DNA from: Peptococcaceae bacterium
GTDB lineage: Bacteria > Bacillota > Peptococcia > Peptococcales > Peptococcaceae
Length of the DNA stretch: 64,000 nt
NCBI GenBank assembly: GCA_017399005.1
Contig: JAFQEO010000023.1
Coordinates: forward strand, 1-64,000
Direction of reading: 5' to 3'
Part shown: in pieces, positions 1 to 64,000 of the stretch
Numbering within the stretch: the stretch's first letter is position 1
How the letters are laid out: the number at the start of each line of letters is the position of its first letter
The notes under the pieces: generated by a model
Told to the model about the DNA's origin: nothing
Seen by the model: the letters and a program-made list of their open reading frames with translations, nothing else
The model's database searches: none
Position numbers and translations under genes: made by a program

Positions 1-1287
1 ATAGCGTTTTCCGTCAGCGGTTTCCACATAAATATACGGCAGAGTTCGCGGATCCAGACAGATGCTGGCTGAGCCCCACGGAGTGGAGTAGCGGCCTTTC
101 TGCACGGTTTCCATACCGGTACCGGCCGTACGGCGAAGTTCCGGTTTTTCATTTACATATTCAATGCAGGTGATATCCTCCAGCAGAATTTCATATTCAA
201 CGCCGGTATGAATAGAAACAATGGCGGATTCGGTAATTTCCAGCCGCACTGGAGTGGTTTCCAGATTATCCATCCATACGCCTAAAAACGGCATAGCCAG
301 AAGCAGCAGGGCTGTGATACCCATAAACAGCTGACCGCTTCGTTTTGCCATGTTTACGGTGGTATTCATACCCACCCGGTTATTTACAATCAGTCGGGTA
401 TCGTTCGGGTCATAATAAAAAATGCCCCAGATCCATTTATCGTCATCATCTACATAAAAACCGGTACCGCTTTGTGCGGTCAGTGTTTCCTGCAGTTTAC
501 GCAGTTTCAGTTCCAGATAAATGGAGGTTATAACCAGAATGAGACTAAGTGCAAGAATTGCGGCCAGTGTCAGTGATGCGCTGGAACTGCTGAGCCAGAC
601 AAGCAGGTTCAGTGCGGCTATAAACCAGGCACTAATCAGCCACATTCTGCCCCAGTGATGGCGACGGATACGAGTCAGAGCCTCGGTGAGTACAAGGTTA
701 TCGTCAACCACTTCTGATTTATTGCGGTAAAGGCAGCGGTAGCAGAACCAGAAGAACACAATCATCAAGGCATCCGACAGATATACAATGGCAATATCGG
801 TATCTGTCAGCAGCGGAATAAGAGAGATAAGTGCAGGGAGCAGAAACCAGTAAGGCGACAGCCAGCGGGTTTCAACTGATGCGGCCCGCAAATCCACCGT
901 CTGTATTGGAGTGGAATTCTGTTTCCAGCCGCGGGCTACTTTCAGCTGTTTCAGCTTCCGGTTGCACTGGATATATGGGATATACGGCAGTACACAGCCG
1001 CACAGCAGCCAGATCATCCAAATGGTCATAACCATACCGGCTGTTGCAGGAATGAAAATGCAGGGAATGGCAGAGATAAACAGCCCGACACATACATAGA
1101 GCAGATGCTTTTTGAAAACAGCGAGAATCTGCTGCACTTCTTCATCATCTCTGGCCTCCTGCGGGAAGGTAACGCCGACGGCTATGTTTTTCTTGAATTT
1201 TGCCTCGTTTTTGAGCAACACATAAAACAGTGCAGGCATCCAGATTACACAGCCCCATAAAATCAGATTCATTGTGGAAATGTTCAT
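1..1287 (-). CDS. DUF5808/DUF1648-type membrane protein (3' part cut by window edge)
   Basis: The reading frame is open from an ATG at 1287 to the left edge (429 codons, no stop), so the C-terminus lies outside. The protein is multi-pass: hydrophobic segments follow the start, lie around residues 55-95, around 145-180 and 205-250, and again near residues 335-355. A segment with DDDDKWIWGIFYYDPND, followed by VNNRVGMNTTVNMA, matches the DUF5808 signature, in which the protein carries a short cytoplasmic motif after the membrane helices. Its start overlaps the stop of the upstream GntR regulator by ATGA, so the two are translationally coupled. GntR (YtrA type) plus DUF1648/DUF5808 membrane protein is a recurrent pair in Bacillota. 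The biochemical function is unknown. The family call comes from motif recognition only. Confidence 0.75.
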   Translation of the reverse strand, partial: MNISTMNLILWGCVIWMPALFYVLLKNEAKFKKNIAVGVTFPQEARDDEEVQQILAVFKKHLLYVCVGLFISAIPCIFIPATAGMVMTIWMIWLLCGCVLPYIPYIQCNRKLKQLKVARGWKQNSTPIQTVDLRAASVETRWLSPYWFLLPALISLIPLLTDTDIAIVYLSDALMIVFFWFCYRCLYRNKSEVVDDNLVLTEALTRIRRHHWGRMWLISAWFIAALNLLVWLSSSSASLTLAAILALSLILVITSIYLELKLRKLQETLTAQSGTGFYVDDDDKWIWGIFYYDPNDTRLIVNNRVGMNTTVNMAKRSGQLFMGITALLLLAMPFLGVWMDNLETTPVRLEITESAIVSIHTGVEYEILLEDITCIEYVNEKPELRRTAGTGMETVQKGRYSTPWGSASICLDPRTLPYIYVETADGKRY

Positions 1288-1655
1288 GCTTCTCCCTCCT
1301 CATATAATGTACGGCATAGTTTCAGGGTATCTTCTATGGTCATACCGGCCAGTCGCAGTTCGCTGAGCCGCAGTTTTAAGCCTTCAATGGTTTCCGGGCG
1401 GGGACCGGTCTGTTTTTCCGGGTGCTTAACCACAGCACCGGCACGGCGGTCGGTCTGGATATAGCCCTCCTGTTTTAAAAGCTGATACGCTTTGCTAACG
1501 GTCATCATATTGATGCCGCATTCTTCAGAAAGTGCCCGGACGGTGGGAAGTTTTTCACCGGCAGCCAGTTTCCCCTCGGCGATGCCCATTACAATCTGGT
1601 TCCGAATCTGTATGTAAATTGGAATATCGGAACTGAAATCCAGATGCAGCAGCAT
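1284..1655 (-). CDS. GntR-family (YtrA subfamily) transcriptional regulator
   Basis: A 123-residue protein with an N-terminal winged helix-turn-helix (IPIYIQIRNQI, then LPTVRALSE and a recognition helix around MMTVSKAYQLL) and a short C-terminal helical tail ending at EEGEA. This is the compact YtrA layout, which lacks a large ligand domain. I chose the ATG at 1655 over one at 1673 because AAAGG sits about 10 bases upstream of 1655, while the earlier ATG has no ribosome site. The stop overlaps the start of the membrane protein at 1287. It probably represses its own operon: its promoter region carries two tandem 9-bp repeats between -35 and -10. The ligand is not predictable. Confidence 0.85.
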   Translation of the reverse strand: MLLHLDFSSDIPIYIQIRNQIVMGIAEGKLAAGEKLPTVRALSEECGINMMTVSKAYQLLKQEGYIQTDRRAGAVVKHPEKQTGPRPETIEGLKLRLSELRLAGMTIEDTLKLCRTLYEEGEA

Positions 1656-1691
1656 AATGACACATCCTTTCATGTATTATTTGTATTATAA

Positions 1692-1720
1692 AGTGTAATG
1701 CAAATAATGCAAAATGTCAA
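1692..1720 (-). promoter_or_regulatory. Promoter of the GntR operon with tandem 9-bp repeats in the spacer
   Basis: On the minus strand TTGACA (1720-1715) and TACACT (1697-1692) are separated by 17 bp. The spacer is filled almost exactly by two perfect tandem copies of TAATGCAAA (plus strand 1696-1704 and 1705-1713). A repeat inside the RNA polymerase contact region is a natural operator for the GntR protein encoded just downstream. That link is an inference. Confidence 0.6.
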
Positions 1721-1735
1721 CAGGAAATTTATTCG

Positions 1736-1763
1736 TTGCATTCTGCAGGAACTGCAATATAAT
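1736..1763 (+). promoter_or_regulatory. Sigma-A type promoter for the GNAT gene
   Basis: TTGCAT (1736-1741) and a perfect TATAAT (1758-1763) are separated by 16 bp, about 40 bases upstream of the acetyltransferase start. It diverges from the GntR operon promoter 16 bp away. Confidence 0.6.
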
Positions 1764-1804
1764 ATACATTACGAAGATTATGTATAGAGAAAAGAGTGAG
1801 ATAT

Positions 1805-2272
1805 ATGATTGAAATGGAAGGGCTGCAGGATGATGAGATTAAGCTGACGCTGGCAAAAATGCTGCCGAAAGGGCATCCGGATATGGGCGATATGCCGATT
1901 CTGTTTTTTAATATCCGTCTGCTGGATGGAACCCGCATCGGCCAGTGTGATTTGCGCGTGGGCGACAGCCGTCATACAGAAGTACTGGGGCATATCGGCT
2001 ACGGTATTTACGAGGCTTATCGCGGCCATCACTATGCGGCAAAAGCCTGTCGTCTGCTGATGAAATATGCGAAAAAAGCGCATATGCCGCATGTGGACAT
2101 CACCTGCAACACAGATAATCAGGCATCTATCCGTACCTGTGAACTGCTGAATGCACAGCTTTTAGGTACAGTGGAAGTGCCGTCGGATAATATAGATTAT
2201 CAGAACGGAAGCCGTATCAAGTATCGTTACCGGATTATTCTGGAGGACGGCAGCGATACTGCATTATCGTGA
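1805..2272 (+). CDS. GNAT-family N-acetyltransferase
   Basis: A 155-residue protein with the GNAT fold pattern: a beta strand (LGHIGYGIYEAYRGHHYA) leading into an acetyl-CoA binding turn and helix, then a C-terminal part with ITCNTDNQASIRTCELLNA, the usual NxxSxxxxE/C-type helix that packs on the cofactor. It resembles the RimJ/RimL-like subgroup that acetylates amino termini or small amines. No substrate can be named. The ATG at 1805 is used. A GTG at 1796 in the same frame is possible, and neither has a strong ribosome site. It is transcribed alone from its own promoter, away from the GntR operon. Confidence 0.8.
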   Translation: MIEMEGLQDDEIKLTLAKMLPKGHPDMGDMPILFFNIRLLDGTRIGQCDLRVGDSRHTEVLGHIGYGIYEAYRGHHYAAKACRLLMKYAKKAHMPHVDITCNTDNQASIRTCELLNAQLLGTVEVPSDNIDYQNGSRIKYRYRIILEDGSDTALS

Positions 2273-2334
2273 TAATCCTGTCACCAGCCGGGAGGTCTCT
2301 GTCATACACTATCAATGACAGGGGGGGGAACGGG

Positions 2335-2505
2335 ATGGATTATTTTCAGGAGCGTTATGAAATTGTGGAGGGGAAAATCCACGATTTGCAGGAGCAGCGA
2401 AAAGTTCTGGTGGATTTAGTGCTGGAACTGTTCCGACAGGTGGAGGATCTGGAGAAACGCTTAGATGAATTATATCGAAGCTGTGAGGCGGAATGCTGGT
2501 TCTGA
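2335..2505 (+). CDS. Small coiled-coil protein of unknown function
   Basis: A 56-residue, highly charged, helical protein (MDYFQERYEIVEGKIHDL...) with a heptad-like pattern of leucines and valines through most of its length and a short Cys/Trp-containing end. I do not recognise the family. A strong GGGGGGG ribosome site lies at about 2321-2328, seven bases before the ATG at 2335. That is why I reject an upstream in-frame start at 2269. It begins 62 bases after the acetyltransferase and may share its transcript. A giant hairpin follows its stop codon. Confidence 0.55.
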   Translation: MDYFQERYEIVEGKIHDLQEQRKVLVDLVLELFRQVEDLEKRLDELYRSCEAECWF

Positions 2506-2538
2506 AGCCAAAATTTAATAGAGAATATAAAAACGGAC

Positions 2539-2695
2539 AAAAAAGCTGACTGTTGATTTCTGCGTGTCGAGATTGAAATGAACAGCTGTTCTGATTCGTC
2601 TCAGGAGCGGTGGACGAAGTCCATACCGCGAGAGACGAGTTAGCGCAGCTGTCCATTTCACGAGGGTGGCAGAAATGCAACAGTCAGCTTTTTAT
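2539..2695. repeat. Giant imperfect palindrome E1 between converging genes
   Basis: A perfect 15-bp inverted repeat (AAAAGCTGACTGTTG at 2541-2555 and its complement at 2678-2692) extends inward with one bulged base to 2563/2670. A second arm pair follows (GAAATGAACAGCTG at 2575-2588 with 2646-2659), and the apex is GCGGT-GGAC-GAA-GTCC-AT-ACCGC. Nearly the whole 157 bp can fold into one hairpin. T-rich tracts follow the stem on both strands, so a two-way terminator is one reading. A non-autonomous mobile element or structured RNA is another. No target duplication was identified. Confidence 0.7.
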
Positions 2696-2734
2696 ATTCA
2701 AGTATCTATTAGAGTATTCACTTGTAATTGGTTA

Positions 2735-3418
2735 TTACATCCCGATAAAACCTTTTACCAGAAACCAGATTGCCGGTACCAGTAAAGAAGGCAGCATATT
2801 TAATGTTTTACAGTCTTTCAACCCTAGAATGCCAATGCCGGAGCTGGCAATCAGAATACCGCCGATGATGGAGATTTCGGTTAAAAGTTCAGCAGAAAGC
2901 AGCGGTGCCAGAAATCCTGCGCCCAGATAAATACTGCCCTGCCATAAAAACAGCACGATGGCAGATAAGGCAATACCGATGCCGTAAGTGGATGCGAGAA
3001 CCATAGAAGTGACAAAATCCAGTGTGGCATTGGTCAGCAGATAGGTATGGTCATTGTATAGGGCGCTTTGAATCGGGCCCAGAATAGAAAGTGTACCGAT
3101 ACAGAACAGCAGGACTGCCGTGGAAAGTCCCTGCGCCAGCTGCGAGGTGCCGAATTTTCCAGCCAGGCTCTGGAAACGACCGTCTAAATCCAGAATGGTG
3201 CCAAGTAAACTGCCGGCTGCCAGACTGACAATAAACAGTACAGGATACTGGCTGTTCGGCATGTTGCTCACAATGGCATTGATACCCAGTGCGGTAGCCG
3301 CCAGCCCCATAGCAGTGAAAAGGGCACCGGAATATTCTTCTTTGATTCCTTTCCGGACAACACTGCCGATGGTGCTGCCGATGAGAATGGTACATACATT
3401 GACAATAGTTCCTAACAT
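2735..3418 (-). CDS. DUF554 family membrane protein (YdfK-like)
   Basis: A 227-residue multi-pass membrane protein starting MLGTIVNVCTILIGS. It has about seven hydrophobic helices, glycine- and serine-rich, and the family's conserved GSTIG and GIGIALSA segments. DUF554 proteins are found widely in Bacillota and act in the cytoplasmic membrane as possible transporters, but no substrate has been established to my knowledge. The length is normal for the family. The gene is monocistronic and converges on the small coiled-coil gene, with hairpin E1 between them. The ribosome site AAAGGAG lies just upstream of the ATG. Confidence 0.85.
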   Translation of the reverse strand: MLGTIVNVCTILIGSTIGSVVRKGIKEEYSGALFTAMGLAATALGINAIVSNMPNSQYPVLFIVSLAAGSLLGTILDLDGRFQSLAGKFGTSQLAQGLSTAVLLFCIGTLSILGPIQSALYNDHTYLLTNATLDFVTSMVLASTYGIGIALSAIVLFLWQGSIYLGAGFLAPLLSAELLTEISIIGGILIASSGIGILGLKDCKTLNMLPSLLVPAIWFLVKGFIGM

Positions 3419-3611
3419 GATGACAGACTCCTTTGTGTTTTACCGATTATAATTTGCATAACAAATATTATAGCAAATTCCCGAAGCGATGCGCAACATT
3501 TTGCGCCGGTTAAGGCTATACAGAAATTTTGACGCGTGATAAAATAAAAGGCAAAGATTTTTCAGGAAACCGTATCGGGAAACATCAGTTCAGGATAAGG
3601 AACGAAACAGG

Positions 3612-4940
3612 ATGACATACGAGGAAACATTGAATTATATAAATCAGTTAAACAGTAGGGGAATTGCTCTGGGCTTAGAACGCATTACCGCTTTACTGGA
3701 GCGGCTCGGCAATCCGCAGAATCATCTGCGGTGTATTCATGTGGCCGGCACCAATGGAAAGGGGTCGGTCTGTGCTTTTTTAGACAGCACACTTCAGAAG
3801 GCTGGATTACGTACAGGCCGGTATGTTTCTCCAACACTGTATGACTATCGGGAACGGATTCAGATAAACGGAAACTGGATTGAGGAACAGGCGCTGGCGG
3901 AGCTTCTTACAACCGTAAAAAATGCCTGTGACAGGATGACGGAAGAACATCAGGAACATCCAACTGTATTTGAAGTGGAAACAGCTGCGGCCTTTTTATA
4001 TTTTCAGCAGCAGAACTGTGATTATGTACTGCTGGAAGTAGGCATGGGTGGTCGTCTGGACTCCACCAATGTGATTGAAAAACCGGTTTTGTCAATTATT
4101 ACATCCATCAGTCTGGACCATACCGCTATGCTGGGAAATTCTCTGGAGGAAATTGCTGCCGAGAAGGGCGGCATTATTAAAACAGGATGCCCTGCTGTAC
4201 TGGCACCGCAACAGCCGGAAGTGATGAAGGTTCTGATGCAGCGATGTATGGAATGTGGTATAACACCGGCCGTAGCCGACGAAACACAGCTGCGGCAGAT
4301 TAACTGGAGTACAGAGGGGCAGTTGTTTGATTACAGGCAATGGCAGCATGTAACAATTAATCTTCTGGGTGATTATCAATGCACCAATGCCATGATTGCA
4401 CTGGAAGCACTGCAGATATTACAGAAAAACGAAGCGGTGTTGACGGATGAGGTGATTCGTGCAGGGTTGGCAGAGGCTCGATGGCCCGGCCGTTTTGAAG
4501 TGATTCATCAGAAGCCGCTGGTAATTGTGGACGGCGCTCATAATCCAGCCGGGGCACAGGCTTTGGCCGATACGCTGCAGAAGCATTTTGCCGGAAGAAA
4601 GATTACCTTGCTGATGGGTGTTTTTAAAGATAAAGACTATACAGAAATTGCCCGTATCATGAGTGCATGCAGTGATTCCATCTGCTGTTTTGCGCCGCAG
4701 ATGGAACGGGGGCTGGATGCGGACAATCTGGCTGAGGCTGTGCGGCCGTTTTACCGGCAGGTAATGATTGCAGAAACTGCGGAAAAGGCAGTAGAGCAGG
4801 TATTTGCGATGTATAGCAGGAATGAAGATAAGGAGGAAAGAATTTTTGTTTCTTTTGGTTCCTTATCGACAATTTGTGATATAGAACAGGCCGTTAAAAA
4901 GATGCGTTCGCACAAGGAGGGGCAGCATGGACTGGAATAA
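3612..4940 (+). CDS. folC: Bifunctional folylpolyglutamate synthase/dihydrofolate synthase
   Basis: A 442-residue Mur-ligase-type enzyme that adds glutamate to dihydropteroate and to folates in the cytoplasm. The ATP-binding loop is GTNGKGS near residue 46. The downstream block EVGMGGRLDSTNV and the C-terminal IVDGAHNP near residue 300 are the classic FolC signatures. The length is typical. It is the first gene of a folate cluster with the HD hydrolase, folP and folB-folK, and it overlaps the next gene by 14 bases. The start follows a 190-base gap from the divergent DUF554 gene. Confidence 0.95.
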   Translation: MTYEETLNYINQLNSRGIALGLERITALLERLGNPQNHLRCIHVAGTNGKGSVCAFLDSTLQKAGLRTGRYVSPTLYDYRERIQINGNWIEEQALAELLTTVKNACDRMTEEHQEHPTVFEVETAAAFLYFQQQNCDYVLLEVGMGGRLDSTNVIEKPVLSIITSISLDHTAMLGNSLEEIAAEKGGIIKTGCPAVLAPQQPEVMKVLMQRCMECGITPAVADETQLRQINWSTEGQLFDYRQWQHVTINLLGDYQCTNAMIALEALQILQKNEAVLTDEVIRAGLAEARWPGRFEVIHQKPLVIVDGAHNPAGAQALADTLQKHFAGRKITLLMGVFKDKDYTEIARIMSACSDSICCFAPQMERGLDADNLAEAVRPFYRQVMIAETAEKAVEQVFAMYSRNEDKEERIFVSFGSLSTICDIEQAVKKMRSHKEGQHGLE

Positions 4941-5427
4941 GGATAATATGGAGCGAATCGATGCAATTTTGCAGGATTCCCGGTTTCAGTACGGGCTGCA
5001 GCGCATCGTGGAACTGGAAAAAGAGCGGATTTTCTGCTGCCATCGCCTGGAGCATCTTCTGGATGTGGCACGGATTGCCTGGATTATGGTACTGGAGCAG
5101 CAGCTTCCGCTGGAAAAAGAGATTGTATATGGTGCCGCACTTTTGCACGATTTAGGCCGCTACCGGCAGTATGAGGAAAACATTCCGCATCATCAGGCCA
5201 GTGCGGAACTGGCAAAGGCGATTCTGCCTGATGCCGGTTATACGGTGGAAGAAGTAGATGCCATTGCAGATGCCATCGGGCAGCACGGAGATCAAACTGC
5301 CAGTCAGAGTATTCTGGCACAGGTGCTGTACCGTGCCGATAAACTGAGCCGCAGCTGTTTTCAGTGTGCAGCACAGGCAGAATGTAAATGGAGTGAGGAA
5401 AAACGCAATCAGACCATACGGTATTGA
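4927..5427 (+). CDS. HD-domain phosphohydrolase in the folate operon
   Basis: A 166-residue HD-superfamily protein. The metal-binding pattern is visible as H (FCCHRLEH), the HD pair in AALLHDLGRYRQYE, and a later D in YRADKLSR. HD proteins of this size hydrolyse phosphate esters or nucleotides. The site AAGGAGG at 4915-4921 lies inside folC, so translation is coupled to it. Position between folC and folP suggests a role in pterin processing, for example a dephosphorylation step, but that is inference from context. Uncharacterised HD proteins are also common elsewhere. Confidence 0.8.
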   Translation: MDWNKDNMERIDAILQDSRFQYGLQRIVELEKERIFCCHRLEHLLDVARIAWIMVLEQQLPLEKEIVYGAALLHDLGRYRQYEENIPHHQASAELAKAILPDAGYTVEEVDAIADAIGQHGDQTASQSILAQVLYRADKLSRSCFQCAAQAECKWSEEKRNQTIRY

Positions 5428-5479
5428 TTGATTTGAGAAAATATACGGTTTTGTTTACTGTTTCAGAGGAGTGGAAATC

Positions 5480-6304
5480 ATGCAGCAGATGATGAAAATT
5501 GGCAACAGGGTTTTTGATTTGCACCATCATACCTATGTGATGGCGATTCTGAATGTGACACCGGATTCCTTTTCTGATGGCGGGAGCTATCGGGGAATGG
5601 ACGATGTGCTGAAAAAAGTGGAACAGATGATTGCGGAAGGGGCAGATATTATTGATGTAGGCGGAGAATCTACACGGCCCGGGCATACGGTAATCAGCGA
5701 TGCGGAAGAAATCAGCCGTGTGGCACCGGCAATAGAAGCCATTACCAGACGCTTTGATGTTCCGGTATCCATCGATACCTATAAAGCTTCTGTGGCACAG
5801 GCTGCGCTGCAGAGCGGAGCCCATATGGTTAATGATATCTGGGGGCTGCAGCATGATACCGCCATGGCAGAAGTGGTTGCCGATGCCGGGGCCGTGTGCT
5901 GCCTGATGCACAACAAAACAGATAAACAGTATCAGGATTTTCTGCCGGAATGTCTGAAAACACTGCAGGAAAGTGTAAATCTGGCATTACAGGCCGGAAT
6001 CGCAAAAGAACGGATTATGCTGGACCCGGGTGTGGGCTTTGCCAAAACCTACGAGCAGAATCTGTATGTGATGAACCATCTGGAACGCTTTAATGAACTG
6101 GGCTATCCGATGCTGCTTGGCACTTCCCGCAAATCAATGATTGGGCTGGCATTGGATTTACCGGTAAATCAGAGGCTGGAGGGCACATTGGTGACAACGG
6201 TTCTGGCGGTACAGGCCGGATGGAATTTTGTGCGTGTGCATGATGTGAAGGAAAATGTACGTGCCATCCGAATGATGGAGACGATAAAATATTGCAGTTT
6301 ATAA
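5480..6304 (+). CDS. folP: Dihydropteroate synthase
   Basis: A 274-residue TIM-barrel enzyme that joins 6-hydroxymethyl-7,8-dihydropterin diphosphate to p-aminobenzoate, the target of sulfonamides. Visible signatures are ILNVTPDSFSDGG near the start, DVGGESTRPG, the later LDPGVGFAKT and GTSRKSMIG blocks, and a VRVHDV end. The ATG at 5480 is chosen because AGAGGAG lies eight bases upstream. A GTG at 5471 would overlap that site. The gene follows the HD hydrolase by 52 bases and precedes the folB-folK fusion. Confidence 0.96.
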   Translation: MQQMMKIGNRVFDLHHHTYVMAILNVTPDSFSDGGSYRGMDDVLKKVEQMIAEGADIIDVGGESTRPGHTVISDAEEISRVAPAIEAITRRFDVPVSIDTYKASVAQAALQSGAHMVNDIWGLQHDTAMAEVVADAGAVCCLMHNKTDKQYQDFLPECLKTLQESVNLALQAGIAKERIMLDPGVGFAKTYEQNLYVMNHLERFNELGYPMLLGTSRKSMIGLALDLPVNQRLEGTLVTTVLAVQAGWNFVRVHDVKENVRAIRMMETIKYCSL

Positions 6305-6321
6305 ATTAAGGGATGAAAACC

Positions 6322-7146
6322 ATGGATAAAATCTGTATTGAAAATCTGGAGATTTATGCCCGGCACGGGGTGTATCCGGAAGAAAACAAACTGGGGCAGA
6401 AATTTGTAATCTGCGCTCAGCTGTATGTAGATGCCGGCAAAGCGGCACGGCAGGATGATTTGAGCCTGTCGGTCAATTACGGCGAAGTCTGCTATTATAT
6501 CAAAGAACTGATGGAAAAGCACACGTTTCAGCTGATTGAAACCGTGGCCGATGTGCTGGCCAGAGAGATTCTGCTGAAATTCCCGCTGGTGCAGAAAATT
6601 GCACTGGAAGTGAAAAAGCCGAATGCACCGATTATGCTGCCGTTTGAATATGTGTCGGTGGCTGTGGAGCGGCAGTGGCACAATGTGTATGTGGGAATCG
6701 GCAGCAATATGGGCAACCGGGAAGCGTTAATCCGCAATGCTATGCTGTTGTTGAATGAACAGCGTGACTGCCGGATTGTGAAAGGTTCCAGCCTGTTTGT
6801 GACAGCGCCGTACGGTTATACCGATCAGCCTGAATTTTTAAACGGCTGTCTGCAGGTGAAAACGCTGCAGAATCCGCAGCAGTTTCTGGATACACTTCAT
6901 GCTATTGAACAGCGTCTGGGGCGGGAACGTACCATTCACTGGGGGCCTCGCACCATTGATCTGGATATTTTGCTGTATGACGATGAAGTTATCAGCACAG
7001 AAACCTTAACAGTGCCGCACATCGACATGCAGAACCGTTTGTTTGTACTGAAACCGCTGGACGAAATTGCCGGTTTTGTTCGCCATCCGCTGCTGGGCAA
7101 AACCATTCATCAGCTCTGCGAAGAACTGGAAAAAAATCAGAAATAA
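6322..7146 (+). CDS. Dihydroneopterin aldolase / HPPK fusion
   Basis: A 274-residue fusion. Residues 1-118 are dihydroneopterin aldolase (FolB), with the active-site segment ARHGVYPEE and a conserved Lys in ALEVKKPNAP. Residues about 123-274 are 6-hydroxymethyl-dihydropterin pyrophosphokinase (FolK), starting VYVGIGSNMGNRE and with the diagnostic WGPRTIDLDILLYDD and PHIDMQNRLFVL. The fused enzyme makes two successive steps leading to the FolP substrate. The start at 6322 has AAGGG nine bases upstream, and the ATG at 6313 does not. It is the last gene of the operon, followed by a two-way terminator. Confidence 0.95.
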   Translation: MDKICIENLEIYARHGVYPEENKLGQKFVICAQLYVDAGKAARQDDLSLSVNYGEVCYYIKELMEKHTFQLIETVADVLAREILLKFPLVQKIALEVKKPNAPIMLPFEYVSVAVERQWHNVYVGIGSNMGNREALIRNAMLLLNEQRDCRIVKGSSLFVTAPYGYTDQPEFLNGCLQVKTLQNPQQFLDTLHAIEQRLGRERTIHWGPRTIDLDILLYDDEVISTETLTVPHIDMQNRLFVLKPLDEIAGFVRHPLLGKTIHQLCEELEKNQK

Positions 7147-7160
7147 ACCGATAAATAATA

Positions 7161-7210
7161 AAAAAGCTGGAACAGAAGATACGAAATCTTTTGTCCCAGC
7201 TTTTGTTTTA
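7161..7210. terminator. Two-way intrinsic terminator
   Basis: AAAAGCTGG (7162-7170) pairs with CCAGCTTTT (7196-7204), with further pairing inside the loop and T tracts on both strands. It sits between the converging folate operon and the acyltransferase gene. Confidence 0.85.
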
Positions 7211-7217
7211 TAATGCG

Positions 7218-8246
7218 TTAACACAGATACTGTTTTACAATCGGGATTTTTTTCATAACAGCAACCGAAATCCAGCTTAGCAGAAACGCCAGCAGAGCTA
7301 CGCATGGCACAGCCAGTGCAGCCGGTGCAAAAAGCAATGCGTTGACACCGAAATGTTCCAGTACCGCCAGAATAAACGGATGAATCAGATAAATGCCCAG
7401 ACTGTAATCCACCAGATTACGAATCAGTTTCTGATGACCGGACAGCAGATTCGGAATCTCGTACTGATAAAACAGGAACACCGCAACGGAAAGACATACC
7501 GTGTTTAATGTAAACGGGTCATAATAGCCAAAGGCTGTGTTCAGTGCCAGTGCTTTGTGATGGCTGGCAAATACCGTGAAGGCAAGGCTGACAGCTCCGG
7601 CAAGATAGCAAAGCCAGCGTGTGGATTTTGCCAGCTCCGTTGTGCGGAAATAGTAACCCAGTACAAAATAGCCGGTGTAGCCCAGTGTGAACGAGAAAAA
7701 CATAAACTGGCGCATGGTTTTTGCCCATGTGAATGGCAGAACCGGCAGAATAACCGCAAAACAGAATGACAGCACCAGAAAATACTGCATCAGGGTGCGG
7801 TCTGCGGTAATTTTTTTGAGAAACGGAATAATCAGATACAGCCCCAGCAGCATATAGCAGTACCATAAATGATAGTGGCCGGTCTGGAACGCGGTGAGTA
7901 CCGCAGACCAGTCGATTTCATAACCGCGCAAAAGCGCCCAGAATACATTGCGCCATGTAGCATAGAAAAACGACCAGAAAATCAGAATAATCAGAATTTT
8001 TTTGCAGTAGCGGTGAAACAGTTTCGACAGCGGAATCTCTTTATGTGGGTCCAGCAGAAACATGCCGCTTATCATTACAAAAATGGATACCGCAGGCCGG
8101 GCGGCGCTGTCGTAGGCGTGAAAGGTGAACCATTCCGCTGAATCAACGGGCACAGATGCCCAGTATTGTGCCGCTACATGCAGCAGCACTACCATAAACG
8201 CTGCACTGATGCGCAGCAGATCTGCATAATGAGTACGTTGAGCCAT
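7218..8246 (-). CDS. Acyltransferase 3 family membrane protein
   Basis: A 342-residue integral membrane protein with about ten hydrophobic helices. The family's first motif is present: an N-terminal RTHYADLLRISAAFMVVLLHV, with the catalytic-type His after the first helix, followed by a second-helix region with FVMISGMFLL. Acyltransferase 3 proteins O-acetylate surface sugars or peptidoglycan-linked polymers. The sequence does not show which. The gene stands alone, downstream in orientation of CarD but separated from it by 342 bases that contain iteron-like element A. Confidence 0.85.
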   Translation of the reverse strand: MAQRTHYADLLRISAAFMVVLLHVAAQYWASVPVDSAEWFTFHAYDSAARPAVSIFVMISGMFLLDPHKEIPLSKLFHRYCKKILIILIFWSFFYATWRNVFWALLRGYEIDWSAVLTAFQTGHYHLWYCYMLLGLYLIIPFLKKITADRTLMQYFLVLSFCFAVILPVLPFTWAKTMRQFMFFSFTLGYTGYFVLGYYFRTTELAKSTRWLCYLAGAVSLAFTVFASHHKALALNTAFGYYDPFTLNTVCLSVAVFLFYQYEIPNLLSGHQKLIRNLVDYSLGIYLIHPFILAVLEHFGVNALLFAPAALAVPCVALLAFLLSWISVAVMKKIPIVKQYLC

Positions 8247-8347
8247 AAAAATCTCCTGTAATAAAAATGAATAACGAATCTCTTTTATTTTACACGAGAA
8301 TTGCAGTGGTGAAAAGTAGGAGATGAAAATGTTACCGGCTTATTTGA

Positions 8348-8505
8348 TGTAGGAATGTAGGATATGTAGTCAGCTTTACTAAATTTTTTTATATTTTATT
8401 TCTGTTTTTTATTTTTTTCTAAAAAGTCCTACACTCCTACACCGGCCTATTGGTTGAGCTATTTCTTCCTGCATGAAAACTGCACCAATCCTACACTACT
8501 ATACA
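8348..8505. repeat. Iteron-like element A (word TGTAGGA)
   Basis: Forward words TGTAGGA start at 8348 and 8356, and a TGTAG copy starts at 8365. About 55 bp of very AT-rich sequence follows. Reversed words TCCTACA start at 8427 and 8435. The core GGTTGA is at 8452-8457. Further reversed words start at 8467 (TCCTGCA), 8478 (degenerate), 8489 (TCCTACA) and about 8499 (degenerate), so they are spaced about one helical turn. The order and distances match elements B and C near 63.4 kb, which carry different words. The flanking bases of the 8247-8588 gap show nothing else except the promoter region of the acyltransferase gene. Confidence 0.7.
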
Positions 8506-8588
8506 TACAAAACAAAGATATAAAACAAAAACAGGTCGCTGTGATTTTACACGGCGGCCCGTTTTCTGGTATTAGAGATATTTTATTT

Positions 8589-9095
8589 TTACATTGCCGC
8601 AATCTGTTTGCGGATATAGGCTGGTATTTCGTCAAAGGGAATTCCCAGTGCTATTGATAATTCCTCGTGCAGCAGGGTTTCCGCCTGTTTCATGTACTGC
8701 TGGTCGGTTTTGCCGGTGGTTTTTCCTTTTTCGTTCAACTCGCGGTTTTTGCAGTAGATGTTTTTAATCAGCTGCACTAGTGCCGAACAGTCATGAGTTT
8801 GCAGCAGGGCTTTGTAATGTTCCGCCAGGGATTTCTGGTCTTTGCTGTAGTCGGGATGTTCCTCCACCGACGGGATAGAAGCAATGAGATTCATGGCTTC
8901 CTCTTTTGAGATAACAGCACGCATAAATACTTTGGAATCTACGGGAATATAAATAATACCGGAACCGCGCACTGGCGCCAGATGATAATACTGTACATCC
9001 TGTGCTGCTGCCGGAAAATCTTCCGGGATGCCGATTTTTTCAACACGGCAGACACCGGTGTTGCGATATACAATATAATCGCCTTCCTGAAACAT
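8589..9095 (-). CDS. CarD-like transcription factor
   Basis: A 168-residue CarD/CdnL-type protein. It starts MFQEGDYIVYRNTGVCRVEKI, the RNA-polymerase-interacting Tudor-like domain, and continues with YYHLAPVRGSGIIYIPVD. The remainder is the helical DNA-binding part. CarD proteins bind the RNA polymerase beta subunit and stabilise open promoter complexes. The start at 9095 has AAAGGAGG eight bases upstream. Upstream in-frame starts lack a ribosome site. It stands alone on the minus strand between element A and the ypeB gene. Confidence 0.88.
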   Translation of the reverse strand: MFQEGDYIVYRNTGVCRVEKIGIPEDFPAAAQDVQYYHLAPVRGSGIIYIPVDSKVFMRAVISKEEAMNLIASIPSVEEHPDYSKDQKSLAEHYKALLQTHDCSALVQLIKNIYCKNRELNEKGKTTGKTDQQYMKQAETLLHEELSIALGIPFDEIPAYIRKQIAAM

Positions 9096-9271
9096 GATAA
9101 AGTCCTCCTTTCCATCAGGTGCCATCCTGTTTGCAGAGCAAAGCTGCAGACAGGGTAAAATACACCACAATAATAACGACAATCTTATTATAATCGTTTT
9201 TTTGTGTGGCAGGTAAGGAAAACCTGTAGCGCAGGAGGACAAAAATTTTTAATCATATTCGATAAAGGAAA

Positions 9272-10618
9272 TTAAGTCAAATCCGGAGAACTGCGCCGCA
9301 CAATGCGGAGTTCCTGCCCGGAGGAAGCGTCGGTAAAAATAGAGAAATGCTCTTCTATAACCGTGCCCCGTATCTCCCAGGTGAGAAGTTCACGGATGCT
9401 GTATTCGTCTGGAATCAGAGCAAGGCGCACTTCCTCTACCTGAAAGTTTGGATTTCTGTTTTGCAGAAGCTGCTCCTGGCTAATCGCGGGAGCGGGCAGA
9501 TTTCGCGGATAGTGCCGGGTGGCGTAGCTGGTCTGGTCAAAATTCAGGATGGAGTTATCATCCAGCGCCATCTGTATTTTCACCATATCGGAATAAATAT
9601 AAATGTTATTCTGTTTCGGCACAAAGGTCAGGTCAGCGGTGCGGTCATCGGTAATGGCATCAATACAGGCCATATCGGTGAAATGCAGGTTCTGCAGCAG
9701 TTCTTCTGCACGGGTAATAGCCTGTTGTGCAGTAAATTGAGGTTCACCGATATTCCGGGTCTGATAAAACTGCAGGATGTGGCCTCCGTTCTGACTGACC
9801 TCTACATACAGAACGGTGTCTTCGCTTTCGTTATGGTATCGTACACCGTAAACGGGAATGCGGGTGTTTTCTGACACAAATTCCACCTGACCGTTTGAAT
9901 GGGCGATATGGAACATATCCAGAAAATCATCTGCTGCCGATACAGCATCTTCCCGAGTAATCCGGGCACCTTCAATGGCTCGCGGCTCTGGTTCGATTTT
10001 GCGGACTCCTTCTTCGAATTTCAGTGCAGGGAAGGCATGTACCTGTGATTCGATACTGCGAAATGCGGCAGCTACAGCATTCTCTTCGTCTTCCAGAGAG
10101 AGGGAGGAAAGCAGCAGATTTTCGTTCAGAATCCGGTTTTCCAGCTTGTCCAGTTCAATCTGTACTACGCGGGAGCGCTGATAAAAATCCTCCAGCTGGT
10201 TCCAGTCGGTTTCTGAAAGCGGATGCTGATGCAATACATTTTTTCGCAGCAGGTAATAGCTGTATTCTGCTACATCGCTCAGAAGAAGGTCGGTGCTTTC
10301 CAGTTCGTGCATGGCAACCGGCAGGTTTCCCAGATAGCTGACAGCACTGGATACCTCCCGCCAGAGGCTGGAAAGACCAAGCAGAAGCTGTTCCTGGCTG
10401 CTGGTGACCAGAAGCTGTGCCAGCTGTCCGTTCATAGCCTGTACGGAGTCGGACAGTTCGCCAAAGCTGCGCTGATACTGACTTTCTGTTTTGTAGGCAG
10501 TGGCTGTTTTCTGCTGTTCCAGAGTATCGATTTTCTGCTGGAACCACCAGAAGCTGCCGGAAAGAAAAAACAGCAGAAGCACAATCAGAAACAGATAAAG
10601 ATGACGCTCTCGTTTCAT
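9272..10618 (-). CDS. ypeB: Germination protein YpeB
   Basis: A 448-residue protein with one N-terminal membrane anchor (LYLFLIVLLLFFLSG, then a long helical region) and a C-terminal half containing PepSY-like repeats (for example ITREDAVSAADDFLDMF and FTAQQAITRAEELL). In Bacillus, YpeB and SleB depend on each other for localisation and stability in the spore cortex layer. The length and the gene pair fit. The start at 10618 uses a GGAG inside the end of sleB, five bases after the sleB stop codon. Together with SleB it indicates cortex lysis during germination. Confidence 0.9.
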   Translation of the reverse strand: MKRERHLYLFLIVLLLFFLSGSFWWFQQKIDTLEQQKTATAYKTESQYQRSFGELSDSVQAMNGQLAQLLVTSSQEQLLLGLSSLWREVSSAVSYLGNLPVAMHELESTDLLLSDVAEYSYYLLRKNVLHQHPLSETDWNQLEDFYQRSRVVQIELDKLENRILNENLLLSSLSLEDEENAVAAAFRSIESQVHAFPALKFEEGVRKIEPEPRAIEGARITREDAVSAADDFLDMFHIAHSNGQVEFVSENTRIPVYGVRYHNESEDTVLYVEVSQNGGHILQFYQTRNIGEPQFTAQQAITRAEELLQNLHFTDMACIDAITDDRTADLTFVPKQNNIYIYSDMVKIQMALDDNSILNFDQTSYATRHYPRNLPAPAISQEQLLQNRNPNFQVEEVRLALIPDEYSIRELLTWEIRGTVIEEHFSIFTDASSGQELRIVRRSSPDLT

Positions 10619-10622
10619 AGAC

Positions 10623-11072
10623 TCACACTCCAAATACATGTTTTCCAATGCGGGTAATTACCTGTCGGGACCAGATCCATTTGCTGGTGGCAGTGGATGG
10701 ATTCCAGTAGTACAGTGCTCCGTAAGTCGGGTCCCAGCCGTTGATGGCAGCTTTTGCGGCCTTGATGGCCTCCTGGTCCGGCTCCATGTAGTATTGACCG
10801 TCGCTGACTGCATCAAAGGCACCGGGCTGAAAACAGACACCGTGAACACTGTCGGGAAATTTCTTATCTTCCACCCGGTTCAGAATCACGGCCCCTACCG
10901 CAACTTTTCCTACATATGGTTCTCCGCGTGCTTCTCCGTGAATCATTTTTGCCAGTACGGTTACGTCGTTGTTTCCGTACGTACCGCTTCCGGCTTGTGC
11001 TTCGCTGCCTGATGAACCGGAAAGCGCCAGAAGCAGAGCGGCAAAAAGCAGGATACCTATTCGTTTCTGCAT
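10623..11072 (-). CDS. sleB: Spore cortex-lytic enzyme SleB (catalytic domain)
   Basis: A 149-residue secreted protein with a signal peptide (residues 1 to about 26, ending SEAQA) and a Hydrolase_2 cell-wall hydrolase domain. The conserved MIHGEARGEPYVGKVAVGAV carries the catalytic Glu, and ALYYWNPSTATSKW lies near the C-terminus. The family acts as a lytic transglycosylase on muramic-delta-lactam cortex peptidoglycan. Unlike Bacillus SleB it lacks the N-terminal peptidoglycan-binding domain. It is immediately followed by ypeB in the same operon. Confidence 0.9.
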   Translation of the reverse strand: MQKRIGILLFAALLLALSGSSGSEAQAGSGTYGNNDVTVLAKMIHGEARGEPYVGKVAVGAVILNRVEDKKFPDSVHGVCFQPGAFDAVSDGQYYMEPDQEAIKAAKAAINGWDPTYGALYYWNPSTATSKWIWSRQVITRIGKHVFGV

Positions 11073-11137
11073 AAAAATTCCTCCTGGTTCTGTTTTTTGT
11101 TAGTATGTATCAAACAGAAGGGGAACATGCAGATTCT

Positions 11138-11476
11138 TTACGGTGTAATGATAACTGGTGTATTAATGGAAACAGCATCGAATAATGTTTCTACATCGGC
11201 ATTATGCATGCGGATACAGCCAAGTGATACAGCTGTGCCGATGCTTTCCGGTATATTCGTGCCGTGAATACCGTATCCCGGATTGTTGAGGCCAATCCAG
11301 CGTGTGCCGAAAACACCCGGCTCGGTTAGAATTTTTTTATTAATAATGTACCAGTTTCCAGCCGGAGAAGGTGTCTGCATTTTTCCAACGGCTACGGGAA
11401 ACTGGTATTGCAGAATACCGTTCTGAAAAAATGTAAGGCGATACTGGCTCAGTTCAATGACAATATAATCGTTCAT
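11138..11476 (-). CDS. Short L,D-transpeptidase (YkuD domain)
   Basis: A 112-residue protein consisting only of the YkuD catalytic domain. The signature IHGTNIPESIGTAVSLGCIRM contains the catalytic His and Cys, and PSPAGNWYI precedes it. L,D-transpeptidases form 3-3 cross-links in peptidoglycan, and B. subtilis YkuD is a spore protein. No signal peptide or membrane anchor is visible, which is odd for a wall enzyme. It could act in the spore compartment. It lies upstream of sleB-ypeB on the same strand, 65 bases away. Confidence 0.88.
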   Translation of the reverse strand: MNDYIVIELSQYRLTFFQNGILQYQFPVAVGKMQTPSPAGNWYIINKKILTEPGVFGTRWIGLNNPGYGIHGTNIPESIGTAVSLGCIRMHNADVETLFDAVSINTPVIITP

Positions 11477-11638
11477 AGGTTCTCCATCCTTTTTGCTTTT
11501 TGTCAGTATACGAAGTACTTTGGAAAAAGGTGCGGCAGAAAAGCGGATGTGCTATAATAAAAACAGAAAAAGCGACATATCATACAGAACACTAGCGAGC
11601 AGGAAGTATCAGGAATTATAACGAAGGGATTTGATAGA

Positions 11639-12235
11639 ATGGACCGTCTGGAACAGCAGATGCAGTTTGCGCTGGAAATTGATAAAGAAAAACAGATTCA
11701 CCGCCAGACTTACTGCAGTGATAATAAAACAATGGAAAATGATGCGGAACATGCGTGGCATGCGGCACTGATGACGATTCTGCTGAGCGAATATGCCAGT
11801 GAACCGTTTGATGTGCTGAAAACGGTAACCATGCTGCTGATTCACGATATTGTGGAAATTGATGCAGGGGATACTTATGCATATGACGATGCTGGAATTG
11901 CCACGCAGGCCGAGCGGGAACTGAAAGCGGCAAATCGTATTTTTAATCTGCTGCCGGAGGATCAGGCAAAACAGATGCTGGATTTGTGGCTGGAATTTGA
12001 AGCCGGGGAGAGTGCCGAAGCCCGTTTTGCAAAAGTCATGGATAATATTCAGCCGATTATGCTGAATGCGGCTACCGATGGCCGGGCATGGAAAGAACAT
12101 GAAGTGAAACTGAGCAAAATTATAAAGCGCAATAAAAAAACGCCGGAAAATTCACCGGCATTGTGGGAATATATGCTAAATCATTTCATTATGCCGAATG
12201 TAGAAAAAGGCAGAATACAGGACGACAGGGAGTAA
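11639..12235 (+). CDS. HD-domain hydrolase (YfbR/HDDC2-like)
   Basis: A 198-residue HD phosphohydrolase. The metal-binding residues are visible in NDAEHAWHAALM and MLLIHDIVEIDAGDT, plus a late Asp in FAKVMDNIQPI. This arrangement is that of the HD_3 group, whose members include 5'-deoxynucleotidases. A nucleotide substrate is therefore likely but not proven. The ATG at 11639 has GAAGGGA upstream, and a TATAAT at about 11553 may be its promoter. It converges on the MocR gene with a two-way terminator between. Confidence 0.82.
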   Translation: MDRLEQQMQFALEIDKEKQIHRQTYCSDNKTMENDAEHAWHAALMTILLSEYASEPFDVLKTVTMLLIHDIVEIDAGDTYAYDDAGIATQAERELKAANRIFNLLPEDQAKQMLDLWLEFEAGESAEARFAKVMDNIQPIMLNAATDGRAWKEHEVKLSKIIKRNKKTPENSPALWEYMLNHFIMPNVEKGRIQDDRE

Positions 12236-12260
12236 ATTGCAAGTGAAATAATCAAAAATA

Positions 12261-12310
12261 AAAAGAGCAGGATATGATTTCCGCGGAAATGCATACCTGC
12301 TCTTTTGTTA
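12261..12310. terminator. Two-way intrinsic terminator
   Basis: AAAAGAGCAGG (12261-12271) pairs with CCTGCTCTTTT (12296-12306) around a self-complementary TTTCCGCGGAAA centre, with T tracts on both strands. Confidence 0.85.
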
Positions 12311-12323
12311 TGCTTTTATAAAT

Positions 12324-13718
12324 TTACATCCATGCTTTATACAGCAAATCCACGCCCTGCTGCATCTGTTCTGCGGTCAGAGCTCCAAATCCTAGCAGTA
12401 CCTTGCTCTGGTGTTCTTCGGGAACAGGACCAGTGAAATACGGGGAAATGGGATATACTTTTACACCGGCTTCTTCCGCTTTTTTACACATTTCAGTTTC
12501 GCTGAGGCCGTTTTTCAACTGTACGGTCAGGTAAAGCCCTGCGCCTTCGCCAAAAATCTGCAGCTGATTACCAAAAACAGAAAGTGCCTGTACCAAATCC
12601 TGCCCGCGGGTACGGTAAAGCTTTCGCATTTTGTTCAGATGGGTTTCAAAATGCCCGGAGGTAATAAACTCATGCAGCACCGCCTGTTCAAAGCGGGAAA
12701 CCGCTGAGGAAAACAGCAGATACTGTTCCAGATACTGTTTCAGCAGAGGAAGAGGCAGCACCATATAACTGATGCGCAGTGAGGGTGCAATGGATTTTGA
12801 GAAGGTGCCGAGATAAATCACCCGGCTGTTCTGGTCCAGACTCTGCAGCGCAGGAACCGGCCTGGAATTATAACGGAATTCACTGTCATAATCGTCCTCG
12901 ATAATATACCGGCTGCTGCCCTCCTGACTCCAGTTCAGAAGTTTGATACGCCGGCTGATTGGCATAGTGATACCAAGCGGGAACTGATGAGATGGTGTTA
13001 CATAAATCGCAATATTATCGAGAGATTCCAGCGGTTCAATCTGGATTCCGTGTTCATCAACCGGGATGGATTTTACACTGTGTCCCATACGCTGGAAAAA
13101 GTGCATAGCCTTGTGATATACCGGGTTTTCCATGCCGATGGTGCAGCTGCTGTCCAGAATATAGCTCAGCATCTGCAGCAGATTATCATTTCCGGCACCG
13201 ATGATAACCTGTTCGGCTGTGCAGCTGACACCGCGGGCCTGATACAGATATCGGGCAATAGCCTGACGGAGCGCATAATCGCCCTGCGGAGGTGTACTGG
13301 TTAAAAGGCAGGGGTCATACTCGTTGAAGCATTTATTCATAGTTTTGCGCCAGGCCTGAAACGGAAATTTATCCCGGGCCACATCGCTAATGGAAAAATC
13401 GACAAGCACAGACGGTTTTGTGCGCACGGTCTGAGGCTGTTTTATCTCTGTGTGACTGGTTTGAATCAATTCATCCAGATGACATACAAAAAAGCCGCGC
13501 TGCGGTTTTGCCACTAAAAACCCTTCTGAAACCAGCTGACTGTATGCAGCACTTACAGTATTGACGCTGATCTGCATCTGAGCGGCCAGTTGCCGTTTGG
13601 ATGGCAGACGTTCATTTTCCGGCAGTGTGCCGTTGCGAATCTGCTGTTTAATTTGTTGATAAACCTGTACATAAAGAGGTTCATTGTTTTCCTGCAGGGA
13701 AAGATGGAGCACAATCAT
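12324..13718 (-). CDS. MocR/PdxR-type regulator (GntR HTH fused to aminotransferase)
   Basis: A 464-residue fusion of an N-terminal GntR winged helix (PLYVQVYQQIKQQI, LPSKRQLAAQM, VNTVSAAYSQL) and a fold-type I aminotransferase domain. The PLP-binding lysine lies in YLGTFSKSIAPSLR, and the EDDYDSEFRY block is typical. MocR proteins bind PLP and regulate vitamin B6 or amine metabolism; PdxR is the best-known member. It diverges from a membrane S component and a pyridoxamine aminotransferase-like gene, which supports a B6 role. The start is uncertain: TTG 13724, ATG 13718 or GTG 13712, all with poor ribosome sites. Confidence 0.88.
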   Translation of the reverse strand: MIVLHLSLQENNEPLYVQVYQQIKQQIRNGTLPENERLPSKRQLAAQMQISVNTVSAAYSQLVSEGFLVAKPQRGFFVCHLDELIQTSHTEIKQPQTVRTKPSVLVDFSISDVARDKFPFQAWRKTMNKCFNEYDPCLLTSTPPQGDYALRQAIARYLYQARGVSCTAEQVIIGAGNDNLLQMLSYILDSSCTIGMENPVYHKAMHFFQRMGHSVKSIPVDEHGIQIEPLESLDNIAIYVTPSHQFPLGITMPISRRIKLLNWSQEGSSRYIIEDDYDSEFRYNSRPVPALQSLDQNSRVIYLGTFSKSIAPSLRISYMVLPLPLLKQYLEQYLLFSSAVSRFEQAVLHEFITSGHFETHLNKMRKLYRTRGQDLVQALSVFGNQLQIFGEGAGLYLTVQLKNGLSETEMCKKAEEAGVKVYPISPYFTGPVPEEHQSKVLLGFGALTAEQMQQGVDLLYKAWM

Positions 13719-13723
13719 CACCA

Positions 13724-13755
13724 ACTGATACCATTAAAATTATAAAAACTGATAC
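13724..13755. promoter_or_regulatory. Direct-repeat operator in the MocR/ECF divergent promoter
   Basis: Two identical ACTGATAC copies (13724-13731 and 13748-13755), 24 bp apart in the same direction, flank a minus-strand TATAAT (13744-13739). The second copy ends two bases before the plus-strand -35 TTAACA (13758-13763), which has a TTATAG -10 at 13781-13786 after 17 bp. Direct repeats in the divergent region are typical of MocR activators. Binding by this protein is inferred. Confidence 0.6.
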
Positions 13756-13823
13756 TTTTAACAAGTTCACTATAGCATTATTATAGTAGCAGAAAACGAG
13801 GCTCGTCAACAATCAAAAACAAA

Positions 13824-14336
13824 ATGAGAAAAGAGATGGTTGTTTTGCGTCATTCAACAAAAGATATGGTGCTGGCCGGGATGGGAATTGCGCTGGTATT
13901 TGTGGCAACACTGATTAATATCAAATTGCCCATTGGGCAGGGCGGGCTGATTCACTTAGGCAATGTGCCGCTGTTTTTATTTGCTATTTTATTTGGCAAG
14001 AAGACTGGCGCCATCGTCGGATCATTCGGCATGGGTCTGTTTGATTTAATGGGCGGCTGGACCCCATGGGCACCTGCCACATTTATGATTGTTGGGCTGA
14101 TGGGTTATACCGTCGGACTGGTTGCAGAACGGAACGATAGTACCGTTGGTTATGTGCTGGCTGTTGTTCTGGCCTGTGTGATTAAAGTTGCCGGTTATTA
14201 TGTGGCGGAAGCGCTGATTTACGGCAACTGGGTGCAGCCGGTGCTGTCTATTCCGGGGAATCTGATGCAGATTGGCGTGGCTGCGCTGATTGTGCTTCCA
14301 ATGGCTGGTACCTTGAAAAAAGCACTGAAATGTTAA
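13824..14336 (+). CDS. ECF transporter S component, probably for vitamin B6
   Basis: A 170-residue membrane protein with about six helices, the size and shape of energy-coupling factor S components. The N-terminal helix carries the AxxxA-like GMGIALVFVAT pattern that docks to the T component, and the loop IGQGGLIHLGNVPLFL contributes to substrate binding. The A and T components must be encoded elsewhere. The MocR gene next door and the aminotransferase downstream suggest a pyridoxine/pyridoxal transporter (PdxU type), which is inference from context. The start is at 13824 or 13836. Neither has a good ribosome site. Confidence 0.8.
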   Translation: MRKEMVVLRHSTKDMVLAGMGIALVFVATLINIKLPIGQGGLIHLGNVPLFLFAILFGKKTGAIVGSFGMGLFDLMGGWTPWAPATFMIVGLMGYTVGLVAERNDSTVGYVLAVVLACVIKVAGYYVAEALIYGNWVQPVLSIPGNLMQIGVAALIVLPMAGTLKKALKC

Positions 14337-14443
14337 GCAGAAACACAAAAAACATAATATTGCAGACAGAAAAAAGTACGGCGTTTTAGCCGGAAGTTTA
14401 TCGAAATTTTATGAAATTTTATATGGAAAGGCTGCTGTTTTTT

Positions 14444-15580
14444 ATGAAAAAAATTATGACACCGGGTCCGACTCAGGTGCGGGAAAATGTGCGAATGGCC
14501 AGAAGTCTGGCAACTACTAATCCGGATTTAGACCTGGAATTTTATGAGTATTACAAAGACACCTGTGATTTGCTGAGTGAGCTGCTGCACACGAAAAATG
14601 TATGTTATATTCTGAGCGGTGAAGGAATTCTGGGGCTGGAAGCAGCCTGTGCATCGCTGACCGAACCAGGTGACCGTGTTCTGGTTTTAGACAACGGTAT
14701 TTTCGGCAAAGGTTTTGCGGATTTTGTAAAAATCTATGGCGGCGAACCGGTTCTGTACAGCGCTGATTATCGTCGTGAATTTGATATGGAGGCACTGGCG
14801 GCATATCTGGAACAGAATCATGATTTTAAATATGCCGCATTAGTTCACTGCGACACACCAACCGGTGTGCAGAACCCGATTGAGGAAATCTGTCCGTTAT
14901 TAAAACGCTACGGGATTTTATCCGTAGTGGATGCGGTAGCTAGTATGTTTGGTGTAGATATTAACGTGGATACCTGCCAGGCAGATATTGTCTGCGGTGG
15001 TTCTCAGAAAGCATTATCGGCGCCTGTAGGGCTGACAATGGTATGTGTCAGCGATGAAGCCATCCGGGTGATGGAACAGCGGAAAACTCCAATTGCGTCG
15101 TTCTATGCCAATTTGCTGACCTTCCGCGATTATTATAAAAATAAATGGTTCCCTTACACCATGCCAATCAGTGACATTTACGGATTACGCACTGCACTGG
15201 AAAATGTAAAAGCCGACAAAGAAATTCATAAACGTCATGCAGATATTGCAGCTGCAACCAGACAGGCTGTAACAGAAGCTGGATTAAAGCTGTATCTGGA
15301 AAGGGGCTACTGTGCAACGGTAACGGTTGTGGAAGTGCCGGAAGGTGTGGATTCTGCTGTACTGCTGGACACTATGACAGAAAAATACGGTGTCATGATT
15401 GCCGGATGTTTCGACTTCCTGGCAGGAGAGGTAATCCGTCTGGGGCATATGGGTGAAAATGCCAATGTGGAAGATGTTACTATGATGCTGTATGCGTTAG
15501 AATGTGCATTGGCAGATTTGGGGTATCCGCTGAAAGCGTCTATGCGGGATGTGTTTGTGCGGGAAATGAAAAATAAATAA
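14444..15580 (+). CDS. Class V aminotransferase resembling pyridoxamine-pyruvate aminotransferase
   Basis: A 378-residue PLP enzyme of the alanine-glyoxylate aminotransferase group. The catalytic lysine sits in GGSQKALSAPVGLTM, the cofactor Asp in VVDAVASMFG, and an Arg near the end in IRLGHMG. The blocks GILGLEAA, GKGF, HCDTPTG and NPIEE match what I remember of Mesorhizobium pyridoxamine-pyruvate aminotransferase, which makes pyridoxal and alanine without bound PLP. A plain alanine-glyoxylate or serine-pyruvate enzyme is the alternative. The neighbours (MocR regulator, S component) favour B6. The start at 14444 is chosen by family alignment; the ribosome site is weak. Confidence 0.75.
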   Translation: MKKIMTPGPTQVRENVRMARSLATTNPDLDLEFYEYYKDTCDLLSELLHTKNVCYILSGEGILGLEAACASLTEPGDRVLVLDNGIFGKGFADFVKIYGGEPVLYSADYRREFDMEALAAYLEQNHDFKYAALVHCDTPTGVQNPIEEICPLLKRYGILSVVDAVASMFGVDINVDTCQADIVCGGSQKALSAPVGLTMVCVSDEAIRVMEQRKTPIASFYANLLTFRDYYKNKWFPYTMPISDIYGLRTALENVKADKEIHKRHADIAAATRQAVTEAGLKLYLERGYCATVTVVEVPEGVDSAVLLDTMTEKYGVMIAGCFDFLAGEVIRLGHMGENANVEDVTMMLYALECALADLGYPLKASMRDVFVREMKNK

Positions 15581-15590
15581 GCATTCTGAG

Positions 15591-15629
15591 GCACCGTATC
15601 TTCTCTGGTAGAGGGTACGGTGTTTTTTA
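15591..15629 (+). terminator. Intrinsic terminator
   Basis: CACCGTA (15592-15598) pairs with TACGGTG (15616-15622), followed by six T. It closes the B6 module transcript. Confidence 0.85.
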
Positions 15630-15686
15630 CAGTATTAACCATACAAAAATTTTATGTGACTATAGAAATTTTTAACAGGAAATCAT

Positions 15687-15715
15687 TTGTCTATACTATA
15701 AAAATTCGCTATAAT
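15687..15715 (+). promoter_or_regulatory. Sigma-A type promoter of radA
   Basis: TTGTCT (15687-15692), a 17-bp spacer and TATAAT (15710-15715) lie 40 bases upstream of the radA start codon. Confidence 0.7.
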
Positions 15716-15754
15716 ATAATATTAAAGATATATGAAGAACTGGAGGGAACGGCG

Positions 15755-17119
15755 GTGGCCAGAGCAAAAGAAAAAAGCGTGTTTTTCTGTCAGGAATGCG
15801 GATACGAAAGTGCCAAATGGCTGGGGAAATGTCCGGGCTGCGGGCAGTGGAACACCTTTGTGGAAGAAACCGTTTCAAAACAGAAAAGCGAGACAGCCCG
15901 TCTGCTGCCTTCCAGTGAACCTGTTCTGCTGCATGAGATTGTCTATGATGATATGCTGCGTATGGATACTGGTATTCAGGAACTGAATCGTGTACTGGGT
16001 GGCGGTATGGTGCCAGGTGCCCTGATGCTTCTGGCCGGGGACCCGGGAATCGGGAAATCCACGCTGACCATGCAGCTGTGCGGAACCATACAGCTGGATG
16101 CGTCGGTTTTATATGTATCCGGTGAGGAATCCCGCCAGCAGCTGAAAATGCGGGCGCAGCGCCTGGAAGTAAAAAATGAGAAACTGCTGATTCTGACTGA
16201 AAATAATCTGGATGCCATTGAAAAACAGATTCAGAAACTGCAGCCGAAACTGGTGATTCTGGATTCCATCCAGACCGTATTTCTGCCGGAGATTACTTCG
16301 GCACCGGGCAGTGTGAGCCAGCTGCGGGAATGTACCGGGCGGATTATGCAGTGGGCAAAAGGTATGGAGATATCTGTTATCGTGGTGGGTCATGTAACCA
16401 AGGACGGTTCGGTGGCCGGGCCGCGAGTTCTGGAGCATATGGTGGATACCGTGCTGTTCTTTGAAGGGGAGCGGCATAACCAGTTCCGCATTTTGCGGGC
16501 ACTGAAAAACCGTTTTGGTTCTACCAACGAGATCGGTGTATTTGAGATGCAGGAAAAAGGGCTGCTGGAAATCAGCAATCCTTCGGAGATTTTTTTATCG
16601 GAGCGGCCGCAGGATGCCATTGGTTCGGTAGTGGTACCCTGCATGGAAGGCAGCCGTCCGGTTTTAGTGGAACTGCAGGCTCTAGTGGCGTCAAGTCCTT
16701 ATGGACAGCCGCGCCGGATGACAAACGGTGCCGATTATAACCGCACAGCCATGCTGCTGGCGGTACTGGAAAAGAAAATGCGGCTGCCGCTGGGGAACCA
16801 GGATATTTTTCTGAATGTGGTAGGCGGTCTGAAAATTGATGAACCGGCTATCGATCTGGGAATTGTGGTGGCGCTGGTGTCCAGTATGCAGAACCGTCCG
16901 ATTATGGATGATGTGATTGTTTTAGGCGAAGTGGGACTGACTGGTGAGGTTCGTACCATCAGCTTTTTAGAAAAACGACTGATAGAAGCAGAAAAAATGG
17001 GTTTCCGCACAGCCGTTGTGCCGCAGGGAAATCTGAAACGAAACCAGCAGTATCCGATTGAGGTTCGAGGTGTGAGCCATGTATCGGAAGCACTGCGTGT
17101 AATATTAGGAGGCGCGTAA
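15755..17119 (+). CDS. radA: DNA repair protein RadA
   Basis: A 454-residue RecA-like ATPase that promotes branch migration in homologous recombination. It shows an N-terminal four-cysteine zinc finger (CQECGYESAKWLGKCPGC), the Walker A loop AGDPGIGKST near residue 90, the RadA-specific LKNRFGSTNE motif, and a C-terminal Lon-like domain. The GTG at 15755 is the start: GGAGGG lies eight bases upstream, and the protein then begins right before the zinc finger. The longer upstream frame lacks family similarity. disA follows without a gap. Confidence 0.96.
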   Translation: MARAKEKSVFFCQECGYESAKWLGKCPGCGQWNTFVEETVSKQKSETARLLPSSEPVLLHEIVYDDMLRMDTGIQELNRVLGGGMVPGALMLLAGDPGIGKSTLTMQLCGTIQLDASVLYVSGEESRQQLKMRAQRLEVKNEKLLILTENNLDAIEKQIQKLQPKLVILDSIQTVFLPEITSAPGSVSQLRECTGRIMQWAKGMEISVIVVGHVTKDGSVAGPRVLEHMVDTVLFFEGERHNQFRILRALKNRFGSTNEIGVFEMQEKGLLEISNPSEIFLSERPQDAIGSVVVPCMEGSRPVLVELQALVASSPYGQPRRMTNGADYNRTAMLLAVLEKKMRLPLGNQDIFLNVVGGLKIDEPAIDLGIVVALVSSMQNRPIMDDVIVLGEVGLTGEVRTISFLEKRLIEAEKMGFRTAVVPQGNLKRNQQYPIEVRGVSHVSEALRVILGGA

Positions 17120-18199
17120 ATGGAACGAATTGCCGGAAAGAAAAGTGAACTTCTCAGCTTATTAAAAATTACTGCTCCAGGGACTCCTTTGCGTGAAGGG
17201 CTGGACAATGTACTGCGCGCAAAAACTGGTGGCCTGATTGTATTAACCGACGACCCTGCCATTAACGATATGGTAAGCGGCGGGTTTATTATTGACAGCC
17301 CGTATTCTCCTGCCAGCCTGTATGAACTGGCAAAAATGGACGGTGCTATTATCTTAAACAGAGATGCTACAAGAATTCTGCGCGCTAATGCCCATCTGAA
17401 TCCGGACCCGAGCGTACCTTCCTACGAAACCGGGATTCGTCACCGTACGGCAGAAAAAGTTGCCCGTCAGATGGATGTTCTGGTGGTATGTATTTCGCAG
17501 CGTCGTAATGTAATTACCCTGTTTAAAGGCGATATCAAATATTACCTGAAAGAAAGTGAAGTGCTGCTGGATATGGCAAACCAGGCAGTACAGACACTGG
17601 ATAAATACAAAACCGTTCTGGACAAGGCTCTGAACAGCCTGAGTGTTTTGGAATATGACGGTATGGTGTCGATTAACGATGTTACAAAAGTTCTGCAGCG
17701 TGCAGAAATGTTTGCCCGCGTAGAAGAGGAGCTGAGCAAATACATCAGTGAACTGGGTACCGATGGCCGTCTGATTCAGATGCAGGTGGAAGAACTGATT
17801 TCCAATGTAGCACGCGATGAAGACAGAACCATTATGGACTATGAAAACTGGAACGGTCAGAAAACCGTGAAGGAAGTGCGGGAGCGTCTGCGCGGCCTGA
17901 AATCGGAAGATTTACTGCATCCGGAAATTCTGGCTCGTGAACTGGGCTACGAAATCAGCAAGGAACAGGATACCATTTTAGTTACACGCGGCTATCGTCT
18001 GCTGAGCAAGATTCCGCGTCTGCCGGCTGTGGTTATCCAGAATATGATTAATTATTTCGGCTCTTTCTCTGCAATTCAGCAGGCTTCGGTAGAAGAACTG
18101 GATGAAGTAGAAGGGATTGGGGAAACAAGGGCGAAAACAATTAGAGACGGGTTAAAACGCATGCGTGATCAGATTTATTCTGAATTCCACTGGGTATAA
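17120..18199 (+). CDS. disA: DNA integrity scanning protein DisA (diadenylate cyclase)
   Basis: A 359-residue protein that makes cyclic di-AMP from two ATP while scanning DNA for branches. The N-terminal DAC domain has the catalytic DGA (KMDGAIIL near residue 75) and RHRTAE near residue 110. A helical linker and a C-terminal helix-hairpin-helix domain (DEVEGIGETRAKTI) bind DNA. It starts directly after the radA stop with GGAGG inside radA, so both are co-translated. RadA is known in Bacillus to restrain DisA activity. Confidence 0.96.
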   Translation: MERIAGKKSELLSLLKITAPGTPLREGLDNVLRAKTGGLIVLTDDPAINDMVSGGFIIDSPYSPASLYELAKMDGAIILNRDATRILRANAHLNPDPSVPSYETGIRHRTAEKVARQMDVLVVCISQRRNVITLFKGDIKYYLKESEVLLDMANQAVQTLDKYKTVLDKALNSLSVLEYDGMVSINDVTKVLQRAEMFARVEEELSKYISELGTDGRLIQMQVEELISNVARDEDRTIMDYENWNGQKTVKEVRERLRGLKSEDLLHPEILARELGYEISKEQDTILVTRGYRLLSKIPRLPAVVIQNMINYFGSFSAIQQASVEELDEVEGIGETRAKTIRDGLKRMRDQIYSEFHWV

Positions 18200-18272
18200 T
18201 CGATGGAAACCTGTGCGGTTGTCTGGACTGATGGTTAAATTGATAAAAAAACAATCATTTTGTTAGCAATTC

Positions 18273-18301
18273 TTAACAGTTTATCTGTAGAATAGTATTA
18301 T
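18273..18301 (+). promoter_or_regulatory. Promoter upstream of the PIN/TRAM gene
   Basis: TTAACA (18273-18278), a 17-bp spacer and TATTAT (18296-18301) lie 29 bases before the start codon. The gene and its downstream neighbours can therefore be transcribed independently of radA-disA. Confidence 0.55.
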
Positions 18302-18329
18302 GAGAAACCTTTGAAAGGAGGTGAAACGA

Positions 18330-19445
18330 GTGAGAGATCGTGAACTGATTGTAAAACGCATTATACAGTTTTTATTCGCTTTGGCAGGGATTGCTGCAGG
18401 TTCGTATGTCTCGCCGCTGCTGGCAGTACCTTTAACGATGCAGCTTGGATGGTCGGCAAGAAGTGTCCTGTATTTACAGATTGGTCTGGCTGTGCTGGGT
18501 GCATTGATGGGCTGGCTGGTTGCATCACCGGTTCTGAATAGAACGGTGGCTCTGACAAAGTGGGCAGAAGGGAAATTACAGAAAATGTCTACTCAGGATT
18601 TAATGAGTGGCGCCATTGGTTTAATTATCGGACTTATTATTGCATTTTTAATTGGCTCTGCCTTGTCCGGCATCCCGATTATCGGTTCGCTGATTCCGAT
18701 ACTGACCTGTATCATTTTCGGGTATCTGGGTGTCAGTCTGGGGATTAGCAAACGGGAAGGGATTGCGGCATTCTTTACAGGACTGGGCAAAGAAAATAAC
18801 AACCGATTTAGAAACAAAGGCAAGACACGAGCAGCAGGGTATTGCAACATGCCTAAGGTTCTGGATACAAGCGTTATTATTGACGGCAGAATCGCAGATA
18901 TCTGCAAAACAGGGTTTGTAGAAGGCCCAATTATCATTCCAAACTTTGTACTGGAAGAGTTACGGCACATTGCCGATTCCTCGGATGCCTTAAAACGCGC
19001 GAAAGGTCGTCGCGGTCTGGACATGCTGAATGTTATCCGCAAAGAACTGGATATCGAAGTTGAAATTTCAAGCAAGGATTACGACGATATTGCAGAAGTG
19101 GATGACAAACTGGTACGTCTGGCACAGGAACTGTACGGATGTGTGGTTACCAACGATTATAACCTGAATAAGGTGGCAACACTGCAGGGCGTAGTTGTAT
19201 TAAATATCAACGAACTGGCCAATGCCATTAAACCGGTTGTACTGCCGGGTGAAAAAATGGTGGTTACCGTTGTGAAAGACGGGAAAGAACACAATCAGGG
19301 GGTTGCTTATCTGGATGACGGCACCATGATTGTTGTGGAAAACGGTCGTCGCTTTATGGGCGAAACCATTGAAGTGGAAGTCACAAGCGTTATTCAGACC
19401 AATGCTGGCCGCATGATTTTCGGCAGACCGGCAGAAAAATATTAA
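18330..19445 (+). CDS. yacL: PIN/TRAM domain membrane protein (YacL-like)
   Basis: A 371-residue protein with four N-terminal membrane helices (to about residue 150), then a PIN nuclease domain starting PKVLDTSVIIDGRIADI, with its acidic residues also in DDKLVRLA and VTNDYNLNK, and a C-terminal TRAM RNA-binding domain. It is the YacL protein of the conserved radA-disA-yacL-ispD block. The RNA target is unknown. The GTG at 18330 is used because AGGAGG lies eight bases upstream. A GTG at 18321 overlaps that site. Confidence 0.92.
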   Translation: MRDRELIVKRIIQFLFALAGIAAGSYVSPLLAVPLTMQLGWSARSVLYLQIGLAVLGALMGWLVASPVLNRTVALTKWAEGKLQKMSTQDLMSGAIGLIIGLIIAFLIGSALSGIPIIGSLIPILTCIIFGYLGVSLGISKREGIAAFFTGLGKENNNRFRNKGKTRAAGYCNMPKVLDTSVIIDGRIADICKTGFVEGPIIIPNFVLEELRHIADSSDALKRAKGRRGLDMLNVIRKELDIEVEISSKDYDDIAEVDDKLVRLAQELYGCVVTNDYNLNKVATLQGVVVLNINELANAIKPVVLPGEKMVVTVVKDGKEHNQGVAYLDDGTMIVVENGRRFMGETIEVEVTSVIQTNAGRMIFGRPAEKY

Positions 19446-19460
19446 ATATGTGCACAAGTC

Positions 19461-19504
19461 AAAGGAGGTGCTGTAGAAACCGGGTTTTCTGCGGCAGCTC
19501 CTTT
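19461..19504 (+). other. Hairpin in the yacL-ispD intergenic region
   Basis: AAAGGAG (19461-19467) pairs with CTCCTTT (19498-19504), and the stem continues (TGCTGTAGAAA with TTTTCTGCGGCA) around a CCGGG loop. No T tract follows, so it is probably not a terminator. It buries a strong Shine-Dalgarno-like sequence. An RNA-processing or readthrough-control role is possible. Confidence 0.55.
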
Positions 19505-19533
19505 CGGTGTGCCTGAGAGGATGTGAATCCCAT

Positions 19534-20226
19534 ATGAAAACAGCAGTGATTCTACTGGCAGCTGGTTCAGGAAAACGAATGCAGGCGGGAAAAAACAAAC
19601 TTTTTCTGACATTGCAGGACAAGCCGGTACTGGTTTATACAGCAGAAGCATTTCAGCGCAGCGAACTGGTAGACGGGATTGTGGTGGTTGCAAAGGAATC
19701 GGAACTGGAACTGGTGCAGCAAATGCTGCCGCAGGCACAGTTTAATAAAATTATCGGTTATACAGCCGGGGGCAGAGAACGGCAGGATTCGGTTCTTTGC
19801 GGGCTGCAGGCACTGCCGGAAGGTTACGAACGTGTTATGATTCATGACGGAGCACGTCCTTTTGTTACAGAAACGCTGATTGCCGGACTTCTTGAACATC
19901 TGGCACCGGATTGCGGTACCATTGCTGCGGTAGCGGCAAAAGACACTGTAAAACGGGTAAATGACAACGGCCTGGTGCAGGAAACGCTGCTGCGTAGTGA
20001 ACTGTGGAATATTCAGACACCGCAGTGCTTTTATACCGAACCGATTCGCAGATGCTATTTGCAGGGGCAGCAGGACGGCTATGCCGCTACTGACGATGCT
20101 TCTCTGGCAGAACGATACGGGCTGGCGGTAAAGGTGGTACCGGCCTATTATGAAAATATAAAACTGACCACACCGGAGGATCTGGATGTGGCAGAGGTAT
20201 TCTTAAAACGATTAAATCTGGTGTAA
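19534..20226 (+). CDS. ispD: 2-C-methyl-D-erythritol 4-phosphate cytidylyltransferase
   Basis: A 230-residue enzyme of the MEP isoprenoid pathway that couples MEP to CTP. It begins with the nucleotidyltransferase signature VILLAAGSGKRMQAGKNKLF, has IHDGARPFV in the middle and the TPEDL motif near the end. The length is typical. The ATG at 19534 fits the family start. It follows a hairpin that may modulate its expression, and precedes ispF by 12 bases, so two consecutive-pathway enzymes are co-expressed. Confidence 0.95.
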   Translation: MKTAVILLAAGSGKRMQAGKNKLFLTLQDKPVLVYTAEAFQRSELVDGIVVVAKESELELVQQMLPQAQFNKIIGYTAGGRERQDSVLCGLQALPEGYERVMIHDGARPFVTETLIAGLLEHLAPDCGTIAAVAAKDTVKRVNDNGLVQETLLRSELWNIQTPQCFYTEPIRRCYLQGQQDGYAATDDASLAERYGLAVKVVPAYYENIKLTTPEDLDVAEVFLKRLNLV

Positions 20227-20238
20227 GAGGTGAAAACG

Positions 20239-20721
20239 ATGCGAGTTGGATTCGGATACGATGTACACCGTCTGGTAGAGGAACGCAAACTGATTCTGGG
20301 CGGCGTGGAAATTCCTTATGAAAAAGGACTGCTGGGGCATTCGGATGCGGATGTGCTGGTACATGCTGTAATGGATGCTATGCTGGGTGCAGCCGGTATG
20401 GGCGATATTGGCCGTCATTTTCCAGACAGCGATAATCAGTACAAGGGAATCGACAGCATGATTTTGCTGCAAAAAGTAACGGAACTGTTGACAGAAGCAG
20501 GATATATGGTCAATAATATTGATGTTACCGTGGTTGCACAGCGTCCAAAGCTGGCAGGTTATATCCCGCAGATGGAGGCTAATCTGGCAAAAGCGGTACA
20601 GGTGGAGGAAGATGCGGTTAATGTAAAAGCCACCACCACAGAAAAACTTGGCTTCGAGGGCGAAGGCCTGGGAATGTCTGCTTATGCGGTATGCACGATT
20701 CAGAAACGACAGCAGGCATAA
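20239..20721 (+). CDS. ispF: 2-C-methyl-D-erythritol 2,4-cyclodiphosphate synthase
   Basis: A 160-residue trimeric zinc enzyme of the MEP pathway. The signatures are [11 protein letters not shown] at the start, [14 protein letters not shown], and the C-terminal [13 protein letters not shown]. The ATG at 20239 has GAGGTG upstream. A GTG at 20230 is part of that site. The length is exactly that of the family. It is followed by the gltX gene after 81 bases. Confidence 0.96.
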
Positions 20722-20802
20722 CCGGATAGAAAACACAAACAGATAGACAGAAATAACACAGACAGAAACAGAACTGATAGAATAGATTTGGAGGAATGAA
20801 TC

Positions 20803-22257
20803 GTGGAAAAATACAGAGTGCGCTTTGCGCCAAGTCCAACCGGGCCGCTGCATATTGGTGGTGCCCGTTCTGCATTATTTAACTATCTGCTGGCTCGTAA
20901 AAGCGGTGGCCAGTTTGTAGTGCGTATCGAGGATACTGACCTGGAACGTTCCAGCAAAGAATCCGAAGTAAATATTCTGGAATCTCTGAAATGGCTGGGC
21001 CTGGATGCCGATGAATCCGTATGGGACGGCGGCCAGTTCGGTCCATATCGTCAGACAGAACGTCTGGATTTATACAAAAAATATGCAGACCAGCTGCTGG
21101 CGGAAGGAAAGGCATACTACTGCTTCTGCAGTGAAGAGGAAATCGAGGCGGAACGTGCAGCTGCTATGGAAAAAGGTGATATGCCGATGTACAGCGGTAA
21201 ATGTCTGCATTTAACCGAAGAACAGAAAGCAGCATATATTGCAGAAGGCCGCAAACCGGTTATCCGTCTGCATGTACCGCACGGTGACAAACTGGTGGTA
21301 GATGACGCTGTACGCGGTGTTGTAACATTTGAATCCGACGGTGTGGGTGACTTCGTTATCGTGAAATCCGATGGAATTCCAACCTACAACTTTGCGGTTG
21401 TTGTGGATGACCATCTGATGGAAATCAGCCATGTTATCCGTGCAGAAGAACATTTATCCAACACACCTCGCCAGATTGCCGTGCACAATGCGCTAGGCTG
21501 GGAAGTGCCGAAATATGCGCATATCTCTCTGATTTTAGGCGAAGACCGTAAAAAAATGAGTAAACGTCACGGTGCTACATCGGTAACTCAGTATGAAAAA
21601 ATGGGCTATCTGCCAGAGGCTGTGTTCAACTTCCTGGCACTGTTAGGCTGGTCTCCAGGCGGCGAAGATGAAATTATGACCAAAGAGGAAATCATTGAAA
21701 AATTCGATCTGGAATCGGTATCCAAGAGTCCGGCCGTATTTGATATGGAAAAACTGAAATGGTTAAATGGCCACTACATCCGTCAGAGTTCGGTAGAACG
21801 TCTGGTAGGGCTGGCAATTCCTTATCTGCAGGGGGAAGGCTATCTGAAAGAAGAAGTAACAGAAGCCGATAAACAGTGGGTAACCTTAATCATGCAGGCG
21901 CTGCAGGAAAAAATCCACACCATCAACGATATCGGCGAATTTATGCACCTGTTCGTTGGTGAAGATATTGTCATCGAAGACGAAGAAGCAAAAGAAGTTC
22001 TGGCAGATCCGGATGTACCGACTGTAATTGCTGCATTAAAAGAAAAACTGGCAGAACTGCCGGAATGGAATGCAGATGATGTAAAGAAAATTTTCAAAAC
22101 CATCAGCAAAGAAACCGGTCTGAAAGGCAAAAAAGTATTCATGCCGATTCGTGTGGCATTAACCGGCCAGATGCACGGTCCGGATTTACATTTCATCATT
22201 CCTGTACTGGGGCCTGAACTGGTTGCAAAACGTCTGCAGAAAACGGTGAACATGTAA
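20803..22257 (+). CDS. gltX: Glutamyl-tRNA synthetase
   Basis: A 484-residue class I tRNA synthetase. The HIGH-type motif is SPTGPLHIGGARSA near residue 10, and the KMSKS-type motif is RKKMSKRHGATSV. It charges tRNA-Glu in the cytoplasm. In lineages with GatCAB it also misacylates tRNA-Gln. The length is normal. The start is GTG at 20803, with GGAGG eight bases upstream. The stop codon shares its last base with the start of the next gene, so the acetyltransferase is translationally coupled. Confidence 0.96.
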   Translation: MEKYRVRFAPSPTGPLHIGGARSALFNYLLARKSGGQFVVRIEDTDLERSSKESEVNILESLKWLGLDADESVWDGGQFGPYRQTERLDLYKKYADQLLAEGKAYYCFCSEEEIEAERAAAMEKGDMPMYSGKCLHLTEEQKAAYIAEGRKPVIRLHVPHGDKLVVDDAVRGVVTFESDGVGDFVIVKSDGIPTYNFAVVVDDHLMEISHVIRAEEHLSNTPRQIAVHNALGWEVPKYAHISLILGEDRKKMSKRHGATSVTQYEKMGYLPEAVFNFLALLGWSPGGEDEIMTKEEIIEKFDLESVSKSPAVFDMEKLKWLNGHYIRQSSVERLVGLAIPYLQGEGYLKEEVTEADKQWVTLIMQALQEKIHTINDIGEFMHLFVGEDIVIEDEEAKEVLADPDVPTVIAALKEKLAELPEWNADDVKKIFKTISKETGLKGKKVFMPIRVALTGQMHGPDLHFIIPVLGPELVAKRLQKTVNM

Positions 22258-22769
22258 TGAATACCAGTATGATTATCCGGCCCATGACAGAGCAGGACTG
22301 GCCGCAGGTGGCTGCTATCTATGAGCAGGGCATCGTGAGCCATAAGGCAACCTTTGCACAGCAGGCGCCGTCCTATGAAACATGGGATGCGGATCATCAC
22401 AAACATACCCGTCTGGTGGCGGAAACTGCCGATGGCATAATTACCGGCTGGGTGGCGATTGCTCCGAGTTTTGCCCGCGCTGTTTACAGCGGTGTGGCGG
22501 AAATCAGTATCTATATTCATGATGATTTTCAGCATCAGGGTGTGGGGCGTATGCTGCTGGAAGCAGCAGCGGAAGAAAGCGAGCGCAACGGTATCTGGAC
22601 GCTGGAGGCACTGATTTTTGACGATAATCTGCCAAGTCTGGAGCTGTTTCGCAAATGCGGCTATACCGATTTAGGTGTGCGTCCAAAGCTGGGCTACGAT
22701 GAGGTATTAAAAAAATGGCGGAATGTAGCAATGCTGGAACGGAGAAGTGAGGCAGAAGATTTTGCTTGA
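22257..22769 (+). CDS. GNAT acetyltransferase of the phosphinothricin/methionine sulfone type
   Basis: A 170-residue GNAT enzyme with IRPMTEQDWPQVAAIYEQGI at the start, the cofactor-binding HQGVGRMLLEAA and a C-terminal NLPSLELFRKCGYTDLG. This subgroup (Pat, MddA, YwnH) acetylates the amino group of methionine sulfone, methionine sulfoximine or phosphinothricin. The natural substrate here is unknown. It overlaps the gltX stop by one base, which is unusual, because in other Bacillota gltX is followed directly by cysE. Here the T-box promoter begins inside its stop codon. Confidence 0.85.
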   Translation: MNTSMIIRPMTEQDWPQVAAIYEQGIVSHKATFAQQAPSYETWDADHHKHTRLVAETADGIITGWVAIAPSFARAVYSGVAEISIYIHDDFQHQGVGRMLLEAAAEESERNGIWTLEALIFDDNLPSLELFRKCGYTDLGVRPKLGYDEVLKKWRNVAMLERRSEAEDFA

Positions 22770-22795
22770 CAAACCCTGCTGTTATTGCATACAAT
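22766..22795 (+). promoter_or_regulatory. Promoter of the T-box-controlled cysE-cysS operon
   Basis: A perfect TTGACA (22766-22771), an 18-bp spacer and TACAAT (22790-22795). The -35 box overlaps the stop codon of the preceding acetyltransferase gene. Confidence 0.7.
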
Positions 22796-22799
22796 ACAC

Positions 22800-23105
22800 C
22801 TAGTGATAAAAACCGAATAGTTAACGACAGAGAACGGGTAGAGTATTTCTGCGGGAAGTGCCAGAGAGGGTTTGTCATCGGCTGAAAGCAGACCTGACGG
22901 AAAACAGAAAGAAGTGCACCCGGGAGTTGAATTGTCGAGTCCTGCAGAGCAGAGGTAGATAATTCCGTCTGGCCCCGTTACCGGCCATAAGAGCTATTCC
23001 GTGAGGAATCCGGGCAGAGAATCTGTATCGGACGCATGGAATGGAAAGCAGAGTGGAACCACGGTTGAGCGTCTCTAGCATTAGAGATGTTCAGCCGTTT
23101 TTGTT
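22800..23105 (+). promoter_or_regulatory. Cysteine-specific T-box riboswitch
   Basis: The conserved antiterminator T-box sequence AGAGTGGAACCACGG lies at 23050-23064. A terminator hairpin follows (ACGGTTGAGCG... pairing with ...TTCAGCCGT) and ends in a T run at 23098-23105. Upstream is a long stem I region with GAAGTGCACC at 22911-22920. The TGC at 22915-22917, followed by A, is the likely specifier and reads Cys. Uncharged tRNA-Cys would stabilise the antiterminator and allow transcription of the membrane protein gene, cysE and cysS. The specifier matches the downstream genes. This accounts for the whole 22770-23135 gap. Confidence 0.9.
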
Positions 23106-23135
23106 TGCCAGACTTTTTAGAAAGAGGGATGCCCG

Positions 23136-23645
23136 ATGGGGGAAAAAGTTTCGAAAAAAAAGCGGGAACGGCGTGAGGCTGAGGCAAAAGCGAAAGAACA
23201 GAAAAGCACACGAAATTATTTTTTAGGTATGACATTGGTGATGTGCCTTTTAATCTGGGGAGTTGGATACCTGTTTAACGGCACAACTGTAGGAACACTG
23301 CCGCGTGAGAAAGCAGTTGAACAGATTGTGATTACCGACAGCCGCTACAGCGATGAGGCCAAAGTAATCCGCGATGAAAAACAGTTAAAAGATGCCTGTG
23401 CTGTGCTGGGGATGCTGCGAGTGAAATTTGGCGAGGCAGAAATGACAGAAGAACCGCTGATTACGGTTTTCTATCAGATGACAGATGGTACAGAAAAAGA
23501 ACTGCTGCTGGGGGAAACCACCATGCGCTGGGACGGTAAAGATTATAATCTGAAAGACCGGACATATAAAATGTTTCTGGACATGGAACAGGCATATTTC
23601 TTTCCGGAAACGGTAACTGCAGAAAACGAAACGCTTACAAAATAA
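23136..23645 (+). CDS. Single-pass membrane protein of unknown function under T-box control
   Basis: A 169-residue protein. A very basic N-terminus (residues 2-25, many Lys, Arg and Glu) is followed by one membrane helix (YFLGMTLVMCLLIWGVGYLF, residues 29-48) and an outside domain of about 120 residues. I do not recognise the domain. Its start has GAGGG seven bases upstream, and it is the first gene after the cysteine T-box, ahead of cysE. That position suggests a link to cysteine supply or simply insertion into the operon. There are two Cys residues, one in the helix and one outside. Confidence 0.8.
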   Translation: MGEKVSKKKRERREAEAKAKEQKSTRNYFLGMTLVMCLLIWGVGYLFNGTTVGTLPREKAVEQIVITDSRYSDEAKVIRDEKQLKDACAVLGMLRVKFGEAEMTEEPLITVFYQMTDGTEKELLLGETTMRWDGKDYNLKDRTYKMFLDMEQAYFFPETVTAENETLTK

Positions 23646-23682
23646 ATATTCACAATGATGCATAAAATAAAGGAGGCTGCCT

Positions 23683-24393
23683 ATGTTTGAACAAATGCAG
23701 GAAGATATCCAGGTTGTATTTGAACGCGACCCGGCTGCAAAAACGAAATTTGAAGTTATGCTGAACTATCCGGGGCTGCATGCTATCTGGATTCAGCGTG
23801 AAATTACCCATAAACTGTATCAGAAAAAACATTATGTGCTGGCACGTTTTATCTCGCAGATGGCACGGCTGTTTACCCAGGTGGAAATCCATCCTGGTGC
23901 AAAACTGGGGCGGCGGCTGTTTATTGACCACGGCTGCGGCATTGTTATCGGGGAAACAGCGGAAATCGGTGATGATGTAACCTTATATCAGGGTGTTACA
24001 TTAGGCGGCACCGGGAAAGAAAGCGGCAAACGCCATCCAACTCTGGGTGATAACGTAGTCGTAGGTGCTGGTGCCAAAGTGCTTGGCTCCTTTAAAGTTG
24101 GCAATAATGTAAAAATTGGTGCAGGTTCGGTTGTGCTGAAGCCGGTTCCGGATAACTGTACGGTAGTAGGGATTCCGGGTCGTGTAGTGGTCAAAGACGA
24201 CCAGAGCATCAAACACGATGAGGAGTTAAAGGCAAAACATGAGGCCGATCTGGAACACGATAATCTGCCTGACCCGGTAGCTGATGCACTGGGCTGCATG
24301 GTGCAGCGCATTTCGGAACTGGAACAGAAAATCCAGAGCATGGAACAGACAAAAAAAGAAGAAGTAAAACAGGAGGAAGTAGAACATGAGTAA
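23683..24393 (+). CDS. cysE: Serine O-acetyltransferase
   Basis: A 236-residue left-handed beta-helix acetyltransferase that makes O-acetylserine, the precursor of cysteine. The catalytic and hexapeptide-repeat region includes [20 protein letters not shown], then [17 protein letters not shown]. The C-terminal 45 residues are extra: a charged helix ([19 protein letters not shown]) not usually needed, perhaps for oligomerisation. It ends inside the first codons of cysS (8-base overlap), so serine acetylation and tRNA-Cys charging are co-translated under the T-box. Confidence 0.95.
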
Positions 24394-25810
24394 ACCAATT
24401 ATGGTGCATAACACCTTAAATAACACCAAAATGGAATTCAAAACCATCGAACCAAACAAAGTAAAAATGTATGTGTGCGGTCCAACCACCTATAACTACA
24501 TTCATCTGGGCAATGCCCGTCCAATCGTGGTGTTTGATACCATCCGCCGTTATCTGACATACCGCGGCTACGAAGTAACCTATATCCAGAACTTTACCGA
24601 CGTGGATGATAAAATCATCAAACGCGCGCATGAGGAAAACGATGACCCGATTAAACTGGCTGCCCGTTATATTGATGAATTCTTCAAAGATGTAAATGCA
24701 TTAAATGTGCTGCCAGCTACCAAACATCCAAAAGTAAGCGAACATATGCAGGAAATCATCGACTTTGTGCAGGATATCATCGATGCTGGTTACGGTTATG
24801 TTGTAGATGGCGATGTATACTTTGCAGTTCGCAAATACGAAGAATACGGCAAACTGAGCGGCCGTAATCTGGACGATATGCAGGCAGGGGCGCGTGTAGA
24901 CGTCGACAGTCGCAAACAGGACCCGATGGATTTCGCACTGTGGAAAAGCGCAAAACCGGGGGAACCTGCATGGGACAGCCCATGGGGCAAAGGTCGTCCA
25001 GGCTGGCACATTGAATGTTCTGCTATGAGCCGCAAATATCTGGGTGACCAGTTTGATATCCATGGCGGCGGCCAGGACTTAATTTTCCCGCATCACGAAA
25101 ACGAAGTGGCACAGACTGAATGTGTAACCGGCAAACCAATGGCAAATTACTGGCTGCATAACGGCTTTATCACCATCAACTCTGAAAAAATGTCCAAATC
25201 GCTGGGCAACTTCTTCCTGCTGCGCGATATCCTGGACAAATTTGATTCCGAAACCGTTCGTTTCTATCTGCTGAGTGTTCATTACCGCAGCCCTCTGGAC
25301 TTTGACGATGAAAAACTGCAGGTGGCTCAGAAAGGTCTGGAACGTATGAAAAACTGCTATGCAGCTATGATGAACGGTCTGAAAGCGGCAACTGCAGAAA
25401 ATACTGCAGAAGGCGCAGAACTGATTCAGAAAGTGAATGCGGTTGAAGAAGCATTCCAGGATGCTATGAACGACGACTTCAACACCGCTCTGGCAAGTGC
25501 AGCGCTGTTTGATATGGCTCGCGAAATCAATACTTATCTGAAAAACGAAGTACTGGATAAAGCCGCTCTGCAGAAAGCAGCCGACAGCTATACAGCTCTG
25601 TTAAACATCATGGGTCTGGACTTTGCAGCATCCGCAGGTGCAGCCGATGACGGTCTGGTAGATGACCTGATGAACCTGTTAATCGACCTGCGCAAACAGG
25701 CTCGTGCAGAGAAAAACTACGCAATGGCTGATCAGATTCGCAACCAGCTGAACGAAATCGGCGTATTGTTAGAAGACACAAAACAGGGTACCACCTGGAA
25801 ACGTAAATAA
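24386..25810 (+). CDS. cysS: Cysteinyl-tRNA synthetase
   Basis: A 474-residue class I synthetase. The zinc ligand Cys lies in [19 protein letters not shown], which also holds the HIGH-type motif. [13 protein letters not shown] and [15 protein letters not shown] carry the other metal ligands, and [10 protein letters not shown] is the KMSKS loop. The length is normal. The AGGAGG ribosome site lies within the end of cysE. It is the last gene of the cysteine operon, closed by a strong terminator. Confidence 0.96.
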
Positions 25811-25826
25811 AACTTAAATATCATTT

Positions 25827-25858
25827 CGGGGCAGAGATTTTCTCTGTCCCGTTTTTTG
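25827..25858 (+). terminator. Intrinsic terminator after cysS
   Basis: CGGGGCAGAGA (25827-25837) pairs with TCTCTGTCCCG (25841-25851), followed by six T. Confidence 0.9.
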
Positions 25859-25935
25859 TTGAACAACAGAATCCGTATTTTGAAGTACAGCTTTCCTCTT
25901 GTTTTTTCAATACAAAATAAATACTTGACTTATTG

Positions 25936-25983
25936 TTAGACAGATGTCAAAATATAGACAAGGATATATTAGACAAATGTCTA
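25936..25983 (+). promoter_or_regulatory. BlaI/MecI-type operators and promoter
   Basis: TTAGACAGATGTCAA (25936-25950) and TTAGACAAATGTCTA (25969-25983) are two dyads of the TAGACA/TGTCTA type, and an extra half site TAGACA lies at 25955-25960. The second dyad overlaps a TATAAT at 25982-25987, 24 bases before the repressor gene start. This matches the binding sequence of penicillinase repressors and implies autoregulation of the three-gene operon. Confidence 0.8.
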
Positions 25984-26006
25984 TAATAAATCGGGAGTGA
26001 AGCAAT

Positions 26007-26381
26007 ATGAAGACTACAAAAAAATTACCGGAAGCAGAACTGGAAATTATGCTGGTGGTGTGGGATGCAGAAGCGGCTGTTACATCAGATTATATTATGG
26101 AGCGGCTGCATAAGGACTGGACAAAACCTACTCTGCTGAAACTTTTAACCAGATTAACAGAACGTGGTTTTCTGCGCTGCAGCAAAGAAGGGCGACACAA
26201 CCTTTATACGGTGCTGGTTCCACGGGAGGATTATGTGCAGGAGGCAAGCGGAACCTTTCTGCAGAAGCTGCACCATAATTCACTGACGAGCCTTGTGGCC
26301 TCGTTATACGACGGGCAGAAAGTGAGCAAAGCAGATTTAGAGGAACTGAAACGATTCATTGAGGAGGCGGAGGAAGAATGA
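26007..26381 (+). CDS. BlaI/MecI-family transcriptional repressor
   Basis: A 124-residue winged-helix repressor (KLPEAELEIMLVVWDAEAA, then TKPTLLKLLTRLTERGF as recognition helix and wing). In the family the dimer is cleaved or released when the membrane protease partner is activated by a cell-wall signal. Its stop overlaps the next start (ATGA), coupling it to the M56 protease. Two tandem operator dyads precede it. No beta-lactamase gene is in view, so the regulated function is probably something other than classic penicillin resistance. Confidence 0.92.
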   Translation: MKTTKKLPEAELEIMLVVWDAEAAVTSDYIMERLHKDWTKPTLLKLLTRLTERGFLRCSKEGRHNLYTVLVPREDYVQEASGTFLQKLHHNSLTSLVASLYDGQKVSKADLEELKRFIEEAEEE

Positions 26382-28669
26382 GCTATCTGGAACCTTTCAT
26401 GCAGACAGTCTTACAAATCAGTATCAGCACGGCAGCCGTGATAGGTTTCCTTTTACTTCTGATTCCTGTATGGCAGCAGCGATACAGTGCCCGCTGGCGT
26501 AAAGTTATCTGGCTGGTGATTGCGATTCGTCTGCTTGTGCCCTTTTCGATAGAGCTTTCGCCGGCACCGGTACAGATACAAATGGATTTTCAGCGCATTG
26601 TGACCGTACATTCGCAGCCGGTTTATACGGATGATATACCGGCCGTGCCGGAATATACCGCAGCGCCGTCTGATCTTGCGGTTAATAACAGTAGCGTGAC
26701 ACCGTCTGATATGACTGCGCAGAACGGCATCGTATGGAACCAGGGGATGATTCTGTCTGTCATCTGGATTGCGGGTGTTCTTGCGTTTGTTTTATGGCAT
26801 GGTGTCCAGTACATTATGTTTCACCGCAAGGTATTTGCCTCTGCAATGCCTTTAGAAGATGGCGACTGGTTATTGAACCATGCCAGTGCAGATATGGATT
26901 TGCACCATTTGCCGGAGGTACTTATCAGCGCCGGGGTACAGAGCCCGATGCTGGTTGGGTTTAAAAAGCCGGTGATAGTACTGCCGGAACGGATTTATGG
27001 AGAGCAGGAATTATTATTGATTCTGCGCCATGAATTGATGCACTATAAACATCATGATTTATGGTATAAGCTGATTCTGCTGGCTGCTAATGCCGTGCAC
27101 TGGTTTAATCCGCTTGTTTACCTGATGCTTCGTCAGGCAGGGCGTGATGTGGAGCAGGTATGCGATGACAATGTGGTAGCCGGGCAGGATATGGCTTATC
27201 GCAAAGCGTACAGCCTGACCATTCTGAACACCATGGCAAATCAGAAAGGGGTTGCATTATCCACCTGTTTGAGTAAAGATGCGCAGAATGTAAAGAAACG
27301 CTTTGCTGGAATCCTGCAGCCGAAGCAGTATAAACGCGGTGCAGCAGTATTTCTTGGAATTGTATTGCTGGCTGCGGTTGCTAGTGGTTGTCTGCGATTT
27401 ACAGAGCCAGTAACAGATAATTTATACCTGAAGCTAGTAGAAGAGTATTTACCAGAAGGGATTACATTTAGTGAAGGCATGACATATGAACAGTACAGTT
27501 CAGAAGATGGCTATACAACGCATTACTGGGCAGACTGGGAGGATACGACTGGTGAAACTTTGGAAGAGGTTCAAAAGAATGCAGCAAACCGATGCTGGAT
27601 TAGCATGGTTACAAATCAAAATAATCAGATACTGGAATACCAGATTAATATAGAACCTGGATATCGCATAAAAGAACAGCTTCCAGAAGTAGCAATAAAT
27701 GAGTCAGAAGCAAGAAAACTTGCAGAAAAATTTCTCAAAAAGAAAGCTGAGATACAAAATTTGCAGTTGAGGGAGTGGGAGCCTGGCCCGGCACAAATTA
27801 TAAAACAGGATTTGCCAGAAGGGTTTATCGGTTGGATTTCAGATGGCGATATAAAGAATTATCATCATGAGATACTGGTTGATATGCAGCATGGTTATAT
27901 TTGTGCTTACAGGTATTATTTTGACGATGACCAGGAAAATCCTATATCTTTATGGGAGTACACAGGCTATTTAGATGCGTTTCCGTGGGAGAATACCGAA
28001 GATTCATCGCTGTTTTCTGACGATTACGATGGCGATGGGAAAACTGACCGGGTGTATCGTTCCGCGGTGCAGGAGGAAGGCTATTACCAGTATCAGATTG
28101 AATTTGCCAGTGGCGAGGTGCTGAAACTTGAGAAGCCTGTTTCCAATATCGGTTATCCGAGGATTGACGGTGCGGATGTAACCGGAGATGGACAGAACGA
28201 GATTATTTTTCAGGTGGGGTATCCAACCAGCACCAATCCGTTAGCTTTTGGTGAACTGGTGGTATATGAACAACAGAAAGGAAATTATCTGCCGATGCAG
28301 CTGCCGTTTGAAGATGGGGAGGAACCGTATCAGAACCTGCTGACGGTAATATACAGCAAAGCGGATGGTCAGGCTGTAAAAGTATCGGTTCCGGGAACGG
28401 ATTTTGCGCAGGTTGTGCCGATTGAGGATGAGAATTTATGGAACGGATACCAGTACAGTTCCACCTATACCCGGGGCGAAACCATGCAGCACTCTATCTG
28501 GGCATATAAAATCCGGAATGTGGACGGCAAAGCACAGTTAATATGCAGCATTCAGTTGTTTGATAAATGGTCAGAATGGGGGCTGGATATTACCCTTGGT
28601 TATAAAAACGGCAGAATGATAATTGATGAAATTGAATTCTGCGAGGATATTTATGCAGAATGGGCATGA
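26378..28669 (+). CDS. M56 (BlaR1/MecR1-type) membrane metalloprotease sensor 1
   Basis: A 763-residue protein. Residues 1-340 are the M56 protease part with four or so membrane helices. The zinc motif is LRHELMHYKHHD near residue 215, with the third-ligand region DVEQVCDDN. Residues after about 345 are outside the membrane and are not a penicillin-binding domain. They contain one copy of a domain starting LVEEYLPEGITF and then FG-GAP-like calcium motifs (DDYDGDGKTDRVY, DVTGDGQNEIIF). The extracellular part near 27.4-27.96 kb is richer in A/T codons than the flanks. It is coupled to the repressor and followed by a paralogue. Confidence 0.88.
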   Translation: MSYLEPFMQTVLQISISTAAVIGFLLLLIPVWQQRYSARWRKVIWLVIAIRLLVPFSIELSPAPVQIQMDFQRIVTVHSQPVYTDDIPAVPEYTAAPSDLAVNNSSVTPSDMTAQNGIVWNQGMILSVIWIAGVLAFVLWHGVQYIMFHRKVFASAMPLEDGDWLLNHASADMDLHHLPEVLISAGVQSPMLVGFKKPVIVLPERIYGEQELLLILRHELMHYKHHDLWYKLILLAANAVHWFNPLVYLMLRQAGRDVEQVCDDNVVAGQDMAYRKAYSLTILNTMANQKGVALSTCLSKDAQNVKKRFAGILQPKQYKRGAAVFLGIVLLAAVASGCLRFTEPVTDNLYLKLVEEYLPEGITFSEGMTYEQYSSEDGYTTHYWADWEDTTGETLEEVQKNAANRCWISMVTNQNNQILEYQINIEPGYRIKEQLPEVAINESEARKLAEKFLKKKAEIQNLQLREWEPGPAQIIKQDLPEGFIGWISDGDIKNYHHEILVDMQHGYICAYRYYFDDDQENPISLWEYTGYLDAFPWENTEDSSLFSDDYDGDGKTDRVYRSAVQEEGYYQYQIEFASGEVLKLEKPVSNIGYPRIDGADVTGDGQNEIIFQVGYPTSTNPLAFGELVVYEQQKGNYLPMQLPFEDGEEPYQNLLTVIYSKADGQAVKVSVPGTDFAQVVPIEDENLWNGYQYSSTYTRGETMQHSIWAYKIRNVDGKAQLICSIQLFDKWSEWGLDITLGYKNGRMIIDEIEFCEDIYAEWA

Positions 28670-28693
28670 CAGTAACGAAAGGAGCGAAGAGGC

Positions 28694-31600
28694 ATGGAAA
28701 CTTTCATGCAGACAATCTTACAAATCAGTATCAGCACGGCGGCTGTGACAGGGCTTCTGCTTCTTCTCGTTCCCGTATGGCAGCAGCGATACAGCGCCCG
28801 ATGGCGTAAAGTTATCTGGCTGGTAATTGCAATCCGTTTGCTTGTGCCGTTTTCTCTGGAATTGCCGGAGGCGCCGGTGGTTATGGATGTGAATCTGGAA
28901 GAACAGACGGGGTTTACGATTCCGGTTCAGGAAGCAGCACATACAGAAAACCGTTATGATACGGCAGCAGTGCCAGACAATCAGACGGTTACAGTAAAAC
29001 CGGAAGTGCAGAACTATGCAGAAACAACTATTGCCCCTATGGTACCGGTGATGGTGCAGGAGCAGGAGCCAGTATCTTACGGTACCATTCTGTTTGCCGT
29101 ATGGATTTTAGGATTAGCTGTTTTTGCCATCTGGCATAGTGTGCAGTATGTTATATTTCGCCGCAAGGTAGCTGCCTCTGCAATGCCTTTAGAAGATGGC
29201 GACTGGCTGCTGAACAATGCCAGTACAGATATGGCTTTGCACCGTTTACCGAATATATTTATCAGCGCCAAGGTACAGAGCCCGATGCTGGTTGGGTTTA
29301 AAAAGCCGGTGATAGTACTGCCGGAACGGATTTACGGAGAGCAGGAATTATTATTAATTCTGCGCCATGAACTGATGCATTATAAACATCATGACTTATG
29401 GTATAAACTGCTTCTGCTGGCTGCCAATGCGATGCACTGGTTTAATCCGCTTGTTTATCTGATGCTTCGCCAGGCAGGGCGGGATGTGGAGCAGGTGTGT
29501 GATGACAATGTGGTAGCCGGGCAGGATATGGCTTATCGCAAAGCGTACAGCATGACCATTCTGAATACCATGGCAAATCAGAAAGGCGTTGCGTTATCTA
29601 CTTATCTCAGCAAAGATGCACAGAATACAAAGAAACGCTTTGCCAGAATTCTGCAGCCGAAGCAGTATAAACGTGGTGCAGCAGTATTTCTTGGCATTGT
29701 ATTGCTGGCGGTAGCTGCCAGCGGATGTTTACAGATTGGTGAAAAGGATGCCGGTGTAGAAGCGTATGAACAAATAGCAGAGTTTCTGCCGGAAGATGCC
29801 ATCCACAATCCAACCGTGTATGAAGTGATGGGCGAAGCAGATGAAGAATACCTTATGTATATCTGGATAGAAGGTGCATATGAGGTAACAGCGGAAGAAG
29901 CAAAAGAAGCACGCTTAAACGATGGAGCCTTGTCCTATGGCCGGGATGGGAAAGATTATCTGTATGACAGAGCGTTAATGCTGTGGGTATCGCAGGAAGA
30001 TGGCCATATCGCGAGTATGGGGTATGACAACCGGACGATGGATAGCGCAAAACCATCAGAAATCGGCCTCGATAAAGAAAAACGGGATAAATATGTACAG
30101 AAAATTGCGAAAACTTTAATTAACGATGGCGAAAATCTGACTTTCAAAGAACAGAATATTGCTAGTAATAATGATGGAAATGCTATTCGGGGCACATACA
30201 CCACCGGTACTATGGCGGATATAGAAATGTATACGATGCGGCTCAATTATCAGCATGGGTATCTGGAACAGTTTATGTATTACGGTCCGGATGCGTGGAC
30301 ACAAGGCAAGGTATCTCGGGAATATGATATTACCATAGAAGGCATGACGGAAACTGTAGAACTTACCATGAATCGCCGACCGGATTATTATGTGCTGTTT
30401 GCCGATGCAGAAAGGTTTAACAGCCAGACTGACGGTGAGATGATAGAGGATTGTTTTACAGATAAATATGTTCTGGCTGGCGATGATGAAACAACCCCGG
30501 TAAAAACATATATGGCTGTGAGTTATACACCGGATTGTACTATGGAGGAATGGCGGCAGACGGAAAAAACGGGGAAAACATATGCCTATACACTTCCGCA
30601 GATACAGCCGGGGGATGAATGGACGCCTGGCTGGAACCGAACCGGACAGACAAAAATTTTCCCGGAAGATCCAAATCGAATCTGGCAGGTGCTGAAACCG
30701 GCAAAAGAGATATCCGGAATCAGTAACATCTGTTATGCTACATCGTACCGAGGCGGTGTGATGGCCATGTATATCAGTTATCCGGATGCATATGCCGAAG
30801 GCTGGGGCAGCCGGATGCATGCAATGGCAGATACGCTGGTGCTGGCAGCAAGAGAAGATGAAAGTCGAGCCAATGCAGCTGCAGAAGATGAAGGCGTTGT
30901 GCTTTATAATAAAGTAGCACCATGGCTTCCGGAAAATGCAGTGTCTGACCCGCAGGTGTATCAAAAAAATCTGGTACCGCAAAGTGAGCGGATCGAATAT
31001 ATCTGGGATCAGAACTGGGTAAAAATGGCTGCTAGCAGTCAGGCATATCCGGAGCCAGACTATCCGCAGGGTTTGACAATCAGTGTAGATAATAAAACTG
31101 GGGAGATTATGAGTTTCCATTACTGGCTGGATGAAAAACAGCGAACTTTGCCGGAAGCAAGAGAAGGTTTTCAGAACACGCTGGCTCCTCGCAGGGAATA
31201 TGTGCAGCAGTTTGCGGAAACGTTTATCGAGAATGGTAAAACCATGACGGTAAATGTAAACAGGGAAGATACAACCAGACAGGCTTTTATTGTAACAGAC
31301 GAAAAAAATCATTATGAGTATCAGGTTTTTGTCAGCAAGGAATATGGACATATATGGCGTTTTGCAAAAACATATAACAATGAATTGCTGAAAGAACAGG
31401 CTGTAGAATGGCTGAAAGAACAATATTGTGAAAATGTATCTGGAGACAGCTTTAAATTGGCTGATTATGTTTTTGTAGAGCATGGCGAACGGCAGCAGAT
31501 GCTGGATGATAATCGATATGAACTGTACTTAATGCATAATTTGGAATGGACACCGATAATATCAGAACAGAAACAGAAAAAAATCAACGGGATGTCAGAT

Positions 31601-32101
31601 GAAACGCAGACCTATTACCAGAGGATTCTGGATGATGAGGGAAGATTTGTTGTCAGTCAGTTAAACCATTATCCAATACTGCTGATGGTTCAGGGAAATG
31701 TAAAATGGAATGGAAAACTGGATATGTCCAGTTTAAAACTGTATGACGGCGATATAGAGATTACAGAGGAATACTGGCAGCAGTTGAATGATAAACTGGA
31801 AATCTCATGGACAGCGGCCAGCTATGCCAATGCCTGGGCGCATAAAAATCCAGAACGAATGTCGCTATATGGAGTGACCGAAGGAATTGAGTTTTCTGAT
31901 GAGATATACCATGTTGCACAAAGCGAGTTTGTAACGCAGGCACAGCTTGCAGCCCGTAGCTATAATGGCAGTGCAGGATTGATTGCAATACAGATACCGC
32001 TTCCTTTAGAAGAAAATATGTCGGTTATGCATTATCTTGACATGGCGTTGGAAAAACAAAACGGTGAATGGTTTGTAACCAAAGCTCACTTGAAAGAATA
32101 G
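28694..32101 (+). CDS. M56 (BlaR1/MecR1-type) membrane metalloprotease sensor 2
   Basis: A 1135-residue paralogue of the preceding protein. Residues 1-350 are nearly identical to it, including LRHELMHYKHHD. Many DNA differences between the copies fall at silent positions, so the duplication is under purifying selection or gene conversion. The outside part is longer and has two tandem copies of the domain seen once in sensor 1 (starting IAEFLPEDAIHNPTVY at about residue 358 and VAPWLPENAVSDPQVY at about 740). It lacks the FG-GAP-like region. A different ligand is implied. The two sensors probably feed the same BlaI-type repressor. Confidence 0.85.
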   Translation: METFMQTILQISISTAAVTGLLLLLVPVWQQRYSARWRKVIWLVIAIRLLVPFSLELPEAPVVMDVNLEEQTGFTIPVQEAAHTENRYDTAAVPDNQTVTVKPEVQNYAETTIAPMVPVMVQEQEPVSYGTILFAVWILGLAVFAIWHSVQYVIFRRKVAASAMPLEDGDWLLNNASTDMALHRLPNIFISAKVQSPMLVGFKKPVIVLPERIYGEQELLLILRHELMHYKHHDLWYKLLLLAANAMHWFNPLVYLMLRQAGRDVEQVCDDNVVAGQDMAYRKAYSMTILNTMANQKGVALSTYLSKDAQNTKKRFARILQPKQYKRGAAVFLGIVLLAVAASGCLQIGEKDAGVEAYEQIAEFLPEDAIHNPTVYEVMGEADEEYLMYIWIEGAYEVTAEEAKEARLNDGALSYGRDGKDYLYDRALMLWVSQEDGHIASMGYDNRTMDSAKPSEIGLDKEKRDKYVQKIAKTLINDGENLTFKEQNIASNNDGNAIRGTYTTGTMADIEMYTMRLNYQHGYLEQFMYYGPDAWTQGKVSREYDITIEGMTETVELTMNRRPDYYVLFADAERFNSQTDGEMIEDCFTDKYVLAGDDETTPVKTYMAVSYTPDCTMEEWRQTEKTGKTYAYTLPQIQPGDEWTPGWNRTGQTKIFPEDPNRIWQVLKPAKEISGISNICYATSYRGGVMAMYISYPDAYAEGWGSRMHAMADTLVLAAREDESRANAAAEDEGVVLYNKVAPWLPENAVSDPQVYQKNLVPQSERIEYIWDQNWVKMAASSQAYPEPDYPQGLTISVDNKTGEIMSFHYWLDEKQRTLPEAREGFQNTLAPRREYVQQFAETFIENGKTMTVNVNREDTTRQAFIVTDEKNHYEYQVFVSKEYGHIWRFAKTYNNELLKEQAVEWLKEQYCENVSGDSFKLADYVFVEHGERQQMLDDNRYELYLMHNLEWTPIISEQKQKKINGMSDETQTYYQRILDDEGRFVVSQLNHYPILLMVQGNVKWNGKLDMSSLKLYDGDIEITEEYWQQLNDKLEISWTAASYANAWAHKNPERMSLYGVTEGIEFSDEIYHVAQSEFVTQAQLAARSYNGSAGLIAIQIPLPLEENMSVMHYLDMALEKQNGEWFVTKAHLKE

Positions 32102-32110
32102 CGATAGCAA

Positions 32111-32143
32111 AACGGCTGTGGCGAAATCGTCACAGCCGTTTGT
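32111..32143. repeat. Hairpin repeat, left copy, flanking hicBA
   Basis: A 33-base sequence, identical at 32877-32909, that folds as AACGGCTGTG-loop-CACAGCCGTT. It lies just after the second sensor gene and before hicB and could terminate both. The second copy is in the same orientation on the other side of hicBA. Confidence 0.8.
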
Positions 32144-32149
32144 GTAAAT

Positions 32150-32533
32150 TCAGTTAATGCCCAATTCCCGCAGTAGCCCTGCCTGCAGCACTTTTGAAAA
32201 GTTGATATTGTGTGCAACGGCTTCATCATTGAGCCATTCTGGAATCGTTAAGGTCTTTTTAACAGCCTTGTTCTTTTTGCAGTATTTATCCGGATTACAG
32301 GATACATAACTGGTTACCCCGTCTTCTGGAATAATGGAGGCCAGATTCGATGCTGCCGGAAGCGGCTGCTGATGATCCAGAAGAGAACTGAGATGGACGG
32401 CCAGTGCTTCCTGTGCATTGGTCAGTGCATCTTCAAGTGTGCTGCCGTCAGAATAACAGCCTGGAATATCCGGAAATTCCACCCAGTAACTGCCATCTTC
32501 CTGATGAAACACAGCAGGATAAACTTTAATCAT
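32150..32533 (-). CDS. hicB: HicB-family antitoxin
   Basis: A 127-residue antitoxin. The N-terminal partial RNase-H-like fold carries YWVEFPDIPGCYSDGSTLEDA, the HicB signature, and the C-terminal part (IPEWLNDEAVAHNINFSKVLQ) is a ribbon-helix-helix-like DNA-binding domain. It neutralises HicA and probably represses its own promoter through the 12-bp palindrome at 32756-32767. It overlaps hicA by 8 bases. Confidence 0.93.
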   Translation of the reverse strand: MIKVYPAVFHQEDGSYWVEFPDIPGCYSDGSTLEDALTNAQEALAVHLSSLLDHQQPLPAASNLASIIPEDGVTSYVSCNPDKYCKKNKAVKKTLTIPEWLNDEAVAHNINFSKVLQAGLLRELGIN

Positions 32534-32723
32534 CCAAATTACCTCCTTTTAAGCCGGTTTGTTTTAAAATACTCTGCAGTAAGCCTTTTTTAATATCACC
32601 ATTTCCATGGACTGGTACGGTAATGGTATCATTACCCTTTTTTAAAACATGATGACTGCCGTGAATCCGGTCGATTTTCCAGCCATGCTTCTGCAGTAAC
32701 CGTAGTAATTCTTTACCGGTCAT
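32526..32723 (-). CDS. hicA: HicA-family mRNA interferase toxin
   Basis: A 65-residue double-stranded-RNA-binding-like toxin that cleaves mRNA independently of the ribosome in this family. The catalytic His lies in IHGSHHVLKK, and VPVHGNGDIKKGLLQSIL matches the family core. Toxin before antitoxin is the usual hicAB order. It has a good AAGGAG ribosome site, nine bases upstream of the ATG at 32723. Confidence 0.93.
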   Translation of the reverse strand: MTGKELLRLLQKHGWKIDRIHGSHHVLKKGNDTITVPVHGNGDIKKGLLQSILKQTGLKGGNLDD

Positions 32724-32755
32724 GAATAATACTCCTTTATTAATTATAGTTTAAT

Positions 32756-32767
32756 ACGTGCGCACGT
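32756..32767 (-). promoter_or_regulatory. Palindromic operator in the hicAB promoter
   Basis: ACGTGCGCACGT is a perfect 12-bp palindrome. On the minus strand it lies between a weak -35 (TAACAC) and a TATAAT 17 bp apart. A repressor bound here would block polymerase. HicB is the obvious candidate. Confidence 0.7.
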
Positions 32768-32876
32768 GTTAGTAAAGAGAAAAAACATTATTTACAAATT
32801 TTCCCTCTTGCGACATTATACCATAATTATCCGGAAGTACAATACGGCGATAGAAAAAATTTCCAAATAAACAAAC

Positions 32877-32909
32877 AACGGCTGTGGCGAAATCGTCACA
32901 GCCGTTTGT
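32877..32909. repeat. Hairpin repeat, right copy, flanking hicBA
   Basis: Identical over 33 bases to 32111-32143 and in the same orientation. It follows the membrane protein gene that converges from the right, so it may serve as its terminator. Together the two copies bracket the hicBA operon and its promoter. Confidence 0.8.
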
Positions 32910-32925
32910 ATGTTTTATAAAAGAG

Positions 32926-33270
32926 TCATTTGAATAATCGTTTTTTTGCAAAAAAGAATCCTGCCAGCCAGAAGGGGATAGAAAACAGCAGCATGTTAAG
33001 CTGGTTATCCCGGATGCTGATATAACCGGCTACGGCAAGAAAGCCGAACCAGAACAGGAAAAAGCCTGCGGCAAAGAGTTTGTCACACAGCTTTGCAAAG
33101 TGCGGCATGTGCAATATCAGGGCGGCATATTTCACGGCCATGGCAATGCTGCAGATTAGAAAAGGGATAAAGATAATTTTCGGGCTCGGTGTATTTATCA
33201 TAAAATACAGCAGCAAAATTGTGATAAAAACAGCGGAAATGAGCCTGGCAGTATAGAATCCTTGCTTCAT
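32926..33270 (-). CDS. Small four-helix membrane protein
   Basis: A 114-residue protein with four hydrophobic helices (around residues 9-25, 30-52, 66-84 and 90-106) and a basic C-terminus (FFAKKRLFK). I do not recognise the family. Its ATG overlaps the sirtuin stop codon (ATGA), so the two are co-translated. No catalytic motif is visible. Confidence 0.75.
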   Translation of the reverse strand: MKQGFYTARLISAVFITILLLYFMINTPSPKIIFIPFLICSIAMAVKYAALILHMPHFAKLCDKLFAAGFFLFWFGFLAVAGYISIRDNQLNMLLFSIPFWLAGFFFAKKRLFK

Positions 33271-33992
33271 AGTGTTATCTGTCCCAGTACTTCGCCGATT
33301 TTGCCGTTAATGGTTAGAGCGGCCTTGCTGTCGTAGCTGGTGTTGTCCAGATTGATTACCACCAGTCTGTTGCCGTTGTAAAAGTCCAGAAACCCGGCTG
33401 CAGGGTAAACGGTCAGGGAGGTGCCGCCAACGATTAACAGGTCGGCTTCGCTGATGGCCTGCACGGTTTTTGTGATAACGGTTTCATCCAGCGGTTCTTC
33501 GTATAAAACCACTTCGGGCCGGATGGTGCCGCCGCATTGGCATTTCGGGATGCCGTCGGCATTTTTAACTGGCTCTAAGTCATATTTCTGACCGCATTTC
33601 ATGCAGTAGTTCCGATGAATGCTGCCGTGCAGTTCCAGCACGTTTTTACTGCCGGCCATCTGATGCAGCCCGTCGATATTCTGGGTGACAACGGCAGTCA
33701 GTTTGCCCATCGCCTCCAGTTTGGCCAGTGTTTTATGGGCGATATTTGGTGCAGCGTTTAAAGTTGGCTGTACAATCTTATCCTGATAGAATTCAAAAAA
33801 TTCATCGGGGCGGCTCAAAAAGAAGCTGCGGCTTAAAATGGTTTCCGGATTGTATTTATATTTGAGGTGATAGAGCCCGTCTACCCCGCGAAAATCTTTG
33901 ATGCCGCTTTCGGTGGAGACACCGGCGCCGCCGAAAAAGACGATGCGTCTGCTTTCGTCGATATATTGCTGTAAAGTCTGGATTGCGTTCAT
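33267..33992 (-). CDS. NAD-dependent deacylase (Sir2 family, CobB-like)
   Basis: A 241-residue sirtuin. The NAD-binding motif is FFGGAGVSTESGIKDFRG, then TQNIDGLHQMAG and the catalytic LELHGSIHR. A zinc ribbon is visible (YCMKCG and PKCQCGGTIRP), followed by VGGTSLTVYPAAGF. It removes acyl groups from lysines, yielding nicotinamide and O-acyl-ADP-ribose. The start at 33992 has GGAGGG six bases upstream, and the longer frame has no family match. It is co-translated with the small membrane protein. Confidence 0.94.
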   Translation of the reverse strand: MNAIQTLQQYIDESRRIVFFGGAGVSTESGIKDFRGVDGLYHLKYKYNPETILSRSFFLSRPDEFFEFYQDKIVQPTLNAAPNIAHKTLAKLEAMGKLTAVVTQNIDGLHQMAGSKNVLELHGSIHRNYCMKCGQKYDLEPVKNADGIPKCQCGGTIRPEVVLYEEPLDETVITKTVQAISEADLLIVGGTSLTVYPAAGFLDFYNGNRLVVINLDNTSYDSKAALTINGKIGEVLGQITL

Positions 33993-34107
33993 AAAAATCC
34001 CTCCGTATTCAGAAGTTTCGCTGTATAGTTGAATCCTTGATTTTATTATAGCATAGAACACGGACGCTGTGTTATACTGATTGCAGTTATGGAACGGAGG
34101 TGGCAGT

Positions 34108-35313
34108 ATGGAATCGGAACAGCGGGCGATTATGCATGTAGATATGGATGCCTTTTATGCAGCGATTGAACAGCGTGACAATCCGGAGCTGAAAGGCAAA
34201 CCGGTGATTGTGGGCGGCAGTATTGAGAGCCGCGGTGTGGTTTCCACTGCCTCCTACGAGGCGCGAAAATACGGTGTGCATTCAGCCATGCCCATGACAG
34301 AGGCGCATCGGCGCTGCCCGCATGGTGTTTATCTGCCGGTGGATATGCAGAAGTATCGCAGGGTATCACGGCAGATTATGGAGATTTTTCACCGCTTTAC
34401 ACCAGAGGTGGAGGCAATCTCACTGGATGAGGCCTTTCTGGATGTAACCGGCAGCCGGAAACTGTTTGGCACGGCGGAGGAAATCGGGCGCGAAATCAAG
34501 CGGCTGATTCAGCAGGAAGTGCAGTTGACGGCTTCGGTGGGGCTGTCGTACAATAAATTTTTAGCCAAACTGGCATCGGATATGGATAAACCCGACGGGT
34601 TTTATCAGATCAGGCCGGAGGAGCTGGAGAGCAAAGTATGGCCGCTTCCCATTCGCCGTATGATGGGTGTGGGCAGTAAAACGGCACAGATGCTGGAGAA
34701 GATGGGTGTTACCACTATCGGGCAGCTGGCGGGGATGAATACCGGGCTTCTGGAACATCTGCTTGGAAAGCAGGGCATTATGATGCACGAAGTGGCCAAC
34801 GGTATCGACAACCGCCCGGTGGAGCCGGTACGGGAGAGTAAATCGGTTGGGCGGGAAACCACCTTTCCACAGGATATTTCGGAACAGTATCTGCTGGAAA
34901 CGATTCTGTTTACACTGACTGATGATGTTTGTCACACGCTGCGCAGCAGCAATCTGAAAGGGAAAACGGTATCGATAAAAATTCGCTATCCGGATTTTCA
35001 CAGCATCACCCGGGCAGTAACGCTGGAACAGTATACTTCCAGTTTTGAGCCAGTGTTTGCGGCAGTGCAGCAGCTGATGCAGCACAATTACAAAGACGGC
35101 ACAGCGGTGCGTCTGATTGGTGTGAGTGTATCCAATCTGAAAAAGGATGACCAGATTGTGGAGCAGCAGGATCTGTTTCAGGATGATACGCTTCAGAAAA
35201 AACAGAATGCGCTGAACAGTGTTATGGACAGCATTAATGGAAAATACGGAGGCGATACCGTTCGCCGGGCAAGAAAATTGACTGGATGGGATAAAAACGG
35301 GGAACTTTCTTAA
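34108..35313 (+). CDS. dinB: DNA polymerase IV
   Basis: A 401-residue Y-family translesion polymerase. It shows MHVDMDAFYAAIEQRD with the first catalytic Asp, SLDEAFLDVTG with the second acidic pair, and the helix-hairpin-helix region MMGVGSKTAQMLEKMG. The little-finger domain ends with a clamp-binding-like QQDLFQ near residue 360. The start at 34108 has GGAGG seven bases upstream. It diverges from the sirtuin operon. No LexA box was recognised. Confidence 0.95.
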   Translation: MESEQRAIMHVDMDAFYAAIEQRDNPELKGKPVIVGGSIESRGVVSTASYEARKYGVHSAMPMTEAHRRCPHGVYLPVDMQKYRRVSRQIMEIFHRFTPEVEAISLDEAFLDVTGSRKLFGTAEEIGREIKRLIQQEVQLTASVGLSYNKFLAKLASDMDKPDGFYQIRPEELESKVWPLPIRRMMGVGSKTAQMLEKMGVTTIGQLAGMNTGLLEHLLGKQGIMMHEVANGIDNRPVEPVRESKSVGRETTFPQDISEQYLLETILFTLTDDVCHTLRSSNLKGKTVSIKIRYPDFHSITRAVTLEQYTSSFEPVFAAVQQLMQHNYKDGTAVRLIGVSVSNLKKDDQIVEQQDLFQDDTLQKKQNALNSVMDSINGKYGGDTVRRARKLTGWDKNGELS

Positions 35314-35356
35314 AGATCGTTACGTCTATGAATTACCGGATAAAGGAGGAGCCGGC

Positions 35357-35920
35357 GTGGATGAAACAATACTGATTCAAAAAAGTCAGCAGGGTGATAT
35401 GGACGCTTTTGAACAGCTGCTGCTGCGGTATGAGAAAAAGGTCTACACCATTGCATATAAATATATGGGCAATGCGGAGGATGCCAGTGACCTGGCACAG
35501 GAAGCGCTCATCAGGGCTTATCAGTCTATCGGAACCTTTCGAGGGGAATCCTCTTTTGGCACATGGATTGGCCGGATTACGGCCAATAAGTGTCTGGATG
35601 AACTGCGAAAGCGGAAAAAGCTGCAGACCACATCACTGGATGAGGAACTGGAGCTGGAGGAAGGCAGTGTACAGAAGGAAATCGCATCGGAGGCCGATAC
35701 ACCGGAACAGCATACAATCCGGCAGGAAACAGTACACTATGTACAGCAGAAGTTAAGCCAGATGCGGGATGAATACCGGATTGTACTGGTACTGCGGGAA
35801 CTGGAAGGGCACAGTTATGAGGATATTGCCGATATGCTGAACTGCTCGCTAGGAACGGTGAAATCCCGTATCTCAAGGGCGAGGAATTATTTAAAAGAGC
35901 TGGTATTAGCGGACCAGTAA
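35357..35920 (+). CDS. ECF-type RNA polymerase sigma factor (RpoE/SigW-like)
   Basis: A 187-residue group IV sigma factor. Region 2 has YKYMGNAEDASDLAQEALIRAY and FRGESSFGTWIGRITANKCLDELR, and region 4 ends HSYEDIADMLNCSLGTVKSRISRAR. The GTG start at 35357 has AAAGGAGG upstream. The next gene encodes a membrane protein with the layout of an anti-sigma factor, so the sigma factor probably answers an envelope signal. No clear autoregulatory promoter was identified. Confidence 0.93.
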   Translation: MDETILIQKSQQGDMDAFEQLLLRYEKKVYTIAYKYMGNAEDASDLAQEALIRAYQSIGTFRGESSFGTWIGRITANKCLDELRKRKKLQTTSLDEELELEEGSVQKEIASEADTPEQHTIRQETVHYVQQKLSQMRDEYRIVLVLRELEGHSYEDIADMLNCSLGTVKSRISRARNYLKELVLADQ

Positions 35921-35939
35921 AGGGAAAGGAGCCAGAGAA

Positions 35940-36746
35940 GTGCTGGATAAAGATAAAAACAGAAATGTCAGCGATGCAGAATTAGATGCACTGCTGGCTG
36001 CGTGGGCAGAGGCTGAAGTGGAGCCGCCTGCCGGTTTTCATGAACAGACCATGAAACGGCTGCATGCTGAGGCACAGTCAAAGAAAAAGAATAATGTAAT
36101 CACCTTGTTTGCAGGAAAGAAACGGTGGACATCGATTGCCGCGGCAGCTGTGCTGATGCTGTTCTGTGTGCCGGTGGTGCAGTGGCAGCTGGGCGGTGAC
36201 GCTACCAGTCAGGCAAGGAATGCGGATATGGCGGCGCAGCAGATGCAGGTAGCCCGGAATACCGATGCGGAAACCGGTGGCAATAAAAATACAGCAGTCA
36301 ATGCGGATAAACAACAGAATCATGTTGCAGCAGAACAGAAACAGGCCGGAAGTTCCGGGAAACAGACGGTAATGAGTTCTGTTGCAATTCCGGAAGCTCT
36401 GCAGGATAGCAGCGGAAATGAAATTGCACTGGCACAGCTGCCGGCAGAAGAAAACCATCAGCCTGTGGCAGCGGCATACTCTCTGGAGGACGAAGCTGCA
36501 GCAGCAGAAAACAGCAATGCCCGCATGATAGATCAGTCGGCGGCATATTCTTATGTGAATGACGAAGATTCGCTGGAGACACTGGAACAGAAGCTGCAGG
36601 ATGCGGAAACAATGCTGCTGGAATATGAGACCAAGCTTGCGGAAAATCCGGAAGATGCAAATATGCAGGAACTCGTAGCGGAACAGCAAAAACTGGTTGA
36701 AGAACTGAAACAGAAAATCGAAGAGAAAACACAGCAGGCAGAATAA
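35940..36746 (+). CDS. Probable membrane anti-sigma factor with coiled-coil tail
   Basis: A 268-residue protein. A short cytoplasmic N-terminal helix region (SDAELDALLAAWAEAEVEPP) fits a sigma-binding segment. One membrane helix follows at about residues 62-80 (WTSIAAAAVLMLFCVPVVQW). The outside part is low in complexity, rich in Ala, Gln, Glu and Asn, and ends in a coiled coil (residues about 200-268). I infer anti-sigma function from position directly after the sigma gene. No cysteine zinc motif is present. The GTG start follows AAAGGAG. Confidence 0.7.
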   Translation: MLDKDKNRNVSDAELDALLAAWAEAEVEPPAGFHEQTMKRLHAEAQSKKKNNVITLFAGKKRWTSIAAAAVLMLFCVPVVQWQLGGDATSQARNADMAAQQMQVARNTDAETGGNKNTAVNADKQQNHVAAEQKQAGSSGKQTVMSSVAIPEALQDSSGNEIALAQLPAEENHQPVAAAYSLEDEAAAAENSNARMIDQSAAYSYVNDEDSLETLEQKLQDAETMLLEYETKLAENPEDANMQELVAEQQKLVEELKQKIEEKTQQAE

Positions 36747-36766
36747 CCACTGCCTGTTTTCTTTTG
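36735..36766 (+). terminator. Intrinsic terminator overlapping the anti-sigma stop codon
   Basis: CAGGCAG (36735-36741) pairs with CTGCCTG (36750-36756), followed by TTTTCTTTT. The stem includes the last codons of the gene. Confidence 0.75.
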
Positions 36767-36882
36767 TGCCAATATTCCCTGTCATTCGACAAAATGTTAC
36801 AAATTAAGTCCATTTACAAATGCTGTAAATCGTGATATAGTAACAACAAGGAAGATTTTGTAAGCACTTCAAGGGACAGGGG

Positions 36883-37209
36883 ATGACATCTATGAACGAA
36901 CAGACGATGATCTGGTTTTTGCAGAAAACATCAAAATATGCTCTGAGTAAAGAGGCGGAAGGGCTGTGGATGGATTTTTACAGCTATCTGCAGAATCAGA
37001 GCAGGGCCTGCAATCCGCAGATTCCGTTTTCGGTATTGCAGCAGGTATGTGATTTAAAAGAGGAAGAATTGCAGATGGCCTGTCAGGAATTAAAAGATGC
37101 TGATATGCTGCGATTTGTGTTTGACGGTGAAACTATATTGTGCCGCCTGACAGCCGGAAAACTGTGCCGGTCTTCGGTGATGGCAGCAGAGGCAGTACCG
37201 GCTGGATAA
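36883..37209 (+). CDS. Small hypothetical protein, possibly winged-helix
   Basis: A 108-residue, mostly helical soluble protein with a middle part (FSVLQQVCDLKEEELQMACQELKDADML) that has the look of a winged-helix DNA-binding unit and a C-terminal beta-hairpin-like segment. The fold call is weak and I do not recognise the family. A promoter (TTTACA, 17 bp, TATAGT at about 36813-36841) lies upstream. The start could be 36883 or 36892. It converges on the SMI1/KNR4 gene. Confidence 0.6.
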   Translation: MTSMNEQTMIWFLQKTSKYALSKEAEGLWMDFYSYLQNQSRACNPQIPFSVLQQVCDLKEEELQMACQELKDADMLRFVFDGETILCRLTAGKLCRSSVMAAEAVPAG

Positions 37210-37210
37210 A

Positions 37211-37265
37211 AATAAGGCTGTGACAACTACGGGTTAGGTTTTTGTCACAGCCTTATTTTTTTATA
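37211..37265. terminator. Two-way intrinsic terminator
   Basis: AAGGCTGTGACAA (37214-37226) pairs with TTGTCACAGCCTT (37242-37254) and is followed by T tracts on both sides. The stem resembles the GGCTGTG hairpins that flank hicBA. Confidence 0.85.
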
Positions 37266-37270
37266 AATTT

Positions 37271-38284
37271 TTATAAATCGTATTTTTCAGCAATGGCTTT
37301 GCACTGCAGTACAATCTGTTCCATGGTTTCGGTGGTAAATACCAGAGCATTTTTCTGTCCAACCATTACACCGGCCGGTTTCAGTTTTCCTTCTTTGATG
37401 CGGGTTTCCATCCAGTCGGCAACAAAAGCAGGAGCATAGCCGTTGGTGGAGAATTCGCCGTCTTCGGCTAAAATCAGCGGATAATCGTGCAGATACTGTT
37501 TTACCGATGCTTTCGGAAATGCAAAGCTGTACAGCAGATATTCCAGGTCGTACATCAGCCAGCTGAGCGGGTCTTCGTGCAGGGCGAAATAGTTTTTCTG
37601 CTCTACCACTTCACGGGCAACTGCGCGAACCCACTGCTCTGCCTGCGGAATACCGCAGTTGCGGCACATTTTAATTAACAGCGGTGAAAAATCCGCTTCT
37701 TCCACAATTTGAATTTCATAGGCACGGTCAGTTTCCAGCGAAACCAGCTCGGATTCTTCGGCCAGATTCTGTACAAAGGTGGCGAAATCCGGTGCCAGTG
37801 TGATAATTTCGTCATCTTCTATATTAACATAAGCCACCGATGGTTCCCCTTCCGGGCCACAGTAGCGGTAATCCAGCAGAATCAGATCAAAACCGGCAGA
37901 CGGGCAGTCGCAGATATATACACCGTAATCGGGATAATGCCAGGCATCTTTGAACAATTTATTGCCGGCAGCGCCGCACAGAGAATTCATTTTTTTGCGG
38001 CCGATGCTGAGAAAACCGGTGATTTCGATATAATCCTGTTCTTCTGCATCATCATCTGCTGGAAGCGGAAAACAGGTGGCATAGGGTATACCGCCGTTGT
38101 GCTGCTTCATCAGAGCAATATAGGAAGCCGGCAGTTTATAGCCCAGCTCGTTTTCAACAGAAGCAATCAGAAGATCGTCCGGTGTATCATCCACATATTC
38201 TTCTAATGCAAGTTCATCGTCGTCCCAGAACTGTGATAAATCAATTTCAGGAAAATAGTTTTGTGCGTCAGTTTTCATTTGCAT
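37271..38284 (-). CDS. SMI1/KNR4 (SUKH) family protein
   Basis: A 337-residue soluble, acidic protein. Residues about 40-190 form the SUKH fold, recognisable from VENELGYKLPASYIALMKQHNGG, then FLSIGRKKM, and ILLDYRYCGPEGEPSVAYVN. The remaining part has no recognised domain. Many SUKH proteins are immunity proteins against secreted toxins, but no toxin gene is near, so a stand-alone role is equally possible. The start at 38284 uses GAGAGG nine bases upstream. In-frame upstream starts are poorly supported. Confidence 0.8.
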   Translation of the reverse strand: MQMKTDAQNYFPEIDLSQFWDDDELALEEYVDDTPDDLLIASVENELGYKLPASYIALMKQHNGGIPYATCFPLPADDDAEEQDYIEITGFLSIGRKKMNSLCGAAGNKLFKDAWHYPDYGVYICDCPSAGFDLILLDYRYCGPEGEPSVAYVNIEDDEIITLAPDFATFVQNLAEESELVSLETDRAYEIQIVEEADFSPLLIKMCRNCGIPQAEQWVRAVAREVVEQKNYFALHEDPLSWLMYDLEYLLYSFAFPKASVKQYLHDYPLILAEDGEFSTNGYAPAFVADWMETRIKEGKLKPAGVMVGQKNALVFTTETMEQIVLQCKAIAEKYDL

Positions 38285-38441
38285 AATTGTCATCCTCTCT
38301 TGCTTCAATCTATTTGTTATCATCATAGCATATTTTTTCATCTGCCGAAAGGTATTTTTATAGGCACAATTCTAGCAAAACCGATACGGCTATGATATAA
38401 TGAAAATCAGTAAAATCTGACGAGAACAGGAGGATACATCT

Positions 38442-38786
38442 ATGAATTTAGGGCCAACAGAACTGATTCTGATTCTGGCTGTGGCTCTGGTTATTTTCGG
38501 ACCAGGCAAACTGCCGGAACTGGGCCAGATGTTAGGAAAAGGAATTCGTGAATTTAAAGGGGCAATCAATAATATCGACGAAGATATTAAGAGAGACCTC
38601 GGCGATATCAAAAATGAAGTACAGGAAGTAAAAGATGCCGTTGACGTGCGCGGCACCATCGCTGATCTGAAAAATGATGTGAAAGATGCTGTAAAAGTAG
38701 ATTTAACAGTATCCGAACCGAAAAAAACAGAACCGGAAAAAAAGGAAGCTGTACTGACAGAATCTGCTGAAAAACCGGCAGAATAA
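38442..38786 (+). CDS. tatA: Sec-independent protein translocase subunit TatA
   Basis: A 114-residue protein with one N-terminal membrane helix (TELILILAVALVIFGPGKLPELG, including the conserved FGPGKLPE hinge), an amphipathic helix (MLGKGIREFKGAI), and a long charged tail. It forms the pore of the twin-arginine pathway that exports folded proteins. The tail (KKTEPEKKEA) is low complexity and longer than in many TatA proteins. tatC follows after 63 bases. A TATAAT at about 38396 may be the promoter. Confidence 0.95.
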   Translation: MNLGPTELILILAVALVIFGPGKLPELGQMLGKGIREFKGAINNIDEDIKRDLGDIKNEVQEVKDAVDVRGTIADLKNDVKDAVKVDLTVSEPKKTEPEKKEAVLTESAEKPAE

Positions 38787-38849
38787 ATCAGAAAACAGTA
38801 TATTCTGCTGAAAAAGCAGGGTTCAAGACAGAAGTTGGTGAAATAATTA

Positions 38850-39641
38850 ATGAGCGAGAACGACGTAAAAAACGAATTAAATGAAAGCCTTGCGCCGGTA
38901 ATGGAGCATCTGGACGAGCTTCGTACCCGTCTCGTGCGCTGTGCGCTGGCACTGCTTCTGGGTATGGTGGTATGTTTTGCGCTGTTTCAGCAGCAGCTGA
39001 CCGAAATTGTGATGGGGCCGTTTATGGCACTGGAGCAGGAGATGATTTACACCCAGCCTGCGGAAGGTTTTATGTTTCAGCTGAAAATTGCGCTGCTTGG
39101 CGGTGTGGTTATGGCCAGCCCGGTGATTATCTGGCAGATTATGCGTTTTATTCTGCCGGCCTTATACAGCAACGAAAAACGGGTGTTTCTGCTGATGACT
39201 TTTTTCGGCATTCTGCTGTTTGTGGGCGGTGTGTGTTTCGGCTACTTCCTGGTGCTGGAGCCGATTATGCAGACATTAATCAAACTGGCGGGCACTGACT
39301 TAACGCCGATGATTACTGCAAACTCCTATATGTCGTTTGTGCTGGGCTTTTTGATTCCGCTTGGTCTGGTGTTTGAAATTCCGATGGTGGTATATTTTCT
39401 GACTATTGTTGGTGTTATCACTCCGGATATGCTGACAAAAAACCGGAAATATGTGCTGCTGGTGGTATTAATTATCGCCGCTATGCTGACACCGCCGGAT
39501 ATTGTAAGCCAGCTTTGTATGGCAGGGCCGATGCTGCTGTTATATGAAATGGGGATTCAGATTTCAAAATTCGTGTATAAGCGGAAACTGAAAAAAGAGG
39601 CAAAACAGGCTGCAAAAGAAGCAAGAAAACAGAATGGATAA
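38850..39641 (+). CDS. tatC: Sec-independent protein translocase subunit TatC
   Basis: A 263-residue protein with six membrane helices. It begins with the conserved MEHLDELRTRLVRC, contains FMFQLKIALLGGVVMASPVIIWQ and ends with a basic cytoplasmic tail. TatC recognises the twin-arginine signal peptide. With TatA only, this is the minimal Gram-positive-type system. No TatB was found in view. The next gene encodes a PRC-barrel protein that may share the transcript. Confidence 0.95.
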   Translation: MSENDVKNELNESLAPVMEHLDELRTRLVRCALALLLGMVVCFALFQQQLTEIVMGPFMALEQEMIYTQPAEGFMFQLKIALLGGVVMASPVIIWQIMRFILPALYSNEKRVFLLMTFFGILLFVGGVCFGYFLVLEPIMQTLIKLAGTDLTPMITANSYMSFVLGFLIPLGLVFEIPMVVYFLTIVGVITPDMLTKNRKYVLLVVLIIAAMLTPPDIVSQLCMAGPMLLLYEMGIQISKFVYKRKLKKEAKQAAKEARKQNG

Positions 39642-39731
39642 CAGAAACACAGACAGCATATTGTAATGACAGAACGTGATACAGATGATACAGGCAGCCG
39701 TCTGGCTGCGGAAATTCAAGGAGGTATTTTT

Positions 39732-40943
39732 ATGGGAGTATTAGTGAATGTTGGCAGCATCATGGGCAAAGAAATTCTGAATCTGGCAGAAGGCACAATG
39801 ATCGGGAAAGTTTGTGGTGTGGCACTGACTTCGGATAACAAAGTAGCCGGCTTGAAAGTAAGACCTAAAAAAATTATGGGTGTTGTCAATGTGGTTCCGT
39901 TTGAAAATGTAAAAGCATTTGGTGCAACCATTACTGTAAACGATGTCGATGGTGCTGCATGTGCAGATGTGCGTGATGCGCTGGGTAAAAACGTAATCAC
40001 CGCTGACGGCAATTTGCTGGGGCGCGTAGAAGAACTGGCATTTGATGCGGAAACTGGTGACATTGCAGAAATCGTAATCAAAGGGGAACTGATGGATACC
40101 ATGCTGAACGGCAGAGGAATTCTGCCGGGCGAAAAACTGGTAAGCATCGGGAAGGACGTTGTCATTGCAGCAGAAAATATCACAGCAGAAGATTTCCAGA
40201 CACCGGCAGAAGAAGTTTACGGCGACTGGAAAGAACTGGATGAACTGCTGAACGACATCGAGAAAGAAAATGAACAGATTATGTTCGGAGACGTTGACGA
40301 TGATGATAACGACGAAAAAGATTTTGAAGATAAAGTAGAAAGCACTCTGGAAGGTTTCGCAAAAACGATGGAGGAAACTTTCAAAAAACTGAAAGATGAA
40401 GTGACCAGTGACAGCTTCAAAGAACAGACCAATCAGGCGATTGACCGTTTTGGTGCAGAAGCGAAAAATCTGTTCAGCGAAATGCGCGAATGGGTAAAAA
40501 ATATTGATACCGACAGCATTAAAAGCAAAATCAGCCGCAAAGAAGAACCGGAAGATGTATTAGCAGCAGATCTGGAAGCGCAGCTGGAAAATCTGACCGT
40601 GGAAAAACCGGTACTGGATGAAGAAGGCAATGTAATCGTATGGCCGGGGCAGATTATCGGCAAAGAAGAAATCAAAATCGCACTGCGCGGCGGTAAACTG
40701 CAGGAGTTACTGGATATGGCAACCGTATCTCTGCTGAAAGAAGAACCGGCAGAAGAGCCAGCTGTTGAAGTTGTAGAAGATGCGGAACCGGAAATCGAAG
40801 TAGAAGTGATTGTAGCGGAACCTGAAATTTCCGAAGAGGATGAAGCATTTATTGCAGAAGAAGCAGCAAAACTGGAACAGGCAGAAGAATCTGCGGAACA
40901 GGAAGAAATTTCTGCAGGGACAGAAGAAAAAGTAGAAGAATAA
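39732..40943 (+). CDS. PRC-barrel domain protein with long acidic C-terminus
   Basis: A 403-residue soluble protein. Two PRC-barrel modules occupy about residues 5-150 (LVNVGSIMGKEILNLAEGTMI and NVITADGNLLGRVEELAFDA). A helical linker follows (FAKTMEETFKKLKDEV), then a third barrel-like stretch (DEEGNVIVWPGQIIGKEEI) and an extremely acidic tail. PRC barrels mediate protein or RNA contacts. The start at 39732 has AAGGAGG eight bases upstream, and the longer frame is not supported. It follows tatC by 90 bases. A link to protein export is only positional. Confidence 0.8.
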   Translation: MGVLVNVGSIMGKEILNLAEGTMIGKVCGVALTSDNKVAGLKVRPKKIMGVVNVVPFENVKAFGATITVNDVDGAACADVRDALGKNVITADGNLLGRVEELAFDAETGDIAEIVIKGELMDTMLNGRGILPGEKLVSIGKDVVIAAENITAEDFQTPAEEVYGDWKELDELLNDIEKENEQIMFGDVDDDDNDEKDFEDKVESTLEGFAKTMEETFKKLKDEVTSDSFKEQTNQAIDRFGAEAKNLFSEMREWVKNIDTDSIKSKISRKEEPEDVLAADLEAQLENLTVEKPVLDEEGNVIVWPGQIIGKEEIKIALRGGKLQELLDMATVSLLKEEPAEEPAVEVVEDAEPEIEVEVIVAEPEISEEDEAFIAEEAAKLEQAEESAEQEEISAGTEEKVEE

Positions 40944-40957
40944 AACAATAAAACAAT

Positions 40958-40992
40958 CTGCAGAGCCGTCACGGCAACAGGCGGCTCTGCAG
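40958..40992 (+). other. GC-rich hairpin downstream of the PRC-barrel gene
   Basis: CTGCAGAGCCG (40958-40968) pairs perfectly with CGGCTCTGCAG (40982-40992). It is followed by AAAATTTG rather than a T run. It may be a weak terminator or an mRNA 3' stabiliser. Confidence 0.55.
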
Positions 40993-41028
40993 AAAATTTG
41001 ATAAAGTAAGTAGCAGGGGTGTTGAAGT

Positions 41029-41259
41029 ATGCAGGATGTATTGACATTGCAGGAATTGCCGATGGGGCAGATGGGCGAAATCGTGGATTTAACAGAAGAA
41101 CACAGACAGGCTATCTACCAGGAGTTTGGCGCAAGTGTAGGCATGACCGTCATGATTCTGCATAAAGCGGTAGACTGGCTGGTGCAGATTGGATACAGCC
41201 AGGTGGATATGGGCAGTAAATATCTGAAACATATTAAAGTACGCCCTGTAACCCTGTAA
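41029..41259 (+). CDS. FeoA-domain-like small protein
   Basis: A 76-residue protein with the layout of a FeoA SH3-like domain: LQELPMGQMGEIVDL at the start, GASVGMTVMILHK in the middle and KYLKHIKVRPVTL at the end. No feoB is present, so it could be a stand-alone adaptor or a regulator fragment. The ATG at 41029 is preceded by a weak site. A terminator follows. Confidence in the gene is good, and in the domain moderate. Confidence 0.65.
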   Translation: MQDVLTLQELPMGQMGEIVDLTEEHRQAIYQEFGASVGMTVMILHKAVDWLVQIGYSQVDMGSKYLKHIKVRPVTL

Positions 41260-41311
41260 AAAGACAGACAACTGAAAATGTTCAGAATGTTGAACCAATA
41301 TTCTGACCGAT

Positions 41312-41341
41312 AAAAGCCGGGAGTGTATCCCGGCTTTTTTG
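41312..41341 (+). terminator. Intrinsic terminator
   Basis: AAAAGCCGGGA (41312-41322) pairs with TCCCGGCTTTT (41328-41338) and ends in a T run. Confidence 0.9.
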
Positions 41342-41350
41342 CAGGTGTGT

Positions 41351-41367
41351 TTCAACCATCGGTTGAA
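41351..41367. promoter_or_regulatory. Palindromic site upstream of the coiled-coil gene
   Basis: TTCAACC (41351-41357) and GGTTGAA (41361-41367) form a perfect 7-bp dyad with a 3-bp spacer, upstream of a TATACT at about 41391. It looks like an operator. The protein that binds it is unknown. Confidence 0.4.
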
Positions 41368-41450
41368 TGACAGATGGGATGGAACAGGCTATACTTAAAA
41401 CATGGAAATGAGACGAAACAATTTGAGAAAAACCAACAGGAGGGATTGCT

Positions 41451-41948
41451 ATGCAGATTACATCGGCAGGTGCCAATAAAATGCTGCGCAAACTGGAGGA
41501 TGATAAACGGTTTTTACTGGCACAGGAGGCTTCTGCAGCCACTTATGTGGTAACCGAAGGGGCAGAGGCTGTAATTCCGGCTTATGATTATCGCAAAACA
41601 GCGCAGGAGCTGGAAACCATCGAGGCACAGGTGCGCAAAATTAAACATGCGCTGAATATTTTTAACAGCACGACCATTCTGGATAATCTGGGCATTACCA
41701 TTGACGAGGCTCTGGTAAAAATGGCACAGCTGAATCAGCGCAAATCTACACTGGATATTATGCGCTGCCGTCTGGAAAAAGAACGGATAACCAATTTCGG
41801 CCGCAGCAATGTGGTGGAATACACTTGTATCAATTATGATCTGGCGGAAATTCAGGCCGATTATCAGGCAATCAGTCAGCAGATTATGGATATTCAGCTG
41901 GCACTGGATTTAACCAATCAGACAAAAGTGTTTGAGCTGGAAGATTAA
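41451..41948 (+). CDS. Coiled-coil protein of unknown function
   Basis: A 165-residue helical protein. The second half (TAQELETIEAQVRKIKHALN, then ITIDEALVKMAQLNQRKSTLD) recalls DIP1984/septicolysin-like proteins, but the match is from memory and weak. AGGAGG lies about eight bases upstream of the ATG at 41451, so translation is well supported. It is transcribed alone. The region from 41949 to 42264 downstream holds a small transcript candidate and no gene. Confidence 0.7.
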   Translation: MQITSAGANKMLRKLEDDKRFLLAQEASAATYVVTEGAEAVIPAYDYRKTAQELETIEAQVRKIKHALNIFNSTTILDNLGITIDEALVKMAQLNQRKSTLDIMRCRLEKERITNFGRSNVVEYTCINYDLAEIQADYQAISQQIMDIQLALDLTNQTKVFELED

Positions 41949-42079
41949 AAATGTTCCGTTCCGGTGCTGCTGCATGTTAAAACGATGCAGCGTGGATATG
42001 GTGCGAGGTTAGAGTTTATTCCGTTATTCTGTTATTTGTTATCGGTTCAGGTTCAAAGTTAATGAAAACAATACGAATA

Positions 42080-42185
42080 TAATTCTTTCCGCAGAGCGGA
42101 AGCGCTTCGGCGCCGATGTTCTGCCGCAGCAGACCGGATAAAAACTTTCAGGCAGGAGAAGTATGGTTCTATCCTGCCATTTTTC
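42080..42185 (+). ncRNA. Candidate small RNA with intrinsic terminator
   Basis: A TATAAT at 42077-42082 is followed by about 100 bases with stable structure: TTCCGC-AGA-GCGGAA, then GCGCTTCGGCGCC. The segment ends in a strong terminator (GGCAGGA 42151-42157 with TCCTGCC 42172-42178, then ATTTTT). The -35 is poor. No riboswitch family is recognised. Upstream, GCTGCAT and ATGCAGC (about 41970-41990) form another hairpin. Confidence 0.45.
42151..42185 (+). terminator. Intrinsic terminator
   Basis: GGCAGGA (42151-42157) pairs with TCCTGCC (42172-42178), followed by ATTTTT. It lies in the gap before the XRE regulator and ends a small transcript or the upstream gene. Confidence 0.75.
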
Positions 42186-42264
42186 ATTGCATACAGAAAA
42201 TGATTCTGCTATAATAAGCAGTGTTGTGGAATCGCAGGAAGGTATTCAGAGGGAGGAATTCAGG

Positions 42265-42543
42265 ATGACACAGACTCCATTTCCCGTTATTGATTTACAT
42301 GCCACAGGAGAAAATATTCTGCGGCTGAGAAAGGAAGCCGGTTACAGCGTAAGAGAACTGCAGCAGTATTTAGGGTTTGAACAGCCGCAGGCTATTTATA
42401 AATGGCAGAGCGGTGCAAGCCTTCCGTCGGTTGACAATCTGCTGGCACTTAGCGAATTATTTCAGATAAGTATTAACGATATCCTGGTCAAACAAGATCA
42501 GGTTCTTTTTTTGCCCGTTTTTCCATACAGCAGAGCGGTCTGA
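42265..42543 (+). CDS. XRE-family regulator (short)
   Basis: A 92-residue helix-turn-helix protein: LRLRKEAGYSVRELQQYLGFEQPQAIYKWQSG holds the HTH (about residues 18-50), and PSVDNLLALSELFQISINDIL follows. The start at 42265 is chosen because GGGAGG lies eight bases upstream. The longer frame from 42163 includes the terminator hairpin and is rejected. It precedes the acyltransferase gene by 75 bases and could regulate it. The target is unknown. Confidence 0.85.
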   Translation: MTQTPFPVIDLHATGENILRLRKEAGYSVRELQQYLGFEQPQAIYKWQSGASLPSVDNLLALSELFQISINDILVKQDQVLFLPVFPYSRAV

Positions 42544-42618
42544 CGGCCCGGTGGCAGCAATGGGAAAATCGTGCTATAATCATCGGTAAAAGAATTGTAA
42601 AAAAAGGAGGTGCTGCCT

Positions 42619-43626
42619 GTGGCATTAGAACAGAAACGGGATTTGACCATCAGCTTTGTGCGTATGCTGGCAATGATGAGCATTGTCACCTGCCATGTGA
42701 TGCAGTATTACAATATGGAACTGGCCTGGTGGTTTAATGTGGGTGTGCAGATGTTTCTGTGCATTTCCGGCTATCTGTACGGTATGAAGCGGATTCCGGA
42801 TATTTCAGGGTTTTACCGCAAAAATTTTGTAAAAATTTTAATAGACTATGAAATTGTTATGTTTGCGGCACTGGCTGCAACGGTTTTCTTTACGGATACA
42901 GCGATAACTGTAAAAGAAATTGCAGGTGCTGTTCTGACCGTTTCCACTATTGAGGGCGGTGCCCACTTATGGTTTATCCCGACTATTCTGATGTGCTATC
43001 TGCTGACACCGCTTTATGAAAGAATATTCCGCCGGGCAGAGCAGAGGCATAAACTGTTGGTTCTGGCGGCGGCTTTTTTGTTGTTTGTGATGAATGAGCT
43101 GGTATTTCGTCAGATGTTTTCGTATTTTAATGCCGCATGGATAAACTGCTATCTGATTGGTTTTGTGCTGCGCCGGCTTCAACAGTATCGATTCTGGTAT
43201 ACGGGCAGTGCATGGCTGCTCACTTTAACTGGTGCAGTGTTTATTTCCATTCAGGTCAGTGTGCGATATCTGCAGCTGATTACTCTGACCGATGCATGGC
43301 GGCCGTTCTATTACCCGATGTGTGATTATGGCCACGTATTTTTAGGTGTAGCGCTGTTTTGTCTTGGCAGGGTAATGCTGCGTCCTGTATGCCAATTTAG
43401 ACTGATACAGCCAATTTTACAGCTTTCTGACCGGTATTCGTATCAAATCTATCTGACCCATCACTTTTTTATTCTGGGCCCGTTATCGCTGATGGCACTG
43501 ACTGCAAACAGTTGGTTCAATGTGCTGATTATTCTGGCACTGACTGTTCTGACAGCCGTGCTGCTGCAGAAGATTTCAGCAAAAATCAGTGCAGTTTTTA
43601 TGAAAAAACAGCTGTGCAACCAATAG
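42619..43626 (+). CDS. Acyltransferase 3 family membrane protein
   Basis: A 335-residue membrane protein with about ten helices. The family motif near the N-terminus is RDLTISFVRMLAMMSIVTCHV, with the catalytic-type His. The GTG at 42619 has AAAGGAGG eight bases upstream. It is distantly related to the acyltransferase at 7218-8246 but shorter and not a recent duplicate. The substrate is probably a sugar of the cell surface. XRE regulators flank it on both sides. Confidence 0.85.
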   Translation: MALEQKRDLTISFVRMLAMMSIVTCHVMQYYNMELAWWFNVGVQMFLCISGYLYGMKRIPDISGFYRKNFVKILIDYEIVMFAALAATVFFTDTAITVKEIAGAVLTVSTIEGGAHLWFIPTILMCYLLTPLYERIFRRAEQRHKLLVLAAAFLLFVMNELVFRQMFSYFNAAWINCYLIGFVLRRLQQYRFWYTGSAWLLTLTGAVFISIQVSVRYLQLITLTDAWRPFYYPMCDYGHVFLGVALFCLGRVMLRPVCQFRLIQPILQLSDRYSYQIYLTHHFFILGPLSLMALTANSWFNVLIILALTVLTAVLLQKISAKISAVFMKKQLCNQ

Positions 43627-43697
43627 TTGCGCGATATTTGGTGGATATTTGTATGGCTTTTTGCTAAACTGTGCAAAAAATAAAGGAGGATGAGTTT

Positions 43698-44057
43698 ATG
43701 GAAATTGCTATGAGTACAACAATTTTTGCAATCATCAATCTGTTTTTACTGATTATTCCGATGGCAGTTATGATTTACATTGCGGTGCTGCTGATTAAGG
43801 CATTGAAAAAATATCTGGCATCGAAAGATGTGCGGGAGGAACAGGCAACGGTGAAACGTACGCTGGGGGAAATACTGAAAGCGCAGCGTGTTCACTGTAA
43901 AATGACACAGGAATTTGTAGCAGAGCGACTGGGAGTAAGTCGTCAGGCCGTATCCAAATGGGAGAATGGGACATCTGACCCGAGTACCTCCAACTTGTTA
44001 GCTCTGGCAAAACTGTATGAGATTTCTGTAGAGGAATTACTGAAAGAAGTACAGTAA
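43698..44057 (+). CDS. Membrane-anchored XRE-family regulator
   Basis: A 119-residue protein with an N-terminal membrane helix (residues about 9-35, FAIINLFLLIIPMAVMIYIA) and a C-terminal helix-turn-helix (LKAQRVHCKMTQEFVAERLGVSRQAVSKWE), plus the usual helical extension (SNLLALAKLYEISVEELL). A membrane-tethered repressor is an unusual order for this family. The start at 43698 has AAAGGAGG nine bases upstream. Hairpin E2 follows its stop. Confidence 0.85.
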   Translation: MEIAMSTTIFAIINLFLLIIPMAVMIYIAVLLIKALKKYLASKDVREEQATVKRTLGEILKAQRVHCKMTQEFVAERLGVSRQAVSKWENGTSDPSTSNLLALAKLYEISVEELLKEVQ

Positions 44058-44100
44058 AAGAAGTAAAAAAATGAGGCCGTAACAATCATAATTACGTTTT

Positions 44101-44283
44101 GAAAACAGCATAGTATCATTTCCATCTCCCTCCATACACGGACACTACCTTCACACCGTCCAGCATTGCCGGACTGACGCATTCGTGCTAAAGCACTTTA
44201 TGGCGTCGTCCGTCATGCTCCTGGACGGTATGAATCGTGTTCGTCTATAGTCGGAATTCCTGGAAATATACTATGCTGTTTTC
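44101..44283. repeat. Giant imperfect palindrome E2 between converging genes
   Basis: A perfect 16-bp inverted repeat (GAAAACAGCATAGTAT at 44101-44116 and its complement at 44268-44283) is followed inward by further pairing, for example ACCGTCCAG with CTGGACGGT. The apex is GACGC-ATTC-GTGC-TAAA-GCAC-TTTATG-GCGTC. T tracts follow the stem on the plus strand (TTTTCGTTTTTTT). The size (183 bp) and position (between the XRE gene and nadE, which converge) match E1 and E3, but the arm sequences differ. Confidence 0.7.
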
Positions 44284-44327
44284 GTTTTTTTAGTGAAGGG
44301 TTGTCGCGACCTCTTTATATTTATCTT

Positions 44328-46253
44328 TTACGCTTTCAGTTCATCGATTTCAGCCAGCCATAAAGTAGACATGGCATCGCTCGGCATATTCCAGTCACCG
44401 CGCGGAGATAACCCGACAGTGCCCACTTTTGGACCGTCCGGCAGACAGGAGCGTTTGAACTGCTGGTTAAAGAACCGGCGGAAGAATGTGCGCAGCCAGT
44501 GCAGGATGGTTTCGTTATCATATTGACCGGCAAATGCTTTCTTTGCCAGATAATAGATTTTTTTCGGCGGACATGCCCAGCGTACGGCATGATACAGGAA
44601 AAAGTCGTGCAATTCATAAGGCCCTACTAAATCCTCGGTTTTCTGTGCAATTTCGCCGTCCTGTGCAGGCAGCAGCTCCGGCGATACTGGAGTATCCAGA
44701 ATATCCAGCAGGGTTTCGCTTAATTTCGCATTATCAGTGGTATCTGCCACATAACGGACAACATGACGAACCAGCGTTTTTGGAATAGAGCCGTTTACGC
44801 CGTACATCGACATATGGTCACCGTTGTAGGTTGCCCAGCCCAGAGCCAGTTCGGACAAATCGCCGGTACCGATTACCAGCCCGTTTGTCTGGTTGGCGAT
44901 ATCCATCAGTACCTGGGTACGTTCTCGAGCCTGACCGTTTTCAAATGTAACGCTGTGGTCTTCAAAATCATGACCGATATCAGCGAAATGTGCTTTTACA
45001 GTATTGCCGATATCTACGGTGCGGAAGGTTACCCCCAGTTCCTGACACAATAATTCTGCATTAGAGCGGGTGCGGCTTGTGGTGCCGAAACAAGGCATAG
45101 TAACTGCCACAATATCTGTTCTAGGACGATTTAATAAATCCATAGCTTTTGCTGCAACCAGCAGAGCCAGTGTAGAGTCTAAACCGCCGGAAATACCGAT
45201 AACCGCAGATTTTGCCCAGGAATGTACCAGGCGTTTTTTCAGCCCCTGTGCCTGAATGGATAAAATCAGTTCACAGCGCTCTGCCCGTTTTACGCTGTCC
45301 GATGGAATAAACGGCATCGGGTCAATGGTACGGGTCAGAGGTGCGGTTTTACAGTTCTGTTCAAAATAAAAATGGTAATAGCCGTTTCCTTCCCCAATCT
45401 GCTGCGGGAAGAAGTTCTGTCTGCGACGTTCCTGTTCCAGTTTTTCTACATCCAGTTCGGTGATGACAAGACCTGTGTCAAATAATTTACTTTCCGCTAA
45501 AACAGTGCCGTTTTCCGCAATCAGGTTATGCCCTGCGAAAACCAGGTCTGTGGTGGATTCGCCGTAACCGGCACTGGCATATACATAGCCGCACAGTAAA
45601 CGGCCCGACTGGGCACTTACCATCTGGCGGCGATATTCGGCACTGCCGATTAATTCATTGCCGGCAGACAGATTTACAATAACAGACGCACCTGCCATGG
45701 CATGGCCGGTGGAAGGCTGTACCGGAGCATATAAATCCTCACCAATTTCTACTGCAAAGGAAAATGCCTGCTGGCCGTTGGAAATGAAAAGCTGCTTGGT
45801 TCCGAACGGCACAACATCGGTATAAATCGATTCCAGTGCATCGCAGTATTTCATGACAGTATCAGCTGGAGCGGAGAATACGCGGCGGTCAGATTCCGAC
45901 AGCACAGTTTTTGGTACAACGCCGAGCACTTCGCCCTGCTGAATCACAACGGCGCAGTTGAATACTTTGCCGTGCTGCATAAATGGCATCCCGACAACAG
46001 CAACTGACTGTAAATCAGCACTGGCATCAATCAGTTTTTTCAAGCCGTTCATGCAGCCGTTCAGCAGAACCGGATGGGTGAACAAATCGCCGCAGGTGGC
46101 GCCGGTCAGTACCAGTTCCGGAAAAACAACCAGCTGACAGCCCTGTTCTTCTGCCTGTAACCATAATTTCAGTACAGACTCTGTGTTGTATACGCAGTCT
46201 GCGACTTTAATTTCCGGGGTGGCAGCTGCCACTTTTACAAATCCGTAATCCAT
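44328..46253 (-). CDS. nadE: Glutamine-dependent NAD+ synthetase
   Basis: A 641-residue two-domain enzyme. The N-terminal nitrilase-like glutaminase domain supplies ammonia (catalytic pattern near PELVLTG, GVVPKTVL and VIVNLSAGNE). The C-terminal synthetase domain starts with the PP-loop GISGGLDSTLALL and contains IGTGDLSELALGWATYNGDH. It converts deamido-NAD to NAD with ATP. The length is that of the long glutamine-dependent form. A good ribosome site precedes the ATG, and the gene is monocistronic. Confidence 0.96.
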   Translation of the reverse strand: MDYGFVKVAAATPEIKVADCVYNTESVLKLWLQAEEQGCQLVVFPELVLTGATCGDLFTHPVLLNGCMNGLKKLIDASADLQSVAVVGMPFMQHGKVFNCAVVIQQGEVLGVVPKTVLSESDRRVFSAPADTVMKYCDALESIYTDVVPFGTKQLFISNGQQAFSFAVEIGEDLYAPVQPSTGHAMAGASVIVNLSAGNELIGSAEYRRQMVSAQSGRLLCGYVYASAGYGESTTDLVFAGHNLIAENGTVLAESKLFDTGLVITELDVEKLEQERRRQNFFPQQIGEGNGYYHFYFEQNCKTAPLTRTIDPMPFIPSDSVKRAERCELILSIQAQGLKKRLVHSWAKSAVIGISGGLDSTLALLVAAKAMDLLNRPRTDIVAVTMPCFGTTSRTRSNAELLCQELGVTFRTVDIGNTVKAHFADIGHDFEDHSVTFENGQARERTQVLMDIANQTNGLVIGTGDLSELALGWATYNGDHMSMYGVNGSIPKTLVRHVVRYVADTTDNAKLSETLLDILDTPVSPELLPAQDGEIAQKTEDLVGPYELHDFFLYHAVRWACPPKKIYYLAKKAFAGQYDNETILHWLRTFFRRFFNQQFKRSCLPDGPKVGTVGLSPRGDWNMPSDAMSTLWLAEIDELKA

Positions 46254-46435
46254 ATAGAAAACCTCCTGAAGGTGGAATGATTATCTGGAATTTCTTAACG
46301 ATTTTATTTTACTCGAATTACGGCAAAGAAACAAGAAATCCGCAGAAGAAAGCGGAAATTTTTTCTATTGCGGAACCTGAAAAAGCAGATATAATGAAAA
46401 CAAAGAAAAATGTGATGACTAAAAGGAGAGTATGT

Positions 46436-46915
46436 ATGAAATATTATCTGGATGCAGAGGTTTCAACAGGATGGATTCTTCGCATTGTGGAAGAGAGAGA
46501 GGCCATTGTGCAAATTCATATTCTGCGGAAGCCGGAAACGGCAGAAGTCGATATGGATCCGCGGGAAACCGCATTATTACTGGAAGCGAAACGGCAGCTG
46601 GAAGAATATTTTGCAGGAATCAGAGCGGGTTTTTCCCTGCCGCTGGCACCGGAGGGAACAGAATTTCAAAAATCCGTATGGCAGCAGCTGGAGGCTATTC
46701 CATTTGGCGAAACCCGTACCTACGGCCAGATTGCAGCCGCTGCAGGCAATCCAAAAGCCTGTCGGGCGGCAGGAGGAGCTATTCATAAGAATCCGATTGC
46801 CATTATGATTCCGTGCCATCGGGTAATTGGTGCAGACGGAAGCCTCACCGGTTTTGCCAGCGGATTAGATGTGAAAGAAGCACTTCTGCATCTGGAAGGT
46901 ATTATAAAAGAATAA
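46436..46915 (+). CDS. ogt: Methylated-DNA-[protein]-cysteine S-methyltransferase
   Basis: A 159-residue DNA repair protein that removes the methyl group from O6-methylguanine by a one-time transfer to cysteine. The active-site motif PCHRVIG is present, preceded by AIPFGETRTYGQIAAAAGNPKACRA, the helix-turn-helix that binds DNA. The ATG at 46436 has AAAGGAG upstream. Longer in-frame starts are not supported. It diverges from nadE. Confidence 0.95.
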   Translation: MKYYLDAEVSTGWILRIVEEREAIVQIHILRKPETAEVDMDPRETALLLEAKRQLEEYFAGIRAGFSLPLAPEGTEFQKSVWQQLEAIPFGETRTYGQIAAAAGNPKACRAAGGAIHKNPIAIMIPCHRVIGADGSLTGFASGLDVKEALLHLEGIIKE

Positions 46916-46920
46916 ACGAT

Positions 46921-46978
46921 AAAAAGAAAAGCAATCGATACTGCAGTTAGGATGCAGTGTCGATTGCTTTATTGTTTT
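46921..46978. terminator. Two-way intrinsic terminator
   Basis: AAGCAATCGATACTGCA (46929-46945) pairs with TGCAGTGTCGATTGCTT (46953-46969), with A and T tracts on both sides. It separates ogt from the converging EamA gene and overlaps the latter's last codons. Confidence 0.85.
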
Positions 46979-47876
46979 GCTTCCGGTTTCCCAGGGCAAT
47001 AATAGGGATGCTGGCCAGAATCAGAATAAAACCTGCAAAATCCAGAGCTGTTAATGGCACATGCAGAAACAGCACCGAGATAATCATAGAGGCTACCGGC
47101 TCTACGGAAGAAAGAATACTGCCGGTGATGCTGCCCACAATCGAGACACCTGCCTGATAGAAACAGAAGGAGAATACTGTACCGAACAGAATTACAATGG
47201 CCATGTTCAGATAAAGCGATGGATTTACTGTTACCGTAATCGTCCATGGACGGAACAGTAGAATCAGTGTAATCCCGCCGATAACCATTCCCCAGCCGAT
47301 AATCATAACCAGATCAAATTTTTGCAGCAACCGGCGCGGCTGCAGCGTATAAACCACAAAAGATGCAGCACTGATGAGCCCCCAGAAAAGCGCTTCCGGT
47401 GTTACTGCCAGAGACTGCGGGTTCAGATGCGTGGTACAGGTATAGGCACCGGCAATTACCAGCAGTACACAGACCGCTTCATACAGAAGCGGAAGCCGCC
47501 GCTCCCGGATTACGGTATACACCAGAATCATGGCTGGTGACATATATGCGAGAACCGTTGCAAGTGCCACATTGGAGTACTGAATCGATGTATAGTAGCC
47601 GTACTGGCAGAGTGCAGAGCCGAGCAGCCCAAACAGTAGAATATCGGCAATATCCCGCCGGTTTTTCCAGACAGCCATGATATTCTGTCTGCGAACCAGT
47701 GCAAAAAGCAGAAGCAGAATCCCGGATACGGTTAAGCGTACGGGCACCAGCCAGTTAGATGTCATATGATTGTGCTGAAACAGATACTGACCGCAGGCAC
47801 CGCCTACTGCCCAGAAAATTCCACCGCTGATAGCCAGTATATAGCCCAGCGCCAGAGATTTTTTTAATCCGTTCAT
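46947..47876 (-). CDS. EamA/DMT-family transporter
   Basis: A 309-residue protein with ten membrane helices in two EamA repeats. The first repeat has FWAVGGACGQYLF and LRLxVSGI-type segments, and the second starts at ALFWGLISAASFVVYTL and ends near VASMIISVLFLHVPLTALDFAG, the usual conserved block. These carriers export amino acids or other metabolites. The substrate cannot be read from sequence. It is followed on the same strand by nothing, and its stop lies in the two-way terminator. Confidence 0.88.
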   Translation of the reverse strand: MNGLKKSLALGYILAISGGIFWAVGGACGQYLFQHNHMTSNWLVPVRLTVSGILLLLFALVRRQNIMAVWKNRRDIADILLFGLLGSALCQYGYYTSIQYSNVALATVLAYMSPAMILVYTVIRERRLPLLYEAVCVLLVIAGAYTCTTHLNPQSLAVTPEALFWGLISAASFVVYTLQPRRLLQKFDLVMIIGWGMVIGGITLILLFRPWTITVTVNPSLYLNMAIVILFGTVFSFCFYQAGVSIVGSITGSILSSVEPVASMIISVLFLHVPLTALDFAGFILILASIPIIALGNRKQNNKAIDTAS

Positions 47877-47931
47877 AAATAGAGCCTTCTTTCCATGTTG
47901 AAAATAAATTATGTCATAAGTTGTAATAAGA

Positions 47932-48525
47932 TTACCGCAGTTTCAGCCAGCGGGGCTGATAGCGGTTCTGGTACCAGCTGATAAGTTTAAACGCAGTAAA
48001 GCCGCTGGCAATTCCTAAAATGATACCGGCCAGAATATCGGTCGGGAAATGTACATAGAAATACATGCGGGAAAAGGCGATGACTGCAGCCAGAATACCG
48101 GCAGCAATGCCTTCTTTCCGGTGAAACAAAAACAGTGATGTTGCCGATGCGAAAGAAGCAAAGGTATGACCGGAAGGAAACGAGAAATCCTCCAGCGGCG
48201 GAATCAGAAGCTGCATTTCCGGAAAATAGCTGTACGGGCGAGGCCGTGCAATCAGCGGCTTTAAGGTCATATTGCCGATAATCAGGCAGAAAATCAGCGC
48301 CAGAGCCATAGCCAGTCCCGCTTTGCGGTATTTGGGAAAACACAGAAGAATCAAGGACAGGATAATCCATCCGATGCCTTTATCACCAAAGGCAGAAATC
48401 ACCGGTAGAACACTGTCCAGAAACCCGTTGTGCAGCGAGGCAATCCAGTCCAGAATCTGAAATTCAGCGATTATCAGATTGCTTACGCCAGCACCGTCTG
48501 GCCCGAGAAAAACATCATTTGTCAT
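47932..48525 (-). CDS. PAP2-family membrane phosphatase
   Basis: A 197-residue membrane protein with the three acid-phosphatase motifs: KPLIARPRP, PSGHTFASFASA and SRMYFYVHFPTDILAG. Enzymes of this family dephosphorylate undecaprenyl diphosphate or phosphatidylglycerol phosphate. The undecaprenyl diphosphate reaction is the common role in Bacillota, but this is not decided here. A GGAG lies seven bases upstream of the ATG. It lies downstream of guaB but behind that gene's terminator. Confidence 0.88.
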   Translation of the reverse strand: MTNDVFLGPDGAGVSNLIIAEFQILDWIASLHNGFLDSVLPVISAFGDKGIGWIILSLILLCFPKYRKAGLAMALALIFCLIIGNMTLKPLIARPRPYSYFPEMQLLIPPLEDFSFPSGHTFASFASATSLFLFHRKEGIAAGILAAVIAFSRMYFYVHFPTDILAGIILGIASGFTAFKLISWYQNRYQPRWLKLR

Positions 48526-48564
48526 AAAATCACTCCAGTTCTGCTGTTTTATTCTGTGGAGGAT

Positions 48565-48600
48565 AGAAAATACCCTCCTGACTGTGAGCCAGGAGGGTGA
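48565..48600 (-). terminator. Intrinsic terminator of guaB
   Basis: ACCCTCCTG (48572-48580) pairs with CAGGAGGGT (48590-48598). On the minus strand it is followed by ATTTTC. Confidence 0.75.
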
Positions 48601-48623
48601 AATATACAGAGTTGCAGATGTTC

Positions 48624-50126
48624 TTATTCTGTCATGTTATTGTTTTTTACAACAACGTCATGAGAACCGCCTTCTACGATACTGGTAGCCGATACTAGAG
48701 TTAAGCGGGCTTTTTCCTGCAGTTCCGGAATTGTCAGAGCACCGCAGTTACACATGGTGGAGCGAACTTTTGCTAATGTTACGCCAACATTGTCTTTCAG
48801 GCTGCCTGCGTATGGTACATAGGAGTCAACGCCTTCTTCGAAGGACAGTTTGCCTGCACCGCCCAGGTCATAGCGCTGCCAGTTGCGGGCACGGTTGGAA
48901 CCTTCGCCCCAGTATTCTTTCATATAGTTGCCGTTGATGATTACTTTGTTGGTTGGACTTTCTTCAAAACGGGAGAAGTAACGGCCCAGCATGACAAAGT
49001 CAGCACCCATAGCCAGAGCTAATGTGATGTGGTAGTCGTGTACGATACCGCCGTCGGAACAGATTGGAATATATACGCCTGTTTCTTCAAAGTATTCGTC
49101 ACGAGCTTTTGCTACTTCGATAACGGAGGTAGCCTGTCCACGGCCAATACCTTTTGTTTCACGGGTAATACAGATGGAACCGCCGCCGATACCAACTTTG
49201 ATAAAGTCAGCGCCTGCATCAGCCAGGAAACGGAAACCTTCACGGTCTACAACGTTACCAGCACCGATTTTTACAGTGTCGCCGTATTTATCACGAACCC
49301 ATTTAATGGTGCGGCTCTGCCATTCGGAGAACCCTTCGGAAGAGTCGATACACAGAACATCAGCACCAGCTTCAACCAGAGCAGGGATGCGTTCTTCGTA
49401 GTCACGGGTGTTTACACCGGCACCTACGATATAGCTTTTGTTTTCATCCAGCAGTTCCAGCGGATTTTCTTTGCGGGATTCGTAGTCTTTACGGAATACC
49501 AGATACATCAGGTTCTGGTTTTTGTCAACAACTGGCAGGGAGTTTAATTTGTTGTCCCAGATGATATCATTTGCTTCTTTTAAGGTTGTGCTTTCGTTAC
49601 CGCAGATTAAACGTTCAAATGGTGTCATAAATTCAGATACTTTTGTATCCAAAGCCATACGGCTTACGCGATAGTCACGGCTGGTTACGATACCCAATAA
49701 TTTTCCGTTGCTGGTACCGTCAGCAGTTACAGCCATGGTGGAGTGACCGTTCTTTTCTTTCAGAGCAATTACATCGGCCAGAGTATCATCTGGTTTGATG
49801 TTGGAATCGCTTACTACAAAACCGGATTTGTAGTTTTTTACACGGCTAACCATAGCCGCTTCGTTTTCGATAGACTGAGAACCGTAAATGAAGGATACGC
49901 CGCCTTCTTTTGCCAGTGCAATTGCCATACGGTCATCGGATACGGACTGCATGATTGCAGATACCATTGGGATGTTCATGGAAATTGCAGGTTCCTCCCC
50001 TTTTTTATATTTTACGAGTGGGGTTTTCAGAGAAACATGTGCAGGAATACATTCAGCGGAGGAATACCCTGGAACTAACAGATATTCGCCAAAAGTATGA
50101 GATGGTTCATTAAAATAGTATGCCAC
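48624..50126 (-). CDS. guaB: Inosine-5'-monophosphate dehydrogenase
   Basis: A 500-residue enzyme of guanine nucleotide synthesis (IMP to XMP with NAD). The catalytic loop [17 protein letters not shown] carries the active cysteine, and the barrel also shows [12 protein letters not shown] and [11 protein letters not shown]. Two CBS domains lie in the middle (about residues 100-215). The N-terminus and the C-terminal flap are unlike the E. coli form, matching a second GuaB type found in some Bacillota. The GTG start at 50126 has AAAGGAG eight bases upstream. Confidence 0.93.
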
Positions 50127-50171
50127 TGTCAAAACTCCTTTACTAATAATTTTTCGCTTTGTAATTTAATT

Positions 50172-50200
50172 ATTATATCGCTAAATAAATTAGTATGCAA
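50172..50200 (-). promoter_or_regulatory. Promoter of guaB
   Basis: On the minus strand TTGCAT (50200-50195), a 17-bp spacer and TATAAT (50177-50172) lie about 45 bases before the start. No purine riboswitch was recognised in the short leader. Confidence 0.65.
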
Positions 50201-50310
50201 CGAAAAAAAACAATATTTTTTCAGATTGGAGAAAAATTTTTACAAAAAAACAGATAAAACAGGAAACAGTTTTTCGCGTGTAATTTAGAACATTTTTATG
50301 TTTTAGAAAG

Positions 50311-50352
50311 AAAAAACCAGATCAACAGAATGAACTGTTAATCTGGTTTTGA
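50311..50352 (-). terminator. Intrinsic terminator of the TRAP operon
   Basis: AAAACCAGAT (50313-50322) pairs with ATCTGGTTTT (50341-50350), with an inner stem CAACAG/CTGTTA. On the minus strand a T tract follows. Confidence 0.85.
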
Positions 50353-50375
50353 TGTTGTTTTTTATATGATGTTTT

Positions 50376-52403
50376 TTATACATTGCAGTTACCGCAGCTG
50401 TTGGCGCTGTTAGCTTTTTTGCTGCGAATTTTCTGAAATGCAAATACCAGCGCTACAAGCGAAATACCTGCAATGTCAGTTGCAGTGCCAGGAATAATCA
50501 GCATCATACCGCCAGCTAATGCGATAATGCGGATAATCGGATTCATATTGGCGAACAGATAACCTTCAACAGCGGAAGCCACACCGAACATACCGATAAA
50601 TGCGGTAATGGTTACCGAGACAACCTGAAGCGGTGTGGAGCCAACCAGCAGCAGCGAAGGATTCAGTGCGAATACATATGGAATCAGGAATGCTGCAATT
50701 GCCAGTTTGGTCGCCTGAACCCCTGTTTTCAGCGGGTTGCTTCGCGCAATCGCAGAACCAGCATAAGCTGCCAGAGCAACCGGAGGTGTGATATCGGCTA
50801 CAATACCGAAGTAGAATACAAACATATGGGCAGGCAGTAAATCAATACCCAGTTTCAATACGACCGGTGCGGTGATGGTTGCCATAATTACATAGTTTGC
50901 GGTAGTAGGAACCCCCATACCCAGTACAATGGATGCAATCATGGTGAAGAACAGAGCCAGAAGAACATTACCGCCGCTCAGGGATAACAGGCCACCGGCC
51001 AGTTTTAAACCAATACCGGTTAAGGTTACGATACCAACGATACAGCCGGCAACAGAACATGCAATTGCTACACCGATGATATTGCGAGCGCCGCCTTCCA
51101 GAGCATCCAGGAAGGTCTGCGGGCTCATGCGGGTTTCTTTACGGAACATGCTAACTACGATTGCTACTACAATTGCTACCAGAGCAGAACGAGCCGGAGT
51201 ATAGCCGGTCATCATCATGGTAACCAGTACAATCAGCGGCAGCAGCAGATACCAGTAGTTAAACATTAATTTAAAGAAGTTTGGAATTTCTTCCGGCGGT
51301 AAACCTTTTAAGCCGTAGCGTTTCGCTTCCAGATGAACCATAATCATGATACCGGAGAAATACAGGAATGCAGGAATAACTGCTGCAATTACGATGTTGG
51401 AGTAAGGAATCCCGGTCATTTCCGCCATCAGGAACGCCGCCGCACCCATGATAGGCGGCATAATCTGGCCACCGGTGGAAGCTGCTGCTTCTACGGCAGC
51501 TGCGAACTCCGGACGATACCCCATACGTTTCATCATCGGGATGGTGAAACTGCCGGAACCTACGGTGTTTGCTACCGAACTACCGGTAATCATACCCTGC
51601 AGAGCGCTGGAAATAACAGCAACTTTTGCAGGACCACCAGTTGCTTTCCCTGCGATACTGTTTGCGATATCAATAAAGAACTGACCAACCCCGGTACGTT
51701 CCAGGAAGGCCCCGAACAGAATAAACAGGAAAATAAAGGTGGAACATACGGCTAACGGAGTCCCGATAATCCCTTCTGTTGTAAAGTACAGATGAGTAGC
51801 AATACGCTGAATGGTAAAGCCGCGGTGACCGAATGTACCGGGAATCATATTGCCGAAATATGCATAAGCGATGAAACAGCCGACTACAACCAGAATCGGT
51901 GTACCTACAACACGGCGGCAGGCTTCAAACAGCAGCACGATTGCCACCAGAGCTACCGCAACGTCAATCTGGGTATAGTTCCCTGCCTGAGCTACCAGCT
52001 GCTCGTAGTTGATGCCCATGTAGAGGAAGGAGCCGGCACTGGCAAACGCCAAAATGATGTCATAGAGCGGAACTTTGTTCGTGTTTTTCGGCGCATCTTT
52101 TTTTGCCGGATACAGCAGATAGGCCAGAAATAATACTAATGCGATAAAAGTTGTACGATGTACCTGTGCGTTCAGATGAACGACGGTATTAATTGCAACA
52201 GCAAAAATGGTGAATGCAATCAGCATCAGTTTTACAAGCAGAGCTTTGTTGCCGGAGAAAATACGGACAGCCGATTCACGGTCATATTTTGCCATAATCT
52301 CGTTCACTTCTTCGGCAGAAATCTGTTCCATATTTTCTTCAGCAGCAACTTTCTGTTCTAATGCGTCGTCATGGAAAGCATTTGTTTCGTTGCTTTTTTT
52401 CAT
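50376..52403 (-). CDS. TRAP transporter fused permease (4TM/12TM, DctQM type)
   Basis: A 675-residue fusion of the small and large membrane subunits of a TAXI-type TRAP transporter. An acidic N-terminus (about 50 residues) precedes the helices, and the large subunit carries conserved stretches such as QGMITGSSVANTVGSGSFTIPMMKRMG and GMGVPTTANYVI. It imports organic acids using a sodium or proton gradient with the binding protein two genes upstream. The C-terminus contains a Cys-rich SCGNCNV tail, whose role is unclear. Confidence 0.93.
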   Translation of the reverse strand: MKKSNETNAFHDDALEQKVAAEENMEQISAEEVNEIMAKYDRESAVRIFSGNKALLVKLMLIAFTIFAVAINTVVHLNAQVHRTTFIALVLFLAYLLYPAKKDAPKNTNKVPLYDIILAFASAGSFLYMGINYEQLVAQAGNYTQIDVAVALVAIVLLFEACRRVVGTPILVVVGCFIAYAYFGNMIPGTFGHRGFTIQRIATHLYFTTEGIIGTPLAVCSTFIFLFILFGAFLERTGVGQFFIDIANSIAGKATGGPAKVAVISSALQGMITGSSVANTVGSGSFTIPMMKRMGYRPEFAAAVEAAASTGGQIMPPIMGAAAFLMAEMTGIPYSNIVIAAVIPAFLYFSGIMIMVHLEAKRYGLKGLPPEEIPNFFKLMFNYWYLLLPLIVLVTMMMTGYTPARSALVAIVVAIVVSMFRKETRMSPQTFLDALEGGARNIIGVAIACSVAGCIVGIVTLTGIGLKLAGGLLSLSGGNVLLALFFTMIASIVLGMGVPTTANYVIMATITAPVVLKLGIDLLPAHMFVFYFGIVADITPPVALAAYAGSAIARSNPLKTGVQATKLAIAAFLIPYVFALNPSLLLVGSTPLQVVSVTITAFIGMFGVASAVEGYLFANMNPIIRIIALAGGMMLIIPGTATDIAGISLVALVFAFQKIRSKKANSANSCGNCNV

Positions 52404-52463
52404 TAAGATAACCCCTTTCTGAAAATTTTAAAACTGTCTTGCAAAAGACAGCTCAATATGTGG

Positions 52464-52961
52464 TTATTGTTGTACAGTAAACCGGACACTGGTGAGAGAA
52501 GGAGCCAGTTCCTTCATGTGCCAGGTGTTCTGCCCAATATGTATCAGTGGATCACTGACGGTACCGACTTTATAAATAAGTGAAGGCAGTTTATAATGCA
52601 TATTTTCAATAACCATGTAGCCGTCTTCATAGCGCAATGTCTGGCCTGGAGCGATTTCTGTGGCAACGCCGGCTCCAAAGGAACGGTAACGGGCTTTAAA
52701 CAGATACAGGTCTCCGTCTTCTAAACGGTAATATTCCTCTACATTTGTTTTGTTAACAGAATGTGTGTAGGAAACAGAGAATACGCCATCTTCTTCTAAT
52801 GGCTCCTGAAAATATACTTCGTCAGTGTATGCATTGGCCATAATCAGATACTGTACCGGGTCTGTAAATAAAGGCTTACAGGAGATTATGGACAGTGTTA
52901 AAATAACCGCAACCACAAAAAATGTGGTTGCGGCATAGAGTTTAGAAACTTTTATGTTCAT
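52464..52961 (-). CDS. DUF1850 protein of the TAXI-TRAP operon
   Basis: A 165-residue protein with one N-terminal membrane helix (residues about 8-27) and a soluble outside domain containing FSVSYTHSVNKTNVEEYYRL, the DUF1850 hallmark. The family almost always sits between TAXI binding proteins and fused TRAP permeases, as here. The function is not known. It may assist assembly or ligand transfer. Confidence 0.88.
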   Translation of the reverse strand: MNIKVSKLYAATTFFVVAVILTLSIISCKPLFTDPVQYLIMANAYTDEVYFQEPLEEDGVFSVSYTHSVNKTNVEEYYRLEDGDLYLFKARYRSFGAGVATEIAPGQTLRYEDGYMVIENMHYKLPSLIYKVGTVSDPLIHIGQNTWHMKELAPSLTSVRFTVQQ

Positions 52962-52998
52962 CTAGCTGTTTTTTCAACAGAAGACTGTCAAGCAGTGC

Positions 52999-53991
52999 TT
53001 AAACAGTTAAACCCTGTTCTTCAAAGTATTTAGCAGCACCTGGGTGTAATGGTACGGATACACCTTCAATAGCGCCTTCCAGGCTCATTTCAGCACCTTT
53101 TGCGTGAGCTTCAGCTACAGCATCCAGGTTTTCAAACAGACCTTTTGTCATGTTGTAAACCAGTTCTTCGTCCAGGTCAGCTTTTACAACGATGGTAGCT
53201 TTTACAGCAACAGTCTGAGTTGCTTCAGCAGCGTTGTAAACATCAGCTTCGATGGTGTATGGTGTGTAGAAGCTGTAGGATTCGCACAGGGAAGCGATTA
53301 CGTCTTCACCTAAGGACAGAACGCGGATATCGTTTGTAGTAGCCAGTTCAGTAACAGCTGTGGTTGGAGTACCAGCAGTTACGAAAGCAGCAGCGATAGC
53401 ACCGTCTTTGATTGCGTTTGCGGATTCAGCGAAGTCCAGGTTCTGAGCCTGAATATCGTCAACAGTCAGGCCAGCAGCAGCCAGAATCTGTTTTGCGTTG
53501 GATTCTACACCACTACCCATAGCGCCGATGGAAACAGCTTTGCCTTTTAAGTCAGCAACAGTTTCGATACCGGAATCCCCTGCAACAACCAGCTGGCAAA
53601 CTTCTGGATATACAGTACCCAGTGTCAGGAAACCTTCGTTTGGAGCAGCTTCCGCAAAACCTTCGGTAGCTGTGTTTGCATAGTACATAACGTCGTTCTG
53701 TACGATAGCGATTTCAGCATCACCATTGTTTACCAGGTTCAGGTTTTCAGCAGAAGCACCTGTAGCCTGTACGTCAACAACTAAACCAGGAACTGCAGAG
53801 CCCCATACCTGAGCGATTGCACTTGCAACTGGATAGTAGGTACCGGAAGTACCGCCGGAAGCGAAGATTACTCTTGTTTCAGCAACAGCGTCGCCGCCTT
53901 CTTCTGCGCCGCCACCGCCGCAACCTGTCAGGCACAGAGCCAGCATCATCAGAGCGGTAACAACTGCAACTAATTTTTTGTGTTTTCTCAT
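52999..53991 (-). CDS. TAXI-family solute-binding lipoprotein
   Basis: A 330-residue lipoprotein: signal peptide with lipobox LCLTGCGGGG, then the TAXI fold starting IFASGGTSGTYYPVASAIAQVW. Conserved later parts are NGDAEIAIVQNDVMYYANT and LKGKAVSIGAMGSGVE. It captures a carboxylate-type ligand (glutamate-like in known members) for the TRAP permease. AAAGGAG lies before the ATG. It heads the operon TAXI, DUF1850, DctQM. Confidence 0.94.
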   Translation of the reverse strand: MRKHKKLVAVVTALMMLALCLTGCGGGGAEEGGDAVAETRVIFASGGTSGTYYPVASAIAQVWGSAVPGLVVDVQATGASAENLNLVNNGDAEIAIVQNDVMYYANTATEGFAEAAPNEGFLTLGTVYPEVCQLVVAGDSGIETVADLKGKAVSIGAMGSGVESNAKQILAAAGLTVDDIQAQNLDFAESANAIKDGAIAAAFVTAGTPTTAVTELATTNDIRVLSLGEDVIASLCESYSFYTPYTIEADVYNAAEATQTVAVKATIVVKADLDEELVYNMTKGLFENLDAVAEAHAKGAEMSLEGAIEGVSVPLHPGAAKYFEEQGLTV

Positions 53992-54280
53992 AGAAATATC
54001 TCCTTTCGAGTTTAGAAAATCTACCTATATCATACCAAATTACAGAAAGTGTGTAAATATAATTATTTAAAGTATAAATTGGAGTTATTAATATAATAGA
54101 TTGGTGTTAGTTCAACCTTTTACTAAGTTAAAGACCGGCTCTGTATGTGTAGCCTTCACCGATTCTTTTTATGACGAGATTGTATCATGTATACAAGGCG
54201 AATACAAGCGAACATAAGAATAATATTGTATAAATATGCAATAAAATGTGCGTTAAGAACGACAGAGGGGGGATAACAAA

Positions 54281-54332
54281 GTATTGCTTTTACCATGTTT
54301 TTACGCTAAGATTACAAGAGTAAAAGCAATAC
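54281..54332. repeat. Hairpin in the long divergent gap before the flippase gene
   Basis: GTATTGCTTTTAC (54281-54293) is a perfect 13-bp inverted repeat with GTAAAAGCAATAC (54320-54332). No T run follows on either strand, so it is not an obvious terminator. The 411-base gap (53992-54402) also has a run of TTGTAT-like motifs on the minus strand (about 54180-54210) and AT-rich sequence, probably the promoters of the TAXI operon and of the flippase. Nothing else was recognised. Confidence 0.5.
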
Positions 54333-54402
54333 ATTAGTTGCTGTAGCTTAATATGAAATTCTGCAGTGCCAGCTGGCACTGTGAAACAGAGGAGCGAATA
54401 TT

Positions 54403-56019
54403 GTGTCTGGAAAATCATTTGTGAAAGGTGCTCTGGTACTGAGTATAGCCGGGATTCTGGCCAAGTGTCTGGGAGCATTGTATCGTATTCCGTTTGCACG
54501 GCTGGCATCGGATGAATGTGGTGCCATTTATGCACTGGTATATCCAATTTATAATCTTTTGCTGGCGCTGTCCACAGCAGGAATTCCGCTGGCTCTTTCC
54601 AAACTGGTAGCTGAGTACGAGGAACAGGGCAAATCGGGTATGAGTTTGCGTATTTTGAAATTGTCGCTGCTGCTTTTAGCTTCTGTAGGGATGACGGTAT
54701 CGGTGGCACTGTTTATCAGCGCAGACTGGATTGCTGCGCATGTATGGGGAGTGCCTGAGGCTGCGCTCAGTATTCGTGCGATTACTCCTGCTATGCTGTT
54801 TACCTGTATTCAGGCTGTGTTTCGAGGATATTTTCAGGGGATGCAGCAGATGGTGCCAACAGCCCTGTCTCAAATTACAGAGCAGTTCGTGCGTGTTGGG
54901 GTTATTTTTGCTGCCTTGTTTTTATTGATGCCATACGGTGATGAAATCACAGCAGCTGGTGCCACGGCCGGAGCGGCTGTGGGAAGCGGTGCAGCTTTGC
55001 TGCTGATGCTTACCATATATGCACGGTATCGTAAAAAACAGAAACTGGATGCCGATATGGCATCTAAAATGGATGATTTAAAAGAATCCATCAGCAACAG
55101 CCAGGTGCTGCAGAAAGTCGTGGCACTGGCTGTGCCGATTGCCATCGGAAGTCTGGTACTGCCGGTCATGCAGACAATCGATTCCGTGCTGGTGCTGGCT
55201 CGCCTGCAGGCTGGAGGAATGTCAATTGCTATGGCGAAGGTGGAATTTAACTATCTGGGTAACTGCGTACAGCCGATTATCAATCTGCCGTTTATGATTA
55301 CCACTGCGGTGGCGGCCAGTCTGGTGCCGAATATTTCAGAAGCGCTGGCAATGGGGCAGACACAGAAAGTGCGAGAGACATTTGCCAATGCTATGCAGCT
55401 GGCAATTTTAATTGTACTGCCGGCTACCGTTGGCCTGATGACGCTGGCAGAACCGATTATGAATATGCTGTATGAGAAGCCAGGTGCAGGGGTTGCTATG
55501 TTCTGGTCTGCGGCTGTGGTGCTGGTGGTTGGTCTGTATCAGATTAGTGCCGGTACTCTGCAGGGCATGGGAAAAGCCATGGTGCCGATGTACAGTCTGT
55601 TGTTAGGTGCTGCTGTTAAAATTGTATTAACTTATACATTAACTGCCATTCCTGCAATCGGGATTCGCGGTGCGGCAATTGGCAGTGTAATTGGCTTTGC
55701 AGCGGCAGCCGGTAACAATATTTATCAGGTATCCAGAAAAATCGGCTGGGAATGGCTCAGCATGAAATATCATGTGGTAAAACCGGTTATCAGTGTTGCT
55801 GCGATGGCAGCGCTGGTTCTGATTAGCTATACTGCTACTTTTGCACTGCTGGGCAGCAATGGCATGGCGACACTGTTATCTATCATGATTGGCGGATGTG
55901 TATATTTTGCAGTACTGCTGGCAATTGGCGGTGTAAGCCTGGAAATTATCCGTAAAATGCCGAAAGTGGGGAATAAACTGGCGGCACTGCTGTTAAAACT
56001 GAAAGTGGTGAGGGAATAG
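54403..56019 (+). CDS. MurJ/SpoVB-family polysaccharide flippase
   Basis: A 538-residue MATE-like membrane protein with about fourteen helices. It begins FVKGALVLSIAGILAKCLGALYRIP, typical of SpoVB/YabM proteins. It is expected to flip lipid-linked precursors of peptidoglycan or of spore cortex across the membrane. The order flippase-mazG-(HU)-rqcP mirrors the yabM-yabN-yabO order of Bacillus. The GTG start has AGAGGAG upstream. MazG follows two bases after its stop. Confidence 0.9.
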   Translation: MSGKSFVKGALVLSIAGILAKCLGALYRIPFARLASDECGAIYALVYPIYNLLLALSTAGIPLALSKLVAEYEEQGKSGMSLRILKLSLLLLASVGMTVSVALFISADWIAAHVWGVPEAALSIRAITPAMLFTCIQAVFRGYFQGMQQMVPTALSQITEQFVRVGVIFAALFLLMPYGDEITAAGATAGAAVGSGAALLLMLTIYARYRKKQKLDADMASKMDDLKESISNSQVLQKVVALAVPIAIGSLVLPVMQTIDSVLVLARLQAGGMSIAMAKVEFNYLGNCVQPIINLPFMITTAVAASLVPNISEALAMGQTQKVRETFANAMQLAILIVLPATVGLMTLAEPIMNMLYEKPGAGVAMFWSAAVVLVVGLYQISAGTLQGMGKAMVPMYSLLLGAAVKIVLTYTLTAIPAIGIRGAAIGSVIGFAAAAGNNIYQVSRKIGWEWLSMKYHVVKPVISVAAMAALVLISYTATFALLGSNGMATLLSIMIGGCVYFAVLLAIGGVSLEIIRKMPKVGNKLAALLLKLKVVRE

Positions 56020-56021
56020 TC

Positions 56022-56813
56022 ATGGAATATAATGTGAAACCAATTACCGATGTGATGAATACATTACTGGGAGAAAACGGCTGCCCGTGGGATAAAGAAC
56101 AGACCCATGAATCGCTGCGCAAAAATCTTCTGGAAGAGGCTCATGAAGTGGTGGAGGCTATCGACAGTCAGGATATGGGCCATTTAAAAGAAGAACTGGG
56201 CGATGTTCTGCTGCAGGTGGTGTTTCATGCAAAACTTGCAGAACAGGAAGGGCACTTTAATCTGAATGATGTAGTAGATGCTATCACAGAAAAAATGATT
56301 CGCCGTCATCCGCACATTTTTGCGGATGTGAAGGCCGATGATGCAGAGACCGTTCTGACCAACTGGGAAGAAATCAAGAAGAAAGAAAAAGCCGGTAAAG
56401 GCGAAACAGAATCCAAAAGTATCATGAGTAAACTGCCTCCAACGCTTCCGGCGCTGATGAAAGCGGAAAAGGTTCAGCAGAAGGCGCACAGAGTCGGCTT
56501 TGACTGGGATGACGCGGAAGGGCCAAAGGCTAAAATTATTGAGGAACTGGATGAAATCGATGCGGCTATGCACGGCGATGGCGATGTGGAAGAGGAAATC
56601 GGCGATCTGCTGTTTTCTGCCGTGAATCTGGCGAGATTTGCAAAAATTGATCCGGAACAGGCGCTGAATCGTTCCGTGCAGAAGTTTGTAGACCGGTTCC
56701 GTGCTATGGAAGCAAAAATAATGCTGGACAAAAAAGACTTCTCTCAGTATACTTTAGAGGAATTAGACGAAATCTGGGATATCTGTAAAGCGGAAATGAA
56801 AAAAAATCAGTAA
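56022..56813 (+). CDS. mazG: Nucleoside triphosphate pyrophosphohydrolase MazG
   Basis: A 263-residue protein with two MazG domains. The first has GCPWDKEQTHESLRKNLLEEAHE with the metal-binding EExxE pattern and ELGDVLLQVVFHA, and the second has KIIEELDEIDAAM and EEIGDLLFSAVNLARF. It hydrolyses NTPs to NMP and pyrophosphate, limiting misincorporation of damaged nucleotides. The Bacillus homologue YabN has an extra methyltransferase domain that is absent here. It is cotranscribed with the flippase. Confidence 0.95.
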   Translation: MEYNVKPITDVMNTLLGENGCPWDKEQTHESLRKNLLEEAHEVVEAIDSQDMGHLKEELGDVLLQVVFHAKLAEQEGHFNLNDVVDAITEKMIRRHPHIFADVKADDAETVLTNWEEIKKKEKAGKGETESKSIMSKLPPTLPALMKAEKVQQKAHRVGFDWDDAEGPKAKIIEELDEIDAAMHGDGDVEEEIGDLLFSAVNLARFAKIDPEQALNRSVQKFVDRFRAMEAKIMLDKKDFSQYTLEELDEIWDICKAEMKKNQ

Positions 56814-56944
56814 AAATGCCCATTTTTCGAAAGTTTTCATCATTGGGGGCTTTTGTTTCGGCAGAAAATATGATAATATGTCATTAGCATATTGCTCGCA
56901 ATGTCAAATGAATAAATTTTTATGATGTTTTAGGAGGGATTTCA

Positions 56945-57226
56945 GTGAATAAAACTGAATTAGTGGCAAGCGTTGCCGAAAAAGCTGGTTTAACAAAAAA
57001 AGATTCTGAAAAGGCGGTAAACGCTGTATTAGCAACCGTATCCGAAAGCCTGCAGAAAGGTGACAAAGTTCAGCTGGTTGGTTTCGGTACATTCGAAGTT
57101 AGAGAACGTAAAGCTCGCAAAGCTAAAAACCCACAGACCAAAGAAGATATCACAATTCCAGAAACAAAAGTACCTGCATTCAAAGCTGGTAAAGGTCTGA
57201 AAGAAGTTGTAGCAAAGAAAAAATAA
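56945..57226 (+). CDS. hup: DNA-binding protein HU
   Basis: A 93-residue histone-like protein. It begins [25 protein letters not shown] and has the HU signature [20 protein letters not shown]. It bends and compacts DNA as a dimer. Here it sits between mazG and rqcP, which in Bacillus are adjacent or nearly so. The GTG start at 56945 has GGAGGG upstream. It has its own promoter region and terminator. Confidence 0.96.
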
Positions 57227-57247
57227 TTGCAGATGACTGCATGTTTA

Positions 57248-57279
57248 TCCGCTGATTTTATAATCAGCGGATTTTTTTC
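57248..57279 (+). terminator. Intrinsic terminator of the HU gene
   Basis: TCCGCTGAT (57248-57256) pairs with ATCAGCGGA (57263-57271), followed by seven T. Confidence 0.9.
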
Positions 57280-57343
57280 TAAAAAGCAGCGAAACCGGAT
57301 ATAGTATTGCCGGAGTGTCATTGTGGTAAGGTGGTGAAAAGAA

Positions 57344-57601
57344 ATGCGTCTGGATAAATATCTGAAAGTGTCTCGTATTATTAAGCGTAGAACCGTAGCC
57401 AAAGATGTATGTGATGGCGGCAAGGTGAAAATCAATGGTAAAGTGGCAAAAGCCGGTGCCGAGGTAAAACCGGGCGATGTACTGGAAATCGGATTCGGGG
57501 AACGAAAAGTTCGTGCGGAAATTCTGGAAGTGCGTGACAATGTTCGTGCCGATGATGCAAAAACATTATATCGTTTACTGGAAGGTCAGGAAATTGACTA
57601 A
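57344..57601 (+). CDS. rqcP: S4-domain ribosome quality control factor RqcP
   Basis: An 85-residue S4 RNA-binding protein: MRLDKYLKVSRIIKRRTVAKDVCDGGKVKINGK is the domain start, and the rest is short and basic. The Bacillus homologue YabO (RqcP) binds stalled large subunits and helps alanine tailing by RqcH. A GGTGG lies before the ATG. The SpoIID-like gene follows after 44 bases and may be on the same transcript. Confidence 0.92.
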   Translation: MRLDKYLKVSRIIKRRTVAKDVCDGGKVKINGKVAKAGAEVKPGDVLEIGFGERKVRAEILEVRDNVRADDAKTLYRLLEGQEID

Positions 57602-57645
57602 AATCGCCTCTTTTGTGGAATACTTTCTGCAAAGGAGGTTTTTTT

Positions 57646-58608
57646 ATGTATTTTTTTAGACAACACCGGAGAAACATTGCCTGCTGTGCGGTAGCGATGC
57701 TGTTAACCGGGATACTTGCCGCCTGCGGTATGGAGGATGCCAGAGAGGATACAGCAAAATACAGCTGGCCGGATGACAACACGGTAATCAGCGTATATCT
57801 GCACGAAACCGGAGAAACAGCGGAAATGCCGCTGCGGGAATACCTATATGGTGTGGTGGCCGGTGAAATGGATGTAAACTGGCCTGTAGAGGCTCTGGCG
57901 GCGCAGGCGATTATGGCGCGAACCTTTACGCTGGAAAAAATGGAGGACGGTGGTGTACCTGAGCGCGGTACCGATGCTTCTACCGATATTCATGAGTTTC
58001 AGGCATATGATGCAGAAAAAATAAATGATTCGGTGAAACAGGCGGTGGATGAAACGGAGAATCAGGTGGCGGTATATGATGGAGAGCTAATCAAAGCCTG
58101 GTTTTTTGCCGATGGAGGCGGCAGAACGGCGGCATCTGCCATGGAGGGTCTTGCATATGACAAAGAAAAAACACCGTACATTGAAAGTGTAGAAGACCCG
58201 GGATTTCATCATCCGGACAATCCGAACCGGAGCTGGGAAACGTACTTTACCATGCAGGAAGTCACAGCTGCGGTAGAACAGGTCACCGGCACAAAACGGG
58301 AACAGTTCGGGAAAGTCACCATTGCAGAGCAGGGCGAATCGGGACGTGTTATAACATATAACTTTGACGATGTTTCAGTTGGTGCAGCGGCTTTGCGGCT
58401 GGCACTGGGCGGCGAAACGATGAAATCCAATATGATTGAGGAGATTGCCATACAGGATGGCCGGCTGATGGTGAAAGGCAGAGGCTACGGTCATGGTGTG
58501 GGTATGAGCCAGTGGGGGGCAAGAGCCCTGGCGGAAGAAGGCGAAGATGCCGAAGATATTGTAGAATATTTTTTTGATGATGTGGAAATTGTGCGGGTGC
58601 AGTCATGA
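57646..58608 (+). CDS. SpoIID/LytB-domain lipoprotein
   Basis: A 320-residue secreted protein. The signal peptide ends in the lipobox ILAACG, so it is likely a lipoprotein. Bacillus SpoIID itself is a transmembrane protein, so this is a difference. The SpoIID domain is recognisable from MPLREYLYGVVAGEM, LAAQAIMARTFTL and the C-terminal GRGYGHGVGMSQWGARALA. SpoIID is a lytic transglycosylase needed for engulfment, and LytB-type relatives act on vegetative walls. The start at 57646 has AAAGGAGG upstream. Confidence 0.9.
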   Translation: MYFFRQHRRNIACCAVAMLLTGILAACGMEDAREDTAKYSWPDDNTVISVYLHETGETAEMPLREYLYGVVAGEMDVNWPVEALAAQAIMARTFTLEKMEDGGVPERGTDASTDIHEFQAYDAEKINDSVKQAVDETENQVAVYDGELIKAWFFADGGGRTAASAMEGLAYDKEKTPYIESVEDPGFHHPDNPNRSWETYFTMQEVTAAVEQVTGTKREQFGKVTIAEQGESGRVITYNFDDVSVGAAALRLALGGETMKSNMIEEIAIQDGRLMVKGRGYGHGVGMSQWGARALAEEGEDAEDIVEYFFDDVEIVRVQS

Positions 58609-58667
58609 ATCTTCTATGGATTGCAATCTGCCTGTATTGTTGGTTTGGTCTGGACAAAAGCCTCTGA
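58605..58667 (+). CDS. Possible 20-residue membrane peptide overlapping the SpoIID gene
   Basis: The frame ATG at 58605 overlaps the SpoIID stop codon (ATGA) and encodes 20 residues, MNLLWIAICLYCWFGLDKSL, almost wholly hydrophobic with two Cys. Overlap with the stop would give translational coupling. There is no ribosome site of its own, so the evidence is weak. Confidence 0.3.
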   Translation: MNLLWIAICLYCWFGLDKSL

Positions 58668-58753
58668 TTGCGGGGTGACGGTTTTACAGAAATATGATAA
58701 AATAAAATATAGAAAGTTTTTGTAAAATCGGTTTAACAGCAAGGAGGATGTCT

Positions 58754-61105
58754 ATGAACAAACAGATTTTAAATGAACAGGAAATCCTACTGCTGGATAA
58801 ATGGTGGAGAGCTTCCAACTATTTATCGGCAGGACAGCTTTATTTACTGGATAATCCGCTTCTGGAAACACCGCTTACCAGAGAACAGATTAAGCGTAAA
58901 ATTGTTGGCCACTGGGGGACCGTACCAGGGCAGAACTTTATTTACACCCACTTGAACCGTATGATAAAAAAATACGACCTGAATATGATTTATCTTTCCG
59001 GGCCAGGGCATGGCGGCAATGCCATGGTGGCACAGTCCTGGATGGATGGAAGCTACAGTGAGGTCTATCCAAATGTAGGGCAGGATAAAGACGGGCTGCA
59101 GAAAATGTTTAAGCAGTTTTCTTTCCCTGGCGGAATTTCCAGCCATGTAGCGCCGGAAGTGCCGGGTTCCATTCATGAAGGCGGCGAACTGGGGTATTCG
59201 CTGGCGCATGCATTTGGCGCCGTGTTTGACAATCCGGATTTAATCGCCGCCTGTGTGGTAGGTGACGGTGAGGCTGAAACCGGGCCGCTGGCCACTGCAT
59301 GGCAGAGCAATAAATTTTTAAGCCCTGTAACCGATGGTGCGGTATTGCCGATATTACATCTGAACGGTTATAAAATTGCCAACCCGACCATTCTGGCTCG
59401 TATTCCGAAAGAAGATTTACAGAAATTCTTTGAAGGTATGGGCTGGAAACCATACTTCGTGGAAGGCAGTAATCCTGCCTGTATGCATGAAGCAATGGCA
59501 GCTGCTCTGGAGCAGGCATATCAGGATATTCAGGCAATTCAGCAGACGGCAAGAAACGGCAGCCTGAAACTGCCTTACTACTGGCCGATGATTGTTCTGC
59601 GTGCTCCAAAAGGCTGGACCGGGCCGAAAGAAGTAGACGGTAAAAAAATTGAAGATACCTTCCGCGCACATCAGGTTCCAATTAACATGAGCAAACCGGA
59701 ACATGTGCAGATGGTGGAAGCGTGGCTTAGAAGCTATAAACCGGAAGAACTGTTTACGGCTGATGGCGATTTAGTGCCGGAACTGAAGGCTTTTGCGCCG
59801 GAAGGGAATCGCCGTATGGCGGCCAATCCGCATGCAAACGGGGGGCTTCTGCTGCGCGATTTAAAACTTCCTGATTTTAGAGAATATGCGCTGGATGTGC
59901 CGGAACCGGGTGCTGTGGAAGCGCAGGATATGCTGGAACTGGGTGCTTTTGTGCGTGATATTGTAAAAATGAATCCGCAGACGTTCCGCATTTTCGGGCC
60001 GGATGAAACCATGTCTAACCGTTTGAATAAAGTGTTTGAAGTGACCGGCCGCACCTGGAATGCGGAAACCGTAGACGGCGATGAATATCTGGACGGCACC
60101 GGCCGTATTGTGGATTCTATGCTGTCTGAACACTGCTGCGAAGGGTGGCTGGAAGGTTATCTGCTGACAGGCCGTCATGGTATTTTTAACAGTTATGAGG
60201 CATTTATCCGCATTGTGGATTCCATGGCATCCCAGCATGCAAAATGGCTGAAAGTAACCAGTGAACTTCCATGGAGAGCGGAAATCTCGTCCCTGAACTA
60301 TATTCTGTCGTCTAATGTATGGCAGCAGGATCATAACGGCTATACCCATCAGGACCCTGGTTTTATCGACCATCTGGCTAACAAAAAAGCCGATGTGGTT
60401 CGTATGTACTTCCCGCCGGATACCAACTGTCTGTTAAGCTGTTTTGACCATTGTGTGCGGAGTAGAAACTATATCAATGTTATGGTAACATCCAAACATG
60501 CCCGTCCACAGTGGCTTAACATGGAGCAGGCAGTGAAACACTGCACCCAGGGCATCGGCATCTGGGAATGGGCATCCAGTGATGCCGGCAGTGAACCGGA
60601 TATCGTAATGGCGTGTTGCGGCGATGCACCGACACTGGAAACACTGGCAGCCGTATCCATTCTGCGTGAGAAACTGCCGGAACTGAAAGTGCGTGTGGTG
60701 AATGTGGTGGATCTTATGCGTCTGCAGGATACCTCCCAGCATCCACATGGCTTGACCCAGTCCGACTACGACATGATTTTCACCAAAGATAAGCCGATTC
60801 TGTTTGCATATCACGGCTATCCATCGCTGATTCACGAACTGACCTATCGCAGAACCAACAAGGATTTACACGTTCGCGGTTACAAAGAAGAAGGCACCAT
60901 CACGACACCGTTTGATATGCGTGTGCAGAACGACATTGACCGCTTCCATCTGGTTATCGATGCTATTAAATTAATCCCTGCGCTCGCCAACAAAGGCGCA
61001 GCCGTTGTACAGGAAATGAAAGATAAACTGGTAGAGCATAACCAGTACATCCGCGAATACGGCGTTGATATGCCGGAAGTCGCCGAATGGAAATGGAGTA
61101 AGTAG
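58754..61105 (+). CDS. xfp: Phosphoketolase (xylulose-5-phosphate/fructose-6-phosphate)
   Basis: A 783-residue thiamine diphosphate enzyme that splits xylulose-5-phosphate or fructose-6-phosphate into acetyl phosphate and a smaller sugar phosphate. Typical segments are [36 protein letters not shown], the ThDP-binding [16 protein letters not shown] and CCGDAPTLE. The length is standard. The ATG at 58754 follows GGAGG at a good distance. A terminator closes it. It would route pentoses to acetyl phosphate. Confidence 0.95.
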
Positions 61106-61121
61106 AATATTGTAAACAGTA

Positions 61122-61145
61122 GGGGCGTCGTTTCGGCGCCCTTTG
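61122..61145 (+). terminator. Intrinsic terminator of xfp
   Basis: GGGCG (61123-61127) pairs with CGCCC (61137-61141) around TCGTTTCGG, followed by TTTG. The T run is weak. Confidence 0.6.
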
Positions 61146-61175
61146 TATATGGTTTTGTAGTTGTTCGATTAATTT

Positions 61176-61262
61176 TTTGTTGACTTTCATCATAATTTTA
61201 TTGTAAATATTTTTTGAATGCACACCAACTTTGTTGACTTATATCGTAATTATACATATAAT
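61176..61262 (+). promoter_or_regulatory. Duplicated promoter/operator of the AbiE operon
   Basis: Two direct repeats of 25 bp (61176-61200 and 61230-61254, 21 of 25 identical) each start TTTGTTGACTT. The second provides TTGACT (61234-61239) with a TATAAT at 61257-61262 after 17 bp, so it is the promoter. The first has no good -10. AbiEi-type antitoxins bind repeats in their own promoter, so these are its likely operators. Confidence 0.7.
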
Positions 61263-61293
61263 ATTATTAAGTTGTCACAACCGAGGTGAGAGA

Positions 61294-61887
61294 ATGGATT
61301 ACACGACAAAACTTACTGCTATTGCAAAATCGCATGGTGGAATTATTCAAACGAAAGTAGCAGCGCAACACGGCATTTCCAAAGCGATGCTTTATAAGTT
61401 ATGCAAAGAAGATAAAATTTATCGCATTGCAAAAGGACAGTACATTCTTCCCGATGATATGCAGGATGAATTACTGGCAATCAGCAACCGTTCGGAAAAA
61501 GTAATCTTTTCTCACGAAACAGCGCTTTATCTTCACGGAATTTCTGATCGCACACCATTTGAGCATACAGTTACAGCACCGTCCGGTTGTATTCCGTCTG
61601 CGGCAATTAAAGCTGAATGCAGGGTATATTATATCAAACCTGAGCTGTTTGAAATGGGAAAAACAACTCTAAGGACACCTGCAGGAAACAGCGTTCCTGT
61701 ATATGATCTTGAACGAACAATCTGTGATGTAATTCGCAGCCGTAATAAAGTGGGAACAGAAACTTTCCTTGCGGCATTGAAGCTGTATGCGGTGAATCCA
61801 AAGAAAAATTTGAACAAATTAAACTCTTATGCAAAAAAGATGCGGGTATCTAATATCCTGCGCCAGTATTTGGAGGTGCTTCTGTGA
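61294..61887 (+). CDS. AbiEi-family antitoxin
   Basis: A 197-residue protein with an N-terminal winged helix (IIQTKVAAQHGISKAMLYKLCKEDKIYRIAKGQYIL) and the AbiEi C-terminal part (VYDLERTICDVIRSR). In type IV AbiE systems it represses its promoter and counteracts the AbiEii toxin without binding it tightly. The ATG at 61294 has GAGGTGAG upstream. Its stop overlaps the toxin start (GTGA). Confidence 0.92.
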   Translation: MDYTTKLTAIAKSHGGIIQTKVAAQHGISKAMLYKLCKEDKIYRIAKGQYILPDDMQDELLAISNRSEKVIFSHETALYLHGISDRTPFEHTVTAPSGCIPSAAIKAECRVYYIKPELFEMGKTTLRTPAGNSVPVYDLERTICDVIRSRNKVGTETFLAALKLYAVNPKKNLNKLNSYAKKMRVSNILRQYLEVLL

Positions 61888-62708
61888 GTAATGCAATGAG
61901 CTTGAAAGCAAAAATTCGTAATATCGCCAAACAGAAGAATATTCCTGCACAAGTTATTTTGCAGAACTATATGTTTGAGCGTTTGCTTGTCCGTCTTTCT
62001 GCATCCGAATATAAAGAAAAATTTGTATTAAAGGGCGGTATGCTGGTGGCAGCACTGGTTGGATTGGACAATCGAGCCACGATGGATCTGGATACGACAT
62101 TAAAGAATCTGCCCCTCACACCGGAAACAATCCATTGCGCATTGGAGCAGATCTGTACCATCCCCTTTGATGATGATGTGATTTTTGAAATCGGAACTAT
62201 CTCGCCAATACGGGAGGATGACATTTACGGCGGCTATCGTGTTATGCTGAATGCAAGGTTTGATACACTGCTGACGCCGCTCAGTATTGATGTGTCCACC
62301 GGCGATGTGATTACGCCTTATGCGGTACGTTACAACTTCACTGAAATTTTCGATGACGAAAAATCTTACGAATTGTGGGCATATAACATTGAAACCGTTA
62401 TGGCGGAAAAGGTAGAAACTATATTGCGGCGCAGTGTGTTCAATACGCGTCCCAGAGATTTTTACGATGCCTACATATTGACCACTACACAGAAGTTCAA
62501 TAAAGCGGTGTTTGCAGAGGCTCTGAAAGCAACAGCAAACCATCGCGGTACTACTCAACAGATTGCAGATGTGTCTGACATTCTTCACAACATCGAAGAA
62601 AGTCCGGAGCTCCAAACAATGTGGGATAAGTACCGCAAGCAATTCTCATACGCTAAGGATATTGAGTACAGTCAGATTATGGCTGTGCTGAAAATGCTCA
62701 TGGAATAA
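61884..62708 (+). CDS. AbiEii/nucleotidyltransferase toxin
   Basis: A 274-residue DNA polymerase beta-fold nucleotidyltransferase. The motifs FVLKGGMLVAALVG, then ATMDLDTTLKN (catalytic Asp pair) are present, with the AEKVETIL and RPRDFYDAYIL blocks of the AbiEii family. Known AbiEii members inhibit growth by modifying tRNA-type substrates and give abortive phage infection. The GTG start has GGAGG eight bases upstream. Confidence 0.93.
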   Translation: MSNAMSLKAKIRNIAKQKNIPAQVILQNYMFERLLVRLSASEYKEKFVLKGGMLVAALVGLDNRATMDLDTTLKNLPLTPETIHCALEQICTIPFDDDVIFEIGTISPIREDDIYGGYRVMLNARFDTLLTPLSIDVSTGDVITPYAVRYNFTEIFDDEKSYELWAYNIETVMAEKVETILRRSVFNTRPRDFYDAYILTTTQKFNKAVFAEALKATANHRGTTQQIADVSDILHNIEESPELQTMWDKYRKQFSYAKDIEYSQIMAVLKMLME

Positions 62709-62728
62709 AAGCGAAAACGGAATAAAAA

Positions 62729-62765
62729 TATCCCCACAGTTAAAGTATTACTGATTGCGGGGATA
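62729..62765 (+). other. Hairpin upstream of the type I toxin
   Basis: TATCCCC (62729-62735) pairs with GGGGATA (62759-62765) over a 23-base loop. It lies between the AbiEii stop and the toxin gene and could lie in the toxin mRNA leader. Confidence 0.4.
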
Positions 62766-62794
62766 CATTGCATACGGTTTGCCCTATAAGGGGG

Positions 62795-62893
62795 GTGGTA
62801 GTCATAGTTACATGGGAAGGGTTATTGTGCGTTATTGCAGCTGCCTCGCTCATTGTTAAGATTATCGCCTTGATAATGGGCAAGAAACAGTAA
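62795..62893 (+). CDS. Holin-like type I toxin peptide, start codon uncertain
   Basis: A hydrophobic peptide of about 29-32 residues, containing VTWEGLLCVIAAASLIV and ending IMGKKQ, resembles the putative holin-like toxins (Hol-Tox family) of type I systems. The ribosome site AAGGGGGG (62788-62795) is best placed for the ATA at 62804, where relatives usually have ATG before VTW. The only standard start in frame is GTG at 62795, which overlaps that site. So the gene may have a damaged or an unusual start. An antisense RNA promoter lies downstream on the other strand. Confidence 0.55.
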   Translation: MVVIVTWEGLLCVIAAASLIVKIIALIMGKKQ

Positions 62894-62902
62894 TTTGATT
62901 AA

Positions 62903-62995
62903 ATAAAAAATTACTCCCGTCTATGACCTGGAAAATCGTGACGGGAGCAATCCACACATTTTTGAGGGCGAGCCGTTAGGCTTTCTCTCTTTTCT
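62903..62995 (-). ncRNA. Antisense RNA of the type I toxin system
   Basis: On the minus strand TTGACG (63029-63024), a 16-bp spacer and TATAAT (63007-63002) form a strong promoter. The transcript would start near 62995 and end at the hairpin ACTCCCGTC/GACGGGAGT (62941-62947 with 62914-62920) followed by a run of T on that strand (plus-strand A tract 62901-62910). It would overlap the 3' end of the toxin mRNA, typical of type I antitoxins. Confidence 0.65.
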
Positions 62996-63059
62996 ATTTT
63001 TATTATAGCAAAATGAAATTATTCGTCAAGAAGAATATTTTGCATATATAAAAAAACTG

Positions 63060-63230
63060 GCTCTGGAGAATGAATAAATCCCCGTCGCTTGAACTTCTTA
63101 AAGCAGAGGCCGAAGGCAGCCGGTCAAGAGTGCGTAGCATGCCGTTTTACGGCACTTATGCCCTTGACAGTCTGATTCGGTTCTGCTAAAAGAGATTCCG
63201 GCGACGGGGAATTTTAATAATCTCCAGAGC
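63060..63230. repeat. Giant imperfect palindrome E3
   Basis: GCTCTGGAGA (63060-63069) pairs with TCTCCAGAGC (63221-63230), TCCCCGTCGC (63079-63088) with GCGACGGGGA (63201-63210), and AGCAGA plus CCGAA with TTCGG and TCTGCT further in. Near the apex GTCAAG/CTTGAC encloses GCCGT-TTT-ACGGC. The whole 171 bp can fold as one hairpin. A T tract follows it on the minus strand. Same architecture as E1 and E2, with other sequence. Confidence 0.7.
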
Positions 63231-63292
63231 TTCGGGGTAAGGGCAGAGCCCATAATACTTTATAAATGTTTTTAAAGTTTAAATGTTTTCAG

Positions 63293-63451
63293 GTGTAAGG
63301 ATGTATGAAATGTATACATTCCAGTAACCTTTCTGATATTTTTGTTTTTTCAGGGAAAGAGTATAGAAAAAATATACATCTTTACACAAATCGCATGGTT
63401 GACACAAAAAGTTTACATAAAAGTTTACATGGAGTGTTCAGGAGTTTACAT
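63293..63451. repeat. Iteron-like element B (word about GTGTAAA)
   Basis: Forward words start at 63293 (GTGTAAG), 63301 (ATGTATG) and 63310 (ATGTATA). AT-rich DNA follows. Reversed words start at 63373 (TATACAT) and 63381 (TTTACAC). The core GGTTGA is at 63397-63402. Reversed words TTTACAT start at 63412, 63424 and 63445, with a degenerate copy at 63435, so they are spaced about one helical turn. The first word starts 104 bp before the core, as in elements A and C. Element C begins six bases after it. Confidence 0.7.
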
Positions 63452-63456
63452 ACATT

Positions 63457-63605
63457 GATGACGAAATGACAGGATGACGAGATTTTTTATATCTTCTTCT
63501 GTATTTTTAAAATTTTCAAAGGGATATAGGAAAAAAGTTGTCATCTCGTCATTTTTCCCATGGTTGAGCGAAATTTTCGTCATAAAGTCGTCATCTTTTC
63601 GTCAT
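63457..63605. repeat. Iteron-like element C (word ATGACGA)
   Basis: Forward words start at 63458, 63466 (ATGACAG) and 63474, spaced exactly 8 bp. AT-rich DNA follows. Reversed words start at 63538 (TTGTCAT) and 63546 (TCGTCAT). The core GGTTGA is at 63562-63567 within CCCATGGTTGAGC. Reversed words TCGTCAT start at 63577, 63588 and 63599, spaced exactly 11 bp. The spacer shares TTTTC, GGGA and an AGAAAAAA-like stretch with element B. The rest of the 62709-63643 gap holds the toxin locus, E3 and element B. Confidence 0.75.
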
Positions 63606-63643
63606 CGGAGATGGGAAGTCATCATCTGTTGATGAATATGGGG

Positions 63644-64000
63644 TTACCGTTTACACAAAGCGTACAGATAGCGCACCAGTACATAGGTTACCATGATGAC
63701 GGCTATTATCTGTTCGGCCATTACCATTCCGTGCAGAGCAGACGGAATGGTAATGTTGATATTTTCGAGATAAAGGAGCAGTTTCTGCATGGCAACGGCA
63801 GGAATGACAAATGGAAAGGTCAGTGCCCCATAGCTTGGATAAAACGGGAGCCGCAGAATACCGGGCAGCCGGGTTAATACAAATACATAGGCAATCTGTG
63901 CAATCAGTGTAAAGAGAATGGTTAATACCGGTTCCGGTTCCGGGATTGCGGTCAGATAACCTGCCAGCACCAGATTGAATGGTGCAGCCAGAATACAGAT
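63644..64000 (-). CDS. TDT-family (TehA/SLAC1-like) transporter, 5' part cut by window edge
   Basis: The frame is open from the right edge (119 codons including the stop), so the N-terminus is outside. Four hydrophobic helices are visible, with ILAAPFNLVLAGYLTAIPEPEP, and PFYPSYGALTFPFVIPAVAMQKL near the end, matching the C-terminal part of the tellurite-resistance/dicarboxylate transporter family. The substrate cannot be assigned. It points away from the accessory block and ends next to element C. Confidence 0.8.
   Translation of the reverse strand: MCILAAPFNLVLAGYLTAIPEPEPVLTILFTLIAQIAYVFVLTRLPGILRLPFYPSYGALTFPFVIPAVAMQKLLLYLENINITIPSALHGMVMAEQIIAVIMVTYVLVRYLYALCKR

Follow-up and report, generated by a model that had tools for sequence, protein, structure and literature searches.

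BlaR1-type receptors are known chiefly from beta-lactam resistance. In the locus described here, within a 64,000 nt stretch of Peptococcaceae DNA (the window), a single BlaI-type repressor gene is coupled to two M56 (BlaR1-type) receptor genes with alike protease halves and unlike outer halves, which raises the question of how the two receptors came to be partly shared and partly divergent, and what they might do for one repressor. The host is a gut bacterium.

Layout and control of the twin-sensor operon

The repressor gene is followed by the two M56 ORFs (763 and 1135 aa), which lie where an earlier note, made by reading the window, had placed them. The operon comprises the following features:

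25925..25953, + strand: sigma-70-like promoter, TTGACT / 17 nt / CAAAAT, from a consensus scan only; conserved in an alignment of relatives
25936..25948, + strand: BlaI-type operator dyad 1, TTAGACAGATGTC, flanked by the -35 and -10 hexamers, with conservation across 5 genomes of the genus
25969..25981, + strand: BlaI-type operator dyad 2, TTAGACAAATGTC, 33 nt 3' of dyad 1
26007..26381, + strand: BlaI/MecI-family repressor, 124 aa (PF03965, E 7.8e-28), with scissile position Ser99-Leu100 by alignment to MecI
26378..28669, + strand: M56 sensor 1, 763 aa (PF05569, E 3.5e-51); its start and the BlaI stop overlap in the 4 nt ATGA
28694..32101, + strand: M56 sensor 2, 1135 aa (PF05569, E 1.1e-50), with an AGGAG ribosome-binding site ahead
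32111..32143, + strand: hairpin after sensor 2, a 33-nt palindromic repeat and probable operon end

An identical copy of the 33-nt repeat is present at 32877-32909, and this second copy scores as a terminator. Both sensors keep the zinc motif HExxH (HELMH at 218 and 225), and an M56 domain with this motif, adjoining a BlaI-family gene with paired dyads, places the locus among the M56/BlaR1-type transducers. The dyad pair, with its 33 nt spacing, is kept in 5 genomes of the genus. Only two exact operator matches occur genome-wide, both inside the operon's own promoter. Both one-mismatch matches fall within coding sequence and were rejected as further targets; no non-coding match was found elsewhere in the genome with one pattern and at most one mismatch, a search that degenerate targets might therefore escape. 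Whether the P1' residue changes in step in the BlaI site and the M56 self-cleavage loop (Leu in both here) was tested on 71 BlaI-M56 pairs; the idea was dropped, since Leu with Phe is the commonest combination.

The two marks of a beta-lactam sensor proper, a PBP-type sensor domain and a linked beta-lactamase or resistant PBP gene, are both missing from this locus. The absence of a penicillin-binding domain reported in the earlier note is borne out by Pfam, which finds no match in the whole proteins or in their outer parts, and NCBIfam blaR1_generic matches the N-terminal half only (113–118 bits against a cut-off of 400). The flanking genes encode a CysE-like hexapeptide transferase, CysS, HicBA, SIR2, a DinB-type polymerase and an ECF sigma factor; among those examined there is no beta-lactamase, as previously noted, and no resistant PBP gene, and PF13354 matches sit on other contigs.

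Comparison with the BlaR1/MecR1-BlaI/MecI systems of S. aureus and B. licheniformis reveals the same M56 zinc protease with HExxH, the same domain order, a BlaI-family repressor, two operator dyads in the promoter and a peptidase-sensitive joint between the last transmembrane segment (TM) and the sensor, which is predicted here. Unlike those systems, the present operon has no penicillin-binding domain, no neighbouring beta-lactamase or PBP gene, two receptors per repressor, and no operator found outside itself. Homologues of BlaR1 and BlaI also serve a non-beta-lactam signal in the cyanobacterial copper switch PetP/PetR, although its signal and regulated genes differ from those of the twin-sensor operon. 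M56-DUF4825 and other non-PBP M56 receptors of Clostridia likewise form BlaI-M56 pairs with varied outer domains, and several carry a lipobox in TM4 together with DUF4825 or DUF4829; unlike the operon here, the sampled loci have a single receptor per BlaI and other outer domains.

Gene conversion in the protease halves

The earlier note described a protease of about 340 residues as almost identical in the two sensors. This suits the core (residues 179-338, 92% identity) but is too strong for the whole, which is only 72% identical over 355 aligned positions: identity is 88% in TM1-2, 66% in TM3 and the linker, and 20% in an extracellular loop (EL1).

26558..26743, + strand: EL1 of sensor 1 (residues about 61-122), where its protease half diverges from that of sensor 2

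The many silent differences that the note also mentioned are evident, with dS of 0.34–0.66 in the conserved parts. Two related genomes with complete sensor pairs (G000 and G001), on which the result rests, provide several lines of evidence as to how the likeness arose. First, core dS between paralogues within a genome is 0.34 and 0.55, against about 1.1 between orthologues. Second, approximately unbiased (AU) tests on the protease half reject the orthologue clades (p 2e-44 and 8e-5). Third, informative sites in the protease half are 100 genome-type versus 9 orthologue-type, while those in the Y domain of the outer half are 6 versus 122, and the switch in grouping falls in TM4. Because the paralogues are closer in the protease half and the outer halves cluster as orthologues, these alignments show that gene conversion homogenises the protease halves within each genome, in tracts ending in TM4. 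By the same comparisons the outer halves are shown to be older and kept by orthology, with domains of the Y, D, N and FG-GAP-like kinds described below gained or lost under purifying selection; the dN/dS analysis proposed in the earlier note gives about 0.2 for the outer halves of both sensors. Since these halves are orthologous, the duplication predates the split of the two genomes.

Judged from sequence, gene conversion, and not selection alone, keeps the protease halves alike, a point absent from the earlier reading. It is very improbable that the likeness arose with no conversion, whether by strong purifying selection acting since an old duplication or by recent duplications that took place separately in the two genomes: the protease core is functionally constrained and its dN is low, as selection would have it, but selection on protein does not yield low synonymous divergence between paralogues alongside high divergence between orthologues, the AU tests and the age of the duplication stand against it, and separate duplications would require exchange of the outer halves, which is recombination again.

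EL1 was converted between the paralogues in G001 (dS 0.11) and is unconverted in G000 (dS 1.7). The idea that each EL1 is matched to its own sensor was weakened by the G001 sensors, which both carry nearly the same loop. A second BlaI-M56-M56 tandem in the same genome (C14) has protease halves that are 88–93% identical and outer ends that are about 30% identical, a pattern similar to that of the twin-sensor operon.

Outer halves and the lipobox at the TM4 joint

The outer halves begin at the end of TM4 and contain the following features:

27389..27391, + strand: lipobox cysteine Cys338 at the TM4 end of sensor 1 (LAAVASGC), from sequence alignments and the M56 survey
27389..27952, + strand: juxtamembrane YcdB/YpeB-like domain (Y) of sensor 1; hhalign against the Y domains of sensor 2 gives a probability of 96% (E 1.7e-9), and DUF4901 falls short of its cut-off (E 0.012)
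28022..28666, + strand: FG-GAP-like C-terminal region of sensor 1, conserved in the orthologue; PF01839 E 0.011 and PF13517 E 0.038, below cut-off
29726..29728, + strand: lipobox cysteine Cys345 at the TM4 end of sensor 2 (LAVAASGC), from the same sources
29726..30373, + strand: Y domain copy A of sensor 2, from alignment and its score against copy B
30371..30853, + strand: Mog1/PsbP-like domain (D) of sensor 2; model residues 216-376 against PsbP, LpqN, DcrB and the RseB C-domain, Z 6.7–9.2
30869..31573, + strand: Y domain copy B of sensor 2, plus the start of the next region; model residues 386-550 against the YpeB C-domain
31763..32098, + strand: NTF2-like C-terminal domain (N) of sensor 2; model residues 610-790 against RsgI9 S1C-NTF2, Z 6.9

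The outer parts differ in length and content, as the first reading held, but both carry Y, in a divergent copy in sensor 1. The FG-GAP-like motifs reported for sensor 1 were sustained in part: DYDGDGKTDRV and DVTGDGQNEII are present and largely conserved in the orthologue, but the Pfam scores are below cut-off (PF01839, 16.1 bits against 22.1; PF13517, 15.0 against 26.9). In sensor 2, the domain said to be repeated in tandem does occur twice (local score 118 against 33.8 +/- 5.4 for shuffled sequences), but the copies do not adjoin, being separated by another domain of about 180 residues.

Structure prediction of the outer domains, also suggested at the outset, yielded domain-level folds for sensor 2; the sensor-1 model, with two sequences as input, has a pLDDT of 37 and was for that reason left out of the fold search. 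Domain-level VIA-align alignments on the predicted sensor-2 model match Y copy B to the YpeB C-domain (Z 11.8, rmsd 4.0, 133 aligned), and its domains also resemble YycH (Z 7.2–7.6), where Z values under 8 may reflect merely common arrangements. Whole-length Foldseek matches were dropped (TM-scores about 0.1), and a PDB sequence search with outer-domain profiles returned chance-level matches only. The predicted folds of the outer domains resemble those of the envelope regulators YpeB, YycH and RsgI, which are not M56 proteins and whose function need not be common to the sensors.

At the end of TM4 stands an invariant lipobox that reads ASGC or ISGC; SGCL is invariant in aligned relatives, while most of TM4 is variable. 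The pattern has a hydrophobic stretch, a positive charge before it and a [GAS]C end. A TM4 lipobox was found in about half of 91 M56 proteins, an uneven sample seeded mainly by similarity to the sensor protein here. Among non-redundant M56 proteins the match occurs at 25/61 TM4 ends, against 0, 0 and 2 of about 60 for TM1-3 and 6% of shuffles, and G/A/S precedes the TM4-end cysteine in 50/68 (background 29%, p 5e-14), with Leu at -3 and Ser/Thr at +2. Both lspA and lgt are present in the genome. The C14 tandem has no lipobox, so the tandem arrangement is independent of it. No report of a lipobox in M56 proteins was found in the open-licence papers searched.

In S. aureus BlaR1, signal peptidase I cuts the same joint between the last TM and the sensor (PMC9834060); the lipobox here stands in place of that site. 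We propose that the outer half may be lipidated and cut by signal peptidase II, in parallel to the S. aureus cut. A severed sensor would break the covalent path used by BlaR1, which counts against such a step.

Proposed signalling through two receptors

It is somewhat probable that the operon forms a BlaI-M56 signalling module that regulates itself and has two receptors, predicted to be lipoprotein-tipped. TM4 would serve as a lipoprotein signal, so that Lgt would lipidate Cys338 and Cys345, and signal peptidase II could cut there to leave a lipid-anchored extracellular sensor beside the protease core. The outer modules would read envelope signals, directly or via changed access to the TM4 joint, and such a signal would switch the cytoplasmic zinc protease, leading to cleavage of BlaI and de-repression of the operon. 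With their protease halves alike, either receptor would be able to cleave this BlaI, and mixed, domain-swapped dimers of the two may form. The earlier suggestion of one repressor served by two sensors fits this arrangement, in which a single BlaI gene is coupled to both in one operon, the operator pair is conserved in relatives, HExxH is present in both sensors and both outer halves have dN/dS of about 0.2. It is possible that they read two different envelope signals, although the juxtamembrane domain is common to both.

The operon may instead encode an ordinary BlaR1-like pair, a reading that we hold conceivable though short of probable, in which the sensors stay covalently joined, the TM4 cysteine is a mere TM-end residue, the signal passes via TM4 and EL1, and the duplication provides dosage or two ligands. 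BlaR1 signals while intact, and its cut has been proposed for turnover, not signalling (PMC9834060); the same genome also has tandem M56 genes that lack a lipobox, and both sensor genes here are under purifying selection. However, the cysteine motif has a full lipobox composition, is invariant in the lineage and recurs in about half of the 91 sampled M56 proteins. A rather unlikely alternative is that the outer domains are mainly structural or serve envelope homeostasis as YpeB/YycH-like partners, the module being a gauge of envelope integrity that sets its own level, with no small-ligand sensing. The folds like those of the YpeB C-domain, YycH, LpqN and the RseB C-domain agree with this, as does the lack of an operator target found outside the operon, but fold similarity shows no function, and matches at Z under 8 may be no more than common arrangements.

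The reading of a lipoprotein-tipped module can be extended, tentatively, to the family: many M56 receptors may be lipoprotein-protease fusions in which TM4 is an internal lipoprotein signal and the sensor is freed by signal peptidase II, with signalling through a two-part receptor or the cutting event itself, and tandem receptors may draw on one pool of interchangeable protease cores that gene conversion keeps similar. Should a lipoprotein cutting site occur at the joint in many relatives, the family would have a second mode of handling the sensor. The locus captures gene conversion and domain gain and loss splitting a receptor at one border, and this TM4 border would mark where output and input modules can be swapped. 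Domain D of sensor 2 is itself related to free-standing lipoproteins (G004:C224 and G005:C10), which begin with a lipoprotein signal, LTGC.

A two-receptor operon

The two-receptor BlaI-M56 operon is real and conserved and, judged by domain content, is not a beta-lactam sensor. It lies in a 2.4 Mb draft genome (G000) whose closest named relatives in searches are Peptococcaceae metagenome assemblies. The operon and its immediate 3' side comprise:

26007-26381, BlaI-family gene
26378-28669, M56 gene 1 (sensor 1, 763 aa), overlapping the BlaI-family gene by 4 bases
28694-32101, M56 gene 2 (sensor 2, 1135 aa), with its own AGGAG ribosome-binding site
32111-32143 and 32877-32909, two identical copies of a 33-nt palindromic repeat
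32150-32723, minus strand, HicB-HicA pair flanked by these repeats

A CysE-like hexapeptide transferase and CysS adjoin the operon on its 5' side; on the 3' side are the HicBA pair, SIR2, a DinB-type polymerase and an ECF sigma factor. No HicB was seen in the ORF list at the equivalent place in G001, a relative with an equivalent operon. As the earlier note had stated, neither sensor matches a penicillin-binding domain and no beta-lactamase is near, matches to the class-A-type model PF13354 being confined to other contigs.

Around the operon promoter lie two dyads spaced 33 nt, TTAGACAGATGTC and TTAGACAAATGTC, and both show conservation across five genomes of this genus. Because the genome contains only two other matches to the dyad pattern with one mismatch allowed, both inside coding sequence, autoregulation without other targets is suggested, within the limits of the pattern searched. 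An orphan BlaI-family gene, adjoined by no M56 gene, is present on contig C7 (L056, 1477-1860).

Gene conversion between the protease halves

The two protease halves were earlier described as almost identical over 340 residues. This is overstated, because identity reaches 72% over 355 aligned positions and is unevenly spread, with 92% in the core, 88% in TM1-2, 66% in TM3 and the linker and 20% in the extracellular loop EL1. Within-genome copies of this half are closer than orthologues, core dS being 0.34 in G000 and 0.55 in G001 versus ~1.1 between orthologues. The protease half has 100 informative sites of genome type, 9 of orthologue type and 2 cross; the corresponding counts in the first outer domain are 6, 122 and 8, and the signal changes inside TM4. 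Orthologue grouping in the protease half is rejected by the AU test (p 2e-44 and 8e-5). Protein-level selection does not explain the low silent divergence, and the sequence evidence for gene conversion is strong. EL1 is also converted in G001 (dS 0.11) and unconverted in G000.

A second BlaI-M56-M56 operon in G000 (L007, contig C14, 5358-11362) encodes protease halves 88-93% identical, including EL1, and outer ends ~30% identical. The same gene order would occur in another relative, G003, if two contig ends with an exact 24-base overlap are taken as adjacent. Of the remaining loci retrieved, L039 alone was flagged for neighbouring M56 genes, which are fragments of 202 and 146 aa; these short neighbouring M56-like ORFs (1360-2406), with a stop between them, are possibly a broken gene.

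Outer halves

Orthologous outer halves differ by whole domains (Y, YcdB/YpeB-like; D, Mog1/PsbP-like; N, NTF2-like with its linker; F, FG-GAP-like):

G000: Y-F (sensor 1) and Y-D-Y-N (sensor 2)
G001: Y-N-F (first sensor) and Y-D-Y-N
G005: single Y-N
G003 and G004 fragments: Y-D

Labels are based on alignments and a predicted model of sensor 2 (mean pLDDT 71); N in the G001 first sensor and G005 was assigned by eye and alignment only. In VIA-align comparisons of this model, Y copy B matches the YpeB C-domain (Z 11.8), domain D matches PsbP, LpqN, DcrB and the RseB C-domain (Z 6.7-9.2), and the C-terminus matches RsgI9 S1C-NTF2 (Z 6.9); values below 8 perhaps reflect no more than common arrangements. 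The Y domains of sensors 1 and 2 are related (hhalign 96%, E 1.7e-9). Both outer halves appear functional, since orthologue dN/dS is ~0.2 (dN 0.33 and 0.41; dS 1.8 and 1.9, near saturation).

A putative lipobox and a proposed signalling mechanism

In aligned relatives TM4 ends in ASGCL or ISGCL, and the rest of the helix is mostly variable. A lipobox fits the TM4 end in 25 of 61 non-redundant M56 proteins, compared with none at TM1 or TM2, two at TM3 and 6% of shuffles; in a larger set it fits 46 of 91, with at least 18 state changes on a quick tree. Gly, Ala or Ser precedes the TM4-end Cys in 50/68 versus a 29% background (p 5e-14, which overstates independence, the M56 rows being related), position -3 favours Leu and position +2 favours Ser or Thr, and the stretch beyond the Cys often resembles lipoprotein tethers. 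Lipoprotein signals begin two free-standing relatives of domain D, and lspA and lgt are present in the genome. The motif is absent from the second operon, L007. Sequence evidence for the lipobox joint (Cys338 and Cys345 in sensors 1 and 2) is good, and its use is putative. Staphylococcus aureus BlaR1 is cleaved by signal peptidase I between its last transmembrane helix and sensor (PMC9834060). Here we infer that signal peptidase II makes the equivalent cut.

The outer modules would read envelope state, whereupon the zinc protease core would cleave BlaI at the aligned site Ser99-Leu100 and de-repress the operon. Given the alike protease halves, a single BlaI could be the target of both receptors, which might also form mixed dimers. 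After such a cut at the joint, either the lipid-anchored sensor would still signal to the core, or signalling would end.

Predicted free-standing lipoproteins related to domain D occur at L148 (1288-2019) and L155 (1324-2019), the latter near a gene that by eye resembles a sigma factor. Another M56 protein in G000 (L005, contig C17, 1489-2955) has a C-terminal part resembling, by eye, an M23 peptidase domain.
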